This document shows positions 1 to 64,000 of a stretch of 64,000 bases of DNA, piece after piece. Both the position numbers and the translations under genes were made by a program. Source of the stretch: a bacterium HR29. GTDB lineage: Bacteria; Chloroflexota; Dehalococcoidia; Tepidiformales; Tepidiformaceae. Where the stretch lies: contig BEIF01000001.1 in assembly GCA_002898215.1 (NCBI GenBank), forward strand, positions 725,501-789,500. The letters run 5' to 3'. A model generated the notes under the pieces. That model did no database searches. It was given only the letters and a program-made list of their open reading frames with translations, and was not told the origin of the DNA. Each line of letters opens with the position of its first letter. Position 1 is the stretch's first letter.

Positions 1-292
1 CGAATTCTACTCCTCGAGGTCGATCGCAAGTCCCGTCGCCCTCGTCGCCCGGGAGGAGCGCCTCGATCACCCGGAGGAGGGCGCCACAATCCGGCGTGCC
101 GAGGTGGACGAGCCGTCCGCGAAAGGCGAACGCCGGCACGGCCCCGAACAGCTCCGAGGACGGCACCGTATCGATGTCGCGAACTTCGACGCGTACCCGT
201 TCGAGCAGCGCCGGGCAGTCCAGCACTTTGCCCAGGGCACGCTGGCACCACGGGCAGGAGGGGTCGACGTAGACCACGAGGGGTTCGTCCAC
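1..292 (-). CDS. Thioredoxin/glutaredoxin-fold protein, partial
   Basis: The reading frame runs off the left edge, so the C-terminus is missing. From the GTG at 292 the protein begins VDEPLVVYVDPSCPWC: a beta strand followed by a CPWC dithiol at about residues 13-16, the arrangement of thioredoxin-fold oxidoreductases and glutaredoxin-like proteins. A second strand (RVEVRDID) and a VPAFAF segment fit the cis-Pro region of that fold. An in-frame TGA lies about 50 bases upstream with no ATG in between, so GTG is the best start, although no clear Shine-Dalgarno precedes it. It is divergent from the DUF3179 gene, with 84 bases between starts. It probably reduces or isomerises thiols; the partner is unknown. 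Confidence 0.6.
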   Translation of the reverse strand, partial: MDEPLVVYVDPSCPWCQRALGKVLDCPALLERVRVEVRDIDTVPSSELFGAVPAFAFRGRLVHLGTPDCGALLRVIEALLPGDEGDGTCDRPRGVEF

Positions 293-376
293 GCCGCGCA
301 GGGTAGGGCGGGCTCGTTCTCCCGGCCGTGATGCGCGTCACGCCTCGGTGCCGAGGGCGGGGGCTACGATGCCGGC

Positions 377-1594
377 ATGAAGCTCGCCGTGCTGCTCGCC
401 GCGCTCGTTGCCGTGGCCGTCGCGGGGACATCGTGTGGAGGTGACAGCTCCCCGGTGCCCACGCCGGCGCCCACGCCAGCCGCGTCCGACGCGACGCCGT
501 TCGACTACGAGGCGTACCAGTTCTCCCTCCTGTGGCCCGAGACGGATTTCAGCAAACGGACCGTCTCCCTTCTCGAGATCATCAGCGGCGGCGTTTCGCC
601 CGATGGCATCCCGCCGCTCGATGCCGACGGTGCCACCTCCATCGCTTCACCGCGGGCAGGGAAAGCGCGGTTCGTCCCCGCGGCGGCGGCTCAGTATCCC
701 GAGCGGATCCCGGTGACGTACGTGGTCGTGAACGGCGAAGCGAAGGCGTACCCACTCCACATCCTCACCTGGCACGAGGTGGTGAACGATCTGGTCGGCG
801 GCGTGCCGGTGGTGGTCACGTTCTGCCCGCTTTGCAACACCGCCCTCGCCTTCGAGCGGAGGGTCGGGGATACGGTGTTGGATTTCGGCGTGTCGGGGAT
901 GCTGCGGAATTCCGACCTCATCATGTGGGACCGGCAGACGAAGAGCTGGTGGCAGCAGGCGCTCGGTGAGGCGATCGTCGGCACGTACGCCGGGACTCGG
1001 CTCCGCGCGATTCCAGCGCCCATCGTTTCGTTCGGGGAGTTCCTGCGCTCCTTCCCCGATGGGGCGGTGCTTTCCGAAAACACGGGGGTCGAGCGGAACT
1101 ACGGCATCAACCCGTACGACGGGTACGACAGGCCCACGAATACGCCGTTCCTCTTCGTGGGCGAACCCGACCCGAGATTGCCTCCCATGGAGCGGGTCGT
1201 CGGCCTCGCCAGCGGCGACGGTCCGCTTGCCGTGCCCTTCTCCGCGCTCGAGACGGTTCGCGTTGTCCATGCCGATGTGGAGGGTTCGCCGGTTGCCGTC
1301 TTCTGGGCACCGGGCACGGCCACGGCGCTCGGCGAGGGGTGGATACCGGACGCGCGCGATATCGGCAGTGCCACGGTCTTCTACCGGCGCGCTGGCGAGA
1401 TGGTGCTCGAATTCGAACTCGCCGGGGACGGTCGGTTCCGCGACCGCGGAACCGGAAGCGTTTGGACCCTCGCCGGGCTGGCCGTCGAGGGGCCGCTCGC
1501 CGGCACGCGGCTCGTCCCCGCCCCTCACCAGGTGCCGTTCTGGTTCGCCTGGGCGGCCTTCCATCCGGAAACGCGCGTCTGGCAGCCTGAGTGA
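377..1594 (+). CDS. DUF3179 family lipoprotein
   Basis: This 405-residue exported protein has a hydrophobic signal (residues 3-17) ending in GTSC, so Cys20 is a plausible lipidation site. A Pro/Ala/Thr linker (about 27-40) follows. The body matches DUF3179: a YVVVNGEAKAYPL segment, the signature FCPLCNTALAF with its Cys pair, FGVSGMLRNSDL, and a WQQALGEAI segment. DUF3179 proteins are common in bacteria and archaea, but their biochemical role is not established. The CxxC pair sits where a redox or metal role is possible. The neighbour on the opposite strand is a CPWC thioredoxin-fold protein, which is compatible with a thiol-redox link but does not prove one. Confidence 0.9.
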   Translation: MKLAVLLAALVAVAVAGTSCGGDSSPVPTPAPTPAASDATPFDYEAYQFSLLWPETDFSKRTVSLLEIISGGVSPDGIPPLDADGATSIASPRAGKARFVPAAAAQYPERIPVTYVVVNGEAKAYPLHILTWHEVVNDLVGGVPVVVTFCPLCNTALAFERRVGDTVLDFGVSGMLRNSDLIMWDRQTKSWWQQALGEAIVGTYAGTRLRAIPAPIVSFGEFLRSFPDGAVLSENTGVERNYGINPYDGYDRPTNTPFLFVGEPDPRLPPMERVVGLASGDGPLAVPFSALETVRVVHADVEGSPVAVFWAPGTATALGEGWIPDARDIGSATVFYRRAGEMVLEFELAGDGRFRDRGTGSVWTLAGLAVEGPLAGTRLVPAPHQVPFWFAWAAFHPETRVWQPE

Positions 1595-1629
1595 CCGCTC
1601 GGACGCTGCCGAAGCCTCCGCGGCCGTGG

Positions 1630-1635
1630 TAGGCT
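1630..1635 (+). promoter_or_regulatory. Possible -10 element (TAGGCT)
   Basis: TAGGCT lies 50 bases upstream of the acyl-CoA dehydrogenase start. The same hexamer serves as a -10 with a good -35 at 48055 and stands in front of tRNA-Asp at 3096-3101. No convincing -35 is visible here, so this is a weak call. Confidence 0.25.
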
Positions 1636-1684
1636 GGCGGGCGCAATCGTTCCCTTTGTGAAAGGCGACGCGGGAGGCGACCCC

Positions 1685-2818
1685 ATGCGGTTCCGGTTTA
1701 CCCCCGAGCAGGAGGCGTTTCGCCAGGAGCTCCGCGAGTTCCTGCGCGAAGAGGTACCGAAGGCGGAAGCAGTCGATGGCTTCAGCCAGTCGTTCAGCAA
1801 GAAGCTGGCCGCGCGAGGCTGGATCGGGCTCGCGTGGCCGAAGGAGTACGGCGGCCAGGGGCTGGGGCCTATCGAACAGATGATCTACACGGAGGAGATG
1901 ATCCTCCACGACGCCCCGCGCGGCTACCACTTCGTGGCCGAACGTCAAGTCGGGCCATCGCTCATCCGTCACGGCACGGAAGAGCAGAAGCGAGAATGGA
2001 TCCCGAAGATCATCAACGCCGACGTCAGCTTCGCTCTCGGCCTGTCGGAGCCGAATGCGGGATCCGACCTGGCGAACGTTCAGACTCGGGCCGAGCGCGA
2101 CGGCGACGATTACGTGGTCAACGGGCAGAAGATCTGGACGTCCAACGCTCACCTCTGCGACCACATCTGGCTGGTGGTGCGCACCGACCCGAACGCCCCG
2201 AAACATCGGGGCATCAGTTGTCTCATCGCCGACCTTCGCGCGCCTGGTGTCACCATCCAGCCGCTGTACGACATGACCGGCGGCCACCACTTCAACCAGG
2301 TGTTCTTCGAAAACGTCCGCGTGCCCGTCTCGCGCCGGGTCGGTGAGGAGAACCAGGGCTGGTACATCCTCGCGGAGCACCTCGACTTCGAGCGGTCCGG
2401 CATCGAGCGCCTGGTGGAGCTCGAACGGCACTTCTGGGACGTCATCGAGCTTGCGCGGCGCCTAGCCCGCGAGGGCAGGCTGCCGCCGGCCTTGCGGCAC
2501 CGGCTGGCCGAACTGGCAGTCGAGTTGGAAGTCGGGCGCCTGCTCTGCTACCGCGTTGCCTGGCTACAGAGCACCGGTCGCGTGCCCAACGCCGAAGCAT
2601 CGATGGCGAAGGTGTTCGGGACGGAGTGGTCCCAGCGGGTCACCCAGGCGGCCATGAACCTCCTCCAGCTTTCCGGTGCGGCGTGGAAGGAGGGCGAATT
2701 CGGAGGGACGGCAGCGCGGCTCTACCTCCACGCCGTATCCCGAACCATCGCCGCCGGCACGAGCGAGATTCAGCGGAACATCATCGCCACGCGGGGGCTC
2801 GGCCTTCCGCGGAGCTAG
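1685..2818 (+). CDS. Acyl-CoA dehydrogenase family protein
   Basis: A 377-residue FAD-dependent acyl-CoA dehydrogenase that introduces an alpha,beta double bond in an acyl-CoA; the chain type is not predictable. The start is the ATG at 1685 behind GGGAGG, beginning MRFRFTPEQEAFRQEL, the normal N-terminus of the family. Visible are the substrate/FAD segment GLSEPNAGSDLANVQT, the NGQKIWTSNA strand and the C-terminal AAGTSEIQRNII helix. The usual catalytic EGT is AGT here, so the base is probably the Glu in LDFERSG (about residue 240), the isovaleryl-CoA dehydrogenase-type position; that is inference. It stands alone between the DUF3179 gene and tRNA-Asp. Confidence 0.92.
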   Translation: MRFRFTPEQEAFRQELREFLREEVPKAEAVDGFSQSFSKKLAARGWIGLAWPKEYGGQGLGPIEQMIYTEEMILHDAPRGYHFVAERQVGPSLIRHGTEEQKREWIPKIINADVSFALGLSEPNAGSDLANVQTRAERDGDDYVVNGQKIWTSNAHLCDHIWLVVRTDPNAPKHRGISCLIADLRAPGVTIQPLYDMTGGHHFNQVFFENVRVPVSRRVGEENQGWYILAEHLDFERSGIERLVELERHFWDVIELARRLAREGRLPPALRHRLAELAVELEVGRLLCYRVAWLQSTGRVPNAEASMAKVFGTEWSQRVTQAAMNLLQLSGAAWKEGEFGGTAARLYLHAVSRTIAAGTSEIQRNIIATRGLGLPRS

Positions 2819-3006
2819 GGAACCGCAGCTCCCGGGTCGCAGCCTCCCTCCGCGCCTGAATCGGAGCCCACCTTTCGCTTCCGACATATGGCGGGCCGGC
2901 ACCTCGGGGTGCTCACCGCCAGATGCGACCCTTCTGCCGCCCACCGGTCACTCGTACGAAAGCCGTGGCTCCTCCGGGGAGGTTCCGGCGGGATTGTGGG
3001 GGGAGA

Positions 3007-3083
3007 TGGCGACCCCGAGCGGATTCGAACCGCCGATCTCCACCTTGACAGGGTGGCATGTTAGACCACTACACCACGGGGCC
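3007..3083 (-). tRNA. tRNA-Asp (GTC)
   Basis: Read on the minus strand this folds as a full tRNA. The acceptor GGCCCCG pairs with CGGGGTC (one G-T wobble), the anticodon stem CCACC/GGTGG encloses loop CTGTCAA with anticodon GTC, and the T arm carries GGTTCGAATCC. A genomic CCA is encoded at 3007-3009. A TAGGCT -10-like hexamer lies just upstream on the minus strand (3096-3101). Confidence 0.95.
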
Positions 3084-3219
3084 GCTCTGCCACCTAGCCT
3101 ACAAGATGACGGCGCTTCGGGGAACGGTCACCGACGGAGGCAGCGCTTCCCGGAGCGCGTGCCGGAATCCCCCGCTACACTGGGCATCGCCCACCGCCAA
3201 ACCACGACGGAGCAGTGCC

Positions 3220-3710
3220 GTGGCCATCCTGCCCATCCGACGCGCTGGCGACCCGGTCCTCCGCGAAAAGGCGAAACGGGTGCGCGTCATCGACAGCTCC
3301 ATTCACAAGCTCATCGAGGACATGTGGGACACGATGTACGACGCGCCCGGAGTGGGTCTGGCGGCTCCGCAGATCGGCGTTCCCCTGCGCGTGATCGTCA
3401 TCGACGTCCCCGGGCACGAGCGGATCGCCCTGGTGAACCCGGAAATCGTCAAGCGTTCGGGCGAGCGGCGTGTGGACGAAGGCTGCCTCTCCGTCCCGGG
3501 CTTCCGGGGGGAGATCACCCGCTCGGTGAAGGTGGTGGCGAAGGGCATCGACCCGGCGACCGGGAAGGAGGTGCGTATCAAGGCCGAAAACGACCTCCTC
3601 GCTCAAGCTCTGGAGCACGAGATCGATCACATCAACGGCATCCTCTACATCGACTACCTGCCGGGTCCTGACGCGCTGATCCCGCTCGAAGACGCGCCCG
3701 AGGTGCGGCG

Positions 3711-3714
<4 letters not shown>
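3220..3714 (+). CDS. def: Peptide deformylase
   Basis: A 164-residue metalloprotease that removes the N-formyl group from nascent proteins at the ribosome exit. All three family motifs are present: GVGLAAPQ, EGCLS (metal Cys) and HEIDH within QALEHEIDHINGILYIDYL (two metal His and the catalytic Glu). The start is GTG at 3220, giving the standard VAILPIRRAGDPVLR N-terminus; an ACGGAG lies a few bases upstream. The next gene starts on a GTG overlapping the TGA stop, suggesting translational coupling. It is housekeeping and ordinary in length. Confidence 0.95.
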
Positions 3715-5981
<2,267 letters not shown>

Positions 5982-5994
5982 TGCTGCGCGCCTC

Positions 5995-7167
5995 CTACAC
6001 GGGGTAGTCGCGGACGATGTTCCGCGCGATGACGAGTTTCTGGATGTCGCTCGTGCCCTCGGCGATGACCATGACGGGGGCGTCGCGGTAGTACCGTTCG
6101 AGGGGCAACTCCTTGCTGTAGCCGACGCCGCCGTGGATGCGCATCGCGTCCAGCACCACCTCCTGGCAGATCTCGGTGGCGAAGAGCTTTGCCATGCCCG
6201 CCTCCAGGTCGCAGCGAAGGCCCGCGTCCTTCTTCCGGGCGGCGTCGAAGGTGAGCAGGCGGGCGGCGCGGATCTTCGTCGCCATCTCTGCCAGGCGGAT
6301 CTGTTGCGCCTGGTGCTCGAAGATCGGCTTCCCGAAGGCGACCCGCTTCTGTGCGTAGCGGATCGCGTCGTCGAAGGCGGCCTGGGCCACGCCCACCCCC
6401 CGTGCCGCCACGTTGATCCGGCCGACTTCGAGCGCGCTCATCACCTGCTGGAACCCGCGGCCTTCTTCGCCGCCGAGGAGGTTGCGGGCCGGGACGCGGG
6501 CATCGTCGAAGGCGAGCTCCGTGGTTTCGACGCCTTTGTACCCCAGCTTGGGAAGGTTGCGGCCGACGAAGAATCCGGGCGTGTCCTTTTCGACCAGGAA
6601 GGCGGAGATTCCGCGGTGGGCCGGCTGCGCGTTCGGGTCCGTCTTCGTGAGGACGAGATAGACCCCGGCGCGCTGCCCGTTCGTGACCCACATCTTCTGG
6701 CCGCGGAGGAGGTAGTCGTCCCCATCACGCGTGGCGGTCGTCTTGATCGCTTGGGCATCGGAGCCCGCGTCCGGTTCGGTGATGCTGAGGGCGGCGCGAA
6801 TCTCCGGGGCGACCATGCGCGGCAGGAAGCGCCGCTTCTGATCCTCGGTGCCGTATTCGTTGATCGCCCAGGCGACGAGGACGTGGGTGTTGATGATGCC
6901 GGCGAGGCTCATCCAGCCCCGAGCGAGCTCGATGCACACCCCGGCGTAGCATTCGAAGGTGAGGCCGAGGCCACCGTACTCCTCCGGGATCTTGATCCCG
7001 AAGAGCCCCATGTCGGCCATCCCTTTCACCATGGGCTCGGGGAAGATGTCCTCGTGCTCGTACTCGGCCACGTGAGGGATGACCTCACGGTCGACCCAGA
7101 TGCCGACGTTCGTGACGATCTCCCGAGCCACGGGGTCGAGAATGTCAGCGGCGTAATCGCGTGCCAT
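5995..7167 (-). CDS. Acyl-CoA dehydrogenase (possibly methylsuccinyl-CoA)
   Basis: A 390-residue FAD acyl-CoA dehydrogenase. Visible are ALSITEPDAGSDAQAIKT, the GQKMWVTNG strand, the ARGVGVAQAAFDDAIRYA helix and IHGGVGYSKELPLERYYRDA. The catalytic base is present in VIAEGTSDIQKLVIAR. The neighbours are ccr upstream and a MaoC hydratase 13 bases downstream on the same strand. That context suggests methylsuccinyl-CoA as substrate, although known methylsuccinyl-CoA dehydrogenases carry an extra N-terminal extension absent here. A butyryl- or other short-chain acyl-CoA dehydrogenase remains possible. Confidence 0.9.
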   Translation of the reverse strand: MARDYAADILDPVAREIVTNVGIWVDREVIPHVAEYEHEDIFPEPMVKGMADMGLFGIKIPEEYGGLGLTFECYAGVCIELARGWMSLAGIINTHVLVAWAINEYGTEDQKRRFLPRMVAPEIRAALSITEPDAGSDAQAIKTTATRDGDDYLLRGQKMWVTNGQRAGVYLVLTKTDPNAQPAHRGISAFLVEKDTPGFFVGRNLPKLGYKGVETTELAFDDARVPARNLLGGEEGRGFQQVMSALEVGRINVAARGVGVAQAAFDDAIRYAQKRVAFGKPIFEHQAQQIRLAEMATKIRAARLLTFDAARKKDAGLRCDLEAGMAKLFATEICQEVVLDAMRIHGGVGYSKELPLERYYRDAPVMVIAEGTSDIQKLVIARNIVRDYPV

Positions 7168-7217
7168 CGATGCCCGCCTTTCCTCGAGGTTCAGGATTGC
7201 CGTTTGGAGGCATTATC

Positions 7218-7255
7218 CGCCGGCGGGCGGCAGTGGGCATGTGCGCCCGCCGGCG
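7218..7255 (-). terminator. Strong GC hairpin between ccr and the acyl-CoA dehydrogenase
   Basis: A perfect 12-bp inverted repeat (CGCCGGCGGGCG with CGCCCGCCGGCG, 14-base loop) sits in the 120-base gap after the ccr stop. No T-run follows. It could be a terminator, an attenuator reducing read-through to the two downstream genes, or an RNA-stability element. Confidence 0.45.
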
Positions 7256-7287
7256 TACCACTCGGTGCCGGGGCGTACGGCCCCGCG

Positions 7288-8547
7288 TCAGGGCAAGTCC
7301 TTGAGGCCGGGCCGCGGCGCTCCGACGAGAATGGCCATGTTCCCGTCGGGGTGCCGGTTCTCGTACATGAGCTGGTGGCATTCGCCCACTTCGTCGAAGG
7401 AGAAGACACGGGAGAGGCAGGGGTCGATCTTCCCTTCGCGCACGAGGTCGTTGAACGCGTACGATTGCTCGTCGTTGGCGAAGTGGGAGCCCTGGAGCCG
7501 CTTCTGGCGCATCCAGAGGTAGCGCAGGTCGACGTCGGCGTTGTAGCCGGTGGTGCCGGCGCACACGACGACCATGCCACCCGTATCGCAGACGAACATG
7601 GAGGTCGGGATCGTGTCCTGACCTGGGTGCTCGAAGACGATGCGGGGGCTCTTCCGCTCGCCGATGATGTCCCAGATGGCCTTGCCGAAGGCGCGGGCAC
7701 CGGCGGTGAAGCGCTCCATCGCTTCGGTGTCCTGCCAGTCGGGGAGCCGCCCCCAGTGGTCGAACTGCTTCCGGTTGATGCAGCCGACCGCACCGAGCCG
7801 CTTGCAGAACTCAAACTTCGACTCGCTCGACACGACGGCGACGGGCCGGCCGCCGGCGAGCTTCACGAGCTGGATGGCCATGGAGCCGAGCCCCCCGGCG
7901 CCACCCCACACCAGAACGACGTCGCCCTCGCGTACCGTGTGCGGCGGCCAGCCGAAGAGCATGCGGTAGGCCGTGGCGCCCACGAGCGTCGGTGCGGCCG
8001 CCTCTTCCCAGGTGAGGTGCTCGGCCTTCGGCATGCACTGGTGCGCCTGGACCAGGGTGAACTGGGCGAACGAGCCCCAGGTGCTCTCGTACCCCCAAAT
8101 GCGGAAGGAGGGGTGGAACATCGGGTCGAGCTCGCCGCTGACGATTTCAGGCGCGTGGACGTCCCACATACCGCAATGGATGACCACCCGGTCACCCACC
8201 TGCACGTTCTTCACGTTCGAGCCGACCTTGTAGACGATGCCGGAGGCGTCCGACCCACCGATGTGGTGGTCCCACGGCTCGCCTTTTTTCTGCCGGGCGG
8301 CGATGACGTCGATGGGGATGCCGAGGCCGGCCCAGACGTTGTTGTAGTTCACGCCGGCCGCCATCACGAAGACGAGGACCTCGTCGGGACCCGGCTCGGG
8401 GACATCGATGATCTCGTGCTGGAACGCCTTCCGCGGCTCGCCGAAACGGCTCTGGCGAATCACCTGGGCGTGCATCTTCTTCGGCACGTAGCCGATGGGC
8501 GGAATCTCACCGATGTCGTAGAGGTCCTTCTTCACCTGAACTAGCAT
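7288..8547 (-). CDS. ccr: Crotonyl-CoA carboxylase/reductase
   Basis: A 419-residue NADPH-dependent medium-chain dehydrogenase/reductase that reductively carboxylates crotonyl-CoA to ethylmalonyl-CoA. ATG 8547 is preceded by GAGGAG and starts [20 protein letters not shown], the typical Ccr N-terminus. The Rossmann motif is [14 protein letters not shown] (about 214-227). CO2-pocket positions described for this family can be recognised: an Asn in VNYNN (66-70), Tyr153-Glu154 in WGYESTWG, and His355 in GSHFAN. The usual Phe before the Glu is Tyr here. The gene is divergent from nuoA across 241 bases and is followed by an acyl-CoA dehydrogenase and a MaoC hydratase, the enzyme classes of the ethylmalonyl-CoA pathway. 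Confidence 0.93.
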
Positions 8548-8713
8548 GGCTGCTCCTCGCTCGAGGGGATCCGGGCGCGTGAGGAGGATTGTACGGTCAA
8601 AGTGCAGATTCTGGGAATTCCTCCCGGCCGAGATATCGGCCGTGCCTATGGAACGTTCCAGTCGCCCGATGAGCATTCGGCCTGGGCCGGGGCCGGGCGT
8701 CGGAGCCGCTCCT

Positions 8714-8742
8714 TTGTCCGTGCTTCCGAGGCGTGCTATAGT
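8714..8742 (+). promoter_or_regulatory. Sigma70-type promoter of the nuo operon
   Basis: TTGTCC (8714-8719) and TATAGT (8737-8742) are separated by exactly 17 bases. Transcription would start near 8749, about 40 bases before the nuoA GTG. It lies in the 241-base divergent region between ccr and nuoA. It is predicted from sequence only. Confidence 0.55.
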
Positions 8743-8788
8743 CGGCGCGACCCGAGCGTTCGGGACGATTTTCACAAGCGGCGGCAAC

Positions 8789-9163
8789 GTGCTCGACGTC
8801 TACGGTCACATCGCCATCCTGGTCGTCGTCGCGATCATCTTCCCGCTGGGTGCCCTCGTTACGTCTTGGGCTCTCCAGTTCGTCCGCATCCGGCCGCGGG
8901 TCCCCTCGGACCCGGTGAAGGAGGATACGTACGAGTGCGGGATGGTGACCGAGGGCCCGAGCCTCGTGCAGTTCAACTTCCGCTTCTACTACGTCGCCCT
9001 CCTCTTCCTCCTCTTCGATGTGGAGCTTGTGTTCCTCTTCCCCTGGGCGGCGGTCTTCGAAGAGGTGGGCACCGTCGGCTTCCTGAAAGTACTCCTCTTC
9101 CTGACCACCTTCGTAGTGGGCGGCCTCTACGCCTGGCGGAAGCGCGCGATGGAGTGGGGCTGA
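8789..9163 (+). CDS. nuoA: NADH-quinone oxidoreductase subunit A
   Basis: A 124-residue membrane subunit of complex I with three predicted helices (about 6-28, 65-87, 93-113) and the conserved KEDTYECG loop carrying the Cys of the quinone-site region. The GTG at 8789 is chosen because upstream sequence in frame is promoter DNA and the resulting length is normal for NuoA. It is the first gene of the nuo cluster. The TGA overlaps the nuoC ATG by one base, so no room exists for nuoB, which usually follows nuoA. Confidence 0.93.
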
Positions 9164-9690
9164 TGGGAACGCAGTGGTGGACGGGGCATCAGCTTGCGGA
9201 GTTGGCCGAGCGGCTCGTTCCGGGCTCGGTGGCCCGCGCCGACGAGGTCGCTGCCTACCTGAAGCCGGAATCGCTCGTCGAGACGATGCGGGCCCTGCGA
9301 GACAGCGAGGAGGGCGACTTCGTCTACCTCGCGAACTTGTGTGCCGCCGACTACTGGACGCGCTTCGAAGTCGTGTACCACATCATGTCGCTGGAGAAGA
9401 ACCACCTCGCGGTGGCGAAGGTCGAGGTCTTCGACCGAGAGAACCCGGTGGTGCCGAGCGTCGTGCCCGTTTGGTACGGCGCCTGGATGCAGGAGTGTGA
9501 AGCGTACGACCTGTTCGGCATCCGCTTCGAAGGTCACCCGAAGCTCTACCGTATCTTCCTCTGGGACGGATTCCCCGGCTGGCCGCTGCGGAAGGACTGG
9601 CTTTCGATGCCGGGCGGCTTGCAGCCGGGCCTCAACGAATTCTCGGGCACGGCGCGCCGCGAACCGCCGCCGGTGAGGGTGGTGGAATGA
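9163..9690 (+). CDS. nuoC: NADH-quinone oxidoreductase subunit C
   Basis: A 175-residue peripheral-arm subunit of complex I, homologous to the 30-kDa subunit. Recognisable are FEVVYHIMSLEKNHLAVAKVEV and the signature WYGAWMQECEAYDLFGIRFEGHP followed by RIFLWDGFPGWPLRKD. It binds no Fe-S cluster itself; it docks NuoD and NuoB near the quinone site. The ATG at 9163 overlaps the nuoA stop. It is separate from NuoD, not the fused NuoCD of enterobacteria. Confidence 0.95.
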   Translation: MGTQWWTGHQLAELAERLVPGSVARADEVAAYLKPESLVETMRALRDSEEGDFVYLANLCAADYWTRFEVVYHIMSLEKNHLAVAKVEVFDRENPVVPSVVPVWYGAWMQECEAYDLFGIRFEGHPKLYRIFLWDGFPGWPLRKDWLSMPGGLQPGLNEFSGTARREPPPVRVVE

Positions 9691-10793
9691 CGGAGATCCG
9701 CAGCGAGCCGTTCGTCGTCAACATCGGTCCCCAGCATCCCTCCACCCACGGCGTCTTCCGCGTCAAGGTCACCGTCGACGGCGAGCGCATCGTCGATGCC
9801 GAGATGGTGATGGGGTATCTCCACCGCTCCATCGAGAAGCTGGCCGAGGAGCGGACCTACACCCAGAACATCCCGTTCACCGACCGGACCGACTACCTCT
9901 CCAGCATGTCGAACAACCTGGGCTACTGCCTGGCGGTGGAGAAGTTGGCGGGCATCGAAGTCCCCCCGCGCGGGAACGCCATCCGGGTGATCATGGCCGA
10001 ACTCCAGCGACTCGCCTCGCACTGCATGGCCATCGGCGCCTTCGCGAACGATACGGGGGCCTGGCAGACCCCGGTGATGTGGACCTTCCGGGAGCGCGAG
10101 AAGATCCTCGACCTCTTCGAGATGACCAGCGGGGCGCGCCTCACGTGCAACTACATGCGCATCGGCGGGGTGGCGTTCGACCTGCCGAAGGAGTTCGAAC
10201 CGGCCTGTCGGAAGCTGCTGGCCACGTTCCCGTCGTTCATCGACGAGCTCCACGGCCTTCTCAGCGAAAACGAGATCTTCATCGCCCGGACGCGCGGAAT
10301 CGCAGTCATCACCCCCGAGCAGGCCATCAACGCTAGCCTCAGCGGCCCGATGCTGCGCGGCTCCGGCGTGGCGTGGGATATCCGGAAGGCCGACCCATAC
10401 TGCGGCTACGAGCAGTACGACTTCGATATCCCCGTCGGCTACAACGGGGACAGCTACGACCGCTTCATCGTGCGCCTCGAGGAGATGCGCCAGAGCGTGC
10501 GCATCATCGAACAGGCCCTCGATGGCCTTCCCGGAGGGCCGTACCGCACCGAGGTGCCGTTGGCGCTCCGACCACCCAAGGGCGAGGCGTACGCTCGGGT
10601 CGAAGGGCCGCGGGGCGAACTCGGCTACTACGTCGTCAGTGACGGCGGGCCCGCGCCGTTCCGGTTCCATATTCGGCCGCCGTCCTTCATCAACCTCTCC
10701 CTGCTCAAGGAGATGACCGTGGGAGGCACCGTGGCCGACGCCATCGTGGCCCTGGGGTCGGTGGACATCGTCGTCGGGGAGATCGACCGGTGA
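9687..10793 (+). CDS. nuoD: NADH-quinone oxidoreductase subunit D
   Basis: A 368-residue homologue of the 49-kDa subunit (related to the [NiFe]-hydrogenase large subunit) that forms the quinone-binding pocket with NuoB. It begins with the conserved NIGPQHPSTHGVFR and contains MGYLHRSIEKLAEERTY, RTDYLSSMSNN, the quinone-binding His in GPQHPSTH, and a C-terminal RPPSFINL. The ATG overlaps the nuoC TGA (ATGA) and the stop overlaps the GTG of nuoH, indicating tight translational coupling. The length is somewhat short because the N-terminal extension of other NuoD proteins is missing. Confidence 0.96.
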   Translation: MTEIRSEPFVVNIGPQHPSTHGVFRVKVTVDGERIVDAEMVMGYLHRSIEKLAEERTYTQNIPFTDRTDYLSSMSNNLGYCLAVEKLAGIEVPPRGNAIRVIMAELQRLASHCMAIGAFANDTGAWQTPVMWTFREREKILDLFEMTSGARLTCNYMRIGGVAFDLPKEFEPACRKLLATFPSFIDELHGLLSENEIFIARTRGIAVITPEQAINASLSGPMLRGSGVAWDIRKADPYCGYEQYDFDIPVGYNGDSYDRFIVRLEEMRQSVRIIEQALDGLPGGPYRTEVPLALRPPKGEAYARVEGPRGELGYYVVSDGGPAPFRFHIRPPSFINLSLLKEMTVGGTVADAIVALGSVDIVVGEIDR

Positions 10794-12061
10794 GCGGCGC
10801 GCCTTTCTTGGCGACCGAACACTGGTGGGACCTGCGGGACCTTTCGAACATCTCCCGCGAGATCCTCGAGTTCCTCGACCGGGTCGGGCCGGATTGGCTC
10901 GCCTACGTGGTCTCACCCCTCATCGGCTTCGTGGCCGCCTTCCTTCTCTTCGTCCTTCCTTCGCAGCTCTTTGTGGGTGTGTACGGCGAGCGCCGTCTCA
11001 TCGGACGAATGCAATCCCGTCTCGGACCCAACCGCGTCGGGAAGTTCGGGCTCCTGCAGCCGATCGCCGATGCCATCAAGCTGATCCAGAAGGAAGCGAT
11101 CACGCCCCGCGGAGCGGACAAATGGGTGATGTGGACCGCGCCGGTGGTCTTCGTGGCACCGGCGGTGCTCGTGTGGGCGGTCATTCCTTTCGGCCCGAAC
11201 ATGGTCATCGCCGACATCCCGGTAGGGCTCGTCTACTTCCTCGCCATCACCGCCCTGCCGGTGCTGGCGGCGTTCATGGCCGGGTGGAGCGGCAACAACA
11301 AGTACAGCCTCTTCGGGGCGATGCGCGTCGTAGCGATGGCCATCAGCTACGAGGTGGCGCTCGTCCTCGGCCTCCTGGGTGTGGTGCTCTTCACGAGCAC
11401 GATGTCACTCCAGGCCATCGTCGAATGGCAGCGGGAGCACGACATCTGGCTCGTGTTCCTCCAGCCGCTCGCCTTCGTGATCTACTTCATCTCCGCGAGC
11501 GCGGAATTGAACCGGACCCCGACCGACATCGCCGAGGCGGAATCGGAGATCGTTGCCGGCTATCTCACCGAGTACTCGGGGATGAAGTGGGGGCTCTTCT
11601 ACGGCATGGATATCGGCTACGCGCTCGCGGCGGCCGCGTTCGGGTCGACGGTGTTCCTGGGAGGGTGGTCGCTCTTCGGTCTCGAGGAGTGGGTGCCGCC
11701 CTGGCTCATCCTGGTGGCGAAAACGCACCTCTTCTACTTCGTGTTCATCTGGACTCGTGGCACGCTTCCGCGTCTGCGCATCGACCAGCTTATGGCGCTC
11801 GCGTGGAAGTACATGCTGCCCCTCGCCGCTATCAACCTCCTGGTCGTAGCGGCCGAGCGGCTCTGGTGGCACGAAGCGGGACTCGGTGACGGGATCGTCT
11901 ACCTCTTCGCAGCCGCGAACATCGCCCTCGCCCTTCTCCTCGTGGTCGGTTGGGCCCGAGTTCTGGGGTATCGGCCGGAACGGGTGCCGACGCGGCCGCG
12001 GCTGGTGAAGCACGTCGGTGGCTACGTGGCCCCCGGGGCTGAAACGGGAGGAGGGCGATGA
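10790..12061 (+). CDS. nuoH: NADH-quinone oxidoreductase subunit H
   Basis: A 423-residue multi-helix membrane subunit (ND1 family) that connects the quinone cavity to the proton channel. Conserved blocks include GERRLIGRMQSRLGPNRVGKFGLLQPIADAIKL split across the first cytoplasmic loop, FMAGWSGNNKYSLFGAMR, and ELNRTPTDIAEAESEIVAGY with its essential acidic residues. About eight or nine transmembrane segments are visible. The GTG start overlaps the nuoD stop. The C-terminal tail after about residue 395 is Pro/Arg-rich and cytosolic. No nuoI follows, although that is its usual neighbour. Confidence 0.96.
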   Translation: MSGAPFLATEHWWDLRDLSNISREILEFLDRVGPDWLAYVVSPLIGFVAAFLLFVLPSQLFVGVYGERRLIGRMQSRLGPNRVGKFGLLQPIADAIKLIQKEAITPRGADKWVMWTAPVVFVAPAVLVWAVIPFGPNMVIADIPVGLVYFLAITALPVLAAFMAGWSGNNKYSLFGAMRVVAMAISYEVALVLGLLGVVLFTSTMSLQAIVEWQREHDIWLVFLQPLAFVIYFISASAELNRTPTDIAEAESEIVAGYLTEYSGMKWGLFYGMDIGYALAAAAFGSTVFLGGWSLFGLEEWVPPWLILVAKTHLFYFVFIWTRGTLPRLRIDQLMALAWKYMLPLAAINLLVVAAERLWWHEAGLGDGIVYLFAAANIALALLLVVGWARVLGYRPERVPTRPRLVKHVGGYVAPGAETGGGR

Positions 12062-12588
12062 TCGAAGGTGCCGGACCTGTCGCTGCCTTCTGGGGTCTTT
12101 CGGCGCTGACCCTCCTGGCGGCTGGAGGCGTCGTCGTCTCCCGCAACCTCTTCCATGCCGTCCTCTTCCTCATCGTCGTCTTCCTCGGGATTGCCGGCTT
12201 CTTCCTCCTCCTCTCGGCCGACTTCCTCGCGATGGCGCAGGTCATCATCTACGTGGGCGCCATCGCCGTGCTTATCCTCTTCGCCATCGTCCTCACGCCG
12301 CGAGCGAGTCGTGACAACGCTGAGACGCGGATGGCCCCCGTAGCGCTGGTCGCGGGGGTCGCCGTGGCGGGACTGCTCATCCCCGCCATCCTGGATGCGG
12401 AGTGGCGGACGCTCTCCTCGGCGCCGGCCCTTCCGGTGTCCGATCTCGGGCGCGAGCTGCTGGGCGTTTGGGTGTTGCCTTTCCAGCTCGCTTCCGTGTT
12501 GCTCACGGCGGCGCTCGTCGGGGCGGTCGTGCTGGTGCGCTCGCCTCGAGAGGAGCGGGAGGAGATCGACGAGGAGGAGCGGCGGTGA
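12058..12588 (+). CDS. nuoJ: NADH-quinone oxidoreductase subunit J
   Basis: A 176-residue ND6-type membrane subunit with five predicted helices, including VSRNLFHAVLFLIVVFLGIAGFF and the pi-bulge-type helix MAQVIIYVGAIAVLILFAIV. The ATG overlaps the nuoH stop. The tail (REEREEIDEEERR) is highly charged and overlaps the nuoK start, which suggests coupled translation. It contributes to the central hydrophilic axis of complex I. Confidence 0.94.
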   Translation: MIEGAGPVAAFWGLSALTLLAAGGVVVSRNLFHAVLFLIVVFLGIAGFFLLLSADFLAMAQVIIYVGAIAVLILFAIVLTPRASRDNAETRMAPVALVAGVAVAGLLIPAILDAEWRTLSSAPALPVSDLGRELLGVWVLPFQLASVLLTAALVGAVVLVRSPREEREEIDEEERR

Positions 12589-12899
12589 GCGTCACGTTGG
12601 AGCACTTCCTCACCGTTTCCACGTTGCTCTTCGCCATCGGGCTGTTCGTCGCCCTGAGCAAGCGGAACGCTGTTGCCGTCCTGATGGGCGTCGAGCTGAT
12701 GTTGAACGCATCCAACCTCGCTCTGGTGGCTTTTGCCCGCCTTGCCGAGACATCGCTGGCCATCACGGGCCACGTGTTCGTGGTGTTCGTCATCACGGTT
12801 GCGGCGGCCGAAGTGGCTGTAGCCCTGGCGCTCGCGGTCGCCGTCTACCGCAACCGGGAGACCGTCGACGTCGACAAAGTCACCTCACTGAGGGCGTAG
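12585..12899 (+). CDS. nuoK: NADH-quinone oxidoreductase subunit K
   Basis: A 104-residue ND4L-type membrane subunit with three helices. The conserved MGVELMLNASNL contains the membrane-embedded Glu used in proton transfer, and a second Glu lies in the third helix (VAAAEVAVALALAV). The GTG start at 12585 overlaps the nuoJ stop (GTGA). The length is normal. Confidence 0.94.
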   Translation: MSVTLEHFLTVSTLLFAIGLFVALSKRNAVAVLMGVELMLNASNLALVAFARLAETSLAITGHVFVVFVITVAAAEVAVALALAVAVYRNRETVDVDKVTSLRA

Positions 12900-12903
12900 C
12901 AAG

Positions 12904-13101
12904 ATGTGGGTGCCGTTCATGACCGTCCGCAACGGCCTTATTGCCGAAACCTGGCGGGAGCTCTTCGCGGCCGAGGGGCTCTCCGTGCGAGTCGTTCCCC
13001 CGGTCGGATACGGGGAACGGGCCTCGCTCTTCGATGAGCGCACACTGTACGTGCCCACGGGGAAGGCCCACGTGGCACGCGAGATCCTGAGGAAGATTTG
13101 A
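12904..13101 (+). CDS. Small DUF2007-like protein inside the nuo operon
   Basis: A 65-residue ORF sits between nuoK (stop 12899) and nuoL (ATG 13106) on the same strand with 4-base gaps on both sides, so it is very probably translated with them. The layout is ETWRELFAAEGLSVRVVPP, a variable loop, then TLYVPTGKAHVAREILRKI. This strand-helix-strand pattern resembles DUF2007, a small domain of unknown function once called a putative signal-transducing protein. It has no transmembrane helix and no Cys, so it is not a Fe-S subunit. It could be an assembly or regulatory factor. An alternative start is the ATG at 12919. Confidence 0.65.
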   Translation: MWVPFMTVRNGLIAETWRELFAAEGLSVRVVPPVGYGERASLFDERTLYVPTGKAHVAREILRKI

Positions 13102-13105
13102 GGCC

Positions 13106-15070
13106 ATGGGAGTCTTCCTCGCTGCGGAGCCCTCGGTCCCGGCCACGCCGGAGTGGCTGCTTTGGGCCGTCCTCGTCGTTCCGGTCGTCTCCTTCGCGGC
13201 CATCGCGCTCGGCGTACGGAAGGCCCCGCGGCTCGCTGGACACCTCACCCAGGGCGCCGTGCTGGCCTCCTTCGCCCTCTCCGTCGTCGCGCTGCTGGAT
13301 GTCGTCGCGGCCGACGGAGGCGTGGCCATCTTCCGGCACGAGTGGTTCACTGCCGGGCCGCTGAGCGTCGAGCTGGGCGTGCGGCTCGACGGCCTCTCGG
13401 CGGTGATGCTGGTGGTGGTGACCTCGGTGTCCTTCCTCGTGCAGGTGTACTCGCAGGGGTACATGGCCGGCGACCCGGGTTACGGGCGGTACTACGCCTA
13501 CATGTCGCTGTTCACGGCGGCGATGCTGGGCCTCGTGCTCGCCGACAACCTCTTCATGCTCTTCATCTTCTGGGAGCTGGTGGGCCTTGCCAGCTACCTC
13601 CTCATCGGCTTCTGGTTCCACCGCCCGAGCGCTGCGGCAGCGGCGAAGAAGGCCTTCATCACCACCCGAATCGGCGACCTCGGTCTGTTGGCGGCGATGC
13701 TGCTCATCTGGACGCGGGGCGGCACGTTCGCCATCGACGAAATCCACGAGCTGGCCCTTACGGGGGCGCTCTCCGGCACGACCATCACCCTCTTCGGGCT
13801 AGGGATCTTCGCTGGCGCGGCAGGGAAGTCGGCCCAGTTCCCGCTCCATGTGTGGTTGCCCGACGCGATGGAGGGCCCGACACCCGTCTCCGCGCTAATC
13901 CACGCGGCCACCATGGTCGCCGCCGGCGTCTACCTCGTGGCGCGCTTCTTCCCCGTGTTCGAAGTCTCGACCGATGCTCGCGACGTGGTGGCCTGGCTCG
14001 GCGCGGTGACCGCCATCATGGCCGCGACCATCGCTCTGGTGCAGACCGACCTGAAGCGCGTTCTGGCCTACTCCACGATCAGCCAGCTCGGCTACATGAT
14101 GCTCGCCCTGGGCGTGCTCGGGTACGTGGCGGCGGTCTTCCACCTGTTCACCCACGCCTTCTTCAAGGCTCTGCTCTTCCTCGGGAGCGGCTCGGTGAAC
14201 CACGCCACGAATACCTTCGACATGCGGAAGATGGGCGGCCTGCGGAAAGCGATGCCGGTGACGTTCTGGACGTTCCTCGTCGGTTCGCTGGCGTTGGCCG
14301 GCGTCTTCCCCTTCGCCGGTTTCTGGTCGAAGGACGAAATCCTTCGCGACGCCTGGCACGAGAACCGGACCCTGTGGGCCATCGGCCTCGGTGCGGCGTT
14401 CCTCACCGCGTTCTACATGTTCCGGGCCATCTTCCTCACGTTTTTCGGCGAGTACCGAGGAGGCGAGCCTCCTGCTCACGGACACGACGACGACGCTCAC
14501 GGACACCTCATCGACCCGGCGCACCCGCACGAATCGCCGCTGGTCATGACCGCACCACTGGTCGTCCTGGCGGTGATGTCCGTCGTCGCCGGCGTGTTCA
14601 ACATGTCCGGCGTGACCGATGGGTTCGGCCGCATCGTGAGCGGCGCCCTCCCCGAAGCGGAACATCACGCTGCCTCGTTCGAATGGGGTATCGCCCTCAG
14701 CTCGCTCGGCGTTGCCGCGGCAGGAATTCTCGTCGCGTGGGCGGTCTACCACCGACGCGTCATCGCTTCGTCGACGCTGCGGAGCGCGTTCCTCCCTATC
14801 GCCCTCGTGCTCGAGCAGAAGTACTTCATGGACCACCTGTACGAAGGCTTGCTCGTGCGGCGCCTCTTCTACGGCGGCGTGTGCCGGGGCTTCGAACTCT
14901 TCGACCGGTACGTCGTCGACGGCGCCGTCAACGGCACCGGGAGTGCCGTCCGCTGGGCTGGCGATCGTCTGCGAATGATCCAAACCGGAGAGGCCCAAGC
15001 GTACGGAGCGGCGATCGTCGGCGGGGTCGTGGTGATCGTCGTCTCCGTGCTGCTGGCCAATCCATCGTGA
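13106..15070 (+). CDS. nuoL: NADH-quinone oxidoreductase subunit L
   Basis: A 654-residue antiporter-like proton-pumping subunit (ND5). Signatures are FWELVGLASYLLIGFWF with the functional Glu, the KSAQFPLHVWLPDAMEGPTPVSALIHAATMVAAGVYL core (broken helix and Lys), YSTISQLGYM, and HAFFKALLFLGSGSV. A His/Asp-rich cytoplasmic loop (about residues 456-475, HGHDDDAHGH) precedes the last helices. The long C-terminal lateral region (DHLYEGLLVRRLFYGGV) is present. The ATG lies 4 bases after the small DUF2007-like ORF. Confidence 0.97.
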   Translation: MGVFLAAEPSVPATPEWLLWAVLVVPVVSFAAIALGVRKAPRLAGHLTQGAVLASFALSVVALLDVVAADGGVAIFRHEWFTAGPLSVELGVRLDGLSAVMLVVVTSVSFLVQVYSQGYMAGDPGYGRYYAYMSLFTAAMLGLVLADNLFMLFIFWELVGLASYLLIGFWFHRPSAAAAAKKAFITTRIGDLGLLAAMLLIWTRGGTFAIDEIHELALTGALSGTTITLFGLGIFAGAAGKSAQFPLHVWLPDAMEGPTPVSALIHAATMVAAGVYLVARFFPVFEVSTDARDVVAWLGAVTAIMAATIALVQTDLKRVLAYSTISQLGYMMLALGVLGYVAAVFHLFTHAFFKALLFLGSGSVNHATNTFDMRKMGGLRKAMPVTFWTFLVGSLALAGVFPFAGFWSKDEILRDAWHENRTLWAIGLGAAFLTAFYMFRAIFLTFFGEYRGGEPPAHGHDDDAHGHLIDPAHPHESPLVMTAPLVVLAVMSVVAGVFNMSGVTDGFGRIVSGALPEAEHHAASFEWGIALSSLGVAAAGILVAWAVYHRRVIASSTLRSAFLPIALVLEQKYFMDHLYEGLLVRRLFYGGVCRGFELFDRYVVDGAVNGTGSAVRWAGDRLRMIQTGEAQAYGAAIVGGVVVIVVSVLLANPS

Positions 15071-15083
15071 GGAGCGCCGAGGA

Positions 15084-16550
15084 ATGGAACTGACGGTCCT
15101 CGTCTTCCTGCCTGCCGCGGCCGCCGTCGCGATCGGGCTCCTTCCTTCCTCCCGCGAGCGATGGGCACGGTACGTCGCCCTCGGCGCGTCGTTGGCGACG
15201 CTGGCGCTCTCCCTCTGGCTGTTCGCCCGCTTCGACCGGAACGCCGAGGGCTTCCAGTTCGTGGTGGACGAGCGCTGGATCGATGTCGGGGCCTTCGACC
15301 TTCGCTATGCGCTCGGGGTCGACGGCCTGAGTCTGGCGCTGGTGGTGCTCACGACCGTGCTCACGACGGCGGCGGTGTTGGTGTCCTTCAGCATCGACCA
15401 CCGGGAGCGACTGTACTACGCCTGCCTCATGGTGCTGGCGACGTCGGTGCTCGGCGTGTTCACCGCCCTCGACGCCCTCCTCTTCTTCCTCTTCTGGGAG
15501 CTGGAGCTCGCCCCGATGTACCTGCTCATCGCGATCTGGGGCTCCGGGCGACGGGAGTACTCTGCCACGAAATTCGTGCTCTACACCATTGCCGGCTCCG
15601 CCTTCATGCTCCTGGGCATCTTGGTGCTGGCCTTCGGAGCGGAAACGTTCGATATCCGCGCTCTCACAGCGCTGACCGAAGAGCCGGATACCATCGTTCC
15701 CCTGCGGTGGGTGTTCCTCTTCCTCCTCATCGGCTTCGCTGTGAAGCTGCCGGTCGTCCCACTTCACACCTGGCTGCCGGACGCGCACTCGGATGCCCCG
15801 ACGGCCGTGTCCGTCATGCTTGCGGGCGTCCTCCTGAAGATGGGCGGTTACGGCATCATCCGGTTCTGCATGGGGATGCTGCCGGAGCAGGCGCACGATT
15901 ACGCGGTGTGGCTGGCAGCTCTGGCCGTGGTGAGCATCCTCTACGGGGCGTTCGTCACCCTCCGGCAAACAGACATGAAGCGGCTCATCGCCTACTCATC
16001 GGTGAGCCACATGGGCGTCGTGCTCCTAGGAGTGAGCGCCCTCGGCACGACCGGCCTCCTCGGTGCCTCCTACCAGATGCTCGCCCACGGCCTCATCACG
16101 GGGATGCTCTTCGTCATGGTCGGACTGATGTACGACCGTACCCACACGCGGGAGATCGCGCGTCTGGGCGGCCTCGCCCGCCAGATGCCGCTCATCGCGA
16201 CGGGGCTTGTGTTCGCCGGCATGGCGAGCCTGGGACTGCCCGCGCTCGCTGGGTTCATCGCCGAAGTGACCGTCTTCCTCGGGACGTTCCAGCGGTACGA
16301 GGCCGCCGTGCTAGCTGCCATCTTCGGAGTGGTGCTCTCCGCCGGGTACATTCTGTGGCTGCTTCAGCGGGTCGTGTTCGGACCCGTCCGCCACGAATGG
16401 GACGCCCTCACTGACCAGCGGCACTGGTGGGAGCACGCCGTGACGGCGGGGCTGGCGGCGGCGATCATCCTCCTGGGCGTTTATCCGTCCCTGCTGATGG
16501 ATCTCATGGAGCCTGCCCTCGCTGCCATCGTCGAGAGGTTGCCGGCATGA
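15084..16550 (+). CDS. nuoM: NADH-quinone oxidoreductase subunit M
   Basis: A 488-residue antiporter-like proton-pumping subunit (ND4). It shows FWELELAPMYLLIAIWG with the key Glu, FAVKLPVVPLHTWLPDAHSDAPTA, the LKMGGYGIIRF helix and YSSVSHMGVVLLG. About fourteen transmembrane segments are predicted. It starts 13 bases after nuoL behind a GGAG/GAGGA site, and its TGA overlaps the nuoN ATG. Confidence 0.97.
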   Translation: MELTVLVFLPAAAAVAIGLLPSSRERWARYVALGASLATLALSLWLFARFDRNAEGFQFVVDERWIDVGAFDLRYALGVDGLSLALVVLTTVLTTAAVLVSFSIDHRERLYYACLMVLATSVLGVFTALDALLFFLFWELELAPMYLLIAIWGSGRREYSATKFVLYTIAGSAFMLLGILVLAFGAETFDIRALTALTEEPDTIVPLRWVFLFLLIGFAVKLPVVPLHTWLPDAHSDAPTAVSVMLAGVLLKMGGYGIIRFCMGMLPEQAHDYAVWLAALAVVSILYGAFVTLRQTDMKRLIAYSSVSHMGVVLLGVSALGTTGLLGASYQMLAHGLITGMLFVMVGLMYDRTHTREIARLGGLARQMPLIATGLVFAGMASLGLPALAGFIAEVTVFLGTFQRYEAAVLAAIFGVVLSAGYILWLLQRVVFGPVRHEWDALTDQRHWWEHAVTAGLAAAIILLGVYPSLLMDLMEPALAAIVERLPA

Positions 16551-18007
16551 AGAGTCTGGATATCGTCGGACCGCAGCTCGCACTGCTCGTGGCGGCGGGC
16601 CTCATCCTCGTCATCGACGCCCTCTGGCCGAAGGGACGGCGCTGGATCCCGTTCGTGGCGTTGGGGGGCACGGTGCTCGCCGCGATGTACACCACCTCGT
16701 GGGTTGCGCGGGACGAGTACCCCGAGTGGTTTGCCGGAACCTACGTGCTGGACCGGTACGCGGTTTTCTTCCAGTACGTCTTCGCCGGGATCGCCGCGTT
16801 GGTGATACTCGCCTCCATCGATTGGGTGCGGAGCGCTCGGCGGAGCGAATCCGAATACTACGCCCTGCTGCTGGTGGTGACCTCGGGGCTCATGTTCCTC
16901 GCCGGCGCCCGGGACCTCATCACCATCTTCGTGGCCCTCGAGCTCTCCTCCATCCCGCAGTACGTCCTCGCCGGCTGGGGGAAGGACGAGCGGTCGAGTG
17001 AGGCCGGACTGAAGTACCTGTTGACGGGGGCGATCGCTTCCGCGGTCCTGCTGTACGGGATGGTCCTCCTGTTCGGGTACACGGGGACGACGCACCTCTC
17101 GGGAATCGCCGATGTCCTTCGCGGCCTCGGTGGGGACCAACGACCCCTCCTCGTGGCGGCGATGCTCATGGTCGCAGCGGGCTTCGGGTTCAAGATGGCG
17201 GTGGTACCGTTCCAGATGTGGGTGCCCGACGTCTACCAGGGGGCGCCCACGCCCGTTGTCGCGTTCCTCTCGGTTGCATCGAAGGCGGCTGGGTTCGCCG
17301 TGGCGATGCGCGTCTTCTTCGAGGCGTTCCGAGCCGACTTCCTCGTCGATGACTGGTCGCTCATCTTCGCCGGGCTGGCTGCCGCTTCCATGACGCTGGG
17401 CAACGTGATGGCGCTCGTTCAGAGCGATATCAAACGGATGATGGGTTACTCGTCGATCGCGCAGGCGGGGAACTTCCTCGTGGGAGTGGCGGCGGTCTCG
17501 GCCGCGGGCGGGGAGTTCACTTTGGGGGCCAGCGCCGTCCTCCTCTTCGTGGCGGCGTATGCCTTCACGAACCTCGGCGCGTTCATCGCGGTCATCGCTA
17601 TCTCACAGCGAATCGGGAGCGACCGCATCGCCGACTACGCAGGCATGTGGCGGCGCGCACCGGCGTTGGCGTTGGCGCTGGCCTTCTGTCTGGTGTCCCT
17701 TACGGGCATCCCGCCCACGGCTGGATTCTGGGCGAAGTTGTACGTGTTCAACGCCGCCGTGCGGGCCGACCTCGTCTGGTTGGTAGCCATCGGCGTCCTC
17801 AACACCGCTGTCTCGGCCTTCTACTACCTGGGGATCGTGCGCCAGATGTTCCTCGGCGATGCCGAGGGGAAGCCCGGGCTCCGACCAGCGCCGGGGGCAG
17901 CGGTGGCGTTGGCCGTGGCGGTGGCAGGGGTCCTCGTCTTGGGCATCCTGCCCACGCCGGTGCTCTCGGCCGCCCGGGATGCAGTGGAAATCTTCGCCAG
18001 GCAGTGA
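16547..18007 (+). CDS. nuoN: NADH-quinone oxidoreductase subunit N
   Basis: A 486-residue antiporter-like subunit (ND2). Conserved segments include FVALELSSIPQYVLAGW, GFKMAVVPFQMWVPDVYQGAPTPVVAFLSV, MGYSSIAQAGNFLVG and SLTGIPPTAGFWAKLYVF. The ATG at 16547 overlaps the nuoM stop. It is the last nuo gene; after it comes ybeY and the information-processing genes. No nuoB, nuoI, nuoE, nuoF or nuoG is found anywhere in the window. Confidence 0.97.
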   Translation: MKSLDIVGPQLALLVAAGLILVIDALWPKGRRWIPFVALGGTVLAAMYTTSWVARDEYPEWFAGTYVLDRYAVFFQYVFAGIAALVILASIDWVRSARRSESEYYALLLVVTSGLMFLAGARDLITIFVALELSSIPQYVLAGWGKDERSSEAGLKYLLTGAIASAVLLYGMVLLFGYTGTTHLSGIADVLRGLGGDQRPLLVAAMLMVAAGFGFKMAVVPFQMWVPDVYQGAPTPVVAFLSVASKAAGFAVAMRVFFEAFRADFLVDDWSLIFAGLAAASMTLGNVMALVQSDIKRMMGYSSIAQAGNFLVGVAAVSAAGGEFTLGASAVLLFVAAYAFTNLGAFIAVIAISQRIGSDRIADYAGMWRRAPALALALAFCLVSLTGIPPTAGFWAKLYVFNAAVRADLVWLVAIGVLNTAVSAFYYLGIVRQMFLGDAEGKPGLRPAPGAAVALAVAVAGVLVLGILPTPVLSAARDAVEIFARQ

Positions 18008-18011
18008 GGGA

Positions 18012-18488
18012 GTGGAACCCCGTCGCCCGGTGGAGGTGGTCTGGGAACGGGGCGACCCCGCGGAGTTCAGCGTGAACCTCGAGGAGCTGGCAGCACGGGT
18101 GCTGGACGGCGAAGGCGCCCCGCGTGCCCGGCGGCTGGTCATCGTCGTGACCGACGACGAGGCCGTCCGGGCGCTGAACCGCGAGTTTCTGGGCATCGAC
18201 GAGCCGACCGACGTCCTCTCCTTCCCGTACGAGGGCGCGGAGGAGTTCCCCGGAACCGAGGAGCTGCCCTGGGGGGAGATCTTCGTGGCCCTTCCTACCG
18301 TCGAGCGCCAGGCAGCGGAGTACGGCCTGCCGCCGGCGAAGGAGCTGGAACACGTCGTGGTCCACGGCATCCTCCACCTGTGCGGATACGACCACACCGC
18401 CGGTCCGGAGGAGGAGGCGAGGATGCGGGCGAGAGAGGAGCACTATCTCGGTGACCTTGGCCCGGCGCACGGGCACCGCACTCCGTGA
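18012..18488 (+). CDS. ybeY: Endoribonuclease YbeY
   Basis: A 158-residue zinc-dependent single-strand endoribonuclease used in 16S rRNA 3' maturation and ribosome quality control. The zinc site HGILHLCGYDH is intact, preceded by the PTDVLSFPYE block and the GEIFVALPTV strand. The start is uncertain: GTG 18012 gives VEPRRPVEVVW, while GTG 18030 gives VEVVW; neither has an ideal Shine-Dalgarno, and the first sits only 4 bases after the nuoN stop. It may be transcribed from the nuo operon. Confidence 0.93.
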   Translation: MEPRRPVEVVWERGDPAEFSVNLEELAARVLDGEGAPRARRLVIVVTDDEAVRALNREFLGIDEPTDVLSFPYEGAEEFPGTEELPWGEIFVALPTVERQAAEYGLPPAKELEHVVVHGILHLCGYDHTAGPEEEARMRAREEHYLGDLGPAHGHRTP

Positions 18489-18542
18489 GCGGCACATCTG
18501 TTCTATACTTTTGCTCGACGCCTCCCCGGCTGAGGTGACCCA

Positions 18543-20048
18543 TTGCTCTACGGGAAGTGGCGGCCTCGCTCCTTCGATGAGGTCGTCGGCCAAGACCACG
18601 TCGTTCAGACGCTGCGGAACGCGCTCGCGACCGGCCAGGTAGCGCACGCCTACCTATTCGCTGGGCCTCGGGGCACGGGGAAGACGACGACCGCTCGCAT
18701 CCTTGCTCGGGCGCTGAATTGCGAGGAGCTGAAGGCCGGCGACCCGTGCAACCGCTGCCCCTCCTGCCGAGCGATCCTCGAGGGACGTGCGCTCGACCTC
18801 ATCGAGATGGACGCGGCGAGCAATCGCGGCATCGATGACATCCGCGAGCTCAGGGACAAGATCGCCTACTCCCCCAGCGACCTACGCTGCAAGGTGTACC
18901 TCCTCGACGAGGTGCACATGCTGACCCAAGGGGCGTTCAACGCCCTCCTGAAGACGCTGGAGGAGCCGCCACCGCACGCCTTCTTCATCCTCGCCACGAC
19001 GGAGCTGCATCAGGTCCCAGCCACCATCGTTTCCCGGTGTCAGCGGTTCGATTTCCACCGGGTACCGAACGAGGCTATCGTCGCCCGGCTACGGTACATC
19101 GCTGACCAGGAAGGGTTCGCGCTTTCGGACCAGGGGCTGCTCGCCATCGCCATCCAGTCGCGGGGCGGGCTGCGGGATGCGATCACCCTGCTCGAACAGG
19201 TGACTGCACGCTTCGGTCCGACGCCCTCGACCGACGAAGTTCTCGAAGCGCTGGGGATGGTCTACGACCCCCGCGCTGAGGAGCTCGCCTGCGCGGTGCT
19301 CGACCGTGACCTGGCCAAGGCGCTCACCCTTTCGCGGGACGCAGCCGCGAGCGGGCTCGACCTCGCCGCCTTCACTCGCGAGGTCATCGACCTCTTGCGC
19401 GACGGGCTGTGGCGGGCGGCCGGCGGAGGCGAGGGAGAGCCGCGTAGCATGGCCGTCGCCGACCGGGCGCGGTCGGCCGAGGGCGGACTGCCGTTCCTCG
19501 CCCACGCGGTCGCGGAGCTTGCGCGCGCCGACTTCCGCCTCGACCCGGCGAGCCCCGTCCCCCTGGAGGTGGCCGTGGCGTCGGCCATCCTGGGGCCCGC
19601 AGCCGCCGCCGTCGCGCCCGCGGCTGCGGCGGCGGCGGCGCCGACGCCGGCGCGGCAGTCGGCGCCGCCTTCGCGCGCTCCGCGCGCCGGCGGGGCCGGG
19701 CAGGCCGAGACGTCGCGCGAGGAGCGCTTCTTGCGCGAGTTGCGGCAGCGCTGCTCGATGGTGAACGTGAAGCTCGGTGCGCTCCTGAACGGGTCCTGCG
19801 AAGTGCTGGCGATGGACGGGGACGAACTCGAGCTCGGGTTCTACCATTCCTTCCACATGGAGAACGTGGAGCGGGACGGGCGGGCAATCGTCGAGGAGCA
19901 GGCTTCGAACATCCTCGGCCGGCCTGTACGCCTGAAGGTCCGTCAGATCCCCCGGCAGAACGCGCCCGACCGTCGCCCTCGGGGCGGCCACCTCATCGAC
20001 GCCGCGCTGCGGCACGGGGCGACGCCGGTGAGAAAGGAAGGCTCCTGA
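18543..20048 (+). CDS. dnaX: DNA polymerase III subunit gamma/tau
   Basis: A 501-residue clamp-loader ATPase. It starts at TTG 18543, the only start possible after an in-frame TGA at 18531, behind a good GAGGTGA. Walker A is GPRGTGKTT and Walker B is LLDEVH. A four-Cys zinc module (CEELKAGDPCNRCPSC) lies between about residues 60 and 76, and the sensor segment is ATTELHQVPATIVSRCQRF. An Ala/Pro-rich linker (about 348-390) separates the AAA+ domains from a C-terminal tau-like domain. I see no obvious slippery heptamer for programmed frameshifting. It is followed directly by ybaB and recR, a widely conserved order. Confidence 0.97.
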   Translation: MLYGKWRPRSFDEVVGQDHVVQTLRNALATGQVAHAYLFAGPRGTGKTTTARILARALNCEELKAGDPCNRCPSCRAILEGRALDLIEMDAASNRGIDDIRELRDKIAYSPSDLRCKVYLLDEVHMLTQGAFNALLKTLEEPPPHAFFILATTELHQVPATIVSRCQRFDFHRVPNEAIVARLRYIADQEGFALSDQGLLAIAIQSRGGLRDAITLLEQVTARFGPTPSTDEVLEALGMVYDPRAEELACAVLDRDLAKALTLSRDAAASGLDLAAFTREVIDLLRDGLWRAAGGGEGEPRSMAVADRARSAEGGLPFLAHAVAELARADFRLDPASPVPLEVAVASAILGPAAAAVAPAAAAAAAPTPARQSAPPSRAPRAGGAGQAETSREERFLRELRQRCSMVNVKLGALLNGSCEVLAMDGDELELGFYHSFHMENVERDGRAIVEEQASNILGRPVRLKVRQIPRQNAPDRRPRGGHLIDAALRHGATPVRKEGS

Positions 20049-20404
20049 TGGGAAAGGGTGCAGGACGGAACCGGTATTTGCGGCGCGCCGGTACCGGGCC
20101 GGCGGCGAGCGGCGGCAATCCCCTCGCTGCGGCCCAGGAGCTCATCGCCAAGGCGCAGCAGGAGCTCGCCGAAGCGACGGTAGAGGGCTCGGCCGGAGGC
20201 GGCGCCGTCCGCGTCACGATGTCCGGAGACCAGAAGATCAAAGGCATCAAGATCGACCCGGAAGTGGCGAATCCGGAGGACGTCGAGCTCCTGGAAGAGC
20301 TGATCATGGCGGCAATCGCCGATGCGTCGGCTCGGGCTGCCGAGCTGCAGGAGCGCTCGTTTGCGGCCATCGCCGGATCGCTGAAGCTTCCGGGGCTCGG
20401 CTAG
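20048..20404 (+). CDS. YbaB/EbfC nucleoid-associated protein
   Basis: A 118-residue small dimeric DNA-binding protein. The core AAQELIAKAQQELAEATVEGSAGGGAVRVTMSGDQKIKGIKIDPE matches the YbaB fold, with helices flanking a three-stranded sheet. The N-terminus carries an extra basic, Gly-rich stretch (GKGAGRNRYLRRAG) that may contact DNA. The ATG overlaps the dnaX stop by one base. The dnaX-ybaB-recR order is conserved in many bacteria and supports the call. Confidence 0.92.
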   Translation: MGKGAGRNRYLRRAGTGPAASGGNPLAAAQELIAKAQQELAEATVEGSAGGGAVRVTMSGDQKIKGIKIDPEVANPEDVELLEELIMAAIADASARAAELQERSFAAIAGSLKLPGLG

Positions 20405-20416
20405 GGACGTCGGCGC

Positions 20417-21016
20417 GTGAGCTTCCCCGCTCAGGACCCGGTGGGCCGATTGATCGAGCAGCTCCGTAGGCTGCCGGGAATTGGGCCCCGCTCGGCACAG
20501 CGCATCGCCTTCCACCTGCTGCGGGCCCCGCAACCCGAGGCCGAGGCGCTCGCGGAGGCGATCGTCGAAGTGAAGCGCCGAGTGCGGCTCTGCGGGGTCT
20601 GCTTCCACATCACGGAGGGCGAGCGGTGCCGGTTCTGCCTCGACGAAAGCCGCGACCAGGGGCTCGTCTGTGTCGTCGAGCAGCCGCTCGACGTCTTCGC
20701 CATCGAACGGACCGGCTACCGCGGCGTCTACCACGTGCTTCACGGCGTGCTCAACCCGTTGGAAGGGGTCGGGCCGGAGCAGCTCCGGCTCGCGGAGCTG
20801 GTGGAGCGGGTGCGCCGGGGCGGCATCCGGGAGGTCATCATGGCCACGAATCCGAGCCTCGAGGGCGAGGCGACGGCCATGTACGTGCGTCGGCTGCTGG
20901 AACCCTTCGGGGTGCAGGTCACCCGGCTTGCCCGCGGGCTGCCGGCCGGTGCCGACCTGGATTACCTCGATGATGCCACGTTGACTCGCGCACTCGAAGG
21001 CCGGCAGGCTCTCTAG
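20417..21016 (+). CDS. recR: Recombination mediator RecR
   Basis: A 199-residue recombinational repair protein that forms a ring and works with RecO and RecF to load RecA. The N-terminal helix-hairpin-helix LRRLPGIGPRSAQRIAFHLL, the zinc finger CGVCFHITEGERCRFC and the Toprim segment VCVVEQPLDVFAIE are present. Residues VIMATNPSLEGEATAMYV are typical of the C-terminal Walker-B-like region. It begins with GTG 20417, 12 bases after ybaB. The next gene is recO, its functional partner. Confidence 0.97.
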   Translation: MSFPAQDPVGRLIEQLRRLPGIGPRSAQRIAFHLLRAPQPEAEALAEAIVEVKRRVRLCGVCFHITEGERCRFCLDESRDQGLVCVVEQPLDVFAIERTGYRGVYHVLHGVLNPLEGVGPEQLRLAELVERVRRGGIREVIMATNPSLEGEATAMYVRRLLEPFGVQVTRLARGLPAGADLDYLDDATLTRALEGRQAL

Positions 21017-21018
21017 GG

Positions 21019-21816
21019 ATGGCCGACCGAATCCGACTCTACACCGCGGAAGGGATCGTCCTTCGCCGCCAACCCGTAGGGGAAGCTGACGCCCTCGTCA
21101 CGCTGTTGAGCCCGACGCACGGCCGCTTCACGGCGGTGGCGAGGGGTGTGCGGAAGCCCGCCAGCCGGACGCGCGGGCACGTGGAGCCCCTCACCCACGG
21201 ACGGTACCTCTTCGCCCGCGGACGCACCTTCGACGTGCTCACCCAGGCCGAGACCCTGCGCACCTTTCCCCGGCTCGAACGATCGCTGCTGCGGCAAGCG
21301 GCCGCGCTCTACACGGCCGACCTCGCGGCGGGGCTCGCGGCAGAGCAGGAACCCGCTCCGGAACTGTTCGGACTGCTGGTGAGCGTGCTGGCAGCGCTCG
21401 ACGCAGGTGCTGGCCTCCTCGCGGTCCGCTACTTCGAACTCCGGGCGACCGCCGAGGCAGGGTATGCGATGCACCTCGGTTCGTGCGTACGGTGCGGAAG
21501 CGCGCTTCCGCCCGAACCGGCGTTCTTCGCACCCAGCGCCGGCGGGCTGCTCTGTTCGGGCTGTCGTAGCGACGGAGTGCCGGGGACGATGCTCGAGGTG
21601 CGAGTCATCAAGCTGCTCCGGTACGGCCTTGCCCAGCCGCTCGAGCGGTTCCTAGCGCTCCGCGTGGACGAGGCGACCGCCGAGCAGGCCGCCAGGGCGC
21701 TGCGCGCCTGGGTGTGTCACCTCCTGGAGCGCGAACCCGTTTCCGCCCGCTACCTCGACGAGATCTGCGCGCTGGAAGCGCGCACGCGGCCTGCCGAGGC
21801 GGTGTACCATTCCTAA
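21019..21816 (+). CDS. recO: DNA repair protein RecO
   Basis: A 265-residue protein that anneals DNA and displaces SSB so that RecA can load, acting with RecR. The N-terminal OB fold is recognisable in AEGIVLRRQPVGEADALVTLLSPTHGRFTAVARGVRKP. A four-Cys zinc finger lies at CVRCG...CSGC (about residues 155-180). It starts 2 bases after the recR stop, so recR and recO are probably co-translated. Confidence 0.95.
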   Translation: MADRIRLYTAEGIVLRRQPVGEADALVTLLSPTHGRFTAVARGVRKPASRTRGHVEPLTHGRYLFARGRTFDVLTQAETLRTFPRLERSLLRQAAALYTADLAAGLAAEQEPAPELFGLLVSVLAALDAGAGLLAVRYFELRATAEAGYAMHLGSCVRCGSALPPEPAFFAPSAGGLLCSGCRSDGVPGTMLEVRVIKLLRYGLAQPLERFLALRVDEATAEQAARALRAWVCHLLEREPVSARYLDEICALEARTRPAEAVYHS

Positions 21817-21853
21817 CCACCAGCTCGAGATGCACAGCGGAGGGAGGGGCGCG

Positions 21854-22318
21854 ATGCCCATCTACGAGTACTACTGCAAGAACTGCGACGGGATCTTCGA
21901 GGAGCGGCGCCCGGTGAGCGAGGCGTCGGAGCCGATGCCCTGCCCGGTGTGCTACAAGGACGCGCCGCGCATCATGCCGACCTCGTTCGCCGCCTTCACC
22001 TTCCGTGACGGGTACCCGCGGCGCATCCCCGACGACGGGAAGTACTACCACTTCGGACAGAAGGTCTCGAAGCCGCTCACCCGCGGGCGGCCGAACGAGC
22101 ACCCCGAGGTGAACAAGCCGAAGCCGAAGCCGAAGCTCAGCAAGGGCGAACTGGCCGAAATCCGGGAGATGCGGGAGCTGGCGAAACGGGGCGAGCTCAC
22201 TGACCTCTACGGGAACTACGTGAAGCCCAGCGAAGTGCGGAAGATGTACGAGGCTGGGCGCATCCTGAAGAAGGGCACGCCGAAGTACGGACTCCCGCCG
22301 GAGGGCCCTTCGAGTTAG
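21854..22318 (+). CDS. FmdB-family zinc-ribbon protein with basic tail
   Basis: A 154-residue protein. The N-terminus MPIYEYYCKNCDGIFEER...MPCPVC is the FmdB/CxxC zinc-ribbon regulatory domain. The remainder is longer than in most FmdB proteins: a Lys/Pro-rich stretch (KPKPKPKLSKG, about 98-110) and a helical tail with alternating charges (AEIREMRELAKRGELTDLYG). The ATG at 21854 follows GGAGGGG. The domain name comes from a formamidase regulator, but function is not established here. It ends the plus-strand run, converging on the polyprenyl synthase. Confidence 0.88.
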   Translation: MPIYEYYCKNCDGIFEERRPVSEASEPMPCPVCYKDAPRIMPTSFAAFTFRDGYPRRIPDDGKYYHFGQKVSKPLTRGRPNEHPEVNKPKPKPKLSKGELAEIREMRELAKRGELTDLYGNYVKPSEVRKMYEAGRILKKGTPKYGLPPEGPSS

Positions 22319-22326
22319 CGAGCCCC

Positions 22327-23301
22327 TTAGGAGTTCCTTTCCAGGACGTACCGGGCGATATCGAGGAGGCTCCGCTTCGCCGGCGTGTCCGGCAGGCCAC
22401 CGATCGCTTCGCAGGCCCTGGCAACATAATCACGCGCCATATCGCGCGAGAGGTCGATGACCTCGCTCTCGCGTACCATGCGGATGGCCTCTTGGAGGTA
22501 CTGCTCCCGTTTTCGGCGAGCGGAGAAGAACTTGGCGATCGGGTTGTTCTTCGGGTAGCGCTCGAGCAGGAGGAGGGCCGGCAGGGTGAGGTTCCCCTCT
22601 CGGAGGTCGCTTCCTACCGGCTTGCCGAGCACGGCCTCGTCGCCGACGAAATCGAGAACGTCGTCGACGATTTGGAAGGCCATGCCGAGGTTGTAGCCGT
22701 ACGACCGCAAAGCCTCGACCCATTCGGGCCGGCACCCTGCGAGGGACGCGCCTCCTTCGGTCGCGTTGGCGAAGAGCGAGGCGGTCTTGCCGCCAATCCG
22801 CCAGAGGTAATGTTGAATGTCCTTGCCCACGTCGAAGGCAGCGGCATCCTGGTCCAATTCGCCGCTCGTCATCTTCATCAGGGTGAGGGCGAAGAGGCGG
22901 GTCACATGGAGGCTGCCTGTCCGCGTCACCATCTCGGCTGCGTTGGCGAACATGTAATCGCCGAGGAGGACGGTCAGGGCGTTGTCGAAGAGCTGGTTCG
23001 CCGTCGGACGACCGCGGCGGCTGGTGGCCCCGTCCACGACGTCGTCGTGGACGAGCGAGGCGGTATGGAGCAGCTCGATGGCCGCGCCGAGCGGCACGAG
23101 CCGGTTGAGGTCGTAGTCGCCGAAGGTGCCGGCGAGGAGCACGAGGGCAGGCCGCAGTCGCTTCCCGCGCGCCTCGAGGGCGTGGTCGAGCATCCGCTTG
23201 AGCATGGGGATGTCGACGCGCTTCGTCGATTCCAGTAGGTCCTCGACGAGGACGAGGTCGTCGGCGACGGGGCCGTACAGCGTAACGAGCGGCGTTTCCA
23301 T
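22327..23301 (-). CDS. Polyprenyl diphosphate synthase
   Basis: A 324-residue trans-isoprenyl diphosphate synthase that elongates allylic diphosphates with IPP; the likely product is the side chain of a respiratory quinone. Both Asp-rich Mg-binding motifs are present, DDVVD in LVHDDVVDGATSRRGRPTAN and DDVLD in FQIVDDVLDF, plus the KT of GGKTASLFA. Chain length cannot be set with certainty, but small residues before the first motif suggest a long product. The ATG overlaps the tatD stop (TGATG), so it is the last gene of the metG-tatD unit. Confidence 0.93.
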   Translation of the reverse strand: METPLVTLYGPVADDLVLVEDLLESTKRVDIPMLKRMLDHALEARGKRLRPALVLLAGTFGDYDLNRLVPLGAAIELLHTASLVHDDVVDGATSRRGRPTANQLFDNALTVLLGDYMFANAAEMVTRTGSLHVTRLFALTLMKMTSGELDQDAAAFDVGKDIQHYLWRIGGKTASLFANATEGGASLAGCRPEWVEALRSYGYNLGMAFQIVDDVLDFVGDEAVLGKPVGSDLREGNLTLPALLLLERYPKNNPIAKFFSARRKREQYLQEAIRMVRESEVIDLSRDMARDYVARACEAIGGLPDTPAKRSLLDIARYVLERNS

Positions 23302-24131
23302 CACGGTTCCCTCGCAGGGAGGAGCGTTTCTGCGGGGGCGAAGAGGCGGGCGGTGTTGGCGGTCGTTTCCGCCGCGGCCACTTCGAAAGGTACCTGGCGC
23401 GCCTCGGCGATCCCTTCCACCGCCGCCCGGACATTCGCGGGCTCGTTCACCTGGCCGCGCGCCCACTGCGGCGGAAGGTACGGGGCGTCGGTTTCGGCAA
23501 CGAGCGCACTCAGCGGCAGCGTTCGGGCGAGCTCGCGAGCGCGCTCGTTCTTCGGATAGCCGATGGTGCAGGCGATGGAGACGAAAAAGCCCAGGTCGGC
23601 GTATCGGAGCGCCTGGCGAGCGTTGCCCCCGAAGCAGTGCATGACGCCGAGGGGGCGGCCCTGGGCGCGGAGAGCGTTGGCAGCGGCGGCGTACCGCTCG
23701 AGGTGCGGGGCAATGGCGTCCTCGGCACCTCGTGAGTGCACCGAAACGGGCAACCCCAGTTCGGTGGCGAGCTGAAGCTGCGCTTCGAGCGCCTCCCGCT
23801 GCGTCGACCGAGGGGAGAGTTCACGGTAGAAATCGAGCCCGATTTCGCCGATGGCGACGCATTTCGGATGGCGGGCGAGCGACTCGAGCTCGGCGGCAGC
23901 GGACGGCCCGAACGTCTTGGCGTCGTGGGGATGGACCCCGACCGCGGCGTACACCTCCGGAAACCGGTCCGCTAGGTGAAGGGCCTGGGCCGAGGACGGC
24001 AGATCGTATCCGCACACGAGGATGAAGCGAACGCCGGCCTCGCGCGCTCGAGCGACGAGCTCTTCGGCCCGCACTGCGATCTTCGGGTCTTGCAGGTGGC
24101 AGTGGGTATCGGCCAGCGCGAGTCGACTCAT
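23301..24131 (-). CDS. TatD family metal-dependent hydrolase
   Basis: A 276-residue TIM-barrel metallohydrolase; characterised TatD proteins are 3'-5' exonucleases or deoxyribonucleases. Metal ligands are visible in ADTHCHLQD, GEIGLDFYR, VSVHSRGAED, VMHCFGGN and AETDAPYL. The ATG at 24131 overlaps the metG stop (ATGA), and its own stop overlaps the polyprenyl synthase start. A metG-tatD pairing is common in bacteria. Confidence 0.94.
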   Translation of the reverse strand: MSRLALADTHCHLQDPKIAVRAEELVARAREAGVRFILVCGYDLPSSAQALHLADRFPEVYAAVGVHPHDAKTFGPSAAAELESLARHPKCVAIGEIGLDFYRELSPRSTQREALEAQLQLATELGLPVSVHSRGAEDAIAPHLERYAAAANALRAQGRPLGVMHCFGGNARQALRYADLGFFVSIACTIGYPKNERARELARTLPLSALVAETDAPYLPPQWARGQVNEPANVRAAVEGIAEARQVPFEVAAAETTANTARLFAPAETLLPAREP

Positions 24132-25774
24132 GGCGCCTGTGCCGCGCTGTCGAGCTTCCGGTAGAGCGCTTCGGCAGGGCCGAGCTGCTGTCCGGGCGGT
24201 ACGGGAACACGACGCCAGCCGGCCTGTGCGAGAGGTTGGCGGTGCCCGAGCTGCGCCCAAAGCCGTTCGGTCGAGAACGGAATGAACGGGTGGAGGAGCG
24301 TGGCGAGGGCGCTGACGGTGTCGAGCGCCGTGCGCAACGTTTCGGCGACGTGGCCGCGGTCCTCGCGCGCCATGCGCCAGGGCTCCCGGGCATCCAGGTA
24401 GCGGTTCCCCGCCTGGGCGAGGCGGAGTGCCTCCTGCAACGCGGTGCGGAAGCGGACCGCTCCCAGCTCCCCGCCCACCCGGTCGAACGCTGCGTCGGCC
24501 TCGTTGAGGAGAGCCACGCTCTCAGGTGATTGCAGGGAGGCATCCGGCACGACGCCCCCGAAGTAGCGGTGAACCATGGCGATCACTCGGTTCGCCAGAT
24601 TCCCCCAAGTCGCGATGAGCACCTCGTTGTTGGTGCGGACGAGCTCCTCTTCCCGAAACTCCGAGTCGCTGGTCTCCGGCATGATGCTGGCGAGGTAGAA
24701 GCGGATGACATCGGCGTCGTAGACGTCGAGCAGGTCGAGCACCCAGGTGCCGGTACCCTTCGACTTGCTCTGCTTCTGCCCCGCGGCGAAGTTGACGTAC
24801 TGGTTAGCGGGGACGTCGTAGGGGAGGTTGAGGCCGCCGTACCCAAGGAGCATCCCGGGCCAGACGATGGTGTGGAAGGGGATGTTGTCCTTGCCGATGA
24901 AGTAGTAGGACTTGACCGCCGGGTCCTGCCAGTAGCGGCGCCACGCCTCCGGGTCGCCGGTGCGCTGGGCCCATTCCCGGGTGGCGGAGAGGTAGCCGAT
25001 CACGGCGTCGAACCACACGTAGATGCGCTTCGATTCGAACCCTTCGACCGGGACTGGAACGCCCCACGAGATGTCGCGGGTGATGGCCCGGTCTTTCAGG
25101 CCCTCCTCCAGCCATCCCAACGTAAAGTTCAGGACGTGCCGTCTCCAGTGGGCCTGCTTACGCACCCATTCGCGGAGCGGTTCTTCGAGGGCCGACAGCT
25201 TGAGGAAGAAGTGCTCGGAGGGACGGACCTCCGGCTTTGCCCCTGTGAGCCGGCTCCTCGGTTCGATGAGGTCGATCGCATCGAGGGTTGAGCCGCAGGC
25301 GTCGCATTGGTCGCCGCGGGCCTCGCGGTAGCCGCAGCGGGGGCAGGTGCCCTCAACATACCGGTCGGGGAGGAAGCGCCCTGCCTCCGGGTCGTACAGT
25401 TGGTCGGTCGTCGCCCGGTAGAGCAGCCCCTTTTCCAGGAGGCGAAGGAACACCTCCTGGGTGGTTCGGTAGTGGTTCTCGGTCAGCGTCCACGTGTACA
25501 GGTCGAAGGAGATCCCGAGGCGCTGCCAGGTTTCGAGGATTTTCGGGTGGTACCGCTCCACGATCGCCCGGGGCTCCACCCCTTCGCGGTCGGCCGATAC
25601 GGTGATCGGCGTGCCGTGGCAGTCGGAGCCCGACACCATGAGTACCTCGCTTCCCCGGAGACGCTGGAAGCGGGCGAAGATATCGGCGGGAAGGTACGCT
25701 CCGGCGATTTGGCCGACGTGGAGGAGGTAGTTCGCGTACGGCCACGCGACGCAGACGAGGATCCGTTCCGACAC
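24128..25774 (-). CDS. metG: Methionyl-tRNA synthetase
   Basis: A 548-residue class I aminoacyl-tRNA synthetase that charges tRNA-Met. The start is GTG 25774. The N-terminus is typical (VAWPYANYLLHVGQIAGAYLPADIFARF), but the HIGH box reads HVGQ (19-22) rather than HLGH/HIGH. The zinc knuckle CPRCG...CDACG (about 143-160) and the KMSKS-like KQSKSKGTG are present, as is the WFDAVIGYLSATREW segment. There is no C-terminal EMAP/Arc1p-like extension. It forms an operon with tatD and the polyprenyl synthase. Confidence 0.96.
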   Translation of the reverse strand: MSERILVCVAWPYANYLLHVGQIAGAYLPADIFARFQRLRGSEVLMVSGSDCHGTPITVSADREGVEPRAIVERYHPKILETWQRLGISFDLYTWTLTENHYRTTQEVFLRLLEKGLLYRATTDQLYDPEAGRFLPDRYVEGTCPRCGYREARGDQCDACGSTLDAIDLIEPRSRLTGAKPEVRPSEHFFLKLSALEEPLREWVRKQAHWRRHVLNFTLGWLEEGLKDRAITRDISWGVPVPVEGFESKRIYVWFDAVIGYLSATREWAQRTGDPEAWRRYWQDPAVKSYYFIGKDNIPFHTIVWPGMLLGYGGLNLPYDVPANQYVNFAAGQKQSKSKGTGTWVLDLLDVYDADVIRFYLASIMPETSDSEFREEELVRTNNEVLIATWGNLANRVIAMVHRYFGGVVPDASLQSPESVALLNEADAAFDRVGGELGAVRFRTALQEALRLAQAGNRYLDAREPWRMAREDRGHVAETLRTALDTVSALATLLHPFIPFSTERLWAQLGHRQPLAQAGWRRVPVPPGQQLGPAEALYRKLDSAAQAP

Positions 25775-25833
25775 GATGCAGTGACCCCTGGGGAGAAACC
25801 CGCGGCTGTGGGCGAGTCTACCATAGCCCCCGT

Positions 25834-26721
25834 TTACGAGCCGTTTCCCTCCGGAGCGCCGTTCGAATCCTCCCAGAGGCGGTAAACACGGTCACGCGGA
25901 ACTCCGGTGAGCCGCGCGACTTCGGCTGCGGCGTGCGAGCGCCGAGCGCCAGCGCGGCGCATCGCCGCCAAGAGCCGACGCGCCTCGCTTTCGGGGCGCG
26001 TCTCCGGTTCCGGAAGGGCGATGACCACGGTGCATTCGCCTCTGGCCGTCCGGAACCGCCCCGCGAGCGTCGAGCAGCGGCCCCGAGCGATCTCCTCGTG
26101 CAGCTTCGTCATCTCCCGGCAGACGGCTGCTTCCGGGTCTCCGAGGGCGTCTGCCGCTGCCTCGAGCAGCGTCGGCAGCCGGTTCGCCCGTTCGAAGAGG
26201 ACGAGCAGGCGCGCTGCGCCCCGTGCCCGTGCGAAGAGCTCGCGCAGCTCGCCGGGTTTGCGCGGCGCGAACCCCGCGAAGAGCACGTCGCGCACTTCGA
26301 AACCGGCGACCGAAAGCGCCGCCGTGAGCGCCGAGGGGCCGGGAATCGGCGAGACGCGGATTCCCCGGCGGTGGGCTTCGGCGACGAGCCGGGCGGCCGG
26401 GTCCGCGATGAGCGGCGTGCCTGCCTCTGAAACGAGAGCCGCGACCGCTCTGCTCGCCGTTTCGAGCAGGGAGGGAATGCGGTCCTCGACGTTGTGTTCG
26501 GTAAGGCTCACTACCTTGGCCGGGCTCTGCGCCCGTCGGAGGAGGATCCGCGTGGTTCGGGTGTCCTCGGCGGCAACGAGAGCCGCGGAGCGGAGCACGA
26601 CGATGGCGCGCTCGCTCAGGTCGCCGAGGTTGCCGATGGGGGTGGCCACCACGTAGAGGCCCGGCGAGGGGAGCCAGGTCGCCGCCGCCGAGTCCGGGGA
26701 CGTCATGTCCGAGGGCGTCAT
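25834..26721 (-). CDS. rsmI: 16S rRNA 2'-O-ribose C1402 methyltransferase
   Basis: A 295-residue SAM-dependent tetrapyrrole-methylase-fold enzyme that 2'-O-methylates C1402 in the ribosomal P site. Conserved blocks are GLYVVATPIGNLGDLSERA, AAEDTRTTRILL, SEAGTPLIADPAARLV (usually SDAGTP) and PIPGPSALTAALSVAG. The C-terminus carries the small helical extension found in RsmI. ATG 26721 overlaps the stop of the upstream acyl-CoA dehydrogenase (TGATG); ATG 26706 is an alternative. Confidence 0.94.
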   Translation of the reverse strand: MTPSDMTSPDSAAATWLPSPGLYVVATPIGNLGDLSERAIVVLRSAALVAAEDTRTTRILLRRAQSPAKVVSLTEHNVEDRIPSLLETASRAVAALVSEAGTPLIADPAARLVAEAHRRGIRVSPIPGPSALTAALSVAGFEVRDVLFAGFAPRKPGELRELFARARGAARLLVLFERANRLPTLLEAAADALGDPEAAVCREMTKLHEEIARGRCSTLAGRFRTARGECTVVIALPEPETRPESEARRLLAAMRRAGARRSHAAAEVARLTGVPRDRVYRLWEDSNGAPEGNGS

Positions 26722-27887
26722 CAGTAGGACCGCGGGAGGCCCAGTTCGTGTTGGGCGAGATAGTTGAGGACCATCTCTTGGGTGACGGGCGCGATCCGCA
26801 TCACCCGCACCTCCCGCCAGTACCGCTCCACGTCGAACTCCTTGGCGTAGCCGAAGCCGCCGTGCACCTGGAGAGCGCGGTCGGCGGCCTCGAAGGCCCA
26901 CTCGGAGGCAAGGTACTTCGCCATGTTCGCTTCGGCGCCGCAGGGCCGGCCGTTGTCGTAGAGCCAGGCAGCCTTCCGGACCATCAGCTCCGCGGCTTGC
27001 AGCTTCGCGTAGCTGTCGGCGAGCGGGAACTGAATGCCCTGGTTCTGTCCGATGGGGCGCCCGAAGACATGCCGGCTGCGAGCGTACGCGGTAGCGCGGC
27101 GCAAGGCGGCCTTCCCGATCCCGAGCGCTTCGGCCGCCACCAGGATCCGCTCCGGGTTGAGGCCGTCGAGCAGGTGGTAGAAGCCCTTGTCCACCTCGCC
27201 GACGACATCGCGGACGGGGACGGGGAGGTCGTCGTAGAAGACTTCGTTCGAATCGACGGCGTTCCGCCCCAGCTTCTCGATCGGTCGGATGGTGACATAG
27301 CGTGGGTCGAGGTCGGCGAGGAAGAGCGTCATTCCATCCGTCCGCTTTCGGCACTCTTCGAGGGGTGTGGTGCGGGCGAGGAGGAGTACCTTCGATGCTT
27401 CGAGGGCCTTCGAAGTCCAGACCTTCTTCCCGCGGATGATGAAGTGATCGCCGTCACGGATGGCGCGCGTCGTGATGGACGGCGTGTCGGAGCCCGCGTC
27501 CGGCTCGGTGATACCGAAGGCGACGTGCAGGCGGCCTGCCGCCGCTTCGGGAAGGATTCGCCGCTTCAGCTCCTCCGAGCCGTGGCGGACGACCGGGTTC
27601 AGGCCGAAGACGGTGAGGTGGAGGGCGCTGGCGCCGTTCATCGCCGCGCCCGAGGCGGCGACCTCTTCGAGGAGGATCGCTGCCTCGGAGATGCCCAGTC
27701 CGGCGCCGCCGTACTCCGGCGGGATGCAGATGCCGAGCCAGCCGGCATCGGCGAACGCTTGATAGAACTCCCAGGGGAAGCGGTGCTCGGCGTCGCAGCG
27801 ACGCCAGTAGGCGTCGTCGAACTGAGCCGCGAGGGCGCGGGCTTGCTCGCGGATCGCCTGCTGTTCGGGGGTGAGGTCGAAATCCAT
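26721..27887 (-). CDS. Acyl-CoA dehydrogenase family protein
   Basis: A 388-residue flavoenzyme; the start is ATG 27887 (MDFDLTPEQQAIREQAR) behind GGGAGA. It shows FGITEPDAGSDTPSITT, IRGKKVWTSKA and the VHGGFGYAKEFDVERYWRE helix. At the usual EGT catalytic site it has MRIAPVTQEMVLNY, so the base must come from elsewhere, perhaps the Glu in GLNPERILVAAEA. It therefore differs in active-site design from the copy at 5995. It lies upstream of rsmI with a one-base overlap. The substrate is unknown. Confidence 0.9.
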   Translation of the reverse strand: MDFDLTPEQQAIREQARALAAQFDDAYWRRCDAEHRFPWEFYQAFADAGWLGICIPPEYGGAGLGISEAAILLEEVAASGAAMNGASALHLTVFGLNPVVRHGSEELKRRILPEAAAGRLHVAFGITEPDAGSDTPSITTRAIRDGDHFIIRGKKVWTSKALEASKVLLLARTTPLEECRKRTDGMTLFLADLDPRYVTIRPIEKLGRNAVDSNEVFYDDLPVPVRDVVGEVDKGFYHLLDGLNPERILVAAEALGIGKAALRRATAYARSRHVFGRPIGQNQGIQFPLADSYAKLQAAELMVRKAAWLYDNGRPCGAEANMAKYLASEWAFEAADRALQVHGGFGYAKEFDVERYWREVRVMRIAPVTQEMVLNYLAQHELGLPRSY

Positions 27888-28062
27888 GGACGTCTCCCGG
27901 GGAAGGATGGCGGCGAGTTGACCCCGCCGGAAGGCGCTCCCTACACTCAGGGGAAATACTCCACCAGCGACATCAGGTCCAGCCTTGACATCCCCGACTC
28001 CAATCCACCCTGCCGCCCCGGCTTCGCCAGCGGGCGGCCATGACGCGTTGCAGGAGGCCGCC

Positions 28063-29226
28063 GTGACTGTACCCGAGTTCAAGCAGCTGCGCCGGGCTTA
28101 CGGCTTCGATGAGGTTGCCATCGTGCCCGGTGACGTCACCATCAACCCCGAGCTCGTCGAAATCGGGCTCGACATCGGTCCCTACCATTTCGATATCCCC
28201 TTCCTGGCCTCGGCCATGGATGCGGTCGTGGACCCCAAGTTCGCGATCGAATTCCACAAGGCCGGCGGCCTTGCCGTGCTCAACCTGGAGGGCGTCTGGA
28301 CGCGGTACGAGAACCCGGAGGAAGTCCTGGAGCGGATCGCATCCGCCAGCCCACAGGAGGCAACGGCGGTCCTTCAGGAGGCGTACACCCGTCCGATCCG
28401 GGAGGACCTCATCCCCCTCCGGATCAAGCAGATCAAGGACGGCGGGGCAGTGGCGGCCGTGGCGGTCACGCCGGCCAACACGAAGCGGCTGGCACCGATC
28501 ATCAAGGAGGCAGGGGCGGACATCCTCGTCGTGCAGTCGACGGTGACCACCGCCCGGCACGAATCGCGGAGCATCGAAGGCTTGCGCTTCGAAAAGCTCG
28601 TCAAGGAGATCGAAATCCCGGTCGTTGTGGGCAACACGGTCACCTTCAGTGCAACGCTGGAGATCATGCGTACCGGCGTAGCCGCCGTGCTCGTGGGCGT
28701 GGGGCCGGGTGCTGCCTGCACGAGCCGCGAGGTGCTCGGCATCGGCGTACCGCAAGTCACCGCGACCATCGACTGTGCGGCGGCGCGGGACGTGTACTAC
28801 AAGGAGACCGGCCGCTACGTGCCCATCATCACGGACGGCGGAATCCGCACAGGCGGGGATGTCTGCAAGTGCTTCGCCGCGGGCGCGGACGGGGTGATGA
28901 TGGGCTCGCCGTTCGCGGGCACCACCGAAGCCCCCGGACGCGGTTACCACTGGGGAATGGCGACCTCGCATCCCAACCTGCCGCGGGGCACGCGCGTCAA
29001 CATCGGCGTCAACACCACCATTCAGAAGACACTCTTCGGGCCCACGAGCCGCACCGACGGGACGGAGAACCTCGTGGGCGCGCTGCGCACCGCCATGGGC
29101 ATGTGCGGCGCGCGAACCATCCGCGAGTTCCACAAGGCGGAGATGGTCATCGCCCCCGCCATCAAGTACGAAGGCAAGACGTACCAGATGGCTCAAGCGT
29201 TGGGCATGACCCACATCCAGCAGTAG
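28063..29226 (+). CDS. guaB3: GuaB3 family IMP dehydrogenase-related protein
   Basis: A 387-residue TIM-barrel protein of the IMP dehydrogenase/GMP reductase superfamily. The start is GTG 28063 because AGGAGG stands 6 bases upstream; a TTG at 27985 in frame has no such site. The catalytic Cys loop reads GPGAACTSREV, followed by IITDGGIRTGGDVCKCF and MMGSPFAGTTEAPG. The CBS pair of canonical GuaB is absent, as is typical of GuaB3. Whether it oxidises IMP here is not shown, but guaA is encoded at 52906. Two tandem hairpins follow the stop. Confidence 0.93.
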   Translation: MTVPEFKQLRRAYGFDEVAIVPGDVTINPELVEIGLDIGPYHFDIPFLASAMDAVVDPKFAIEFHKAGGLAVLNLEGVWTRYENPEEVLERIASASPQEATAVLQEAYTRPIREDLIPLRIKQIKDGGAVAAVAVTPANTKRLAPIIKEAGADILVVQSTVTTARHESRSIEGLRFEKLVKEIEIPVVVGNTVTFSATLEIMRTGVAAVLVGVGPGAACTSREVLGIGVPQVTATIDCAAARDVYYKETGRYVPIITDGGIRTGGDVCKCFAAGADGVMMGSPFAGTTEAPGRGYHWGMATSHPNLPRGTRVNIGVNTTIQKTLFGPTSRTDGTENLVGALRTAMGMCGARTIREFHKAEMVIAPAIKYEGKTYQMAQALGMTHIQQ

Positions 29227-29239
29227 GGGCAAGAAAGAC

Positions 29240-29268
29240 GGCCCCTCGCGGAGCGGACACGAGGGGCC
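29240..29268 (+). terminator. Hairpin 1 after guaB3
   Basis: GGCCCCTCG and CGAGGGGCC form a perfect 9-bp stem around the 11-base loop CGGAGCGGACA. It starts 14 bases after the guaB3 stop. It probably ends or stabilises the guaB3 transcript, although no T-run follows. Confidence 0.6.
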
Positions 29269-29280
29269 TCACTCGAGCGG

Positions 29281-29313
29281 CGGCCTTCGGCCGGAGCGGA
29301 CAACCGAAGGCCG
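29281..29313 (+). terminator. Hairpin 2 after guaB3, same loop
   Basis: CGGCCTTCGG and CCGAAGGCCG form a perfect 10-bp stem. The loop contains the identical 11 bases CGGAGCGGACA seen in hairpin 1, although the stem sequence is entirely different. It lies 12 bases after hairpin 1. Confidence 0.6.
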
Positions 29314-29352
29314 AGTCGTACTCTAGCGCGCGCTCAAGAGTTTGTCACCCCC

Positions 29353-29943
29353 TTGAAGTGTGAAATTTTCGTCGGAATCTTCCTGAGCGGGTTGCTCGCC
29401 GCCGCGCTAGGGGCCCGCGTCTCCGCAGCCCCCCAGCAGCTTTCCTGTCGACCGCTCGACCCCGAAGCCCCAGCGGCGGAGGTCCTCGCTTTCCCGTTGA
29501 TCGTGATGGCCCGGGTCGAAACGCGTTCCGATGGTGCGCTCGAACTGGTGCCGGAGTTCTACCTTCGCGGCCCGGCGCTTGGCGGGCCACTTTTGCTCGT
29601 TCCTGAGGAGGGCGAGTGCCCGCCGGCGGCTCTTGAGCCGGACGCCCGAATCCTCGCCGGACTCGAGCCGGCACCAGGCGGCTGGCGCTGGCCCGCGGAA
29701 GGCCAGGTGTTCGTCATTCGAAACGGCGTAGCCCGCTCGGGAGATGGCCGGACGATCTCCGAAGAAGAGCTCGTCGCGGCGCTCCGCCGGACAACGGGCC
29801 AGCTCGCCTACCCCGGCACTCCGGAACCCGGACGGACCTTCGACTGGCTTGGAGTGGGGCTGCCCGTGGGCGTCGCCCTTGCCGCGATATTCGCTGTGGG
29901 ACTCTATCTCATGCGGTTGTGGCACCGCATCGACCCCACCTAG
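29353..29943 (+). CDS. Predicted exported, membrane-anchored protein of unknown function
   Basis: A 196-residue protein not recognised by name. An N-terminal hydrophobic segment (IFVGIFLSGLLAAALGARVSA) looks like a signal peptide, and a C-terminal helix (about 165-190, LPVGVALAAIFAVGLYLM) ends in a short basic tail, so most of it would lie outside the membrane. The outer part has two Cys (about 32 and 95) and alternating strands (LIVMARVETRSDGALELVPEFYL). The arrangement loosely resembles a netrin/TIMP-like OB fold; that is a guess. The start is TTG 29353 with no visible Shine-Dalgarno. It converges on the HAD phosphatase with an 11-base gap. Confidence 0.6.
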   Translation: MKCEIFVGIFLSGLLAAALGARVSAAPQQLSCRPLDPEAPAAEVLAFPLIVMARVETRSDGALELVPEFYLRGPALGGPLLLVPEEGECPPAALEPDARILAGLEPAPGGWRWPAEGQVFVIRNGVARSGDGRTISEEELVAALRRTTGQLAYPGTPEPGRTFDWLGVGLPVGVALAAIFAVGLYLMRLWHRIDPT

Positions 29944-29953
29944 CGCCCGAAGA

Positions 29954-30772
29954 TCATCTGCGGCGGGCGCGGCTGGCTAGAGCCTCCAGGAACGCGGCGA
30001 CGTCGTCCTCGCCCTCTCCGACGATGTTGTCGGCAGCGTCACGAGCGTATCGGTCGGCGTGGGCGACGGTGAGGCCGAGCCCGGCCCAGGCGAGCATCGG
30101 CGCGTCGTTCACACTGTCGCCGACAGCGACGACCTCCTCACGGTCCACGCCGAGCTCGGCGGCGACGAGCGCCAGCGCGTGCCCCTTGTTCGCCTCGGGC
30201 GCAACCGCGACCGTGACCGACGGGAAGTCGAGGAGGTGCACGGCCTCTCCGTGCAGTGCCTGCAGCTGGCGGTGAACCTCAGGCGCTTCGGAGGGAGTGC
30301 TGATGATACCGACGCCCGTCGGAACGAAGCCGAGTGCCTCGGGTGATGGGTGGTACTCCGGCTCGACCCCCGAGAGCCTCGCATAGAGCGCGCTTTCCGG
30401 CGTCGGCCGCGACACAACGTAACGGAAGGGGTCGAACCATTCGTAGGGGTGGCCCCGCTCACGGGCGAAGGCGGCCACGTCCCGGGCGATGCTGCCGTCG
30501 ATGCGGAACACGTGGCGGAGACTGCCGTCGGGATTGTGGATTGCGCACCCCTGTTGGCAAATGAGCGGCGTTTCGAGCTCCAGCGCTCGCGCGACCGCCG
30601 CCGTGCCGCGGTACATCCGGCCCGTCGCCAGAACGACCGCGATACCAGCGCGCTGCAGGGTTCGAACGGCACGGCGAATTCTGGCCGAGGGGAGCGGGAG
30701 CTTGAGGCCGTGCGGGCTCTCCTTCGGGACGATGGTGCCGTCGATGTCCAGTGCGACGAGCCTCACGCCCAT
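29954..30772 (-). CDS. HAD-superfamily (Cof-type) phosphatase
   Basis: A 272-residue hydrolase. Motif I is ALDIDGTIV with the nucleophile Asp, motif II is VVLATGRMYRG, and the C-terminal motifs are NKGHALALVAAELG and AVGDSVNDAPMLAWAG. The size and the inserted C2 cap match Cof/YidA-type sugar or nucleotide phosphatases; the substrate is unknown. The start is ATG 30772, which overlaps prmC by 10 bases; GTG 30766 would give a tidy 4-base GTGA overlap instead. It is the last gene of the prfA-prmC unit. Confidence 0.9.
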   Translation of the reverse strand: MGVRLVALDIDGTIVPKESPHGLKLPLPSARIRRAVRTLQRAGIAVVLATGRMYRGTAAVARALELETPLICQQGCAIHNPDGSLRHVFRIDGSIARDVAAFARERGHPYEWFDPFRYVVSRPTPESALYARLSGVEPEYHPSPEALGFVPTGVGIISTPSEAPEVHRQLQALHGEAVHLLDFPSVTVAVAPEANKGHALALVAAELGVDREEVVAVGDSVNDAPMLAWAGLGLTVAHADRYARDAADNIVGEGEDDVAAFLEALASRARRR

Positions 30773-31584
30773 CGGGCCACGACTACCCGTTCGATGCCCG
30801 CGAGGTCGGTGCGCGTCTCCGTCGAGGCGCCGAGCCGCTCCGCGCATCGCCGGACACGGGCGGCCTGGCCATACCCGACCTCCACCGCTGCGAAGCTCAC
30901 CCGGCGGGCGACACATTCGCCGAGGAGGCGCTCGATGAGGTCCGTCCCGCTCGGGCCGCCGTCGAAGGCCACCCAAGGCTCCCACTCTCGGAGTTCCGGC
31001 TCGAGCTGGCGCAGCTCCTCGGTGGGAATGTACGGCAAGTTGGCAGCCACGATGTCCGCCGTGCGCACCGGGCTGAGGAGGTCGCCGACGACAATGTCGA
31101 CCCTCGCGCCGTGCCGGCGGGCGTTCTCCCACGCGACGCTGGCGGCCGCCGGACTGATGTCGGTCGCGACCACCCGCAGGAATGGGCGCTCGAGGGCCAC
31201 GGTGACGGCGATGCATCCGCACCCGGTCCCGACGTCGACGACGGTCGGCGGGACCGAGCGCTCCTCGGCAGCCTCGAGGACGCACTCGACGAGGAGCTCC
31301 GTCTCGGGGCGGGGAATGAGCGTGGCCGGAGTCACCACGAACTCGCGACCGTAGAACTCCCGCTTGCCGATGAGGTACGCCGCCGGTTCGCGCCGCAGAC
31401 GTCGGGCCGCAAGCTCGTCGAGCCGGCGAAGGGCCTCGTCGTCGAGAGAGGCCCCGGCGAAGTAGGCGCTGCGGCTGATGCCCGCAGCAGCGCGGACGAG
31501 CAGTTCGGCCTCGAAGGCTGCGTCGGGGATCCCGGCCGCCTCGAACTGTTCGGCCAGCCGCGAGGCCGCGAAGCGCGCCTTCAT
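30763..31584 (-). CDS. prmC: Release factor glutamine methyltransferase
   Basis: A 273-residue SAM-dependent methyltransferase (HemK/PrmC) that methylates the GGQ glutamine of release factors. It has [30 protein letters not shown], the SAM loop [13 protein letters not shown], and the substrate motif NLPY at about 182-185 (NPPY in most relatives). The ATG overlaps the prfA stop (ATGA). Pairing with prfA, its substrate, is the classic arrangement. Confidence 0.96.
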
Positions 31585-32660
31585 GCCAGGCTCTCCTGCA
31601 GCCGCTCCGCTTCGGCGGCCGCAGCGACGGCATCGATGATGTCGTCGATGTCCCCATCGAGCCGGTCGGGCAGGTTGTGCACCGTGAGCCCGATGCGATG
31701 GTCGGTGATCCGATCCTGGGGGAAGTTGTAGGTGCGGATCTTCTCGCTCCGTTCGCCGGTTCCGACCTGACGGCGGCGTGCCTCGCCGATCTCCTCATCC
31801 CGCTTCCGTTGCTCCATGTCGAGGAGGCGCGACCGGAGGATCGTCATCGCCTTCAGCCGGTTCTTCAGTTGCGACCGTTCGTCTTGGCAGGTGACGACGA
31901 TCCCCGTCGGGAGGTGGGTGATGCGGACCGCCGTCGCGACCTTGTTCACGTTCTGGCCGCCCGCTCCGGACGAATGGAAGAAGTCGATTTTCAGGTCCTT
32001 CTCGTCGATCTCGACGTCGACCTCCTCGGCTTCGGGCAGGACGGCGACGGTCGCCGTCGACGTGTGGATCCGGCCTTGCGCCTCGGTTTCGGGGACACGC
32101 TGGACCCGGTGTACGCCGCTCTCGTACTTCAGTCGGGAGTACGCGCCTTCGCCTTTGACTTCGAAGATGACTTCCTTGAATCCTCCGCGGTCCGACTCGG
32201 AGGCGCTGAGCACCTCCGTCTTCCAGCCGTGCCGCTCGGCGTATCGCGTGTACATGCGGAAGAGGTCAGCGGCGAAGAGGGCGGCTTCCTCGCCTCCGGC
32301 TCCGGCACGGATTTCGACGATGACGTTGCGCTTGTCGCGAGGGTCCTTCGGGAGGAGGCGACGGACGATCTCCTTGTCGAGCTCTTCGAGCCGCCGCTCA
32401 GCGGACTGCAGTTCGCTCTCGGCTAGGTCGCGCAGCTCGGGGTCGCGTTCCTTCAGCATCCCCCTGGCTGCCTCCGCGTCTCGCTCGACACGCTCGTACT
32501 CTTCGAAGAGCTGGACGATCTCGTCGAGTTCGGCGCGCTCCTTGGCGAGCTGGGCCACGCGCTCGTAGTCGGCGGCCACGTCGGGGCGGGCCATCTCCTC
32601 GGTCAGCTCGCGGTAGCGCTCGCGAAGTTTTTCCAGTTGCGTACGGACAGCCGGTTCCAT
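31581..32660 (-). CDS. prfA: Peptide chain release factor 1
   Basis: A 359-residue class I release factor for UAA and UAG. The peptidyl-hydrolysis motif GGQ lies at 234-236 ([11 protein letters not shown]), and the stop-codon-reading PxT is Pro-Glu-Thr at 190-192. [20 protein letters not shown] is typical of domain 2. ATG 32660 is the start. The stop overlaps prmC, and hisS lies 54 bases upstream on the same strand. Confidence 0.97.
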
Positions 32661-32714
32661 GCGACTCCAGCGGAAGTTGGGCGCCGCGCAGCCGGGCGCC
32701 CTGATTCGAGGATA

Positions 32715-33992
32715 TCAGCGGGCGCGGACAAAGGCTGCCGCCCGTTCGACGAGGTCGTGGAGCGGCACCTCCTCCTGTGGGCGCTCATCGCGCAGTGGCT
32801 TCAGGACGGCGACCCCGGCCCGAATCTCGTCTTCGCCGATGATGACCGCCGCCGCTGCACCGAGGCGGTCAGCGGTGCGGAGCTGTGCCTTGAGGGAACG
32901 CTCGGGTTCGCCAACCACTGTGGCCAGCCCTGCCGCGCGGAGTTTCCGCGCGGCGCGTGTCCCTTCCAGGGCTGCCGCCTCACCGAGGACGGCGACGAAC
33001 AGGTCGGTCGTCGGGGCCTCTTGGAGCACGATGCCGTTTCGCTCCATCTCGAGGATGATGCGCTCGATCCCGGTGCCGAAGCCCACGGCGGGGGTGGGTG
33101 GCCCGCCGAGCAGTTCGATGAGACCGTCGTACCGCCCGCCGCCGCCGACGGTGCTCTGGGCGCGCTCATCGTCGAGCGGGACCACCTCGAACACCGTGCG
33201 GTTGTAGTAGTCGAGCCCGCGAACGAGCAGCGGGTCGATGCGGTACGGGATGCCGGCTGCCTGGAGCAGGCGCTGCACGGCCTCGAAGTGGTCGCGCGCG
33301 GCAGGACTGAGGCGGTCGACGAGCTTCGGCGCACCCTCCTTGAACGGGAGGTCCCGCTCGTCCTTCGAATCGAGGAGCCGAAGCGGGTTGCGCTCGAAGC
33401 GGCGGCGGCTGTCCTCGGAGAGCCGTTCGAGGAAGGGACGGTAGTACTCCTTCAGGGCGGCCACGTAGGCGCGGCGCGGCTCCGGATCGTCGATGGAGGA
33501 GAGCCGGACCTCGAGGTTTCGGAGCCCGAGACGCTCGTAGATGGTCCAGAGAAGCTCGATCGCCTCTGCGTCGGCAAGCGGCGACGCCGACCCGATGATC
33601 TCGCAGTCGATTTGGGTGTGCTGCCGGTATCGGCCGCGCTGCGGGCGGTCGTAGCGGAACATCGGATGCGTGGTCCAGAGACGCACCGGCTGGGGCCAGC
33701 TCGCCATTCCGTGCTCCAGGTACGCCCGGCAGATGGCCGGCGTGCCTTCGGGCGTGAGGGCGAGGAGGTCCCCGCCGCGGTCCTCGAAAACGTACATCTC
33801 CTTCTCGACGACATCCGTCGTGTCGCCGCTGCCTTTCTCGAAGAGGGCCGCACTTTCGAAGATGGGGGTGTCGATACGTCGGAACCCGAAGAGGCGCACC
33901 GTCTCCTGGGCGACGGTGAGCACACGCTGCCAGTAGGGCTGTTGCGCGGGCAGAATGTCCTGCGTTCCCCGAGGGGCTTGGAAACGTGGCAC
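32715..33992 (-). CDS. hisS: Histidyl-tRNA synthetase
   Basis: A 425-residue class II aminoacyl-tRNA synthetase. The GTG 33992 gives PRFQAPRGTQDILP. Motif 1 (TPIFE), motif 2 (RYDRPQRGRYRQHTQIDCEIIG), the histidine-specific LVRGLDYYNRTVFE and motif 3 (GFGTGIERI) are present. The C-terminal anticodon domain covers about 330-425. It is divergent from the rel gene across 73 bases. Confidence 0.97.
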   Translation of the reverse strand: MPRFQAPRGTQDILPAQQPYWQRVLTVAQETVRLFGFRRIDTPIFESAALFEKGSGDTTDVVEKEMYVFEDRGGDLLALTPEGTPAICRAYLEHGMASWPQPVRLWTTHPMFRYDRPQRGRYRQHTQIDCEIIGSASPLADAEAIELLWTIYERLGLRNLEVRLSSIDDPEPRRAYVAALKEYYRPFLERLSEDSRRRFERNPLRLLDSKDERDLPFKEGAPKLVDRLSPAARDHFEAVQRLLQAAGIPYRIDPLLVRGLDYYNRTVFEVVPLDDERAQSTVGGGGRYDGLIELLGGPPTPAVGFGTGIERIILEMERNGIVLQEAPTTDLFVAVLGEAAALEGTRAARKLRAAGLATVVGEPERSLKAQLRTADRLGAAAAVIIGEDEIRAGVAVLKPLRDERPQEEVPLHDLVERAAAFVRAR

Positions 33993-34065
33993 GGGCTACC
34001 TGCGGGCCGATCGTCGCGCGAGAACCTGGGTGCTAGCATAGGGTACGATTTGCGGTAGGGAAACC

Positions 34066-36339
34066 ATGCGTACGGCGTCTCCAGCAGCCGACTCACCCGC
34101 TGCATCCCCGACCATCGAGGACGTCGTACGCCGCGCGGGCGAGTATCTCCCAGCCGAACGGCTCACGCTTCTCCGCGAGGCGTACGCCTTCGCGGAGCGG
34201 TGTCATGCCGGGCAAACGCGAAGCACCGGCGACCCGTACATCACGCATCCCGTCGCTGTCGCCTACCTTGTCGCCGGGCTGCAGCTCGACCACCACGCCC
34301 TCGCGGCGGCGCTCCTCCACGACGTCCAAGAGGACTGCGGCGTCCGGAACGAGACGCTCCGGGAGAAGTTCGGCCCTGAGGTGGCCCGCCTCGTCGATGG
34401 ACTCACGAAGTTGAACAAGATGGAGCTGCTTGCATCCCCCGAGCAGCTCACCCGCGACGCGGTGCAGGCTCAGAACCTGCGGAAGATGTTCCTCGCCATG
34501 GCCGAGGACATCCGCGTGGTGTTGGTGAAGCTCTGCGACCGCCTCCATAACATGCGCACGCTCTGGGCCCTGCCGCCCGACAAGCAGCAGCGCATCGCCC
34601 GCGAAACACTGGAGATCTTCGCCCCCCTGGCGAGCCGACTGGGCGTGTGGCAGCTCAAGTGGGAGCTCGAAGACCTCGCCTTCCGCTATCTCGAGCCTGC
34701 CAAGTACAAGGAAATCGCCGACCTCCTCGCCTCACGCAGGGCCGCGCGCGAACGGTACATCGAGCGCGCCGTCGCGGTCGTGAAGGAGCACCTCGAACGC
34801 GCTGGAATTCGGGCGGAGGTCACGGGCCGAGCCAAGCACATCTACTCCATCTATCAGAAGATGCAGCGGTACGCGGCCCAATCGAAGACCTTCGACCAGA
34901 TTTACGACCTGCTCGCCCTCCGCATCCTGGTCGAAACGGTGGCCGATTGCTACCACGCGCTCGGGGTCGTGCACAGCATCTGGCGGCCCATTCCGGGTCA
35001 GTTCGACGACTACATCGCCAACCCGAAGGACTCGATGTACCAATCCCTCCACACCACGGTTGTGGCGTTGGACGGGAAGCCCCTCGAGGTGCAGATCCGC
35101 ACCTACGAAATGCATCAGGTCGCGGAGTACGGCGTCGCCGCCCACTGGCGCTATAAGGAAGGCGCACGAACCCAGGGGACGGACGAAGAGCGCATCGCCT
35201 GGTTGCGTCAGCTTCTGGAATGGCAGCGGGAGATGACCGCCGCCGAGGAGTTCGTGGAGTCGGTCAAGACCGACATCTTCCGCGACCAGGTGTTCGTCTA
35301 CACCCCGAAGGGGGACGTCCTCGCCCTCCCGGCAGGGGCGACGCCGCTCGATTTCGCCTACCGCATTCACACCGACCTCGGCCACCAGACCATCGGCGCG
35401 AAGGTGAACGGCCGTATCGTGCCCCTCAACCACCAGCTCCGCACGGGCGACGTCGTCGAGATCATCCGCTCCCGCTCGAGCCGCGGGCCGTCGCGCGACT
35501 GGCTGAACCCCCATTTGGGCTACGTCCGCTCCTCCCACGCGCGCGAGAAGATCCGCCAGTGGTTCCGCCGGCAGGAGCGAGCCGAGAACATCGAGCGCGG
35601 CCGGGAGATGTACGAGAAGGAGATGCGCCGGCTCGGACTCGACCCTGCGGAGCACCAGGAGACCCTCTTGGGGCTCTTCAACATGGCGAGCTGGGAGGAC
35701 TTCCTGGCAGCCATCGGCTACGGCGGGATCAGCACCACCTCCATCGCCCGGCGGCTGGCCGCGCATCTCCAGGTCGACGAGGGGAAAGAGGAATCGGCTC
35801 CTCCCTCGGCCGAGTCGAAGGGAGAGACAGCGCCGCCCCTCGGCGGCCCCGGTGTCCGGGTGCTGGGCGTCGGGAATCTGCTGACGACGATCGCTCGGTG
35901 CTGCAATCCGGTACCGGGGGACCAGATCGTGGGCTACGTCACCCGCTCTCGAGGCGTGACCATCCACCGCGCCGACTGCCTGAACGTCCTCCGCGAGGAG
36001 GAGCGGGAGCGGATCGTCGAGGTGGAGTGGGGCAAGCCGACCCGGCTCTACCCCGTCGATGTCCGCATCGAAGCCTGGGATAGGGTTGGGCTGCTGCGGG
36101 ACATCTCGACCGTGGTGGCCGAAGAGCAGGTCAACATGGTGGGGGTCCGCACCATCGAGAACGGGGACGGCTCGATCCTTATCCTCGCGACCCTCGAGAC
36201 CTCGGGTATCGAGCAGCTCTCGCGGCTGCTTACGAAACTCGAAGTCGTGCGCGGCGTCCGCTCGGTCGAACGGGCGATGGAGCGGCGCCGCACGAAGGCC
36301 GTCGACGGGTCCGGGGCGACCCCTCGGCCTCTCGGCTGA
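34066..36339 (+). CDS. rel: Bifunctional (p)ppGpp synthetase/hydrolase Rel
   Basis: A 757-residue RelA/SpoT homologue. The HD hydrolase domain (about 40-200) has intact HDVQED at 85-90 and the other metal ligands, so hydrolase activity is expected. The synthetase domain (about 230-380) has GRAKHIYSIYQKM and SMYQSLHTTVV. A TGS domain (about 400-465, VFVYTPKGDVLALPAGATPLDFAY), a zinc-finger-type region (ARCCNPVPGDQIVGYVTRSRG) and a C-terminal ACT domain (about 675-745) follow. It is the only Rel in the window and is full length. Its 3' end is overlapped antisense by a small predicted membrane protein gene. Confidence 0.96.
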   Translation: MRTASPAADSPAASPTIEDVVRRAGEYLPAERLTLLREAYAFAERCHAGQTRSTGDPYITHPVAVAYLVAGLQLDHHALAAALLHDVQEDCGVRNETLREKFGPEVARLVDGLTKLNKMELLASPEQLTRDAVQAQNLRKMFLAMAEDIRVVLVKLCDRLHNMRTLWALPPDKQQRIARETLEIFAPLASRLGVWQLKWELEDLAFRYLEPAKYKEIADLLASRRAARERYIERAVAVVKEHLERAGIRAEVTGRAKHIYSIYQKMQRYAAQSKTFDQIYDLLALRILVETVADCYHALGVVHSIWRPIPGQFDDYIANPKDSMYQSLHTTVVALDGKPLEVQIRTYEMHQVAEYGVAAHWRYKEGARTQGTDEERIAWLRQLLEWQREMTAAEEFVESVKTDIFRDQVFVYTPKGDVLALPAGATPLDFAYRIHTDLGHQTIGAKVNGRIVPLNHQLRTGDVVEIIRSRSSRGPSRDWLNPHLGYVRSSHAREKIRQWFRRQERAENIERGREMYEKEMRRLGLDPAEHQETLLGLFNMASWEDFLAAIGYGGISTTSIARRLAAHLQVDEGKEESAPPSAESKGETAPPLGGPGVRVLGVGNLLTTIARCCNPVPGDQIVGYVTRSRGVTIHRADCLNVLREEERERIVEVEWGKPTRLYPVDVRIEAWDRVGLLRDISTVVAEEQVNMVGVRTIENGDGSILILATLETSGIEQLSRLLTKLEVVRGVRSVERAMERRRTKAVDGSGATPRPLG

Positions 36340-36469
36340 GGCGCCGGCGTGCGCTGTCCGAGGGTGGGCCCGCTGGCTCGGTGAGGGCACCCCGCAAGGC
36401 CGCGACTGCCGCATAGACGACGGTGAGGACGAGAACGGCCTGGAGCCCGACGGTCAGCGTAGCATCCAC
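36230..36469 (-). CDS. Small single-helix membrane protein under LexA-like control (predicted)
   Basis: A 79-residue frame beginning at GTG 36469. Residues 4-28 form one strong transmembrane helix (TLTVGLQAVLVLTVVYAAVA), followed by a basic, Pro/Ser/Arg-rich tail antisense to the last 110 bases of rel. No homologue is recognised. The case for a real gene rests on the DNA upstream: a TTGACG/TACAGT promoter with an 18-base spacer and two LexA-like boxes, one inside the spacer and one just before the start. SOS-induced one-helix proteins such as YneA, SidA and DivS inhibit cell division, which is a possible role. No Shine-Dalgarno is visible, and the tail may be shorter or different than predicted. 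Confidence 0.45.
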   Translation of the reverse strand: MDATLTVGLQAVLVLTVVYAAVAALRGALTEPAGPPSDSARRRLSREAEGSPRTRRRPSCGAAPSPVRPSGRRARLRVS

Positions 36470-36473
36470 GATT

Positions 36474-36487
36474 CGCACATCCGTTCG
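36474..36487 (-). promoter_or_regulatory. LexA-like box (proximal)
   Basis: On the minus strand this reads CGAACGGATGTGCG, one half-site mismatch from the Gram-positive SOS box CGAAC-N4-GTTCG. It would lie in the 5' leader of the small membrane protein mRNA, 4 bases before the start codon. Confidence 0.5.
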
Positions 36488-36499
36488 AATGGTGCCGCC

Positions 36500-36529
36500 A
36501 CTGTAGCGAACGGATGTTCTAACCGTCAA
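36500..36529 (-). promoter_or_regulatory. Minus-strand promoter with operator in its spacer
   Basis: On the minus strand, TTGACG (36529-36524) and TACAGT (36505-36500) are spaced by 18 bases. The spacer contains the distal LexA-like box. Transcription would begin near 36493 and run into the small membrane protein. Confidence 0.55.
36507..36520 (+). promoter_or_regulatory. LexA-like box (distal)
   Basis: CGAACGGATGTTCT contains the perfect GAAC-N4-GTTC core of Gram-positive-type SOS boxes and differs from CGAACRNRYGTTYC only at the last base. It fills the spacer of the minus-strand promoter, where a bound repressor would block RNA polymerase. Confidence 0.6.
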
Positions 36530-36637
36530 GCTGGGCAGAAGCCCCGTCCCGAAGGAGAGCCTTGCGCGGGCGGCTTGGGGGGTTATCGAATCGCGGCTTG
36601 CCCGATCGACCGCCAGCCGAGACACTTGAGGACGGGT

Positions 36638-36712
36638 TCCCCGGTAGCTCAACGGTAGAGCGGGCGGCTGTTAACCGCTAGGTTCGAGGTTCGAATCCTC
36701 GCCGGGGAGCCA
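36638..36712 (+). tRNA. tRNA-Asn (GTT)
   Basis: The acceptor TCCCCGG pairs with CCGGGGA. The D arm is GCTCAACGGTAGAGC, the anticodon loop CTGTTAA carries GTT, and the T arm is CGAGGTTCGAATCCTCG. CCA is encoded at 36710-36712. Confidence 0.95.
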
Positions 36713-36799
36713 TGCTTTCCCCCGGGAACGCGATACCCGCACCGCATGAGGTACACCACCGACTTCGGTGCGCCGCTGCGGGTCTCCAAAAAGGAAGAT

Positions 36800-36875
36800 T
36801 GGCAGGGGTGGCAGGACTCGAACCCGCGACACTCGGATTTGGAGTCCGATGCTCTACCAACTGAGCTACACCCCT
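36800..36875 (-). tRNA. tRNA-Trp (CCA)
   Basis: On the minus strand the acceptor AGGGGTG pairs with CACCCCT. The D arm is GCTCAGTTGGTAGAGC, the anticodon stem TCGGA/TCCGA encloses CTCCAAA with anticodon CCA, and the T arm carries GGGTTCGAGTCC. The 3' CCA is encoded. Confidence 0.95.
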
Positions 36876-36924
36876 GCCCGCCAACGATGGTAGCAAATCG
36901 GCGGCGCCGGTCCAGAACCCACCC

Positions 36925-37083
36925 TCAAGTCGCAGGCCAGGTGGTGTAGCTGCGGCAGCGCGGACAGCGGGGGAGACGGGTTACCCGGGGCGCCTCGTCG
37001 TACACGAAGCGTGCGCGGCAGTCGGCGCAGACACGCCACTGGAGCCGCCGCCGGGCGCCGCGGAGCACGCGTTCGGGGAGCAT
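36925..37083 (-). CDS. Small zinc-ribbon protein
   Basis: A 52-residue basic protein with a four-Cys zinc ribbon: CADC at about 19-22 and CPRC at about 40-43, separated by FVYDEAPRVTRLPR. A strong GGAGGTG stands a few bases before the ATG at 37083, which argues for real translation. It lies between tRNA-Trp and argF on the opposite strand to argF. Function is unknown; it could bind nucleic acid or a ribosomal partner. Confidence 0.65.
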   Translation of the reverse strand: MLPERVLRGARRRLQWRVCADCRARFVYDEAPRVTRLPRCPRCRSYTTWPAT

Positions 37084-37189
37084 CGCTCCACCTCCGGTGC
37101 AGTCGGTCTGCCGAGATCCTCGGCTGGCGAGCGCGAGTTGTGCAGCCGCATGGGGCGAAAGAACGGAGGGACCTATACTCGGAGCTGCG

Positions 37190-38116
37190 ATGACGACCCG
37201 CCGACACCTCCTCTCCTCCGCCGACCTCACGCCGCGAGAGATCGCGGGGTTGCTGGCCTTCGCTGCGAAGTTGAAGGCCGAACCTCGGCGCCTCGTCCCG
37301 GGGAAGCAGCTCGCACTGCTCTTCGAGAAGCCCTCGTTGCGGACGCGGGTGAGCTTCCAGGTGGCGATGCGTCACCTCGGCGGCGAGACCATCTACCTCG
37401 CACCCCAGGAGGTGGGGCTCGGCGAACGGGAGGCGATCAAGGACGTCTCCCGCGTCCTTGCGCGCTACGTGGACATCGTTGCAGTGCGCACCTACGGTCA
37501 GGTGATCGTCGAGGAGTACGCCTCCTACTCCTCCATCCCTGTCATCAACGCGCTGACGAACGAGGAGCATCCCTGCCAGGCGTTGGCCGACCTGCTGACG
37601 TTGCAGGAGAAGTGGGGGTCGCTCGCCGGCCGGACGATTGCCTTCATCGGCGACGGCAACAACGTGGCGCGGAGCCTCGTCCTCACCGCGGCGGCCCTCG
37701 GCATGCACGTGCGCATCGCCACGCCGCGGGGGTACTGGCTCCCCGATTGGGTGATGGAAGAAGCGTCCCGGCGTGCGCGCGAAACGGGGGGTTCGTTCAC
37801 GCCTCTCGTCGACCCGGCGGAGGCGGCACGAGGCGCGGACGCACTTTACACCGATGTCTGGACGTCGATGGGCCAGGAGCGAGAGGCCGAGCGCCGGCGC
37901 ATCGACTTCGCCGGCTACCAGCTCAACCGGCAGCTGTTGGAGCTCGCCGCTCCCGGCGCGTTCGTGATGCACGACCTCCCCGCGCACCGGGGGGAGGAGA
38001 TCACCGATGAGGTGATCGAGAGCCCGCAGTCGATCGTTTTCGACCAGGCCGAGAACCGCGTCTGGGCGCAGGCGGCGGTGGTCGCCTTCCTTCTCGGGGC
38101 GGCGCCCGAGTTCTAG
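37190..38116 (+). CDS. argF: Ornithine carbamoyltransferase
   Basis: A 308-residue enzyme that makes citrulline from ornithine and carbamoyl phosphate in arginine biosynthesis. The carbamoyl-phosphate motif is EKPSLRTRVSFQVAM (STRT variant SLRTR), followed by HPCQALADLLTLQEK. The ornithine loop is usually DxWxSMG, here DVWTSMGQE, and the catalytic Cys region HCLP reads HDLPAHRG. The start is ATG 37190 behind GGAG; a TATACT -10-like hexamer is at 37174-37179. No other arg gene is in the window. The HCLP to HDLP change makes assignment to a related carbamoyltransferase possible. Confidence 0.85.
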   Translation: MTTRRHLLSSADLTPREIAGLLAFAAKLKAEPRRLVPGKQLALLFEKPSLRTRVSFQVAMRHLGGETIYLAPQEVGLGEREAIKDVSRVLARYVDIVAVRTYGQVIVEEYASYSSIPVINALTNEEHPCQALADLLTLQEKWGSLAGRTIAFIGDGNNVARSLVLTAAALGMHVRIATPRGYWLPDWVMEEASRRARETGGSFTPLVDPAEAARGADALYTDVWTSMGQEREAERRRIDFAGYQLNRQLLELAAPGAFVMHDLPAHRGEEITDEVIESPQSIVFDQAENRVWAQAAVVAFLLGAAPEF

Positions 38117-38174
38117 CTCCCTCCCTCGGGCACGGTCGTCAGTCGGGTATGATGCGGGCAGGAAGCCGGCACCA

Positions 38175-39002
38175 GTGCCCGCGATGTTCGATTGGCAACA
38201 CTACCGCGAAGTCATCGATCAATTCGGTCCGTCGAGCGTCATCGATGTGCTGCTGATCGCGGCCCTCATCTACGGCGCGCTGCGGGTGATGAGCGGCACG
38301 CGGGCGATGACCCAGCTCCGGGGAGCGGTGATCCTCTTCCTGGTCGCCGTGCTCTTGGGGCGAGCCTTCGACCTCACGGTCGTGAACTACATCGTGGAGA
38401 ATTCGCTGCCGGCACTCCTCATTGCCGTCGTCATCATCTTCCAGCCCGAGATCCGGCGGGCGCTGGACCGGCTCGGCCGCACCGGACTGCGGGGTCTCCT
38501 CTCCCGCCCCGACGCCTCCGAGGTGCTCGACGCGATATCACGCGCGGCGGGCGAGCTCTCGCGGGCTCGCCATGGAGCGCTCATGGTGATCGAACGCGGC
38601 ACCGGGCTCCGCGACGTCATCGACACCGGCGTTCCCATCGACGCCCGGGTCACGCCCGAGCTCCTGGAGGGCATCTTCTTCCCCAACTCGCCGCTGCACG
38701 ACATGGCGGTAGTCATCCGCGATGACCGGGTGGTGGCCGCCGGCTGTGTCCTTCCCCTTGCCGATCAGCTTCCCCCCGAGGAGAGCCACCTCGGCACCCG
38801 ACATCGGGCCGCCCTCGGCATCACCGAGCACACCGACGCGGTTTCCATCGTCGTCTCGGAGGAAACCGGGGGGATCAGCGTTGCCGTCGACGGGCGGCTC
38901 ACCCACGTCGCCGACGAGCAGCGGTTGCGGACCGTGCTCGAGTGGCTGGTGCAGCGCCGCGGCGCGCTCCGGCGGGAGCGTGAGCGGGAGCCAGTGCCGT
39001 GA
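38175..39002 (+). CDS. cdaA: CdaA-type diadenylate cyclase
   Basis: A 275-residue membrane enzyme that would make c-di-AMP from two ATP. Three N-terminal helices (about 22-38, 50-64, 77-90) precede the DAC domain. RHGALMVIERGTGL and the RHR motif (GTRHRAALG, 209-211) are present, as is SEETGGISVAVDG. The DGA motif reads Asp176-Met-Ala (PLHDMAVVI), so the metal Asp is kept but the Gly is replaced. GTG 38175 is the likely start; ATG 38184 is an alternative. A TATGAT -10-like hexamer lies at 38148-38153. The next gene is its usual regulator, cdaR. Confidence 0.92.
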   Translation: MPAMFDWQHYREVIDQFGPSSVIDVLLIAALIYGALRVMSGTRAMTQLRGAVILFLVAVLLGRAFDLTVVNYIVENSLPALLIAVVIIFQPEIRRALDRLGRTGLRGLLSRPDASEVLDAISRAAGELSRARHGALMVIERGTGLRDVIDTGVPIDARVTPELLEGIFFPNSPLHDMAVVIRDDRVVAAGCVLPLADQLPPEESHLGTRHRAALGITEHTDAVSIVVSEETGGISVAVDGRLTHVADEQRLRTVLEWLVQRRGALRREREREPVP

Positions 39003-40315
39003 GCTTCCTCACCGCCCTGCCCCGAGGCATCGCCGATACGGTGCGGACAGCGCTCCTCCTCCTCCGCGCCGGGGTCACGAGCCTCGTCCAGCACTGGGCG
39101 CTCGCAACGTTCAGCCTGATCGCTGCCTTCGCGGTCTGGGTCGTCATCCAGGACGTGGAGAACCCGCGGGTTCGCGGCGTCGCCCCCGAGCCGCCCGCGG
39201 CCGCGATCCCGGTCCGCCCGGTCAACGTTCCCTCGGGATTCATCGTGCTGGAATCGCCCACGGTGCGCGTCGAGGTGGAAGCGCGCCAGGACGTGCTCCC
39301 AAGCCTGCGCGCCAGCGATTTCGTCGCGACGGTCGACGTCCAGGGGCTCGAACCGGGGGGGACCGTTCCTCTCCCCGTTCGGGTCGAGGCGAAACGAACA
39401 GGCGTCGATATCGTGCGCGTGGTGCCCGACCGGGTGGACATCACGCTCATCCGCGCCGCCTCGAAAGAGCTCCCGGTGGAGGTCAACCTCACGGGGGGAC
39501 TGCCGACCGGCTACGTGCTTGCGGAGCCCCCGACGGTCGACCCGCCCTTCGTCACGGTTACGGGGCATCCTGATTTGGTGGCGAACGTGACGAAGGTCCA
39601 GCTCGACGTCAATCTGAGCGGCGTCCGCGAGCCCACCTACATCGTCGAGGGCGAACTGGTGCCTCGCAGCGATACGGGCGCGGTCCAGCAAGTCTTCCTC
39701 TCTTCACCGCGTGCTCGGGCCACCTTCAAGATCGAGCAACGCTTCTCCCAACGGACGCTCGCCGTGCTGCCGCTCCTGACCGGAGCCCCGGCTCCCGGCT
39801 ACCTGGTGGCGAACGTCACCGTCGAGCCGCCGACGGTGCAGGTCTCTGGCCCGGTGGACGTGGTGCAGGGACTTTCCCAACTCGCGACGGAGGCGATCGA
39901 CCTGACGAACGCCTCGTCGACCATCACGCGGTCGGTGCGCATCGCCGCGCCCGCGAACGTGGCCCTGGCCCGGGAGACCGTCACGGTGCAGGTGCAAGTG
40001 GCGCCAATCCGCTGCGGCGCGGAGGGCGGCGCCTGCGCGGGGGCGACCTTCGTGGTGGCGCCGTCGTTCACGGACCTGCCTCAGGGGGTCATGGTCGGGC
40101 CGGGAGCCTTCTTCGTCACCGTGCAGGTCCTCGGCCCCTTGAGCCAGCTGGATGACCTCACACCGGCATCGTTCACGGCCGCGGTCTCGTTGGCTGGCCT
40201 CTCTCCGGGGACGCATACGCTTCGCCCGAGCGTGACCGCTCCCCCGGGAATTCAGGTCGTCTCCGTGGGCACGGTTACCGTTACGCTCGTTCCCGTGTCA
40301 GGAGCGGGACCATGA
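38999..40315 (+). CDS. cdaR: YbbR-domain protein, CdaA regulator CdaR
   Basis: A 438-residue protein with one N-terminal transmembrane helix (about 32-50, HWALATFSLIAAFAVWVVIQ) and an extracytoplasmic region of about four YbbR repeats, each with a TVRVEV/TVTVTG-type strand pattern. CdaR modulates CdaA activity at the membrane. The GTG overlaps the cdaA stop (GTGA). In Firmicutes glmM usually follows; here der follows with an ATGA overlap. Confidence 0.9.
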   Translation: MSFLTALPRGIADTVRTALLLLRAGVTSLVQHWALATFSLIAAFAVWVVIQDVENPRVRGVAPEPPAAAIPVRPVNVPSGFIVLESPTVRVEVEARQDVLPSLRASDFVATVDVQGLEPGGTVPLPVRVEAKRTGVDIVRVVPDRVDITLIRAASKELPVEVNLTGGLPTGYVLAEPPTVDPPFVTVTGHPDLVANVTKVQLDVNLSGVREPTYIVEGELVPRSDTGAVQQVFLSSPRARATFKIEQRFSQRTLAVLPLLTGAPAPGYLVANVTVEPPTVQVSGPVDVVQGLSQLATEAIDLTNASSTITRSVRIAAPANVALARETVTVQVQVAPIRCGAEGGACAGATFVVAPSFTDLPQGVMVGPGAFFVTVQVLGPLSQLDDLTPASFTAAVSLAGLSPGTHTLRPSVTAPPGIQVVSVGTVTVTLVPVSGAGP

Positions 40316-41658
40316 CCGGCACGGTGGGAAGTAGCCTCCCGCGCGTGGTCATCGCCGGGCGCCCGAACGTGGGCAAGTCGACGCTCTTCAACCGCATCGT
40401 CGGAGAGCGCCGAGCGATCGTCGAGGATGAGCCCGGGACCACGCGCGACGTCATCGAGGCGGAGGTGGAGTGGGGCGACCGCCGCTTCGTCCTCGCCGAT
40501 ACCGGCGGCTACGAGCAGGGCGACCTCGACCGCTTCGGGCCCCTCGTGGCCCGACAGGTGGAGGCGGCGCTGGCTGGAGCCGACCTTGTCCTTCTCTGCG
40601 TCGATTCCGAAGCGGGCGTGACCCCAGCAGACGAAGAAGTGGCTGACCTCGTGCGCAAAACGGGGAAGCCGGTGATCGTGGTGGCGACGAAGGCCGACTC
40701 GGAGCGCCGTGAGGCGGTGGCTCTCGCCGAGGCGTCGGCCTTGGGGTTGGGGACGCCCGTCCCGGTGAGCGCCCTCCACGACATCAACGTGGTGCGGCTG
40801 CTCGACCTCGTAGCCGAGCGCCTTCCCGAGACCCCGCCGTCCATCGAGCGGGACCGCGTCAGGCTGGCCGTGGTCGGGCGACCGAACGTTGGGAAGTCGA
40901 TGCTCGTGAACGCGGTGCTGGGAGAGCCGCGCGTGATCGTCTCCGAGGTCCCGGGTACAACCCGCGACGCCATCGACACCGACATCGATACGCCGTTCGG
41001 GCCGTTCACCCTCATCGACACGGCCGGCGTGCGCCGCCGAGGGAAGATCGAGCGCGGCGTCGAATACCACTCGGTGCTGCGCACTCGAGCGGCGATCGAG
41101 CGGAGCGATGTCGCGGTGTTGGTCATCGACGGGAGCGAGGGGGTAACCGCCCAGGATACGCACGTGGCGGGCATGGTCCTCGAGGCGACCAAAGGCCTGG
41201 TCGTCGCCGTGAACAAAACCGACCTTTGGGGAGAGGGGTTCGAAGCCCGGCGACGGGAACTGTCCGCCCAGCTCCGCCGGAAGATGGGGTTCGCGCCCTG
41301 GGCGCTGGTGGCGTTCGTCTCCGCGTTGACCGGTAGGGGCATCGATGACCTGCTGCGGCTCGCTGCCGAGGCACGGGCGGCCCGCCGGCGCCGCGTTCCC
41401 ACCGGGGAGCTGAACACCCTCCTGCGCGCAGCTTTCCGCAAGCACGCTCCGCCCGTCGTTCGCCACAAGCGCCTCAAGCTCTTCTATGCGACGCAGGCGG
41501 GGGTGGACCCGCCCACGTTCGTGCTGTTCGTGAACGACCCGGAGCTCGTCCACTTCAGCTATCGGCGGTATCTTGAGCGCACGATCCGCACGGCCTACGA
41601 CTTCGAGGGCACGGCGATCCGCATCATCTTCCGGCCTCGAAACGTGCAAGAATCCTAG
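40312..41658 (+). CDS. der: Ribosome-assembly GTPase Der (EngA)
   Basis: A 448-residue tandem-GTPase protein needed for 50S assembly. G domain 1 has GRPNVGKST (16-24), DTGG and, at the G4 position, TKAD (126-129) in place of NKxD. G domain 2 has GRPNVGKSM, DTAGVRRRGKIERGVEYHSVLRT and NKTD. The C-terminal KH-like domain (about 350-440, LKLFYATQAGVDPPTFVLFVNDP) is intact. The ATG overlaps the cdaR stop. plsY begins 2 bases after its stop. Confidence 0.96.
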   Translation: MTGTVGSSLPRVVIAGRPNVGKSTLFNRIVGERRAIVEDEPGTTRDVIEAEVEWGDRRFVLADTGGYEQGDLDRFGPLVARQVEAALAGADLVLLCVDSEAGVTPADEEVADLVRKTGKPVIVVATKADSERREAVALAEASALGLGTPVPVSALHDINVVRLLDLVAERLPETPPSIERDRVRLAVVGRPNVGKSMLVNAVLGEPRVIVSEVPGTTRDAIDTDIDTPFGPFTLIDTAGVRRRGKIERGVEYHSVLRTRAAIERSDVAVLVIDGSEGVTAQDTHVAGMVLEATKGLVVAVNKTDLWGEGFEARRRELSAQLRRKMGFAPWALVAFVSALTGRGIDDLLRLAAEARAARRRRVPTGELNTLLRAAFRKHAPPVVRHKRLKLFYATQAGVDPPTFVLFVNDPELVHFSYRRYLERTIRTAYDFEGTAIRIIFRPRNVQES

Positions 41659-41660
41659 CG

Positions 41661-42287
41661 ATGTGGTGGGCGTACCTGGTCAACATCGCTGCAGGGTATC
41701 TCCTCGGCGCCGTGCCCTACGGGCTCATCGTAGGCTACCTGTTCTCCGGCAAGGACGTCCGGCGCTACGGTTCGGGCAAGACCGGTGTGACGAACGTGCT
41801 GCGCGTGGCCGGCCCCGTCCCGGCGGGCATCGTGCTCGTGGCCGACGTGGCGAAGGGCGCGGCGGCGGCGGTCATCGGCACATGGGTCTTCGACGACGCG
41901 GGCGTGGCAGCAGCGGGCGCCGCGGCGGCCGTCGTGGGGCACGTATTCCCCGTGTTCGCCGGCTTCCGGGGCGGACGGGGAGTGGCGACCGCCTTCGGCG
42001 GCATCCTCGGCCTCGCACCGCTCGTGTCCCTCCTTTTTCCTGTCATCGGTGCCATCCTCATCATCCCCACGCGGATCGTGTCGTTCATGTCGGTGGTCGG
42101 TACGCCGATAGCGGTGGTGATCGTCGTCGCCGCGGCGGCCGCGGGTTGGGTGTCGTGGCCTGCAGCCTACTACGCGCTGTTCGCCCTCGCGGTCATCGAG
42201 TACATGCACATCCCGAACATCCGCCGCCTGCTCGCCGGAACCGAGCCCCGCATCGGTGAGGGTGGCGACCGCCCCGCGACAGGCTGA
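41661..42287 (+). CDS. plsY: Glycerol-3-phosphate acyltransferase PlsY
   Basis: A 208-residue membrane enzyme that transfers acyl from acyl-phosphate to glycerol-3-phosphate, the first step of phospholipid synthesis. Five helices are predicted. Motif 1 reads GSGKTGVTNVLR (usually GSGNxGATN), and motif 2 is GHVFPVFAGFRGGRGVAT. The adjacent gpsA (3-base gap) makes its glycerol-3-phosphate substrate. The der-plsY-gpsA order is widespread. Confidence 0.95.
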   Translation: MWWAYLVNIAAGYLLGAVPYGLIVGYLFSGKDVRRYGSGKTGVTNVLRVAGPVPAGIVLVADVAKGAAAAVIGTWVFDDAGVAAAGAAAAVVGHVFPVFAGFRGGRGVATAFGGILGLAPLVSLLFPVIGAILIIPTRIVSFMSVVGTPIAVVIVVAAAAAGWVSWPAAYYALFALAVIEYMHIPNIRRLLAGTEPRIGEGGDRPATG

Positions 42288-42289
42288 AC

Positions 42290-43291
42290 ATGGAGCGGTT
42301 CGCCGTTCTCGGGGCAACATCCTGGGGGCTGACGCTTGCTTGGCTGCTGGCGGGCAATGGCCACCGCGTGACCGTGCTCACGCGCACCGATGAAGAAGCG
42401 CACGCCTTCGACGCTTCCCGCGCGAGCCCCCGGTTGCCGGGGCTCCGCTTGCCCGAGTCCGTGACCTTCCTCCCCTCGGCAGCTGCGGAGCCCGTCGACG
42501 GTGTCGTCGTTGCCGTTCCAGCGCAATCGGTACGGGGAGCCGTCGCCGGTGCACGGCTCGACCGGAACGTGCCGGTGCTGTCCGCGGCGAAGGGGCTCGA
42601 GACCGATACCGGGATGCGGATGACGGAGGTTCTGGCCGCCCTCGGTTGGCCCGCGGCGCTGACAGGGGCGCTCTCGGGGCCGAATCTGGCGGCCGAGATC
42701 GCCCGGGGGCTGCCGGCTGCGGCGGTCGTGGCCTGCCGCGACGCCTCGGTGGCGGCCATGTGGCAGCGCGCGCTCGCATCGCCAACCTACCGTGTCTACC
42801 GCTCCGACGACGTCGTGGGGGTCGAGGTGGGCGGAGCCCTGAAGAACGTCATCGCCATCGCTGCCGGCGCTGCGGCCGGGCTCGACGCCGGCGCCAACGC
42901 CATCGCCGCTATCATGACCCGTGGTTTGGCCGAGATGACCCGACTCGGTACCGCCCTCGGTGCCGACCCGCTCACCTTCCAGGGGCTGGCGGGAGTCGGG
43001 GACCTCGCGGCGACGTGCTTTTCGCCCCTATCGCGGAACCGCCGGCTCGGCGAGCTCCTAGCCCGAGGGCATACGCTGGTGCAGGCGCTCGACTCCATCG
43101 GTGAGGCGGTGGAGGGGGTGCCGACGGCCCCGGTCGCCCTTGCCAAAGCCCGTGCGCTGGGTGTCGAGGTGCCGGTGACCGAGCAGGTGGCCGCGGTACT
43201 CGGAGGTCGGGCAACGGTCCCCGAAGCGATGCGCGCCTTGCTCTCGCGGCCGCTTACCGAGGAACGGCCGGTGCCGGGCCTGGTAGACTGA
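42290..43291 (+). CDS. gpsA: Glycerol-3-phosphate dehydrogenase [NAD(P)+]
   Basis: A 333-residue enzyme reducing dihydroxyacetone phosphate to sn-glycerol-3-phosphate. Catalytic and substrate segments are clear: LSGPNLAAEIARGLPAA, VGGALKNVIAIAAGAAAGLDAG (catalytic Lys), GLAEMTRLGTALGADPLTFQGLAGVGDL and SRNRRLGELLARG. The nucleotide loop reads GATSWG, where the second Gly of the usual GAGSWG is Thr. It supplies the product used by PlsY just upstream. Confidence 0.95.
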   Translation: MERFAVLGATSWGLTLAWLLAGNGHRVTVLTRTDEEAHAFDASRASPRLPGLRLPESVTFLPSAAAEPVDGVVVAVPAQSVRGAVAGARLDRNVPVLSAAKGLETDTGMRMTEVLAALGWPAALTGALSGPNLAAEIARGLPAAAVVACRDASVAAMWQRALASPTYRVYRSDDVVGVEVGGALKNVIAIAAGAAAGLDAGANAIAAIMTRGLAEMTRLGTALGADPLTFQGLAGVGDLAATCFSPLSRNRRLGELLARGHTLVQALDSIGEAVEGVPTAPVALAKARALGVEVPVTEQVAAVLGGRATVPEAMRALLSRPLTEERPVPGLVD

Positions 43292-43299
43292 AGGTAGCC

Positions 43300-44229
43300 G
43301 TGGCCTCCAGCGAACTCAGCGTGCTCCTCGGGCGGCTTGTAGCCGGAGAGCGGCCGACCGCTGTGCAGCTCACCCTGCTCTCGGACCTGCGCCCAGCGGA
43401 CCGTGACCAGCTCGCCGCCGTTTGGACGTCGATCCCGGCTGACAGCCGCGTGTCGCTCATGGAACGGACGATCGAGCTGGCCGAGGACAACGCCGAGCTC
43501 GATTTCGCCTCGCTCGCGCTCGTTGCCATCGGCGACCCGGATCCCCGCGTGCGTCGGCTCGCTGCCGAAGCCCTCTGGGAGTCGCGGGATCGACGGGTGG
43601 CTCGCGCCCTGCTGGACGCGTTCGCACGCGAACCGGACGCCTCGGTCCGTGCTGCCATCGCGACGACCCTGGGAACGTTCGTCCAGCTCCACACCTTCGA
43701 ACAAATCGATAGCGAGACGGGCGACCTCGTGGTGGCCTCACTGCGAGCTGCTGCGGAATCCCCTTCCGAACCGGCAGACGTCCGAGGAAGGGCGATCGCC
43801 AGTCTCGGCGCCTGGCCCGAAGCGTGGGTGGATTCTCTCATCTGGAACGCGGCCTCGGCCGACGACCGGGAGCTGCGGCTCGCCGCGCTCGCGGCGATGG
43901 CGAACTCGGAGGACGAACGCTGGCTCGATGAAGTTCTGCCTCACCTGGCCAGCGACGACCCTGAGTTCCGGTATTGGGCCGCCTACGCCTGCGGACGGAT
44001 CGGTTCGGAAGCAGCGGTCGCCGAGCTGACCCCGCTCCTGGACGACCCGGACTTCGAAGTGGCCCGAGCTGCCGTCGGCGCTCTGGGGGATATCGGCGGC
44101 AGCGAGGCTGCGGAGTGCCTCGCGGCCTTCCTCGAGCGTGCTCCCGACTCCCTTCGCCCCCTCGTGGAGGAGGCGCTGGAGCTGGCGAGGTCGAACGGAG
44201 ACTCCTTCCTTGCAGGATTGCTGCCATGA
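43300..44229 (+). CDS. HEAT-repeat protein
   Basis: A 309-residue all-helical protein with at least five HEAT-like repeats, for example DPDPRVRRLAAEALWE, EPDASVRAAIATTLG, DDPEFRYWAAYACGRIG and DPDFEVARAAVGALGDIG. Such scaffolds bind proteins or act as assembly factors; no enzyme motif is present. It begins with GTG 43300, 8 bases after gpsA, and its stop overlaps the NUDIX ATG. The partner is unknown. Confidence 0.85.
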   Translation: MASSELSVLLGRLVAGERPTAVQLTLLSDLRPADRDQLAAVWTSIPADSRVSLMERTIELAEDNAELDFASLALVAIGDPDPRVRRLAAEALWESRDRRVARALLDAFAREPDASVRAAIATTLGTFVQLHTFEQIDSETGDLVVASLRAAAESPSEPADVRGRAIASLGAWPEAWVDSLIWNAASADDRELRLAALAAMANSEDERWLDEVLPHLASDDPEFRYWAAYACGRIGSEAAVAELTPLLDDPDFEVARAAVGALGDIGGSEAAECLAAFLERAPDSLRPLVEEALELARSNGDSFLAGLLP

Positions 44230-44672
44230 GCGGGAAGCTTCCTGTCCAATCCGCAGTCTCCGCCGGCGGCATCGTCTGGCGGCGCGACGCCAACGGTGGC
44301 ATCGAGGTCGTTCTCTGCGGGCGCCGAACCGACGGCGAGATGCTCTGGGCGCTCCCGAAGGGGACCCCCGACCCGGGGGAATCGTACGACGCTGCGGCCC
44401 GCCGCGAGGTAGAAGAGGAAACGGGGCTCCGGGTCGAGCTTGGCGAGAAGGTGGGAACGATCGATTACTGGTTCGTCGCCAACGGCGCGCGGTACCACAA
44501 GTACGTGCACCACTGGCTGATGCGCCCGCTCGGTGGGGACGTTTCGCAGCACGACGCTGAGTTCGATGAGGTGCGCTGGGTTCCCGCGGGCGAGGCTCTG
44601 CGCATGCTCACGTACCCGAACGAACGGGCCATCCTGGAGCGGGCACTGAGCCGGATCGAGGCGGCCAGGTGA
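44226..44672 (+). CDS. NUDIX hydrolase
   Basis: A 148-residue pyrophosphohydrolase. The Nudix box is complete: GTPDPGESYDAAARREVEEETGL, that is Gx5Ex7REVxEETGL. The surrounding AVSAGGIVWRR, LWALPKG and YHKYVHHWLM resemble MutT/Ap4A-type enzymes, which remove oxidised nucleotides or dinucleoside polyphosphates. The exact substrate is unknown. The ATG overlaps the HEAT gene stop (ATGA), and its stop overlaps the GTG of the acetyltransferase, so the three genes form a translational unit. Confidence 0.93.
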   Translation: MSGKLPVQSAVSAGGIVWRRDANGGIEVVLCGRRTDGEMLWALPKGTPDPGESYDAAARREVEEETGLRVELGEKVGTIDYWFVANGARYHKYVHHWLMRPLGGDVSQHDAEFDEVRWVPAGEALRMLTYPNERAILERALSRIEAAR

Positions 44673-45250
44673 GCAACGAACCCGCAGTCCCAATCCTCGC
44701 ACGGTCCCCCCGCATCATCCTCCGGGCGAAGCGCGTCGAGGACGCCGAGAACGACTACCGCTGGCGCACCGACCCGGAGCTTGCCCGGTTGGACGGGGCG
44801 GAGCCCCTCCAGGTCGGGTTCGAGGAGTTCCTCCGCCGGTATCCCGCCGAGACGCTCGGCCCTTGGCCCGACCGGGAGCTCTACGCGATCGAGACGAGCG
44901 AGGGAGCCCACATTGGAAACCTGATGGTCTACAACCTCTCGCCGTCGCTCGAGTCGGCCGAAGTCGGCATCACCATCGGCGAGGCGCACTATCGGGGACG
45001 GGGGTACGGGACCGAGGCGATGGTGACGTTCATGCGGTGGGCTTGGTCGGCACGTCCTTGGCGGCGGCTCGTGCTGCACACGCTGGAGTGGAACGAGCGC
45101 GCCCGCCGATGCTTCGCGCGGGTCGGCTTCCAGCCGACGGCCATCGTTCTCCGTCGCGGGGAGCGGTACGTGCGGATGGAAGCACTGCGCGAGTGGTGGC
45201 TCTTGTGGGAGGCCGAGGGCCGGTTCCAGTTTCCGAATCGGTCGGAGTGA
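44669..45250 (+). CDS. GNAT acetyltransferase (RimJ/RimL type)
   Basis: A 193-residue acetyl-CoA-dependent acyltransferase. ILRAKRVEDAENDYRWRTDPELARLD is the RimJ/RimL-type N-terminus, and the acetyl-CoA loop is IGEAHYRGRGYGTEAM (Q/RxxGxG/A pattern RGRGYG). LEWNERARRCFARVGFQP is the usual C-terminal block. The substrate could be a ribosomal protein N-terminus, an aminoglycoside or a small amine. GTG 44669 overlaps the NUDIX stop. Confidence 0.9.
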   Translation: MSNEPAVPILARSPRIILRAKRVEDAENDYRWRTDPELARLDGAEPLQVGFEEFLRRYPAETLGPWPDRELYAIETSEGAHIGNLMVYNLSPSLESAEVGITIGEAHYRGRGYGTEAMVTFMRWAWSARPWRRLVLHTLEWNERARRCFARVGFQPTAIVLRRGERYVRMEALREWWLLWEAEGRFQFPNRSE

Positions 45251-45403
45251 CGTTCGGCGGCAACGCCTTCGTCCCTCACCGTCCACCCTCCTGTTCCGGG
45301 CAGCTCCTGCCGCCCGAGGGACACTGGTCTGACGGGGGAGCTCCTGGCGGTCGACTTTTCAACCGACGGCCCGTCGGAAGTTCCTTCGCACGAGGACACC
45401 ACG

Positions 45404-46795
45404 ATGCAGCAATCCTCGCTCCGGACGGACGGGACGCTCGCGCTTTCAGCCGAGGGAGCCGAGCGTACGAACCACCAACGCCCGCCCGCTGCGTCCACAT
45501 CGAACCTCCGGCCCATCCCGTCGCTACCGCCCGCACCGGAAAGCCTGGCAGATTTGGGGCTGCCGGAGGCGTTCCTCGAGGACCTGGCGCTGAAAACGTT
45601 ACACCGGATTGCCGTGCCGACGAGCACGGGCCTAGCGAACGCGCTGCGCCTTCCGCCGGCCCTCGTGCGGGATCTGCTCGATAGCCTCAAACGGCAGCGC
45701 CTCATCGAGACCACGGCGAATTCGGGCCGCCTCGAGACCGAGTGGCAGTACCGCCTCACCGAGCTCGGGATGAAGGAGGTCGAGAACGCCTTCGCCCGCA
45801 GCCGTTACGTGGGGCCAGTTCCTGTGCCCATCCAGGAGTACTTCCGGCGGCTGGAGGTGGATACGGAAGTCGGTGCGCCCGATCCGGTTCGCCTTGCACG
45901 GGCGCTCCAACAGCTCGTTCTCGCCCGGGACATCGTGGCGAAAGTGTGCCTCGCGCTCACGTCCGGGCGGCCAGCGATGCTCTGGGGCGCTCCCGGCAAC
46001 GGGAAGACGACCATCCTCGAGCTGTGCAGCGAGGCCATCCATGGCGTCACGCTGCTCCCGGTTTGCGTGTGGGTCAGCGGTCACATCATCCGCCTGTACG
46101 ATGACCTCGTTCACGTGGTTGTCGATGGCGACGAGAATGCGAACACCGTCGACCGGCGGTGGCTTCGCATCCGCCGGCCGTTCGTGTTCGTCGGAGGGGA
46201 GCTCCGCCACGAAGACCTCGACCTGGCGTACGACCCGGCCCTCGGCTACCACCAGGCCCCGCCGCACGTGAAGGCCCACGGGGGCCTGTTGGCTATCGAC
46301 GACTTCGGCCGCCAGCAGGTATCGCCCCATGCCCTCCTGAACCGCTGGATTGCCGCTCTCGAGCGCGGTGAGGACACGATGGCCCTGGTGACGGGCGAGC
46401 GCATCACCTTCCCCTTCCGGAGCACGATCGTCTTTTCGACGAACTTGGAGCCGCGAACGATGCTGGAGGAGGCGCATCTGCGCCGCATCCCCTACAAGAT
46501 CCGAATTCCCGAGCCCACGCCCGCGCAGATGGCCGAGATCTTCCGACGTTTCGCCGATGCGATGGGCGTCGAAGCTACGGCAGAGAACATCGAGATCGCC
46601 GTCCAGATGGTCTTTCGGGCGAGCGAGAACAACCCGCGCTCCTGTCACCCGCGGGATATCCTCCAGCTCATCATCGAAGAGGCGCGATTCGTGAAGCGGC
46701 CGCCCGTCCTCGAGCCGGGGGCGGTGCGGCGCGCCTGCGAGCTGTACTTCGCCCGCGACCCGGGCCCGGTCGGCCAGGGCCTTTCCGGCGCCTAG
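45404..46795 (+). CDS. AAA+ ATPase with N-terminal winged helix
   Basis: A 463-residue protein whose family I cannot name. Residues 1-45 are low-complexity and polar. About 50-130 look like a winged helix (TSTGLANALRLPPALVRDLLDSLKRQRLIET). The AAA+ core has Walker A GAPGNGKT at 195-202, Walker B LLAIDD at 295-300, a sensor-1-like STNLEPRTM and an arginine-rich ALERGEDT/LRRIPYKIRI region. MoxR- or RavA-like ATPases that remodel or activate partner proteins are the closest idea. A 153-base gap without genes precedes it. It converges on purS with a shared CTAG. Confidence 0.8.
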   Translation: MQQSSLRTDGTLALSAEGAERTNHQRPPAASTSNLRPIPSLPPAPESLADLGLPEAFLEDLALKTLHRIAVPTSTGLANALRLPPALVRDLLDSLKRQRLIETTANSGRLETEWQYRLTELGMKEVENAFARSRYVGPVPVPIQEYFRRLEVDTEVGAPDPVRLARALQQLVLARDIVAKVCLALTSGRPAMLWGAPGNGKTTILELCSEAIHGVTLLPVCVWVSGHIIRLYDDLVHVVVDGDENANTVDRRWLRIRRPFVFVGGELRHEDLDLAYDPALGYHQAPPHVKAHGGLLAIDDFGRQQVSPHALLNRWIAALERGEDTMALVTGERITFPFRSTIVFSTNLEPRTMLEEAHLRRIPYKIRIPEPTPAQMAEIFRRFADAMGVEATAENIEIAVQMVFRASENNPRSCHPRDILQLIIEEARFVKRPPVLEPGAVRRACELYFARDPGPVGQGLSGA

Positions 46796-47067
46796 CTCGC
46801 CGGGGCCACCTCTCCCACCTCGAAGGCGAAGGTCTCGATGACCGGGTTGGCCAGCAGCCGCTGGCACATGCGCTCGACCGCTTCGCTGGCGGACGTCTCG
46901 TCGGCGGCCTCGAGCTCGATTTGGAAGAACTTCCCCGAGCGAACGCGGGCCACGCCCTGGAACCCCAGGCTCCGTAGGGCACCGGCGATCGTCTCCCCTT
47001 CCGGGTCATTCACCGTGGGCTTCAGGCTCACGAACACCTTCGCGAGGTAGCGGCGCGCGCTGGTCAT
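46792..47067 (-). CDS. purS: Phosphoribosylformylglycinamidine synthase subunit PurS
   Basis: A 91-residue small subunit of the PurS/PurQ/PurL complex that makes FGAM in purine synthesis. The sequence YLAKVFVSLKPTVNDPEGETIAGALRSLGF...ARVRSGKFFQIELEA is diagnostic. It helps ammonia channelling between PurQ and PurL. The ATG overlaps the purC stop (ATGA). Neither purQ nor purL follows; instead it converges on the AAA+ gene, their two TAG stops sharing CTAG. Confidence 0.93.
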   Translation of the reverse strand: MTSARRYLAKVFVSLKPTVNDPEGETIAGALRSLGFQGVARVRSGKFFQIELEAADETSASEAVERMCQRLLANPVIETFAFEVGEVAPAS

Positions 47068-47966
47068 GGGTCGGGTAGCTCCTCTCCGGTCAGCATGCGG
47101 TACACGAGGAGGTACCGCTCGGTCGTAGCGCGGACGATCTCGGGCGGCAGGGGCGGTGGCGGCTCGCCATCCCGCCAGCCGCTCGCCGCGAGCCAGTCAC
47201 GGATTGGCTGCTTGTCGAGGCTCGGCTGCGGCCCTCCGGGGCGGTACTCGCTGGCGAGCCAGAATCGGCTCGAGTCCGGCGTCAGCGCCTCGTCGATGAG
47301 GATCACCTCGTCGTCGCGCCAGCCGAACTCGAACTTCGTGTCGGCGATGATGATGCCGCGCTCGAAGGCGACCTGGTGAGCGTAGTCGTAGAGGGCGATG
47401 GTCCGCCGGCGCATGGCATTGGCCGCCTCCGGCCCGACGAGCAGCTCCAGCTCCTCGTAGGTGATGTTGCGGTCGTGGCCTTCGGCGCTCTTGGTGGAGG
47501 GCGTGAAGATCGTCTCCGGAAGCCTGTCGGCCTCCCGGAGGCCTTCGGGGAGAGGGATCCCGCAGACGCGGCCCGTCTCCCGGTACTCCTTCCACGCCGA
47601 ACCGGCGAGGTAACCGCGCGCGATGCATTCGGCCTCCAGCCGCCGAGCCTTCCACACGAGCATCGACCGTCCGAACAACGCCGTCGGGATCTCGAAGGGA
47701 AGGAGGTGCGAGGTGCTCCGGTCGACGACGGCGATGAAGTGGTTCGGAACGACGGCGGCGACCCGCTCGAACCACCATGCCGAAAGCCGCGTGAGCACTT
47801 CGCCCTTGCGGGGAATGCCGGTCGGCAACACCACGTCCAGCGCTGAGACGCGGTCGGTGGCGACGATGAGGAGCTGGTCGCCGAGGTCGTAGATGTCGCG
47901 AACCTTGCCCCGGTGGGTCGGGTTCGGGAGAGGGGATTCGAGCAGGACGTCGGTCTCGGCGGCCAT
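47064..47966 (-). CDS. purC: SAICAR synthetase
   Basis: A 300-residue ATP-dependent ligase that joins aspartate to CAIR in purine synthesis. The start ATG 47966 follows GAGGAG. Conserved elements are GKVRDIYDLGDQLLIVATDRVSALDVVLPTGIPRKG split over the N-terminus, RRLEAECIARGYLAGSAWKEY, and IIADTKFEFGW...EVILIDEALTPDSSRFW. The length is normal for the longer PurC type. It is co-transcribed with purS. Confidence 0.97.
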   Translation of the reverse strand: MAAETDVLLESPLPNPTHRGKVRDIYDLGDQLLIVATDRVSALDVVLPTGIPRKGEVLTRLSAWWFERVAAVVPNHFIAVVDRSTSHLLPFEIPTALFGRSMLVWKARRLEAECIARGYLAGSAWKEYRETGRVCGIPLPEGLREADRLPETIFTPSTKSAEGHDRNITYEELELLVGPEAANAMRRRTIALYDYAHQVAFERGIIIADTKFEFGWRDDEVILIDEALTPDSSRFWLASEYRPGGPQPSLDKQPIRDWLAASGWRDGEPPPPLPPEIVRATTERYLLVYRMLTGEELPDP

Positions 47967-48031
47967 CGCTCCTCGTGCTGCTCCGGCGAGGCCAGGATAC
48001 CAGCCGTGGCGCCTTCGTTCTCGGTCCATCG

Positions 48032-48060
48032 TTGACGGCGCCCTCCCGGGGGCCTAGGCT
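48032..48060 (+). promoter_or_regulatory. Sigma70-type promoter of the Asp-box repeat gene
   Basis: TTGACG (48032-48037) and TAGGCT (48055-48060) are separated by exactly 17 bases. Transcription would start near 48067, about 28 bases before the ATG at 48095. Confidence 0.55.
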
Positions 48061-48094
48061 GACGGCCTGCCCATCTCGGGCGAAAGGAGCCACC

Positions 48095-49300
48095 ATGCCG
48101 GAGCGTCTCCACCTCCTCGTCGGCACGCGGAAGGGGGCATTTCGCTACTCCAGCGCCGATCGTCGGCGTTGGGAGCTCTCCGACCCGATCCTGCCCGGCT
48201 GGAGCGTCTACCACGCAGCGTTCGATCTCCGGGACGGCGCTCCTCGGGCCTACCTGGCGGCGAACCACTGGGCTTGGGGGCCCAGCGTGGCGAAGAGCGC
48301 CGATGGCGGGGCAACCTGGGATTTCCGCAGCGAGGGCCTCGCCTTTCCTCCGGACATGCGGAGTCCCGCTCCGCAAGTACCCGGAGCGCCGGGTGAGTGG
48401 TCGAGCACGCCGCCGGGTGTCATCGGCAACGTTTGGTACGTGGCGCCCGGCCATCCGGCCGAGCCGGGCACCGTATACGCCGGCACGCAGCCGGCTGGGC
48501 TCTTCCGCAGCGACGACTGGGGGCGAACGTGGCGCCCCGTCGAGGGCATCAACCGCCACCCCTACCGGAAATACTGGAGTGGGACAGGAGGCGGGGACTC
48601 GTGCCTCCACTCGGTGCTGGTGGACCCGCGGGACCCGCGCCGTCTCTACGTGGCTGTGAGCGCAGGCGGTGTCTACCGCTCCACCGATGGGGGCGCGACC
48701 TGGGAGCTCATCGCCCACAACGCCGTTGCGACCCACCCGGAAGCGCGACGGCTCATCCAAGAATTCATCGTCGAAGGCATGCCTGCGGGAACGGACCGCG
48801 GCCCCTGGGACAAGGACCCAGCCGGACTGAACGAGTTCCACGCCCTCCGCCTCGACCCCACGAACCCCGACCGCCTCTGGGGACAGGCCCACTGGGGCGT
48901 GTTCCGCTCCGAGGATTGCGGCGCGACCTGGGTCGATGTCACGGAGGGACTCCCGAGCTTCCACGGCTTCGCCATCGCCGTCAGCCGGGCCGGCGCGGTG
49001 TTCGTCGTGCCCCTCGATTACGGAGCCGACAACTTCCGCGTGTGTCCCGGCCAGCTCGCCGTCTACCGCACCGTGGATGGCGGCCGGACGTGGGCCCGGC
49101 TGACAGGCGGGCTCCCCGGCCCGCACGACTACCAGAGCGTTTACCGCGAGGGGCTGGCGTGCGACGGTCTCGAACCAGAGGGGGTGTACCTCGGCACGAG
49201 CAATGGCGAAGTGCACGCCAGCTTCGACATCGGGGAAGTGTGGACGCGGCTGCCGGGAACGCTTCCGCCGGTCCTGGCCGTTGCCGCTGCGGCATGGTAG
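48095..49300 (+). CDS. Asp-box (BNR) repeat beta-propeller protein
   Basis: A 401-residue protein with five Asp-box motifs of the form SxDxGxTW: SADGGATW, SDDWGRTW, STDGGATW, SEDCGATW and TVDGGRTW. These mark a sialidase/sortilin-like beta-propeller. The protein has no signal peptide and lacks the sialidase FRIP and Arg-triad pattern, so a glycosidase activity is not supported. The start ATG follows AAGGAG. Function is unknown; similar proteins are often annotated as glycosyl hydrolase or exo-alpha-sialidase by repeat alone. Confidence 0.85.
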   Translation: MPERLHLLVGTRKGAFRYSSADRRRWELSDPILPGWSVYHAAFDLRDGAPRAYLAANHWAWGPSVAKSADGGATWDFRSEGLAFPPDMRSPAPQVPGAPGEWSSTPPGVIGNVWYVAPGHPAEPGTVYAGTQPAGLFRSDDWGRTWRPVEGINRHPYRKYWSGTGGGDSCLHSVLVDPRDPRRLYVAVSAGGVYRSTDGGATWELIAHNAVATHPEARRLIQEFIVEGMPAGTDRGPWDKDPAGLNEFHALRLDPTNPDRLWGQAHWGVFRSEDCGATWVDVTEGLPSFHGFAIAVSRAGAVFVVPLDYGADNFRVCPGQLAVYRTVDGGRTWARLTGGLPGPHDYQSVYREGLACDGLEPEGVYLGTSNGEVHASFDIGEVWTRLPGTLPPVLAVAAAAW

Positions 49301-49310
49301 GAGGCGGCGG

Positions 49311-49883
49311 GTGGCCGAGGTGGAGGTAGCGCCCCTCACTCCCGAACGGTGGGCTGATTTGGAGGCTCTGATGGCCCCGACGGATGGCTGCGGGGGATGC
49401 TGGTGCCGCTGGTGGCAACAGACCACCCACGCTTTCAGGGCGAATCTCGGCGAGGAGAATCACCGGCAGATGCGCGACGAGGTCGCCTCGGCCTCTGTGC
49501 CGCCGGGGCTCATCGCCTACGCCGGCGGGAGGCCTGTCGGCTGGTGCCGCGTGGGCCCCAGGACCTCGTATCCGCGGCTCGCGCGCTCCCGGACGCTCAC
49601 GCCGCCGGATTCCCGTCCCGTGTGGTCGATCGTGTGCTTCTATGTGGCGCCCGAGGCGCGGGGAGCCGGCGTGGCCCGGTGGCTCTGTGCCGCAGCCGCC
49701 GAGTTCGCGGCGCTCCACGGGGCGGAGATGCTCGAGGCATATCCAGTCTCCGCCCGCGGGCGGGTCTCGCCGACCGAAGCGTTTACCGGGACACGGCGCC
49801 TCCTTGCCGGGGCGGGGTTCGCGCCCGTGCGGCAGGGACCGGGCCGGCGGGAGCTCTGGCGAAGGCCGATTCCTCTAGCCTAA
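49311..49883 (+). CDS. GNAT family N-acetyltransferase
   Basis: A 190-residue acyltransferase. GTG 49311 follows AGGAGG and gives VAEVEVAPLTPERWADLEAL. The acetyl-CoA loop is VCFYVAPEARGAGVARWLC. A Cys/Trp-rich segment (CGGCWCRWWQQ, about residues 27-37) near the N-terminus is notable and resembles the GNAT branch annotated with ligand-binding CWC motifs. The substrate is unknown. It follows the Asp-box gene by 10 bases and converges on purB. Confidence 0.88.
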   Translation: MAEVEVAPLTPERWADLEALMAPTDGCGGCWCRWWQQTTHAFRANLGEENHRQMRDEVASASVPPGLIAYAGGRPVGWCRVGPRTSYPRLARSRTLTPPDSRPVWSIVCFYVAPEARGAGVARWLCAAAAEFAALHGAEMLEAYPVSARGRVSPTEAFTGTRRLLAGAGFAPVRQGPGRRELWRRPIPLA

Positions 49884-49889
49884 GGCGCG

Positions 49890-49918
49890 ACGGCTCGGCT
49901 GCCTACAGCCCGAGCCGT
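49890..49918. terminator. Hairpin between convergent GNAT and purB genes
   Basis: ACGGCTCGG and CCGAGCCGT form a 9-bp stem with an 11-base loop, overlapping the last codons of purB. It could act as a bidirectional terminator. No T-run is present. Confidence 0.35.
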
Positions 49919-51195
49919 TCGAAGGTTGCGTCGATGTTGCGAAGGTAGAAGTCGTAGTCGAAGAGGTCCGCGAGCTTTTCGGAGCTCAGCCGCTCGGTTA
50001 CGCGCGGGTCCTCGCGCAGAAGCTCGTAGAACGGCCGGCGCTCGCGCCAGGCGCGCATGGCGTGCTCCTGGACGAGACGGTAGGCCGCCTCCCGCGACAT
50101 CCCGGCCTCGATGAGCGCCAGAAGCACCCGCTGCGAGAAGACGAGGCCGTAGGAGCGGTCGAGGTTCTCTCGCATCCGCTCCGGATACACCACCAGCCCG
50201 CCCATGATCTGCGTGAAGAGGTCGAGGGCGTAGTCCAGGGCGAGGCAGGCGTCCGGAAGGATGATCCGTTCCGCGGACGAGTGGCTGATGTCCCGTTCGT
50301 GCCACAGGGCGACGTTCTCGAGCGCCGTCATCGCGTACCCGCGCAGGAGGCGGGCGAGCCCGCAGATGCGCTCGCACTTCTCCGGGTTCCGCTTGTGGGG
50401 CATGGCGCTGGAGCCCGTCTGCCCCTCGGCGAAGGGCTCCTCCGCTTCGAGCACTTCCGTGCGCTGGAGGTGGCGGATCTCCGTTGCGAACTTCTCCAGG
50501 CTCGCCCCGATGAGTGCCAACGTGAGCACGAAGTGCGCATGGCGGTCTCGCTGGATGACCTGTGTCGATGCCGCCTCGATGCCCAGCCCTAGCTTCCGGC
50601 AGACGATCTCCTCCACCTCGGGCGGGACCGAGGCGTGCGTCCCCACGGTGCCGCTGATGGCGCCGACGGCCACGGAGGCCCGCGCCGACTCCAAACGGGC
50701 GCGCTGCCGGCGCATCTCATCCACCCAGACGGCGAGCTTCAGGCCGAAGGTGGTGGGTTCGGCATGAACGCCGTGCGTCCGCCCGACGCAGAGCGTCCGA
50801 CGATACTCCCGCGCCCGGTGCTCGAGGACGACGAGCAGGGCATCGATATCACGCAGGAGGAGGTCGGCTGCGTCGCGAAGCTGGAGCGCCGTCGCTGTAT
50901 CCCAGACATCGCTGCTCGTGAGCCCGAAGTGCACCCATCGAGCATCGTCCCCCAGCGAGTCGGCGACGGAGCGGAGGAACGCGGTCATGTCGTGATGGGT
51001 TTCCCGCAGGTACTCGCCGATCCTGGCGAGGTCGAAGCGGGCGTTGCGGGCGATGCGCTCGGCGGCGTCGGCCGGGATGACGCCCAGCTCGGCCCACGCC
51101 TCGCAGACGGCGACCTCGACGTCGAGCCAACGCTGGAACTTCGCTTCGTCGGACCAGATGGCGGCCATCTGCGGCCGCGAGTACCGAGGAATCAT
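49903..51195 (-). CDS. purB: Adenylosuccinate lyase
   Basis: A 430-residue enzyme acting twice in purine synthesis, splitting SAICAR and adenylosuccinate. The signature loop GSSAMPHKRNPEKCE with the catalytic Ser is intact, as are THGVHAEPTTFGLKLA and the FGLTSSDVWDTATALQL block. It is the last gene of the guaA-purD-cupin-purB run. The start is ATG 51195. Confidence 0.97.
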   Translation of the reverse strand: MIPRYSRPQMAAIWSDEAKFQRWLDVEVAVCEAWAELGVIPADAAERIARNARFDLARIGEYLRETHHDMTAFLRSVADSLGDDARWVHFGLTSSDVWDTATALQLRDAADLLLRDIDALLVVLEHRAREYRRTLCVGRTHGVHAEPTTFGLKLAVWVDEMRRQRARLESARASVAVGAISGTVGTHASVPPEVEEIVCRKLGLGIEAASTQVIQRDRHAHFVLTLALIGASLEKFATEIRHLQRTEVLEAEEPFAEGQTGSSAMPHKRNPEKCERICGLARLLRGYAMTALENVALWHERDISHSSAERIILPDACLALDYALDLFTQIMGGLVVYPERMRENLDRSYGLVFSQRVLLALIEAGMSREAAYRLVQEHAMRAWRERRPFYELLREDPRVTERLSSEKLADLFDYDFYLRNIDATFERLGL

Positions 51196-51243
51196 GGCGT
51201 GCTCAGGATAGCCGACCCGGCGACGAGGTTCGATCGCCCCGCG

Positions 51244-51591
51244 CTAGGCACGCTTCGGGTCGCGGTATTCGTCGCGTGGCGGCGAAAACACGTCGATGCA
51301 CACCGTGTCCTCGAGCACGTGCACCTCGTGCTCGACGCCGCCGGGCACGCACCAACTGTCGCCGGGGCCCAGCTCGCGCCAGACGTCGCCGATGCGGAAG
51401 CGCAGGCGGCCGCTGGCGAGGTAGCCGATCTGCTCGTGCGGGTGGGTATGGGCCGGCACCACCGCGCCCTTCGCCATGCGCAGCTCGCACAGCATCGTGT
51501 GCGCGCCTTCGTTCAGCGTGCGCCGGACGATGCCCGGCAGCATCTCGACCGGGGTCACTTCGCTGTTCGCGACCAGACCACCACCGCTCAT
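51244..51591 (-). CDS. Cupin-domain protein
   Basis: A 115-residue single-domain cupin. The two cupin motifs are visible: HTHPHEQIGYLASGRL with three metal-binding His/Glu, and PGDSWCVPGGVEHEVHV. It resembles small metal-binding cupins of unknown substrate. The ATG overlaps the purD stop (ATGA), placing it inside the purine operon between purD and purB; a role in purine metabolism is not shown. Confidence 0.9.
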   Translation of the reverse strand: MSGGGLVANSEVTPVEMLPGIVRRTLNEGAHTMLCELRMAKGAVVPAHTHPHEQIGYLASGRLRFRIGDVWRELGPGDSWCVPGGVEHEVHVLEDTVCIDVFSPPRDEYRDPKRA

Positions 51592-52883
51592 CGTCGTCCT
51601 TCCTGGGTTGAGGGTTCAGCTGCCTCGGCGGCGATGTCCCTCCGATAGTACGCGTCCGAAAAGGAGATGCGGGCGACGTTCTCGTAGGCTCGGCGCCGGG
51701 CTTCGGCGACGGTATCGCCGAGCGCCACCACGGTTAGAACGCGGCCCCCATTCGTGACGATGCCGCGCCGGTCGAGCGCCGTGCCCGCATGGAACACCAG
51801 GATGTCGGGGTCCACCTTCTCCAGTCCCTGGACGATGTACCCGATCTTGTAGGTCGCCGGATATCCGCCGCTGGCGATCACCACGCCCACGGCCGCCTTG
51901 GAGGACCAGTGGATGTCGGCCTCCTCGAGCCGGCCTTCGGCAGCCAATCGGCAGATCGTGAAGAGGTCGGACTCCAGGCGCGGGAGGATGACCTGCGTCT
52001 CCGGGTCGCCCCAGCGGGCGTTGAACTCCAGGACGTACGGCCCCTCCTCCGTCACCATCAGCCCGGGGAAGAGGGTCCCGACGAACGGCGCTCCCTCTTC
52101 GGCCAGGCCGGCAACTGCCGGGTCCACCACGCGTTCCTGGATGGCTCGGGCCAAGGCGTCGTCCACGCGGAGCGACGGGCTGTAGGCACCCATGCCTCCG
52201 GTGTTCAGGCCCTTGTCGCCGTCCTGGGCTCTCTTGTAGTCGGTTGCGAAGGGCATCAGCCGGGCGGTCCGGCCGTCGCAGAAGGCGTGAGCGCTCGTTT
52301 CCCAGCCATGCAGCCGCTCCTCGATGACGACGGTGTCGCCCGCGGCGCCGAAATCCCTTCGGACCATGATGATGTCGAGGGCCTCCAGCGCGTCGCGGAG
52401 GCCATTGCAAACGATGGCTCCTTTTCCGGCAGCCAAACCGCTCGCCTTGACGACGACGGGGCGGTCGCCCCGGGACTCGAGGTACGCCTTCGCGTCCTCG
52501 TACCGCTGGAAGACGCGGTAGGGAGCGGTGGGGATGCCGTGGCGGGCCATGAAGTCCTTCGCCCACGCCTTGCTGGCTTCGATCCGGGCCGCGGCGGCAG
52601 TCGGCCCGTAGCAGGGGACGCCCAGAGCGTGGAGCCGGTCGACCAGCCCCAGGGGCTGCGGGTCGTCCATGCTGGCGAGATAGAAGTCGACTCCCTCACG
52701 GCGCACGAGGTCGACGAGCCCCTCGATGTCCTTGGGTTGGATGGGTGCGTTGCGGGCGATGGCAGCCGTCCCAGCGTTGCCAGGCGCGACGATCACTTCG
52801 TCGACATCCGGGCTCTGGCGGAGCTTCCAGGCGAGGGCGTGCTCGCGCCCGCCGCTCCCTACGAGCAGGACCTTGGCGCCCAT
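51588..52883 (-). CDS. purD: Phosphoribosylamine-glycine ligase
   Basis: A 431-residue ATP-grasp enzyme making GAR, the second step of purine synthesis. Recognisable blocks are KVLLVGSGGREHALAWKL, APGNAGT, PVVVKASGLAAGKGAIV, GDKGLNTGGMGAYSP and LEFNARWGDPETQVILPRL. The length and N-terminus (ATG 52883) are standard. It lies 22 bases after guaA and overlaps the cupin gene. Confidence 0.97.
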   Translation of the reverse strand: MGAKVLLVGSGGREHALAWKLRQSPDVDEVIVAPGNAGTAAIARNAPIQPKDIEGLVDLVRREGVDFYLASMDDPQPLGLVDRLHALGVPCYGPTAAAARIEASKAWAKDFMARHGIPTAPYRVFQRYEDAKAYLESRGDRPVVVKASGLAAGKGAIVCNGLRDALEALDIIMVRRDFGAAGDTVVIEERLHGWETSAHAFCDGRTARLMPFATDYKRAQDGDKGLNTGGMGAYSPSLRVDDALARAIQERVVDPAVAGLAEEGAPFVGTLFPGLMVTEEGPYVLEFNARWGDPETQVILPRLESDLFTICRLAAEGRLEEADIHWSSKAAVGVVIASGGYPATYKIGYIVQGLEKVDPDILVFHAGTALDRRGIVTNGGRVLTVVALGDTVAEARRRAYENVARISFSDAYYRRDIAAEAAEPSTQEGRR

Positions 52884-52905
52884 GGGGCCTTCCTCCGTTC
52901 GGGCG

Positions 52906-54495
52906 TCATTCCCATTCGATCGTGCCGGGCGGCTTGCTGGTGATGTCGTACACCACCCGGTTCACATCGGGGACTTCGTTCACGATGCGGTTGGCGATCC
53001 GGCCCAGGAGGTCGTACGGCAGCCGGGCCCAATCGGCGGTCATGGCGTCGTCGGCGACGACGGCCCGGACGGCAACCGCGTACCCGTAGGTCCGGTAATC
53101 GCCCATCACGCCGACGGTGCGGGTGTTGGTGAGCACCGCGAACGCCTGCCACAGCTTCCGATACCACCCGGCTGCCCTCACCTCGTCGACGACGATCTTG
53201 TCGGCGAGACGGAGGATGGCGAGCTTCTCGGGGGTTACCTCGCCCATGATGCGGATGGCGAGCCCCGGGCCCGGGAACGGGTGCCGCCAGAGAATCTCCT
53301 CGGGGACGCCTAGCGTTTCGCCGATCCTGCGAACCTCGTCCTTGAAAAGGTAGCGGAGCGGCTCGACGAGCTCGAGCTGCATATCCGGCGGTAGCCCGCC
53401 GACGTTGTGATGGGTCTTGATGGTCGCCGAACCGGCGCCGTGCCCCGCGCTCTCGATGACGTCGGGATAGAGGGTGCCTTGGGCGAGGAAGCGGGCTCCT
53501 TCGATCTTCCGGGCCTCTCGCTCGAAGACGCGGATGAAGGTGTTACCGACGCGCACGCGCTTCGTTTCCGGGTTCGTAACCTCGGCGAGGGCGGCGAGGA
53601 ACTCGTCGCGCGCATCGACGTGAACGAGGTTCATGCGCATCGTGCGACCGAAGGTTTCCACCACCTCTTCGGCCTCGCCGGCCCGAAGGAGACCGTTGTC
53701 GACGAAGATGCAGGTCAGGCGGTCGCCCACGGCCCGGTGAACGAGCGCTGCCGTCACCGCGCTGTCGACCCCGCCCGACAGCGCACAGATCACCCGGCCA
53801 TCGCCTACCTGGCTACGGATGGCGGCGACGGCTTCCTCCACGAAGTTCCCCGGAGTCCAGCTCCGCGAACAACCGCAGACCCGCTCGAGAAAGTTCCGGA
53901 GGACCTCCTTTCCCAGCGGGGTGTGGACGACCTCGGGGTGGAACTGCAACCCGTAGTAACCGCGGGCCGGGTCCGCCATGACGGCGATGGGTGAGTTCGC
54001 CGACCGTGCTGCAACCTGAAAGCCAGGCGGGACTTCCTCGATCCGGTCGCCGTGGCTCATCCAGACATCGAGCTCGCGGGGGAGGCCGGCGAAAAGGGGT
54101 ATCTCGGCGAGCAGCTCGATGCGCGCGGGGCCGTACTCCCGCTCGAGGCTCGGCCCGACTCGACCGCCGAGCTGGTGAGCGAGAAGCTGCATGCCGTAGC
54201 AGATGCCGAGCACCGGTACCCCCGCTTCGAAGACCCACTCCGGAGCGCGGGGGGCGCCCTCGTCGTAGACGCTGTTGGGCCCTCCGGAAAGGATGATGCC
54301 CTTGAGGTCGTGCCCGGCCAGGGATTCGCGAGGGGTGTGCCAAGGGAGGAGCTCGCAGTAGGTGTTCAGCTCGCGGATGCGTCGCGCGATGAGCATGGAG
54401 TACTGCGAGCCGAAATCGAGGACGACGATCGTCTCGTGGGAAGTGGCAGGGTCGGGATTGGCGGGTGAGCCGGAGGCCAGGGCGTGCTCGGTCAT
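52906..54495 (-). CDS. guaA: GMP synthase (glutamine-hydrolysing)
   Basis: A 529-residue two-domain enzyme that converts XMP to GMP. The amidotransferase domain has the catalytic Cys in GICYGMQL and the His-Glu pair in FHPEV. The ATP-pyrophosphatase domain has the PP-loop LSGGVDSAV and the C-terminal dimerisation block ending KPPGTIEWE. The start is ATG 54495 with AGGTGA nearby. It probably opens the guaA-purD-cupin-purB unit. It is divergent from rpiB. Confidence 0.97.
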
Positions 54496-54611
54496 CGAGC
54501 GGTTCACCTTTTGTGCCCGCAACGTATCAGACGGCCCCTCTCCGGACAACGGAGGCGCCTTCGATGCCCTCGGGTATACTCGAAGCCGACGAGTTCGCGG
54601 AGGAGAGGACG

Positions 54612-55088
54612 GTGCGCATCGGCTTTGGCGCCGACCACGCCGGCTTCCATCTGAAGGAACACCTGGCCGCGGCCGCCCGCAGCTGGGGGCACGAGGTGCT
54701 GGATTTCGGCACCTTCGGTACCGAGAGCGTGGACTACCCCGATTTCGCGGAGGCGGTGGCCCGGGCAGTGCTCGACGGCCGTGCGGACACGGGCGTCGTC
54801 ATCTGCTCGAACGGGGTGGGCATCAGCATCACGGCGAACAAGGTCCCAGGCATCCGCTGCGCGCTCTGTCACACGAGCTGGGGCGCGGCTCGGGCTCGGC
54901 AGCACGTGGATGCAAACATGCTCGCCCTTGGGGCGATGGAGATCGGCCCGGCCGTGGCCGAGGAGATCCTCCGCGCGTTCCTCGAGAACAGCTTCGAGGG
55001 AGGGCGGCACGAGCGTCGCCTGCAGAAGCTCCACGACGTGGAACGGCGCGGGATCGCTGCCCGCGAAGCCGAGGTGCACCTCCGGTGA
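54612..55088 (+). CDS. rpiB: Ribose-5-phosphate isomerase B
   Basis: A 158-residue RpiB/LacAB-family isomerase interconverting ribose-5-phosphate and ribulose-5-phosphate. It has [14 protein letters not shown], the catalytic-Cys loop [21 protein letters not shown] and the [13 protein letters not shown] block. GTG 54612 is preferred because GGAGG lies 8 bases upstream; ATG 54564 would add 16 residues. A TATACT -10-like hexamer is at 54575-54580. The stop overlaps the pgk start. Confidence 0.93.
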
Positions 55089-56281
55089 GCGGCTTTGCCA
55101 AGAAGACCGTCCGCGACATCGACGTGCGCGGCAAACGGGTGTTCGTGCGCGTCGACTTCAACGTCCCCCTTACGGATACGGGCAGCGTGGCCGACGACAC
55201 GCGCATCCGCGAATCGCTGCCCACCATCCGCTACCTGCAGGAGCAAGGCGCGCGGGTGATCCTTGGGTCCCACCTGGGGCGTCCCAAGGGTCCGGACCCG
55301 AAGCTTTCCCTCCGCCCCGTCGCGCGGCGGCTGGAGGAGCTGTTGAACGCACCGGTGGCCTTCGCCGAGGACTGCATCGGGGCGCCGGCTTTCGCGGTGG
55401 TCGAGGCGCTCGAACCCGGCGCGGTCGCTCTGCTCGAGAACCTGCGCTTCCACCCCGGCGAGGAGGCGAACGACCCCGAGTTCGCGAAGGCGCTCGCCGC
55501 ACTCTGCGACGTCTACGTGAATGACGCCTTCGGGACCGCCCACCGAGCCCATGCCTCGACCGAGGGCATCGCTCGCCTCCGGCCAGCGGTCGCCGGTTTG
55601 CTGATGGAGAAGGAGCTCCGCTACCTCGGCGAACTCGTCGAGTCGCCGCCGCGTCCCTTCGCGGCGGTCGTCGGCGGCGCGAAGGTGAGCACGAAATTAG
55701 GGGCCGTGCGGCGGTTGCTCGAGAAAGTCGACCGGCTCGTCATCGGCGGGGGAATGGCGAACACCTTCCTTGCCGCTCAAGGAATCTCCGTGGGCCGTTC
55801 GCTCATCGAAACCGACCTCCTTCCCGCCGCGCGGGAGATCCTCGCCGATGCCGAACGCCGCGGTGTCCTGGTGGCGTTGCCGGTCGACGTCGTCGCCGCG
55901 CCGTCGCTGGAGGCAGAGGGCGAGGCCCGTGTCGTGCCGGCGCAGTCCATCCCTGACGATCTCATGGCGCTCGACATCGGTCCTGGGAGCGTCGAGGCGT
56001 TCCGGCGAGCGCTGGAGGGTTGCAAGGCCGTCGTGTGGAACGGCCCGATGGGCGTTTTCGAACGGCCGGCATTCGCGAAAGGCTCCCTCGCTATGGCGAA
56101 CGTCATCGCCGGCCTCGAGGCGGTGACGGTTGTGGGCGGGGGCGAAACGGTCGCCCTCGTGAGCCAGGCCGGCCTCCAGGGCCGGTTCACCCATGTCTCC
56201 ACCGGCGGGGGCGCCTCCCTCGAAATGCTCGAGGGGAAGGTGCTCCCGGGCGTCGCTGCGCTCCTCGACAAAGACTCGTGA
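55085..56281 (+). CDS. pgk: Phosphoglycerate kinase
   Basis: A 398-residue glycolytic kinase transferring phosphate from 1,3-bisphosphoglycerate to ADP. It shows VFVRVDFNVPL, the GSHLGRPKG loop, LLENLRFHPGEEANDP, VNDAFGTAHRAHAST, AVVGGAKVSTK and the nucleotide site NGPMGVFE plus GGGETVALV. The GTG at 55085 overlaps the rpiB stop. The stop overlaps the tpiA ATG by one base. Confidence 0.97.
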   Translation: MSGFAKKTVRDIDVRGKRVFVRVDFNVPLTDTGSVADDTRIRESLPTIRYLQEQGARVILGSHLGRPKGPDPKLSLRPVARRLEELLNAPVAFAEDCIGAPAFAVVEALEPGAVALLENLRFHPGEEANDPEFAKALAALCDVYVNDAFGTAHRAHASTEGIARLRPAVAGLLMEKELRYLGELVESPPRPFAAVVGGAKVSTKLGAVRRLLEKVDRLVIGGGMANTFLAAQGISVGRSLIETDLLPAAREILADAERRGVLVALPVDVVAAPSLEAEGEARVVPAQSIPDDLMALDIGPGSVEAFRRALEGCKAVVWNGPMGVFERPAFAKGSLAMANVIAGLEAVTVVGGGETVALVSQAGLQGRFTHVSTGGGASLEMLEGKVLPGVAALLDKDS

Positions 56282-57024
56282 TGCGTCGGCCCTTCGTCGC
56301 CGGTAATTGGAAGATGCACACCCGGCGCGCCGAGGCGGTGGAGCTGGCGAGGGCGGTGGCTCGCGAAACCAGCGGAGCGGCGGCGGAGGTCGCGGTGTGC
56401 GTCCCATTTCCCCATCTCGCCCCGGTGAGCGAAGCCCTCGCCGGTACCCATGTGCTCCTCGGCGCGCAGAACCTCCACTGGGAACCTCAAGGGGCGTTCA
56501 CCGGCGAGGTCTCGGCGCCCATGCTGGCGGATTACTGCCAGCTCGTCATCATCGGCCACAGCGAGCGCCGACAGTACTTCGGCGAAACCGACGATTGGGT
56601 GCGCCGCAAGGTCGAGGCGGCGCTGCGTTACGGACTCCGGCCCATCGTCTGCGTGGGCGAAACGCTCGCGGAGCGCCGCGCCGGCAGCACACTCGCGGTC
56701 CTCGAGCGGCAAGTTCGGGGCGCCTTCGCCGGGCTCGCCGTCGATGCCCGGATCACCATCGCCTACGAGCCGGTTTGGGCGATCGGCACCGGCGAAACGG
56801 CCACACCGGAGCAAGCCCAGGAGGCGTGCGCATTCATCCGTTCGCTCCTTCGCTCACTGGCCGGCTCCGAGGCCGAGCGCGTTCGCATCCAGTATGGTGG
56901 AAGTGTGAACGCGAAGAACGCCCGAGAGCTCCTCCTGCAGCCAGACATCGACGGTGCCTTGGTCGGCGGAGCCTCGCTGCGGGCCGACGAGTTCGCAACC
57001 ATCGTACGGGCAGCAGAGGAATGA
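56281..57024 (+). CDS. tpiA: Triosephosphate isomerase
   Basis: A 247-residue TIM-barrel enzyme. FVAGNWKMH carries the catalytic Asn and Lys, IIGHSERRQYFGE the catalytic His, and AYEPVWAIGTGETATPEQA the catalytic Glu and lid loop. The C-terminal phosphate-binding blocks YGGSVN and ALVGGASL are present. It is translationally coupled to pgk (TGATG) and to miaA (ATGA). Confidence 0.97.
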   Translation: MRRPFVAGNWKMHTRRAEAVELARAVARETSGAAAEVAVCVPFPHLAPVSEALAGTHVLLGAQNLHWEPQGAFTGEVSAPMLADYCQLVIIGHSERRQYFGETDDWVRRKVEAALRYGLRPIVCVGETLAERRAGSTLAVLERQVRGAFAGLAVDARITIAYEPVWAIGTGETATPEQAQEACAFIRSLLRSLAGSEAERVRIQYGGSVNAKNARELLLQPDIDGALVGGASLRADEFATIVRAAEE

Positions 57025-57968
57025 TCCGCCCGCTCATCGCCATCGTCGGCCCCACCGCGAGCGGGAAATCAGCCGCGGCGCTCGAATTGGCGGAACGCCT
57101 CGGCGGAGAGATCGTGAACGCCGACAGCCGGCAGGTTTACCGGGGCATGGATATCGGCACGGCGAAGCCGCCACCGGACGTTCGCCGCCGCGTGCCACAC
57201 CACCTCTACGACATCGCCGACCCGACCGACGAGTTCAGCCTGGCGACTTACGTCGACCTTGCCCGGGCGAAGTTCGAGGAGCTCTGGGCGAAGGGGACGT
57301 TCCCGTGGCTGGTCGGCGGCAGCGGCCAGTACGTGTGGGCCTTGCTGGAGGATTGGGAGGTTCCGCACGTCCCTCCGGACCGTGAGCTGCGAGCGCGGCT
57401 CGCCGCCGAGGCGGCCGAAAGGGGAGCGGAAGCGCTCCACGCCCGGCTGGCGGCTGTCGACCCTGTAGCGGCGGAGCGGATCGACCCCCGCAACGTCAGA
57501 CGGGTCATTCGGGCTCTCGAGGTGTACGAGCATACGGGCGTTCCCATCAGCGTTTGGCAACGGAAAGGGGAGCCGAACTTTCAGGTCCTGATCGCGGCCA
57601 TCGACGTTCCCCGCGACGAACTCGAACGGAGGATCGATGCCCGTGTCGAGGCGATGTTCGCATCGGGGCTCGTGGAGGAAGTCGAAGCCCTGCTTGCACG
57701 CGGCGTGCCGCCCGACGCTCCCGCGCTGCAGTCGATCGGCTACGCCGAGGTCATCGCCTACCTCCACGGCTTCTGCACCCTTGCCGAAGCGGTGGAGGCA
57801 ACGAAGCGCGCCACGCGGCGCCTGGTGCGCCGGCAGCTCCAGTGGTTCCGGCGGGACGACCCGCGTATCCGCTGGATCCGGGAGCCGGCGGAGATCGAGC
57901 TCGAAGCGAACATCTTCACCGGAGCCTGTACCACGGCCATCCGCGGTCCTGGCCGGGGCCGTGCCTAG
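57021..57968 (+). CDS. miaA: tRNA dimethylallyltransferase
   Basis: A 315-residue enzyme that adds a dimethylallyl group to A37 of tRNAs reading UNN codons. The P-loop GPTASGKSA, the DSRQVYRGMDIGTAKP substrate block and PHHLYDIADP are standard, followed by VGGSGQY and the C-terminal QSIGYAEVIAYL and RLVRRQLQWFRRD region. The ATG overlaps the tpiA stop. Confidence 0.96.
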   Translation: MIRPLIAIVGPTASGKSAAALELAERLGGEIVNADSRQVYRGMDIGTAKPPPDVRRRVPHHLYDIADPTDEFSLATYVDLARAKFEELWAKGTFPWLVGGSGQYVWALLEDWEVPHVPPDRELRARLAAEAAERGAEALHARLAAVDPVAAERIDPRNVRRVIRALEVYEHTGVPISVWQRKGEPNFQVLIAAIDVPRDELERRIDARVEAMFASGLVEEVEALLARGVPPDAPALQSIGYAEVIAYLHGFCTLAEAVEATKRATRRLVRRQLQWFRRDDPRIRWIREPAEIELEANIFTGACTTAIRGPGRGRA

Positions 57969-57979
57969 GGAGCCCGACG

Positions 57980-58885
57980 ATGCGCCTGACGAAACTCCAC
58001 GGTTTGGGAAACGACTACCTCTTCTACACACCCTCTCCGGGCGAAGAGGAGGAGCGCGATTGGTCCGACATCGCGAGGAGGGCGAGCGACCGTCACTTCG
58101 GCGTCGGGGCCGACGGTCTCATCCTCGCCCTGCCGTCCGCAGTGGCCGACCTGCGGATGCGCATCTTCAACGCCGACGGCTCCGAAGCCGAGATGTGCGG
58201 CAATGGCATCCGCTGTCTCGCCAAATACGCCGTCGAAGAAGGCCTGGTCGACCCCACGGCCGAGCGGTTGCGAATCGAAACGCTCGCGGGGGTTCTCACC
58301 ATCGACCTCGTCCGGGAAAGAGGCGAAGTCGTCGGTGCCCGCGTCGATATGGGCCAGCCCAGGCTCCGTCCTGCCGAGATCCCCGTCGCGGTCGAGGGCG
58401 AAGGGCCGATCCTCGACTACCCGCTGGAGGTGGACGGGGTCCAGCTACGGCTCGCGTTCGTCAGCATGGGCAATCCGCACGCCGTCCACTTCCTCGACGG
58501 CGACCCCGACGAGTTCCCGTTGGAGCGCCTCGGACCGCAGGTGGAGCATCATCCCCTCTTTCCGCGGCGTACGAACTTCCAAATCGTGCAAGTCGTCGAG
58601 CGTCATCGCGTCAAGCATCGTGTGTGGGAGCGTGGGGCGGGCCTCACGCTCGCCTCGGGCACGAGCGCGGCGGCGGTGTGCGTGGCCGGTTGCCTGAAGG
58701 GCCTGCTCGAGAGTCCGGTCGTCGATTCCCTGCCCGGTGGCGAACTCCTGCTCGAGTGGGACGGCACGGGTTCCGTGTTCATGACGGGCCCGGCAGTACG
58801 GGTCTTCGACGCCGAGTGGAACGAGAGGGACACGCCCCGCTACCATCCGAGCGAACGCGCAACCTCCGCGCCATCCCACCCCTGA
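57980..58885 (+). CDS. dapF: Diaminopimelate epimerase (variant active site)
   Basis: A 301-residue member of the DapF family, which interconverts LL- and meso-diaminopimelate for peptidoglycan and lysine. The N-terminal active-site loop has Cys73 in MCGNGIRCLAKY. The second catalytic Cys, normally in ACGTGA, is Ser226 in LTLASGTSAAAV. Other conserved blocks (TKLHGLGNDY, FNADGSEAE, GNPHAVHF, WERGAG) are intact. The adjacent dapL, which makes LL-DAP, supports the pathway assignment. Confidence 0.9.
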   Translation: MRLTKLHGLGNDYLFYTPSPGEEEERDWSDIARRASDRHFGVGADGLILALPSAVADLRMRIFNADGSEAEMCGNGIRCLAKYAVEEGLVDPTAERLRIETLAGVLTIDLVRERGEVVGARVDMGQPRLRPAEIPVAVEGEGPILDYPLEVDGVQLRLAFVSMGNPHAVHFLDGDPDEFPLERLGPQVEHHPLFPRRTNFQIVQVVERHRVKHRVWERGAGLTLASGTSAAAVCVAGCLKGLLESPVVDSLPGGELLLEWDGTGSVFMTGPAVRVFDAEWNERDTPRYHPSERATSAPSHP

Positions 58886-58897
58886 GGGACCTGCCCC

Positions 58898-60067
58898 ATG
58901 CGACTTGCCGGCCGCGTCCAGGCCCTTCCTCCCTACCTCTTCGCCGAGATCTCGCGGAAGATCGCCGCGAAGCGGGCCGAAGGCGTCCGCATCATCACCT
59001 TCGCCATCGGGGACCCGGACATCCCCACCCCGGCCCATATTCTCGCCGAGCTGCATCGTGCCGCCGATGACCCGGCGAACCACCGATACCCCGAATCGGA
59101 GGGCCTTCCGGAGCTCCGCCAGGCCATCGCCGACTGGTACGAGCGCCGGTTCGAGGTGCGCTTCGACCCCCAGCGAGAGACGCTTCCGCTCATCGGGTCG
59201 AAGGAAGGCATCGCTCATGTGGCACTCTGCCTCATCGACCCCGGCGACATCGCCCTCGTGCCCGACCCTGCCTACCCCGTCTACGAAATCGGCACGATGT
59301 TCGCCGGCGGGAGCTGCTACCGGCTCCCTCTTACCCCCGAACGGGAGTGGCTGCCCGATCTGGAGGCGATTCCCGAGGATGTCGTGTCGCGGGCGAAGGT
59401 TCTCTGGCTGAACTACCCGAACAACCCAACCGGCGCCGTCGCTCCGCTCGAGTTCTTCGAGAAGGTCGTGTGGTGGGCGAAGCGGCACGACATCGCCGTC
59501 TGCCACGACAACCCGTACTGCGATGTCGCCTACGACGGTTACAGGCCGGTCTCCATCTTCCAGGTTCCCGGCGCCAAGGAGGTCGCGGTCGAATTCAATA
59601 GCTGGTCGAAGATTTACAACATGACCGGCTGGCGCATCGGTATGGTCGTCGGGAATCCCGTTCTCGTCGACGCGCTGATGCGGGTCAAGTCGAACATCGA
59701 CAGCGGCATCCCTCAGGCGATTCAGCGGATGGCCATCGCCGCGGTGTACGGCCCGCAGGAGTGCGTAGATGAACATAACCGGATCTACCAGCGGCGCCGG
59801 GACCGCATGGTGGAGGTGCTCCGGGGGATTGGCCTGGAGGTGGAGCCTCCCAAAGCATCGCTCTACGTGTGGGCGAAGCTCCCCGATGGCGTGACGAGCG
59901 GAGAGTTCGCAGCGCGGCTCATCGAAGAGTGCGGCGTCGTCGTCACACCCGGCCGCGGCTACGGCGAGCACGGGGAGGGATACATTCGGCTCTCGGTGAC
60001 GACGCCCGACGACGAGCTCGAGGAGGGACTCGAACGGCTCCGACGCTGGGGCGGCCTCCGCGGCTAA
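58898..60067 (+). CDS. dapL: LL-diaminopimelate aminotransferase
   Basis: A 389-residue fold-type I PLP aminotransferase that makes LL-DAP directly from tetrahydrodipicolinate, bypassing succinylated or acetylated intermediates. The PLP Lys is in SWSKIYNMTGWRIGMVVGNP. ITFAIGDPDIPTP, NHRYPESEGLPELRQAIADWY and LNYPNNPTGAVA match the bacterial DapL group. It begins 12 bases after dapF. Other class I aminotransferases are possible by sequence alone, but the dapF neighbour makes DapL most likely. Confidence 0.9.
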   Translation: MRLAGRVQALPPYLFAEISRKIAAKRAEGVRIITFAIGDPDIPTPAHILAELHRAADDPANHRYPESEGLPELRQAIADWYERRFEVRFDPQRETLPLIGSKEGIAHVALCLIDPGDIALVPDPAYPVYEIGTMFAGGSCYRLPLTPEREWLPDLEAIPEDVVSRAKVLWLNYPNNPTGAVAPLEFFEKVVWWAKRHDIAVCHDNPYCDVAYDGYRPVSIFQVPGAKEVAVEFNSWSKIYNMTGWRIGMVVGNPVLVDALMRVKSNIDSGIPQAIQRMAIAAVYGPQECVDEHNRIYQRRRDRMVEVLRGIGLEVEPPKASLYVWAKLPDGVTSGEFAARLIEECGVVVTPGRGYGEHGEGYIRLSVTTPDDELEEGLERLRRWGGLRG

Positions 60068-60100
60068 CCGGCCCGCTTCGTTCGCGGTACGCTGGAAGCG

Positions 60101-61315
60101 ATGGCCCGACCGCGTGTCCACTCCACCGAACCGACGCCGGACCGAGCGTACCTCGTCGCTGCCGAGACCCCTGGGCAGCTTCTGCGCGCCCGGGATTCGC
60201 TTACGGAGCTTGCCGAGCTGGCACGTACCGCAGGGGCAGTGGTGGTCGGAGCGGCCACGCAGCGCCTCGATCACCCGAACCCGGCAACCTACATCGGCAA
60301 GGGAAAGCTCCAGCAGGTCATTGAGGAATCGCGCGCCCTGGGAGCGAACGTCGTGATATTCGATGACGAGCTCTCCCCTTCCCAGCAGCGAAACCTCGAA
60401 CGGGCAATCGGCCTGAAGGTGATCGACCGTACGGCCCTCATCCTCGACATCTTCGCGACCCGCGCCCGGACGAGGGAGGGGCGCTTACAGGTGGAGCTCG
60501 CCCAGATGGAGTACCTGCTCCCCCGCTTGGCGGGCCAGTGGTCTCACTTGGAGCGACTCGAGGGCGCCATCGGAACGCGTGGCCCGGGCGAGACCCAGCT
60601 CGAGACGGACCGCCGGCTCGTTCGCAACCGTATCGCGAAGATCAAACGCGACTTGGAGGTGGTGCGGCGGCAGCGAGCCCTGTACCGCCGTCTCCGCCAG
60701 CGCCGGGGCGTCCCGGTCGTGGCGCTGGTCGGTTACACGAACGCCGGCAAGTCGACGCTGATGAGCGCCCTCTCGGGAGCTAACGCCCACGCGGAGGACA
60801 AGCTCTTCGCTACCCTCGACCCGCTCACCCGGCGGCTTCGCCTCCCCTCCGGTGAGGTCGTCCTCCTCACCGACACGGTCGGGTTCATCCAGAAGCTGCC
60901 GGCGCAGCTCGTGGCAGCCTTCCGCGCCACGCTCGAGGAGCTGGAGGATGCCGACCTCCTGCTGCACGTCGTCGACATCTCCCATCCGCACGCCGTGCAG
61001 CACGTGCAGACCGTCATCGCCACCCTCGAGGGGCTCGGACTGGCCGAGAAGCCGGCGTTGCTGGTCCTGAACAAAGTCGACCGCCTCCTCATGCCCGACG
61101 GCACCGCCACGTCCCGGTGGGAGGACGTGGGGGATGCGCTCCATCATCGTGGCGTCGCCGTCGAGCGTGCCGTGCCGGTTTCGGCCCTCCACGGCTGGAA
61201 CCTTCCCACGCTCCTGCGCCGGGTCGAGGCGGGCCTGGACGGCGACGCACCCGCGGCCCGAGAGGCGGTCTTGGCCATCCTCGGGGCGGCCGACCGTTCG
61301 CCGGCGGCGGTTTGA
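60101..61315 (+). CDS. hflX: GTPase HflX
   Basis: A 404-residue ribosome-binding GTPase that splits stalled or heat-damaged 70S ribosomes. The N-terminal HflX domain shows HPNPATYIGKGKLQQV and ILDIFATRARTREGRLQVELAQ, with GTRGPGETQLETDRR at about 165-180. The G domain has GYTNAGKST, DTVGFI and NKVD. The start ATG 60101 follows GGAAG. Confidence 0.95.
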   Translation: MARPRVHSTEPTPDRAYLVAAETPGQLLRARDSLTELAELARTAGAVVVGAATQRLDHPNPATYIGKGKLQQVIEESRALGANVVIFDDELSPSQQRNLERAIGLKVIDRTALILDIFATRARTREGRLQVELAQMEYLLPRLAGQWSHLERLEGAIGTRGPGETQLETDRRLVRNRIAKIKRDLEVVRRQRALYRRLRQRRGVPVVALVGYTNAGKSTLMSALSGANAHAEDKLFATLDPLTRRLRLPSGEVVLLTDTVGFIQKLPAQLVAAFRATLEELEDADLLLHVVDISHPHAVQHVQTVIATLEGLGLAEKPALLVLNKVDRLLMPDGTATSRWEDVGDALHHRGVAVERAVPVSALHGWNLPTLLRRVEAGLDGDAPAAREAVLAILGAADRSPAAV

Positions 61316-61349
61316 ATCTGCAGCGCGCGTCCGGTAGAACGTGGCGAGG

Positions 61350-62639
61350 ATGAGCGCTCCAAAGTCACTTCGGTCCCCGGTCCCCCTCCCTCATCCGGAC
61401 GGGCCGCTTTCCCCGTACCGCGTCCTCGACTTCTCGGACGTCAAGGGCCAACTGTGCGGGCGCCTCCTCGCCGAGCTCGGCGCCGACGTCATCAAGGTCG
61501 AGCCGCGTGGCGGTGACCCGACCCGGGAGCGGGGTCCCTTCTACCGTGACCAGCCGGGCGAGGAGCGGAGCCTTGTGTGGTGGGCGCTGAACGCAGGAAA
61601 GCGCTCCATCACCCTGGAGCTCCGCCTCGAAGAGGGCCGCGAGCTCGCCCGCTGCCTCGCCGAGAAGGCGGACATCGTCATCCAGACCTTCCGCCCCGGC
61701 GAGGCCAAGGCGTTGGGATTGGAGTATGCGACTCTCGCCAAGCGGAACCCTGGCATCGTCGTGGTGAGCATCACGAACTTCGGCCTCACCGGGCCGTACC
61801 GCCATAAGGAGGCCACCGATATCGTCGGGTCGGCAATGGGCGGCCACATGATGTTGAACGGCGACCCCGAGCGAGGTCCGGTTCGCACCACAGCTCCCCA
61901 GGCGTACACCCAGGCGAACGTGCAGGCGTGCGTCGGTGCCCTCATCGCCCTCTATGCGCGCTGGAACAACGGCGGGCGGGGACAGCTCGTCGACGTCTCG
62001 ATGCAGGAAGCGATGGCAAACACCATGGACAATGCCCAACAGACCTGGGACATCCGTAGGGTAAACCCGCGTGGCCCGGGACTTCGCCGGAATCGCGATG
62101 GCCTGCCAGGACCCCGTTACCTCTACGAGGCGGCCGATGGGTGGGTGGCGTGCCTCGCCTACGGGGGCCTGGTCGGACCGGCGAGCGAAGCCATCGTCGC
62201 CTGGCTCGCCGAGTACGGCGAGGCGGGGGAGTTGACCTCACCCGCGTGGCGTCACCGGCTCCAGGGGCTTCAGCCGCTCTCTCCCGAGGAGGGAGCGTAT
62301 CTGGAGGAGCGCCTCGCTGCCTTCTGCCGCCGCTTCCCCAAGGATTGGCTCGTGGCCGAGGCCCAGCAGCGTGGAGCTGGGTGGGCTCCCGTGTACTCGC
62401 CTCGCGAAATCGTGGAGTGCGAACAGCTCCGAGCTCGGGAGTACTGGGTCCGCGTCCATCACGAGGACTTGGGCGAAACGTTCGTGTACCCGGGTGCCCC
62501 CTTCCGCCTCTCCAGAACGCCGTGGCGGCAGCGTGGCCGCGCCCCGCACGTTGGTGAACATAACGCAGAGGTGTACGGAGAGCTGCTCGGCATCGACTCC
62601 GCGACCCTCCGCCGCCTCCGTCTCCGGATGGTGATTTGA
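61350..62639 (+). CDS. Family III CoA-transferase paralog lacking the catalytic Asp
   Basis: A 429-residue CaiB/BaiF-type protein. Family features include VLDFSDVKGQLCGRLLAELGADVIKVE, the NAGKRSITLEL block, SITNFGLTGPYR and RGQLVDVSMQEAM. At the position of the catalytic aspartate, which forms the acyl anhydride and CoA thioester, it reads AYTQANVQACVG, with no Asp. It lies 1 base upstream of a second paralog that keeps the Asp, so it may be the non-catalytic subunit of a heteromer. ATG 61350 is used; GTG 61341 is possible. Confidence 0.85.
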   Translation: MSAPKSLRSPVPLPHPDGPLSPYRVLDFSDVKGQLCGRLLAELGADVIKVEPRGGDPTRERGPFYRDQPGEERSLVWWALNAGKRSITLELRLEEGRELARCLAEKADIVIQTFRPGEAKALGLEYATLAKRNPGIVVVSITNFGLTGPYRHKEATDIVGSAMGGHMMLNGDPERGPVRTTAPQAYTQANVQACVGALIALYARWNNGGRGQLVDVSMQEAMANTMDNAQQTWDIRRVNPRGPGLRRNRDGLPGPRYLYEAADGWVACLAYGGLVGPASEAIVAWLAEYGEAGELTSPAWRHRLQGLQPLSPEEGAYLEERLAAFCRRFPKDWLVAEAQQRGAGWAPVYSPREIVECEQLRAREYWVRVHHEDLGETFVYPGAPFRLSRTPWRQRGRAPHVGEHNAEVYGELLGIDSATLRRLRLRMVI

Positions 62640-62640
62640 G

Positions 62641-63864
62641 ATGCCTCGTGGTAAGGGAGTGAAGCCGTTCGCTGGCATCCGCGTCGCCGATTTCTCCTGG
62701 GTGGGCGTCGGCCCGACCGTAACGAAGTACCTCGCGGACCACGGCGCAGAGGTGATCCGCATCGAGTCAGCCACCTACCCGGAAGCGCTTCGTCGGGCAG
62801 GTCCTTTCGTCGACGACGTTCCCGGGCTCGACCGTTCGGGCTACTACGCGAACTTCAACAGCTCGAAGCTCGGCGTTTCCATCAACCTGAAGCATCCGAA
62901 GGGCCAGGAGCTCGCCCGCAGGCTCGTCGCGCATTGCGACGTGGTGGCCGAGTCGTTCACGCCGGGCACGATGGCGAAGTTCGGCCTCGACTACGAGCGC
63001 CTTCGGGAAGTGCGACCCGACCTGGTGATGATTTCCATGCCCCTCTTCGGGCAAACGGGGCCCTGGGCGCACTACCAGGGATACGGTCACGTGCTCCAGG
63101 CGGCCGCTGGCTTCAACCACCTCACCGGCTGGCCCGATGGCCCGCCAATCGGCACCGGCGTGGCCTACACCGATTTCCTCGCGCCCCACTTCGCAGCCAT
63201 CGCGCTCATCGCCGCGCTCGACTACCGGCGACGGACCGGCGAGGGCCAGTACATCGACTTCTCCCAGTTCGAGGCGTCGATCCACGGACTCTGGACGGCG
63301 GTCCACGATTGGACCGTCAACGGCCGCGAACAGATTCGCCTCGGCAACCACGATATCGACGCTGCCCCGCATGGCTGTTACCGCTGTAAGGACGGCCGCT
63401 ACGTGGTCATCGCTTGTGAAACGGAGGAGCACTGGGAACGTTTCCGGGCTGCTCTCGGCCGGCCCGAATGGTGCGACCTCGAACGGATGCGGCGCAAAGG
63501 GAGCCGCTTGCGCGAACAGAAAGAGATCGACCGGCACATCGGCTGGTGGTGCGAACAGTACACGGCGAAGTACGTCTTCGACCTCATGCAGCGGTTCGGC
63601 GTCCCGTGCGGAATCGTGAAGACGGCCGAGGAGATGTTCCGCGACCCGCAGATGCGCCACCGGCGGCACTACTGGTTCCTGGAGCACCCCGTTATGGGGA
63701 GGCGCTCGTACGACGGCCCCTCGTTCCGACTTTCGCTGACGCCCGGCGAGCTCACGAAGGCTGCCCCATGCCTCGGGGAGGACAATGAGCGGGTCTTCAA
63801 AGGTCTCCTCGGCCTCTCCGATGACGAGTACGAGGCGCTGCTCGTCGAAGGCGTCCTCGAGTAA
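62641..63864 (+). CDS. Family III CoA-transferase, catalytic-type paralog
   Basis: A 407-residue CaiB/BaiF-type CoA-transferase. IRVADFSWVGVGPTVTKYLADHGAEVIRIES is the N-terminal Rossmann half; SSKLGVSINLKHPKG and SMPLFGQTGPWA follow. The catalytic Asp is present at about residue 178 (AYTDFLAPHFA), then RRRTGEGQYIDFSQFEA. The substrate acid is unknown. Paired with the preceding paralog it resembles heteromeric systems such as benzylsuccinate or succinyl-CoA:malate CoA-transferases; that is inference. Confidence 0.9.
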   Translation: MPRGKGVKPFAGIRVADFSWVGVGPTVTKYLADHGAEVIRIESATYPEALRRAGPFVDDVPGLDRSGYYANFNSSKLGVSINLKHPKGQELARRLVAHCDVVAESFTPGTMAKFGLDYERLREVRPDLVMISMPLFGQTGPWAHYQGYGHVLQAAAGFNHLTGWPDGPPIGTGVAYTDFLAPHFAAIALIAALDYRRRTGEGQYIDFSQFEASIHGLWTAVHDWTVNGREQIRLGNHDIDAAPHGCYRCKDGRYVVIACETEEHWERFRAALGRPEWCDLERMRRKGSRLREQKEIDRHIGWWCEQYTAKYVFDLMQRFGVPCGIVKTAEEMFRDPQMRHRRHYWFLEHPVMGRRSYDGPSFRLSLTPGELTKAAPCLGEDNERVFKGLLGLSDDEYEALLVEGVLE

Positions 63865-63886
63865 CCGACGGGCGGCTGGCGACGAA

Positions 63887-63917
63887 AGAGAGAGGCCGCC
63901 CTTTGCGGCCTCTCTCT
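63887..63917. terminator. Strong terminator-like hairpin
   Basis: AGAGAGAGGCCGC and GCGGCCTCTCTCT form a perfect 13-bp stem around the loop CCTTT, 22 bases after the last CoA-transferase stop. It probably terminates that transcript and perhaps one from the opposite side. Confidence 0.75.
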
Positions 63918-63945
63918 ACGCCGATCGACCGGCGCCGAGTCGCCT

Positions 63946-64000
63946 TCAGGAACCGGTCCCGCTCGTACCGCTTTCCGTCGAGGTCCCCTGTGCGGTGGAC
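63946..64000 (-). CDS. Possible C-terminus of a minus-strand gene, partial
   Basis: On the minus strand one frame ends in a Thr/Ser/Gly-rich tail (TAQGTSTESGTSGTGS) and a TGA at 63948-63946, just beyond the hairpin. Only about 17 codons are inside the window, so this is tentative; another frame is also open here. Confidence 0.3.
   Translation of the reverse strand, partial: STAQGTSTESGTSGTGS

Follow-up and report, generated by a model that had tools for sequence, protein, structure and literature searches.

We describe a small gene, very probably under SOS (LexA) control, that codes for a short membrane protein with one predicted helix and lies convergent to rel in the 64,000-nucleotide stretch of DNA analysed here (the window). 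As judged from its operator and against the copies of Pfam and NCBIfam that were searched, the product is a small membrane protein under SOS control whose sequence family is new. With about even confidence, we regard it as a LexA-repressed gene whose product most likely acts as a temporary division checkpoint. The genome that holds the window comprises 4 contigs with 2,343,573 bases in all, and the features of the locus are collected in Table 1.

Table 1. Features of the small gene, its operator and the neighbouring rel gene, in window coordinates
Feature	Position	Strand	Remark
Distal LexA box, AGAACATCCGTTCG; box 2 in relatives	36507..36520	minus	inside the -35/-10 spacer
Proximal LexA box, CGAACGGATGTGCG; box 3 in relatives, conserved in 35 of 35 copies	36474..36487	minus	presumed leader
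-35 hexamer TTGACG	36524..36529	minus	
-10 hexamer TACAGT	36500..36505	minus	
79-codon frame, small one-helix membrane protein	36230..36469	minus	GTG start at 36469, stop ends at 36230
Predicted membrane helix codons, residues 3-30	36380..36463	minus	hydropathy and AlphaFold2 model, pLDDT above 90
Frame end overlapping the rel 3' end, 110 nt	36230..36339	minus	frame versus rel coordinates
rel (RelA/SpoT homologue), convergent neighbour	34066..36339	plus	gene name from initial annotation and sequence, not family search

The initial annotation had described two inverted box copies upstream of this frame, and both are exact: CGAACGGATGTGC at 36475-36487 on the minus strand and CGAACGGATGTTC at 36507-36519 on the plus strand, with 11 bp in common and a spacer of 19 bases. 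These are the only exact matches in the window; when up to two mismatches are allowed, 11 boxes of this type are found versus 4.6 expected, and 2 of 100 shuffled windows reached 11 such matches. The minus-strand promoter, with 18 bases between its hexamers, the distal box within that spacer and the proximal box in the leader, was likewise found as described. A box between the -35 and the -10 is placed fittingly for blocking the promoter, and the layout is kept in relatives. The boxes were scored with a matrix made from 19 distinct lexA and recA operator sites of related genomes, the sites of this genome being left out. The distal box scores 20.4 and ranks first of the 63,987 window positions (the next scores 14.7), and the proximal box, at 13.6, ranks fifth. 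Six of the distinct sites derive from 27 lexA sites, including one (L152, score 5.0) that is probably no real box; the other 13 derive from 25 recA sites that were picked by eye, coding hits and four recA loci with no upstream box having been omitted.

The scan for the same box at lexA and recA that had been proposed as a check gave a positive result at both genes. The lexA gene of this genome carries CGAACATCCGTTCG 15 nt before its ATG, from which the distal box differs in one outer base, and TTGACG-N18-TAGAGT is also present upstream. A similar box, CGCACAAATGTTCG, lies upstream of recA, and its one-arm deviation is the same as that of the proximal box read on the plus strand (CGCACATCCGTTCG). 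Across the whole genome the core GAACNNNNGTTC occurs 49 times, versus 10 for the reversed pattern. Most of these copies fall within predicted genes, so the core alone is weak evidence and its position is what counts. Boxes close upstream were found for lexA, an IMS-family (Y-family) polymerase, a PHP/DNA polymerase III alpha-type gene, a DEAD helicase with an HRQ1 winged helix, ribonucleotide reductase, an RNase_H_2 protein and a small HTH protein, a set with the look expected of an SOS regulon by sequence. Among relatives, 30 loci were fetched for each of lexA and recA. A box precedes lexA in 27 of the 30 (38 hits in total), two of the three exceptions being truncated by the end of a contig, and a box precedes recA in 26 of the 30 (33 hits in total).

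Several of these boxes deserve mention in their own right. LexA-type boxes stand close upstream of the HRQ1-type helicase and the RNase_H_2 protein (loci L027 2052 and L043 2025), which we take to resemble the repair pair YprA/YprB (MrfA/MrfB) of B. subtilis; mitomycin-type repair may thus be under SOS control in this genome. At another locus (L036 2036 and 3564) two boxes flank the IMS-family polymerase gene and a gene for a 71-residue unknown protein, the second box preceding a DnaE-type polymerase gene, presumably an ImuB/DnaE2-like mutagenesis cassette. Intergenic copies of GAACNNNNGTTC (L015 1501, L030 2027 and L047 2027) are followed by three possible further SOS genes: respectively, one for a protein of 208 residues with a hydrophobic stretch at the N-terminus, one for an unknown protein of 130 residues and one for an HTH protein of 102 residues.

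The comparison with related genomes covered 38 genomes of the family (Tepidiforma and relatives); the named loci are mostly from Dehalococcoidia, including Tepidiforma flava (NZ_CP115149.1) and two Tepidiforma sp. Synteny downstream of rel located the gene in relatives. A rel match was present in 35 of the 38 genomes and the region after rel was examined at 30 loci. At 26 of these an opposite-strand frame begins just a few bases beyond the core of box 3; the strict pattern accounts for 25 of them, and L062 departs from it by one base. With a helix profile that contains the window's own row, the small one-helix gene with the same operator was found in 34 of the 38 genomes, and in all 22 of good quality. 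Three of the four genomes in which it was not found (G002, G021 and G029) also gave no rel match, and the fourth (G008) has only a 33-residue piece of rel. The copies number 35, since one assembly (G027) holds two diverged copies of the rel end together with the small gene (C24 and C47; L139 and L140), reflecting either a duplication or a mixed bin.

In most relatives the operator is more elaborate than in the window. There, box 1 coincides in part with the -35, box 2 occupies the -35/-10 spacer, and box 3 is in the presumed leader, with the start codon following 4-7 nt after it. All three boxes score above 11 in 31 of the 35 copies, and only two boxes are present in the window (G000), G005, G010 and G041. 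A -35/-10 pair separated by 17-18 bases is found, by a loose pattern, in 33 of the 35. One might suspect that the boxes arose by chance, or that they belong to the tRNA-Asn gene or to an antisense RNA directed at rel, given the 49 genomic copies of GAACNNNNGTTC, mostly inside genes, and a tRNA-Asn start about 118 bases from the distal box. However, every one of the 35 copies has at least two boxes at a near-constant distance from the small start codon, and the boxes are kept by copies that lie away from rel, which makes this explanation extremely improbable. Control of tRNA-Asn by the boxes was discarded on the same grounds of conservation. A search of the locus against Rfam gave no match except two tRNAs.

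The claim of the initial annotation that the small gene overlaps rel holds for the window, whereas an antisense relation is not essential to it. In 30 of the 34 genomes the coordinates place the gene convergent with rel. In the other four (G001, G003, G044 and G045) gene and operator sit elsewhere, and no box-3 core was found in the fetched loci around rel of these genomes; the overlap with rel is therefore incidental, and antisense control of rel was rejected as the main function. Most of the 25 rel-side copies end within a few bases of the rel stop, not inside rel; the frames of G005 and G006 also enter it, by 62-65 nt. The overlap in the window probably arose when the frame lost the stop that its relatives carry close to that of rel and so ran on.

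The protein is 66-99 residues long across copies and its helix is the conserved part. In structure models the helix is confident, spanning residues 4-32 in T. flava and 3-30 in the window, and confidence in the tail is low. At helix residue 9-11 all 35 copies have D, E or Q. None of the 35 has a K or R in its first 10 residues and all have 7-17 after residue 30; by the positive-inside rule, the tail is thus predicted to be inside. The tail is rich in arginine (26%) and poorly conserved. Of the 35 copies, 29 end in Ala or Ser, although a single genus contributes eight of the Ala-Ser ends, and 22 have Ala as the penultimate residue. The suggested comparison of the frame in related genomes also bore on coding: between close pairs the changes in the helix are mostly silent (five silent and no replacement changes in G007/G026, eight and one in G039/G042), which indicates purifying selection. 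The tail is less constrained, replacement and silent rates being close in several pairs of genus g13.

Outside the family, the profile gave weak matches in 23 of 393 genomes of the class (E 0.0016 to 0.0495); the best of these (G231, L131), the sole one of the 23 inspected, is a longer frame with no box-3 motif. A scan of viral contigs returned no relative. Two one-helix peptides of 33 and 36 residues in G033 and G030 (L126 and L127) match the helix profile weakly, with E values of 2.3e-7 and 2.5e-5, and one of them adjoins a RecT-like phage gene. No LexA box with at most one mismatch was found in either stretch; a related peptide on a prophage is possible.

The window's own copy is the most divergent of the family. 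The frame itself is as initially annotated, with 79 residues and one predicted helix of transmembrane length, its start being chosen to keep the spacing from box 3 seen in relatives. Codon usage is mildly favourable over the 43 codons outside rel (log-odds +6.8) but not over the whole frame (-11.7). The protein is not recognised by a profile of the other 20 rows, ranking no higher than its own shuffles. Averaged over the other 34 copies, its alignment score is reached by 23 of 1000 shuffles, compared with 0 of 300 in the same test for each of four other divergent copies. As sole query it found no credible relative; the best match (G022, E 5e-4) runs through three stops and lies elsewhere than the real copy of that genome. 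A DNA search of 21 genomes with the window region matched its own genome only. The place of this copy in the family therefore rests mainly on location, operator and start spacing: it is convergent to rel, has the operator and starts a few nucleotides after box 3.

One may therefore ask whether the family is real and the window's copy decaying, its operator present and its protein no longer functional. The lack of box 1, the GTG start, the apparent loss of the stop with the 110-nt run into rel and the failure of the independent profile to recognise the protein all point that way. Yet the distal box is the best in the window, the frame is open, a helix is predicted, the polar residue is kept as Gln, and the alignment to G005, the nearest copy tested, is beaten by just 7 of 2000 shuffles. 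We accordingly consider decay a minority possibility, and that the window's copy still makes a working protein is probable. The earlier proposal of an SOS-controlled small protein is thus strongly supported by sequence as regards SOS control, with boxes at lexA and recA and box and gene together across the family. The small one-helix protein is well founded for the family, by purifying selection and the conserved helix, but less firm for this divergent copy.

Box 3 may have a second role. The best Shine-Dalgarno-like stretch before the start is GGATGTG (36476-36482), which lies in the proximal box and pairs with -6.6 kcal/mol. This value, that of the GTGC form of the box, compares with medians of -6.5 for 33 predicted genes of the window and -4.3 for 300 random 22-mers. 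In the nine copies with other forms the pairing reaches only -4.3 to -4.1 kcal/mol; the arm is GTGC in 26 copies, GTAC in 7, GTTC in 1 and GTCC in 1. All 35 copies have GGAT at the centre of box 3; they were first gathered with a pattern that demands a GGAT core, but the protein profile trained on them gave the same 34 genomes. As a suggestion from sequence, then, box 3 may double as a Shine-Dalgarno element, and this would explain the constancy of its centre.

Small membrane proteins induced by the SOS response frequently block a late stage of division, and a new division inhibitor is a plausible identity for the protein described here. The family has the trait common to YneA, SosA, SidA and ChiZ, namely a short protein with one predicted membrane helix, and shares no sequence family with YneA or SosA in Pfam or NCBIfam (26 copies searched). 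SosA of Staphylococcus is similarly SOS-induced, has 77 residues with one helix near the N-terminus, and carries a tail that varies but shows some conservation at its very C-terminal end (PMC6851548). YneA of Bacillus subtilis is an SOS-induced bitopic protein whose helix binds FtsW (PMC13396833); it has an extracellular LysM domain, whereas none was found in our family with Pfam or NCBIfam. SidA of Caulobacter, from another phylum, is an SOS-induced small membrane inhibitor of late division proteins (PMC13396833 and PMC6851548). Against the division reading, the basic tail is predicted on the cytoplasmic side, opposite to that reported for YneA and for SosA, whose tail is extracellular.

With these likenesses in mind, the model we infer is as follows. 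LexA bound to the two boxes (three in most relatives) would cover promoter and leader and silence the gene. Upon DNA damage, RecA would trigger the self-cleavage of LexA, and the small gene would be expressed. The protein would insert by its helix, the Arg-rich tail being probably cytoplasmic, and would bind a membrane component of the machinery for division or for the septal wall, stalling division until repair ends. The leading candidate target would be FtsW; the genome has three genes of the FtsW/RodA/SpoVE family. The common Ala/Ser C-terminus may serve as a handle for a clearing protease. Tepidiforma makes peptidoglycan and Dehalococcoides and relatives are reported to be without it (PMC10284905). 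A septal-wall target would fit, as a correlation, a family seen only in Tepidiforma and relatives. A bolder version, which we think rather unlikely, is a checkpoint family unrelated in sequence to the known ones and of reversed topology, in which the helix engages a septal-wall enzyme, the cytoplasmic Arg-rich tail with its Ala/Ser end works on a partner in the cytoplasm and keeps the protein short-lived, and box 3 is also the ribosome-binding site.

The same features may be read as those of an SOS membrane toxin of the TisB kind, causing depolarisation and hence dormancy, with the rel mRNA, antisense to the gene in most genomes, as a possible RNA antitoxin. Like TisB of Escherichia coli, a LexA-controlled small hydrophobic membrane protein (PMC8145889), the protein has one hydrophobic helix under LexA control by sequence, and the up to three operators suggest that leakage would be harmful; the convergence with rel in most genomes would supply the antisense partner. 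However, TisB has 29 residues, no long basic tail and a dedicated RNA antitoxin, IstR-1; the helix described here has a single acidic or amide residue and is otherwise uncharged in most copies; the rel mRNA cannot be a general antitoxin because the gene lies away from rel in four genomes; and no toxin family was matched in Pfam or NCBIfam. Two overlapping SOS boxes in the ColE1 operon are reportedly linked to cell viability, in a study cited in PMC9517006, so multiple operators would suit a toxin and a strong inhibitor alike. On balance, a toxin of this kind is possible but not favoured. A different task, such as a tether for DNA or repair proteins through the Arg-rich tail, or a change of the envelope, would draw on the disordered, Arg-rich character of that tail, but it is the helix that is conserved and not the tail, and we hold such a task to be improbable.

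The division checkpoint remains our preferred reading. Searches of Pfam-A with 26 copies gave three single-member hits at E 0.1-0.26, none of them credible, and NCBIfam with the same number gave one hit at E 0.08, also not credible; in PHROGs, searched with the window and T. flava copies, one hit at 0.017 is to a protein of unknown function. In the open-access literature we found no study of LexA operators or of SOS-induced small proteins in Dehalococcoidia. What is gained is a predicted regulon with its box, and a protein family undescribed in the copies of Pfam and NCBIfam searched, for which cultured Tepidiforma species exist as test organisms. If true, the model would place a DNA-damage checkpoint in a phylum where we found none described.
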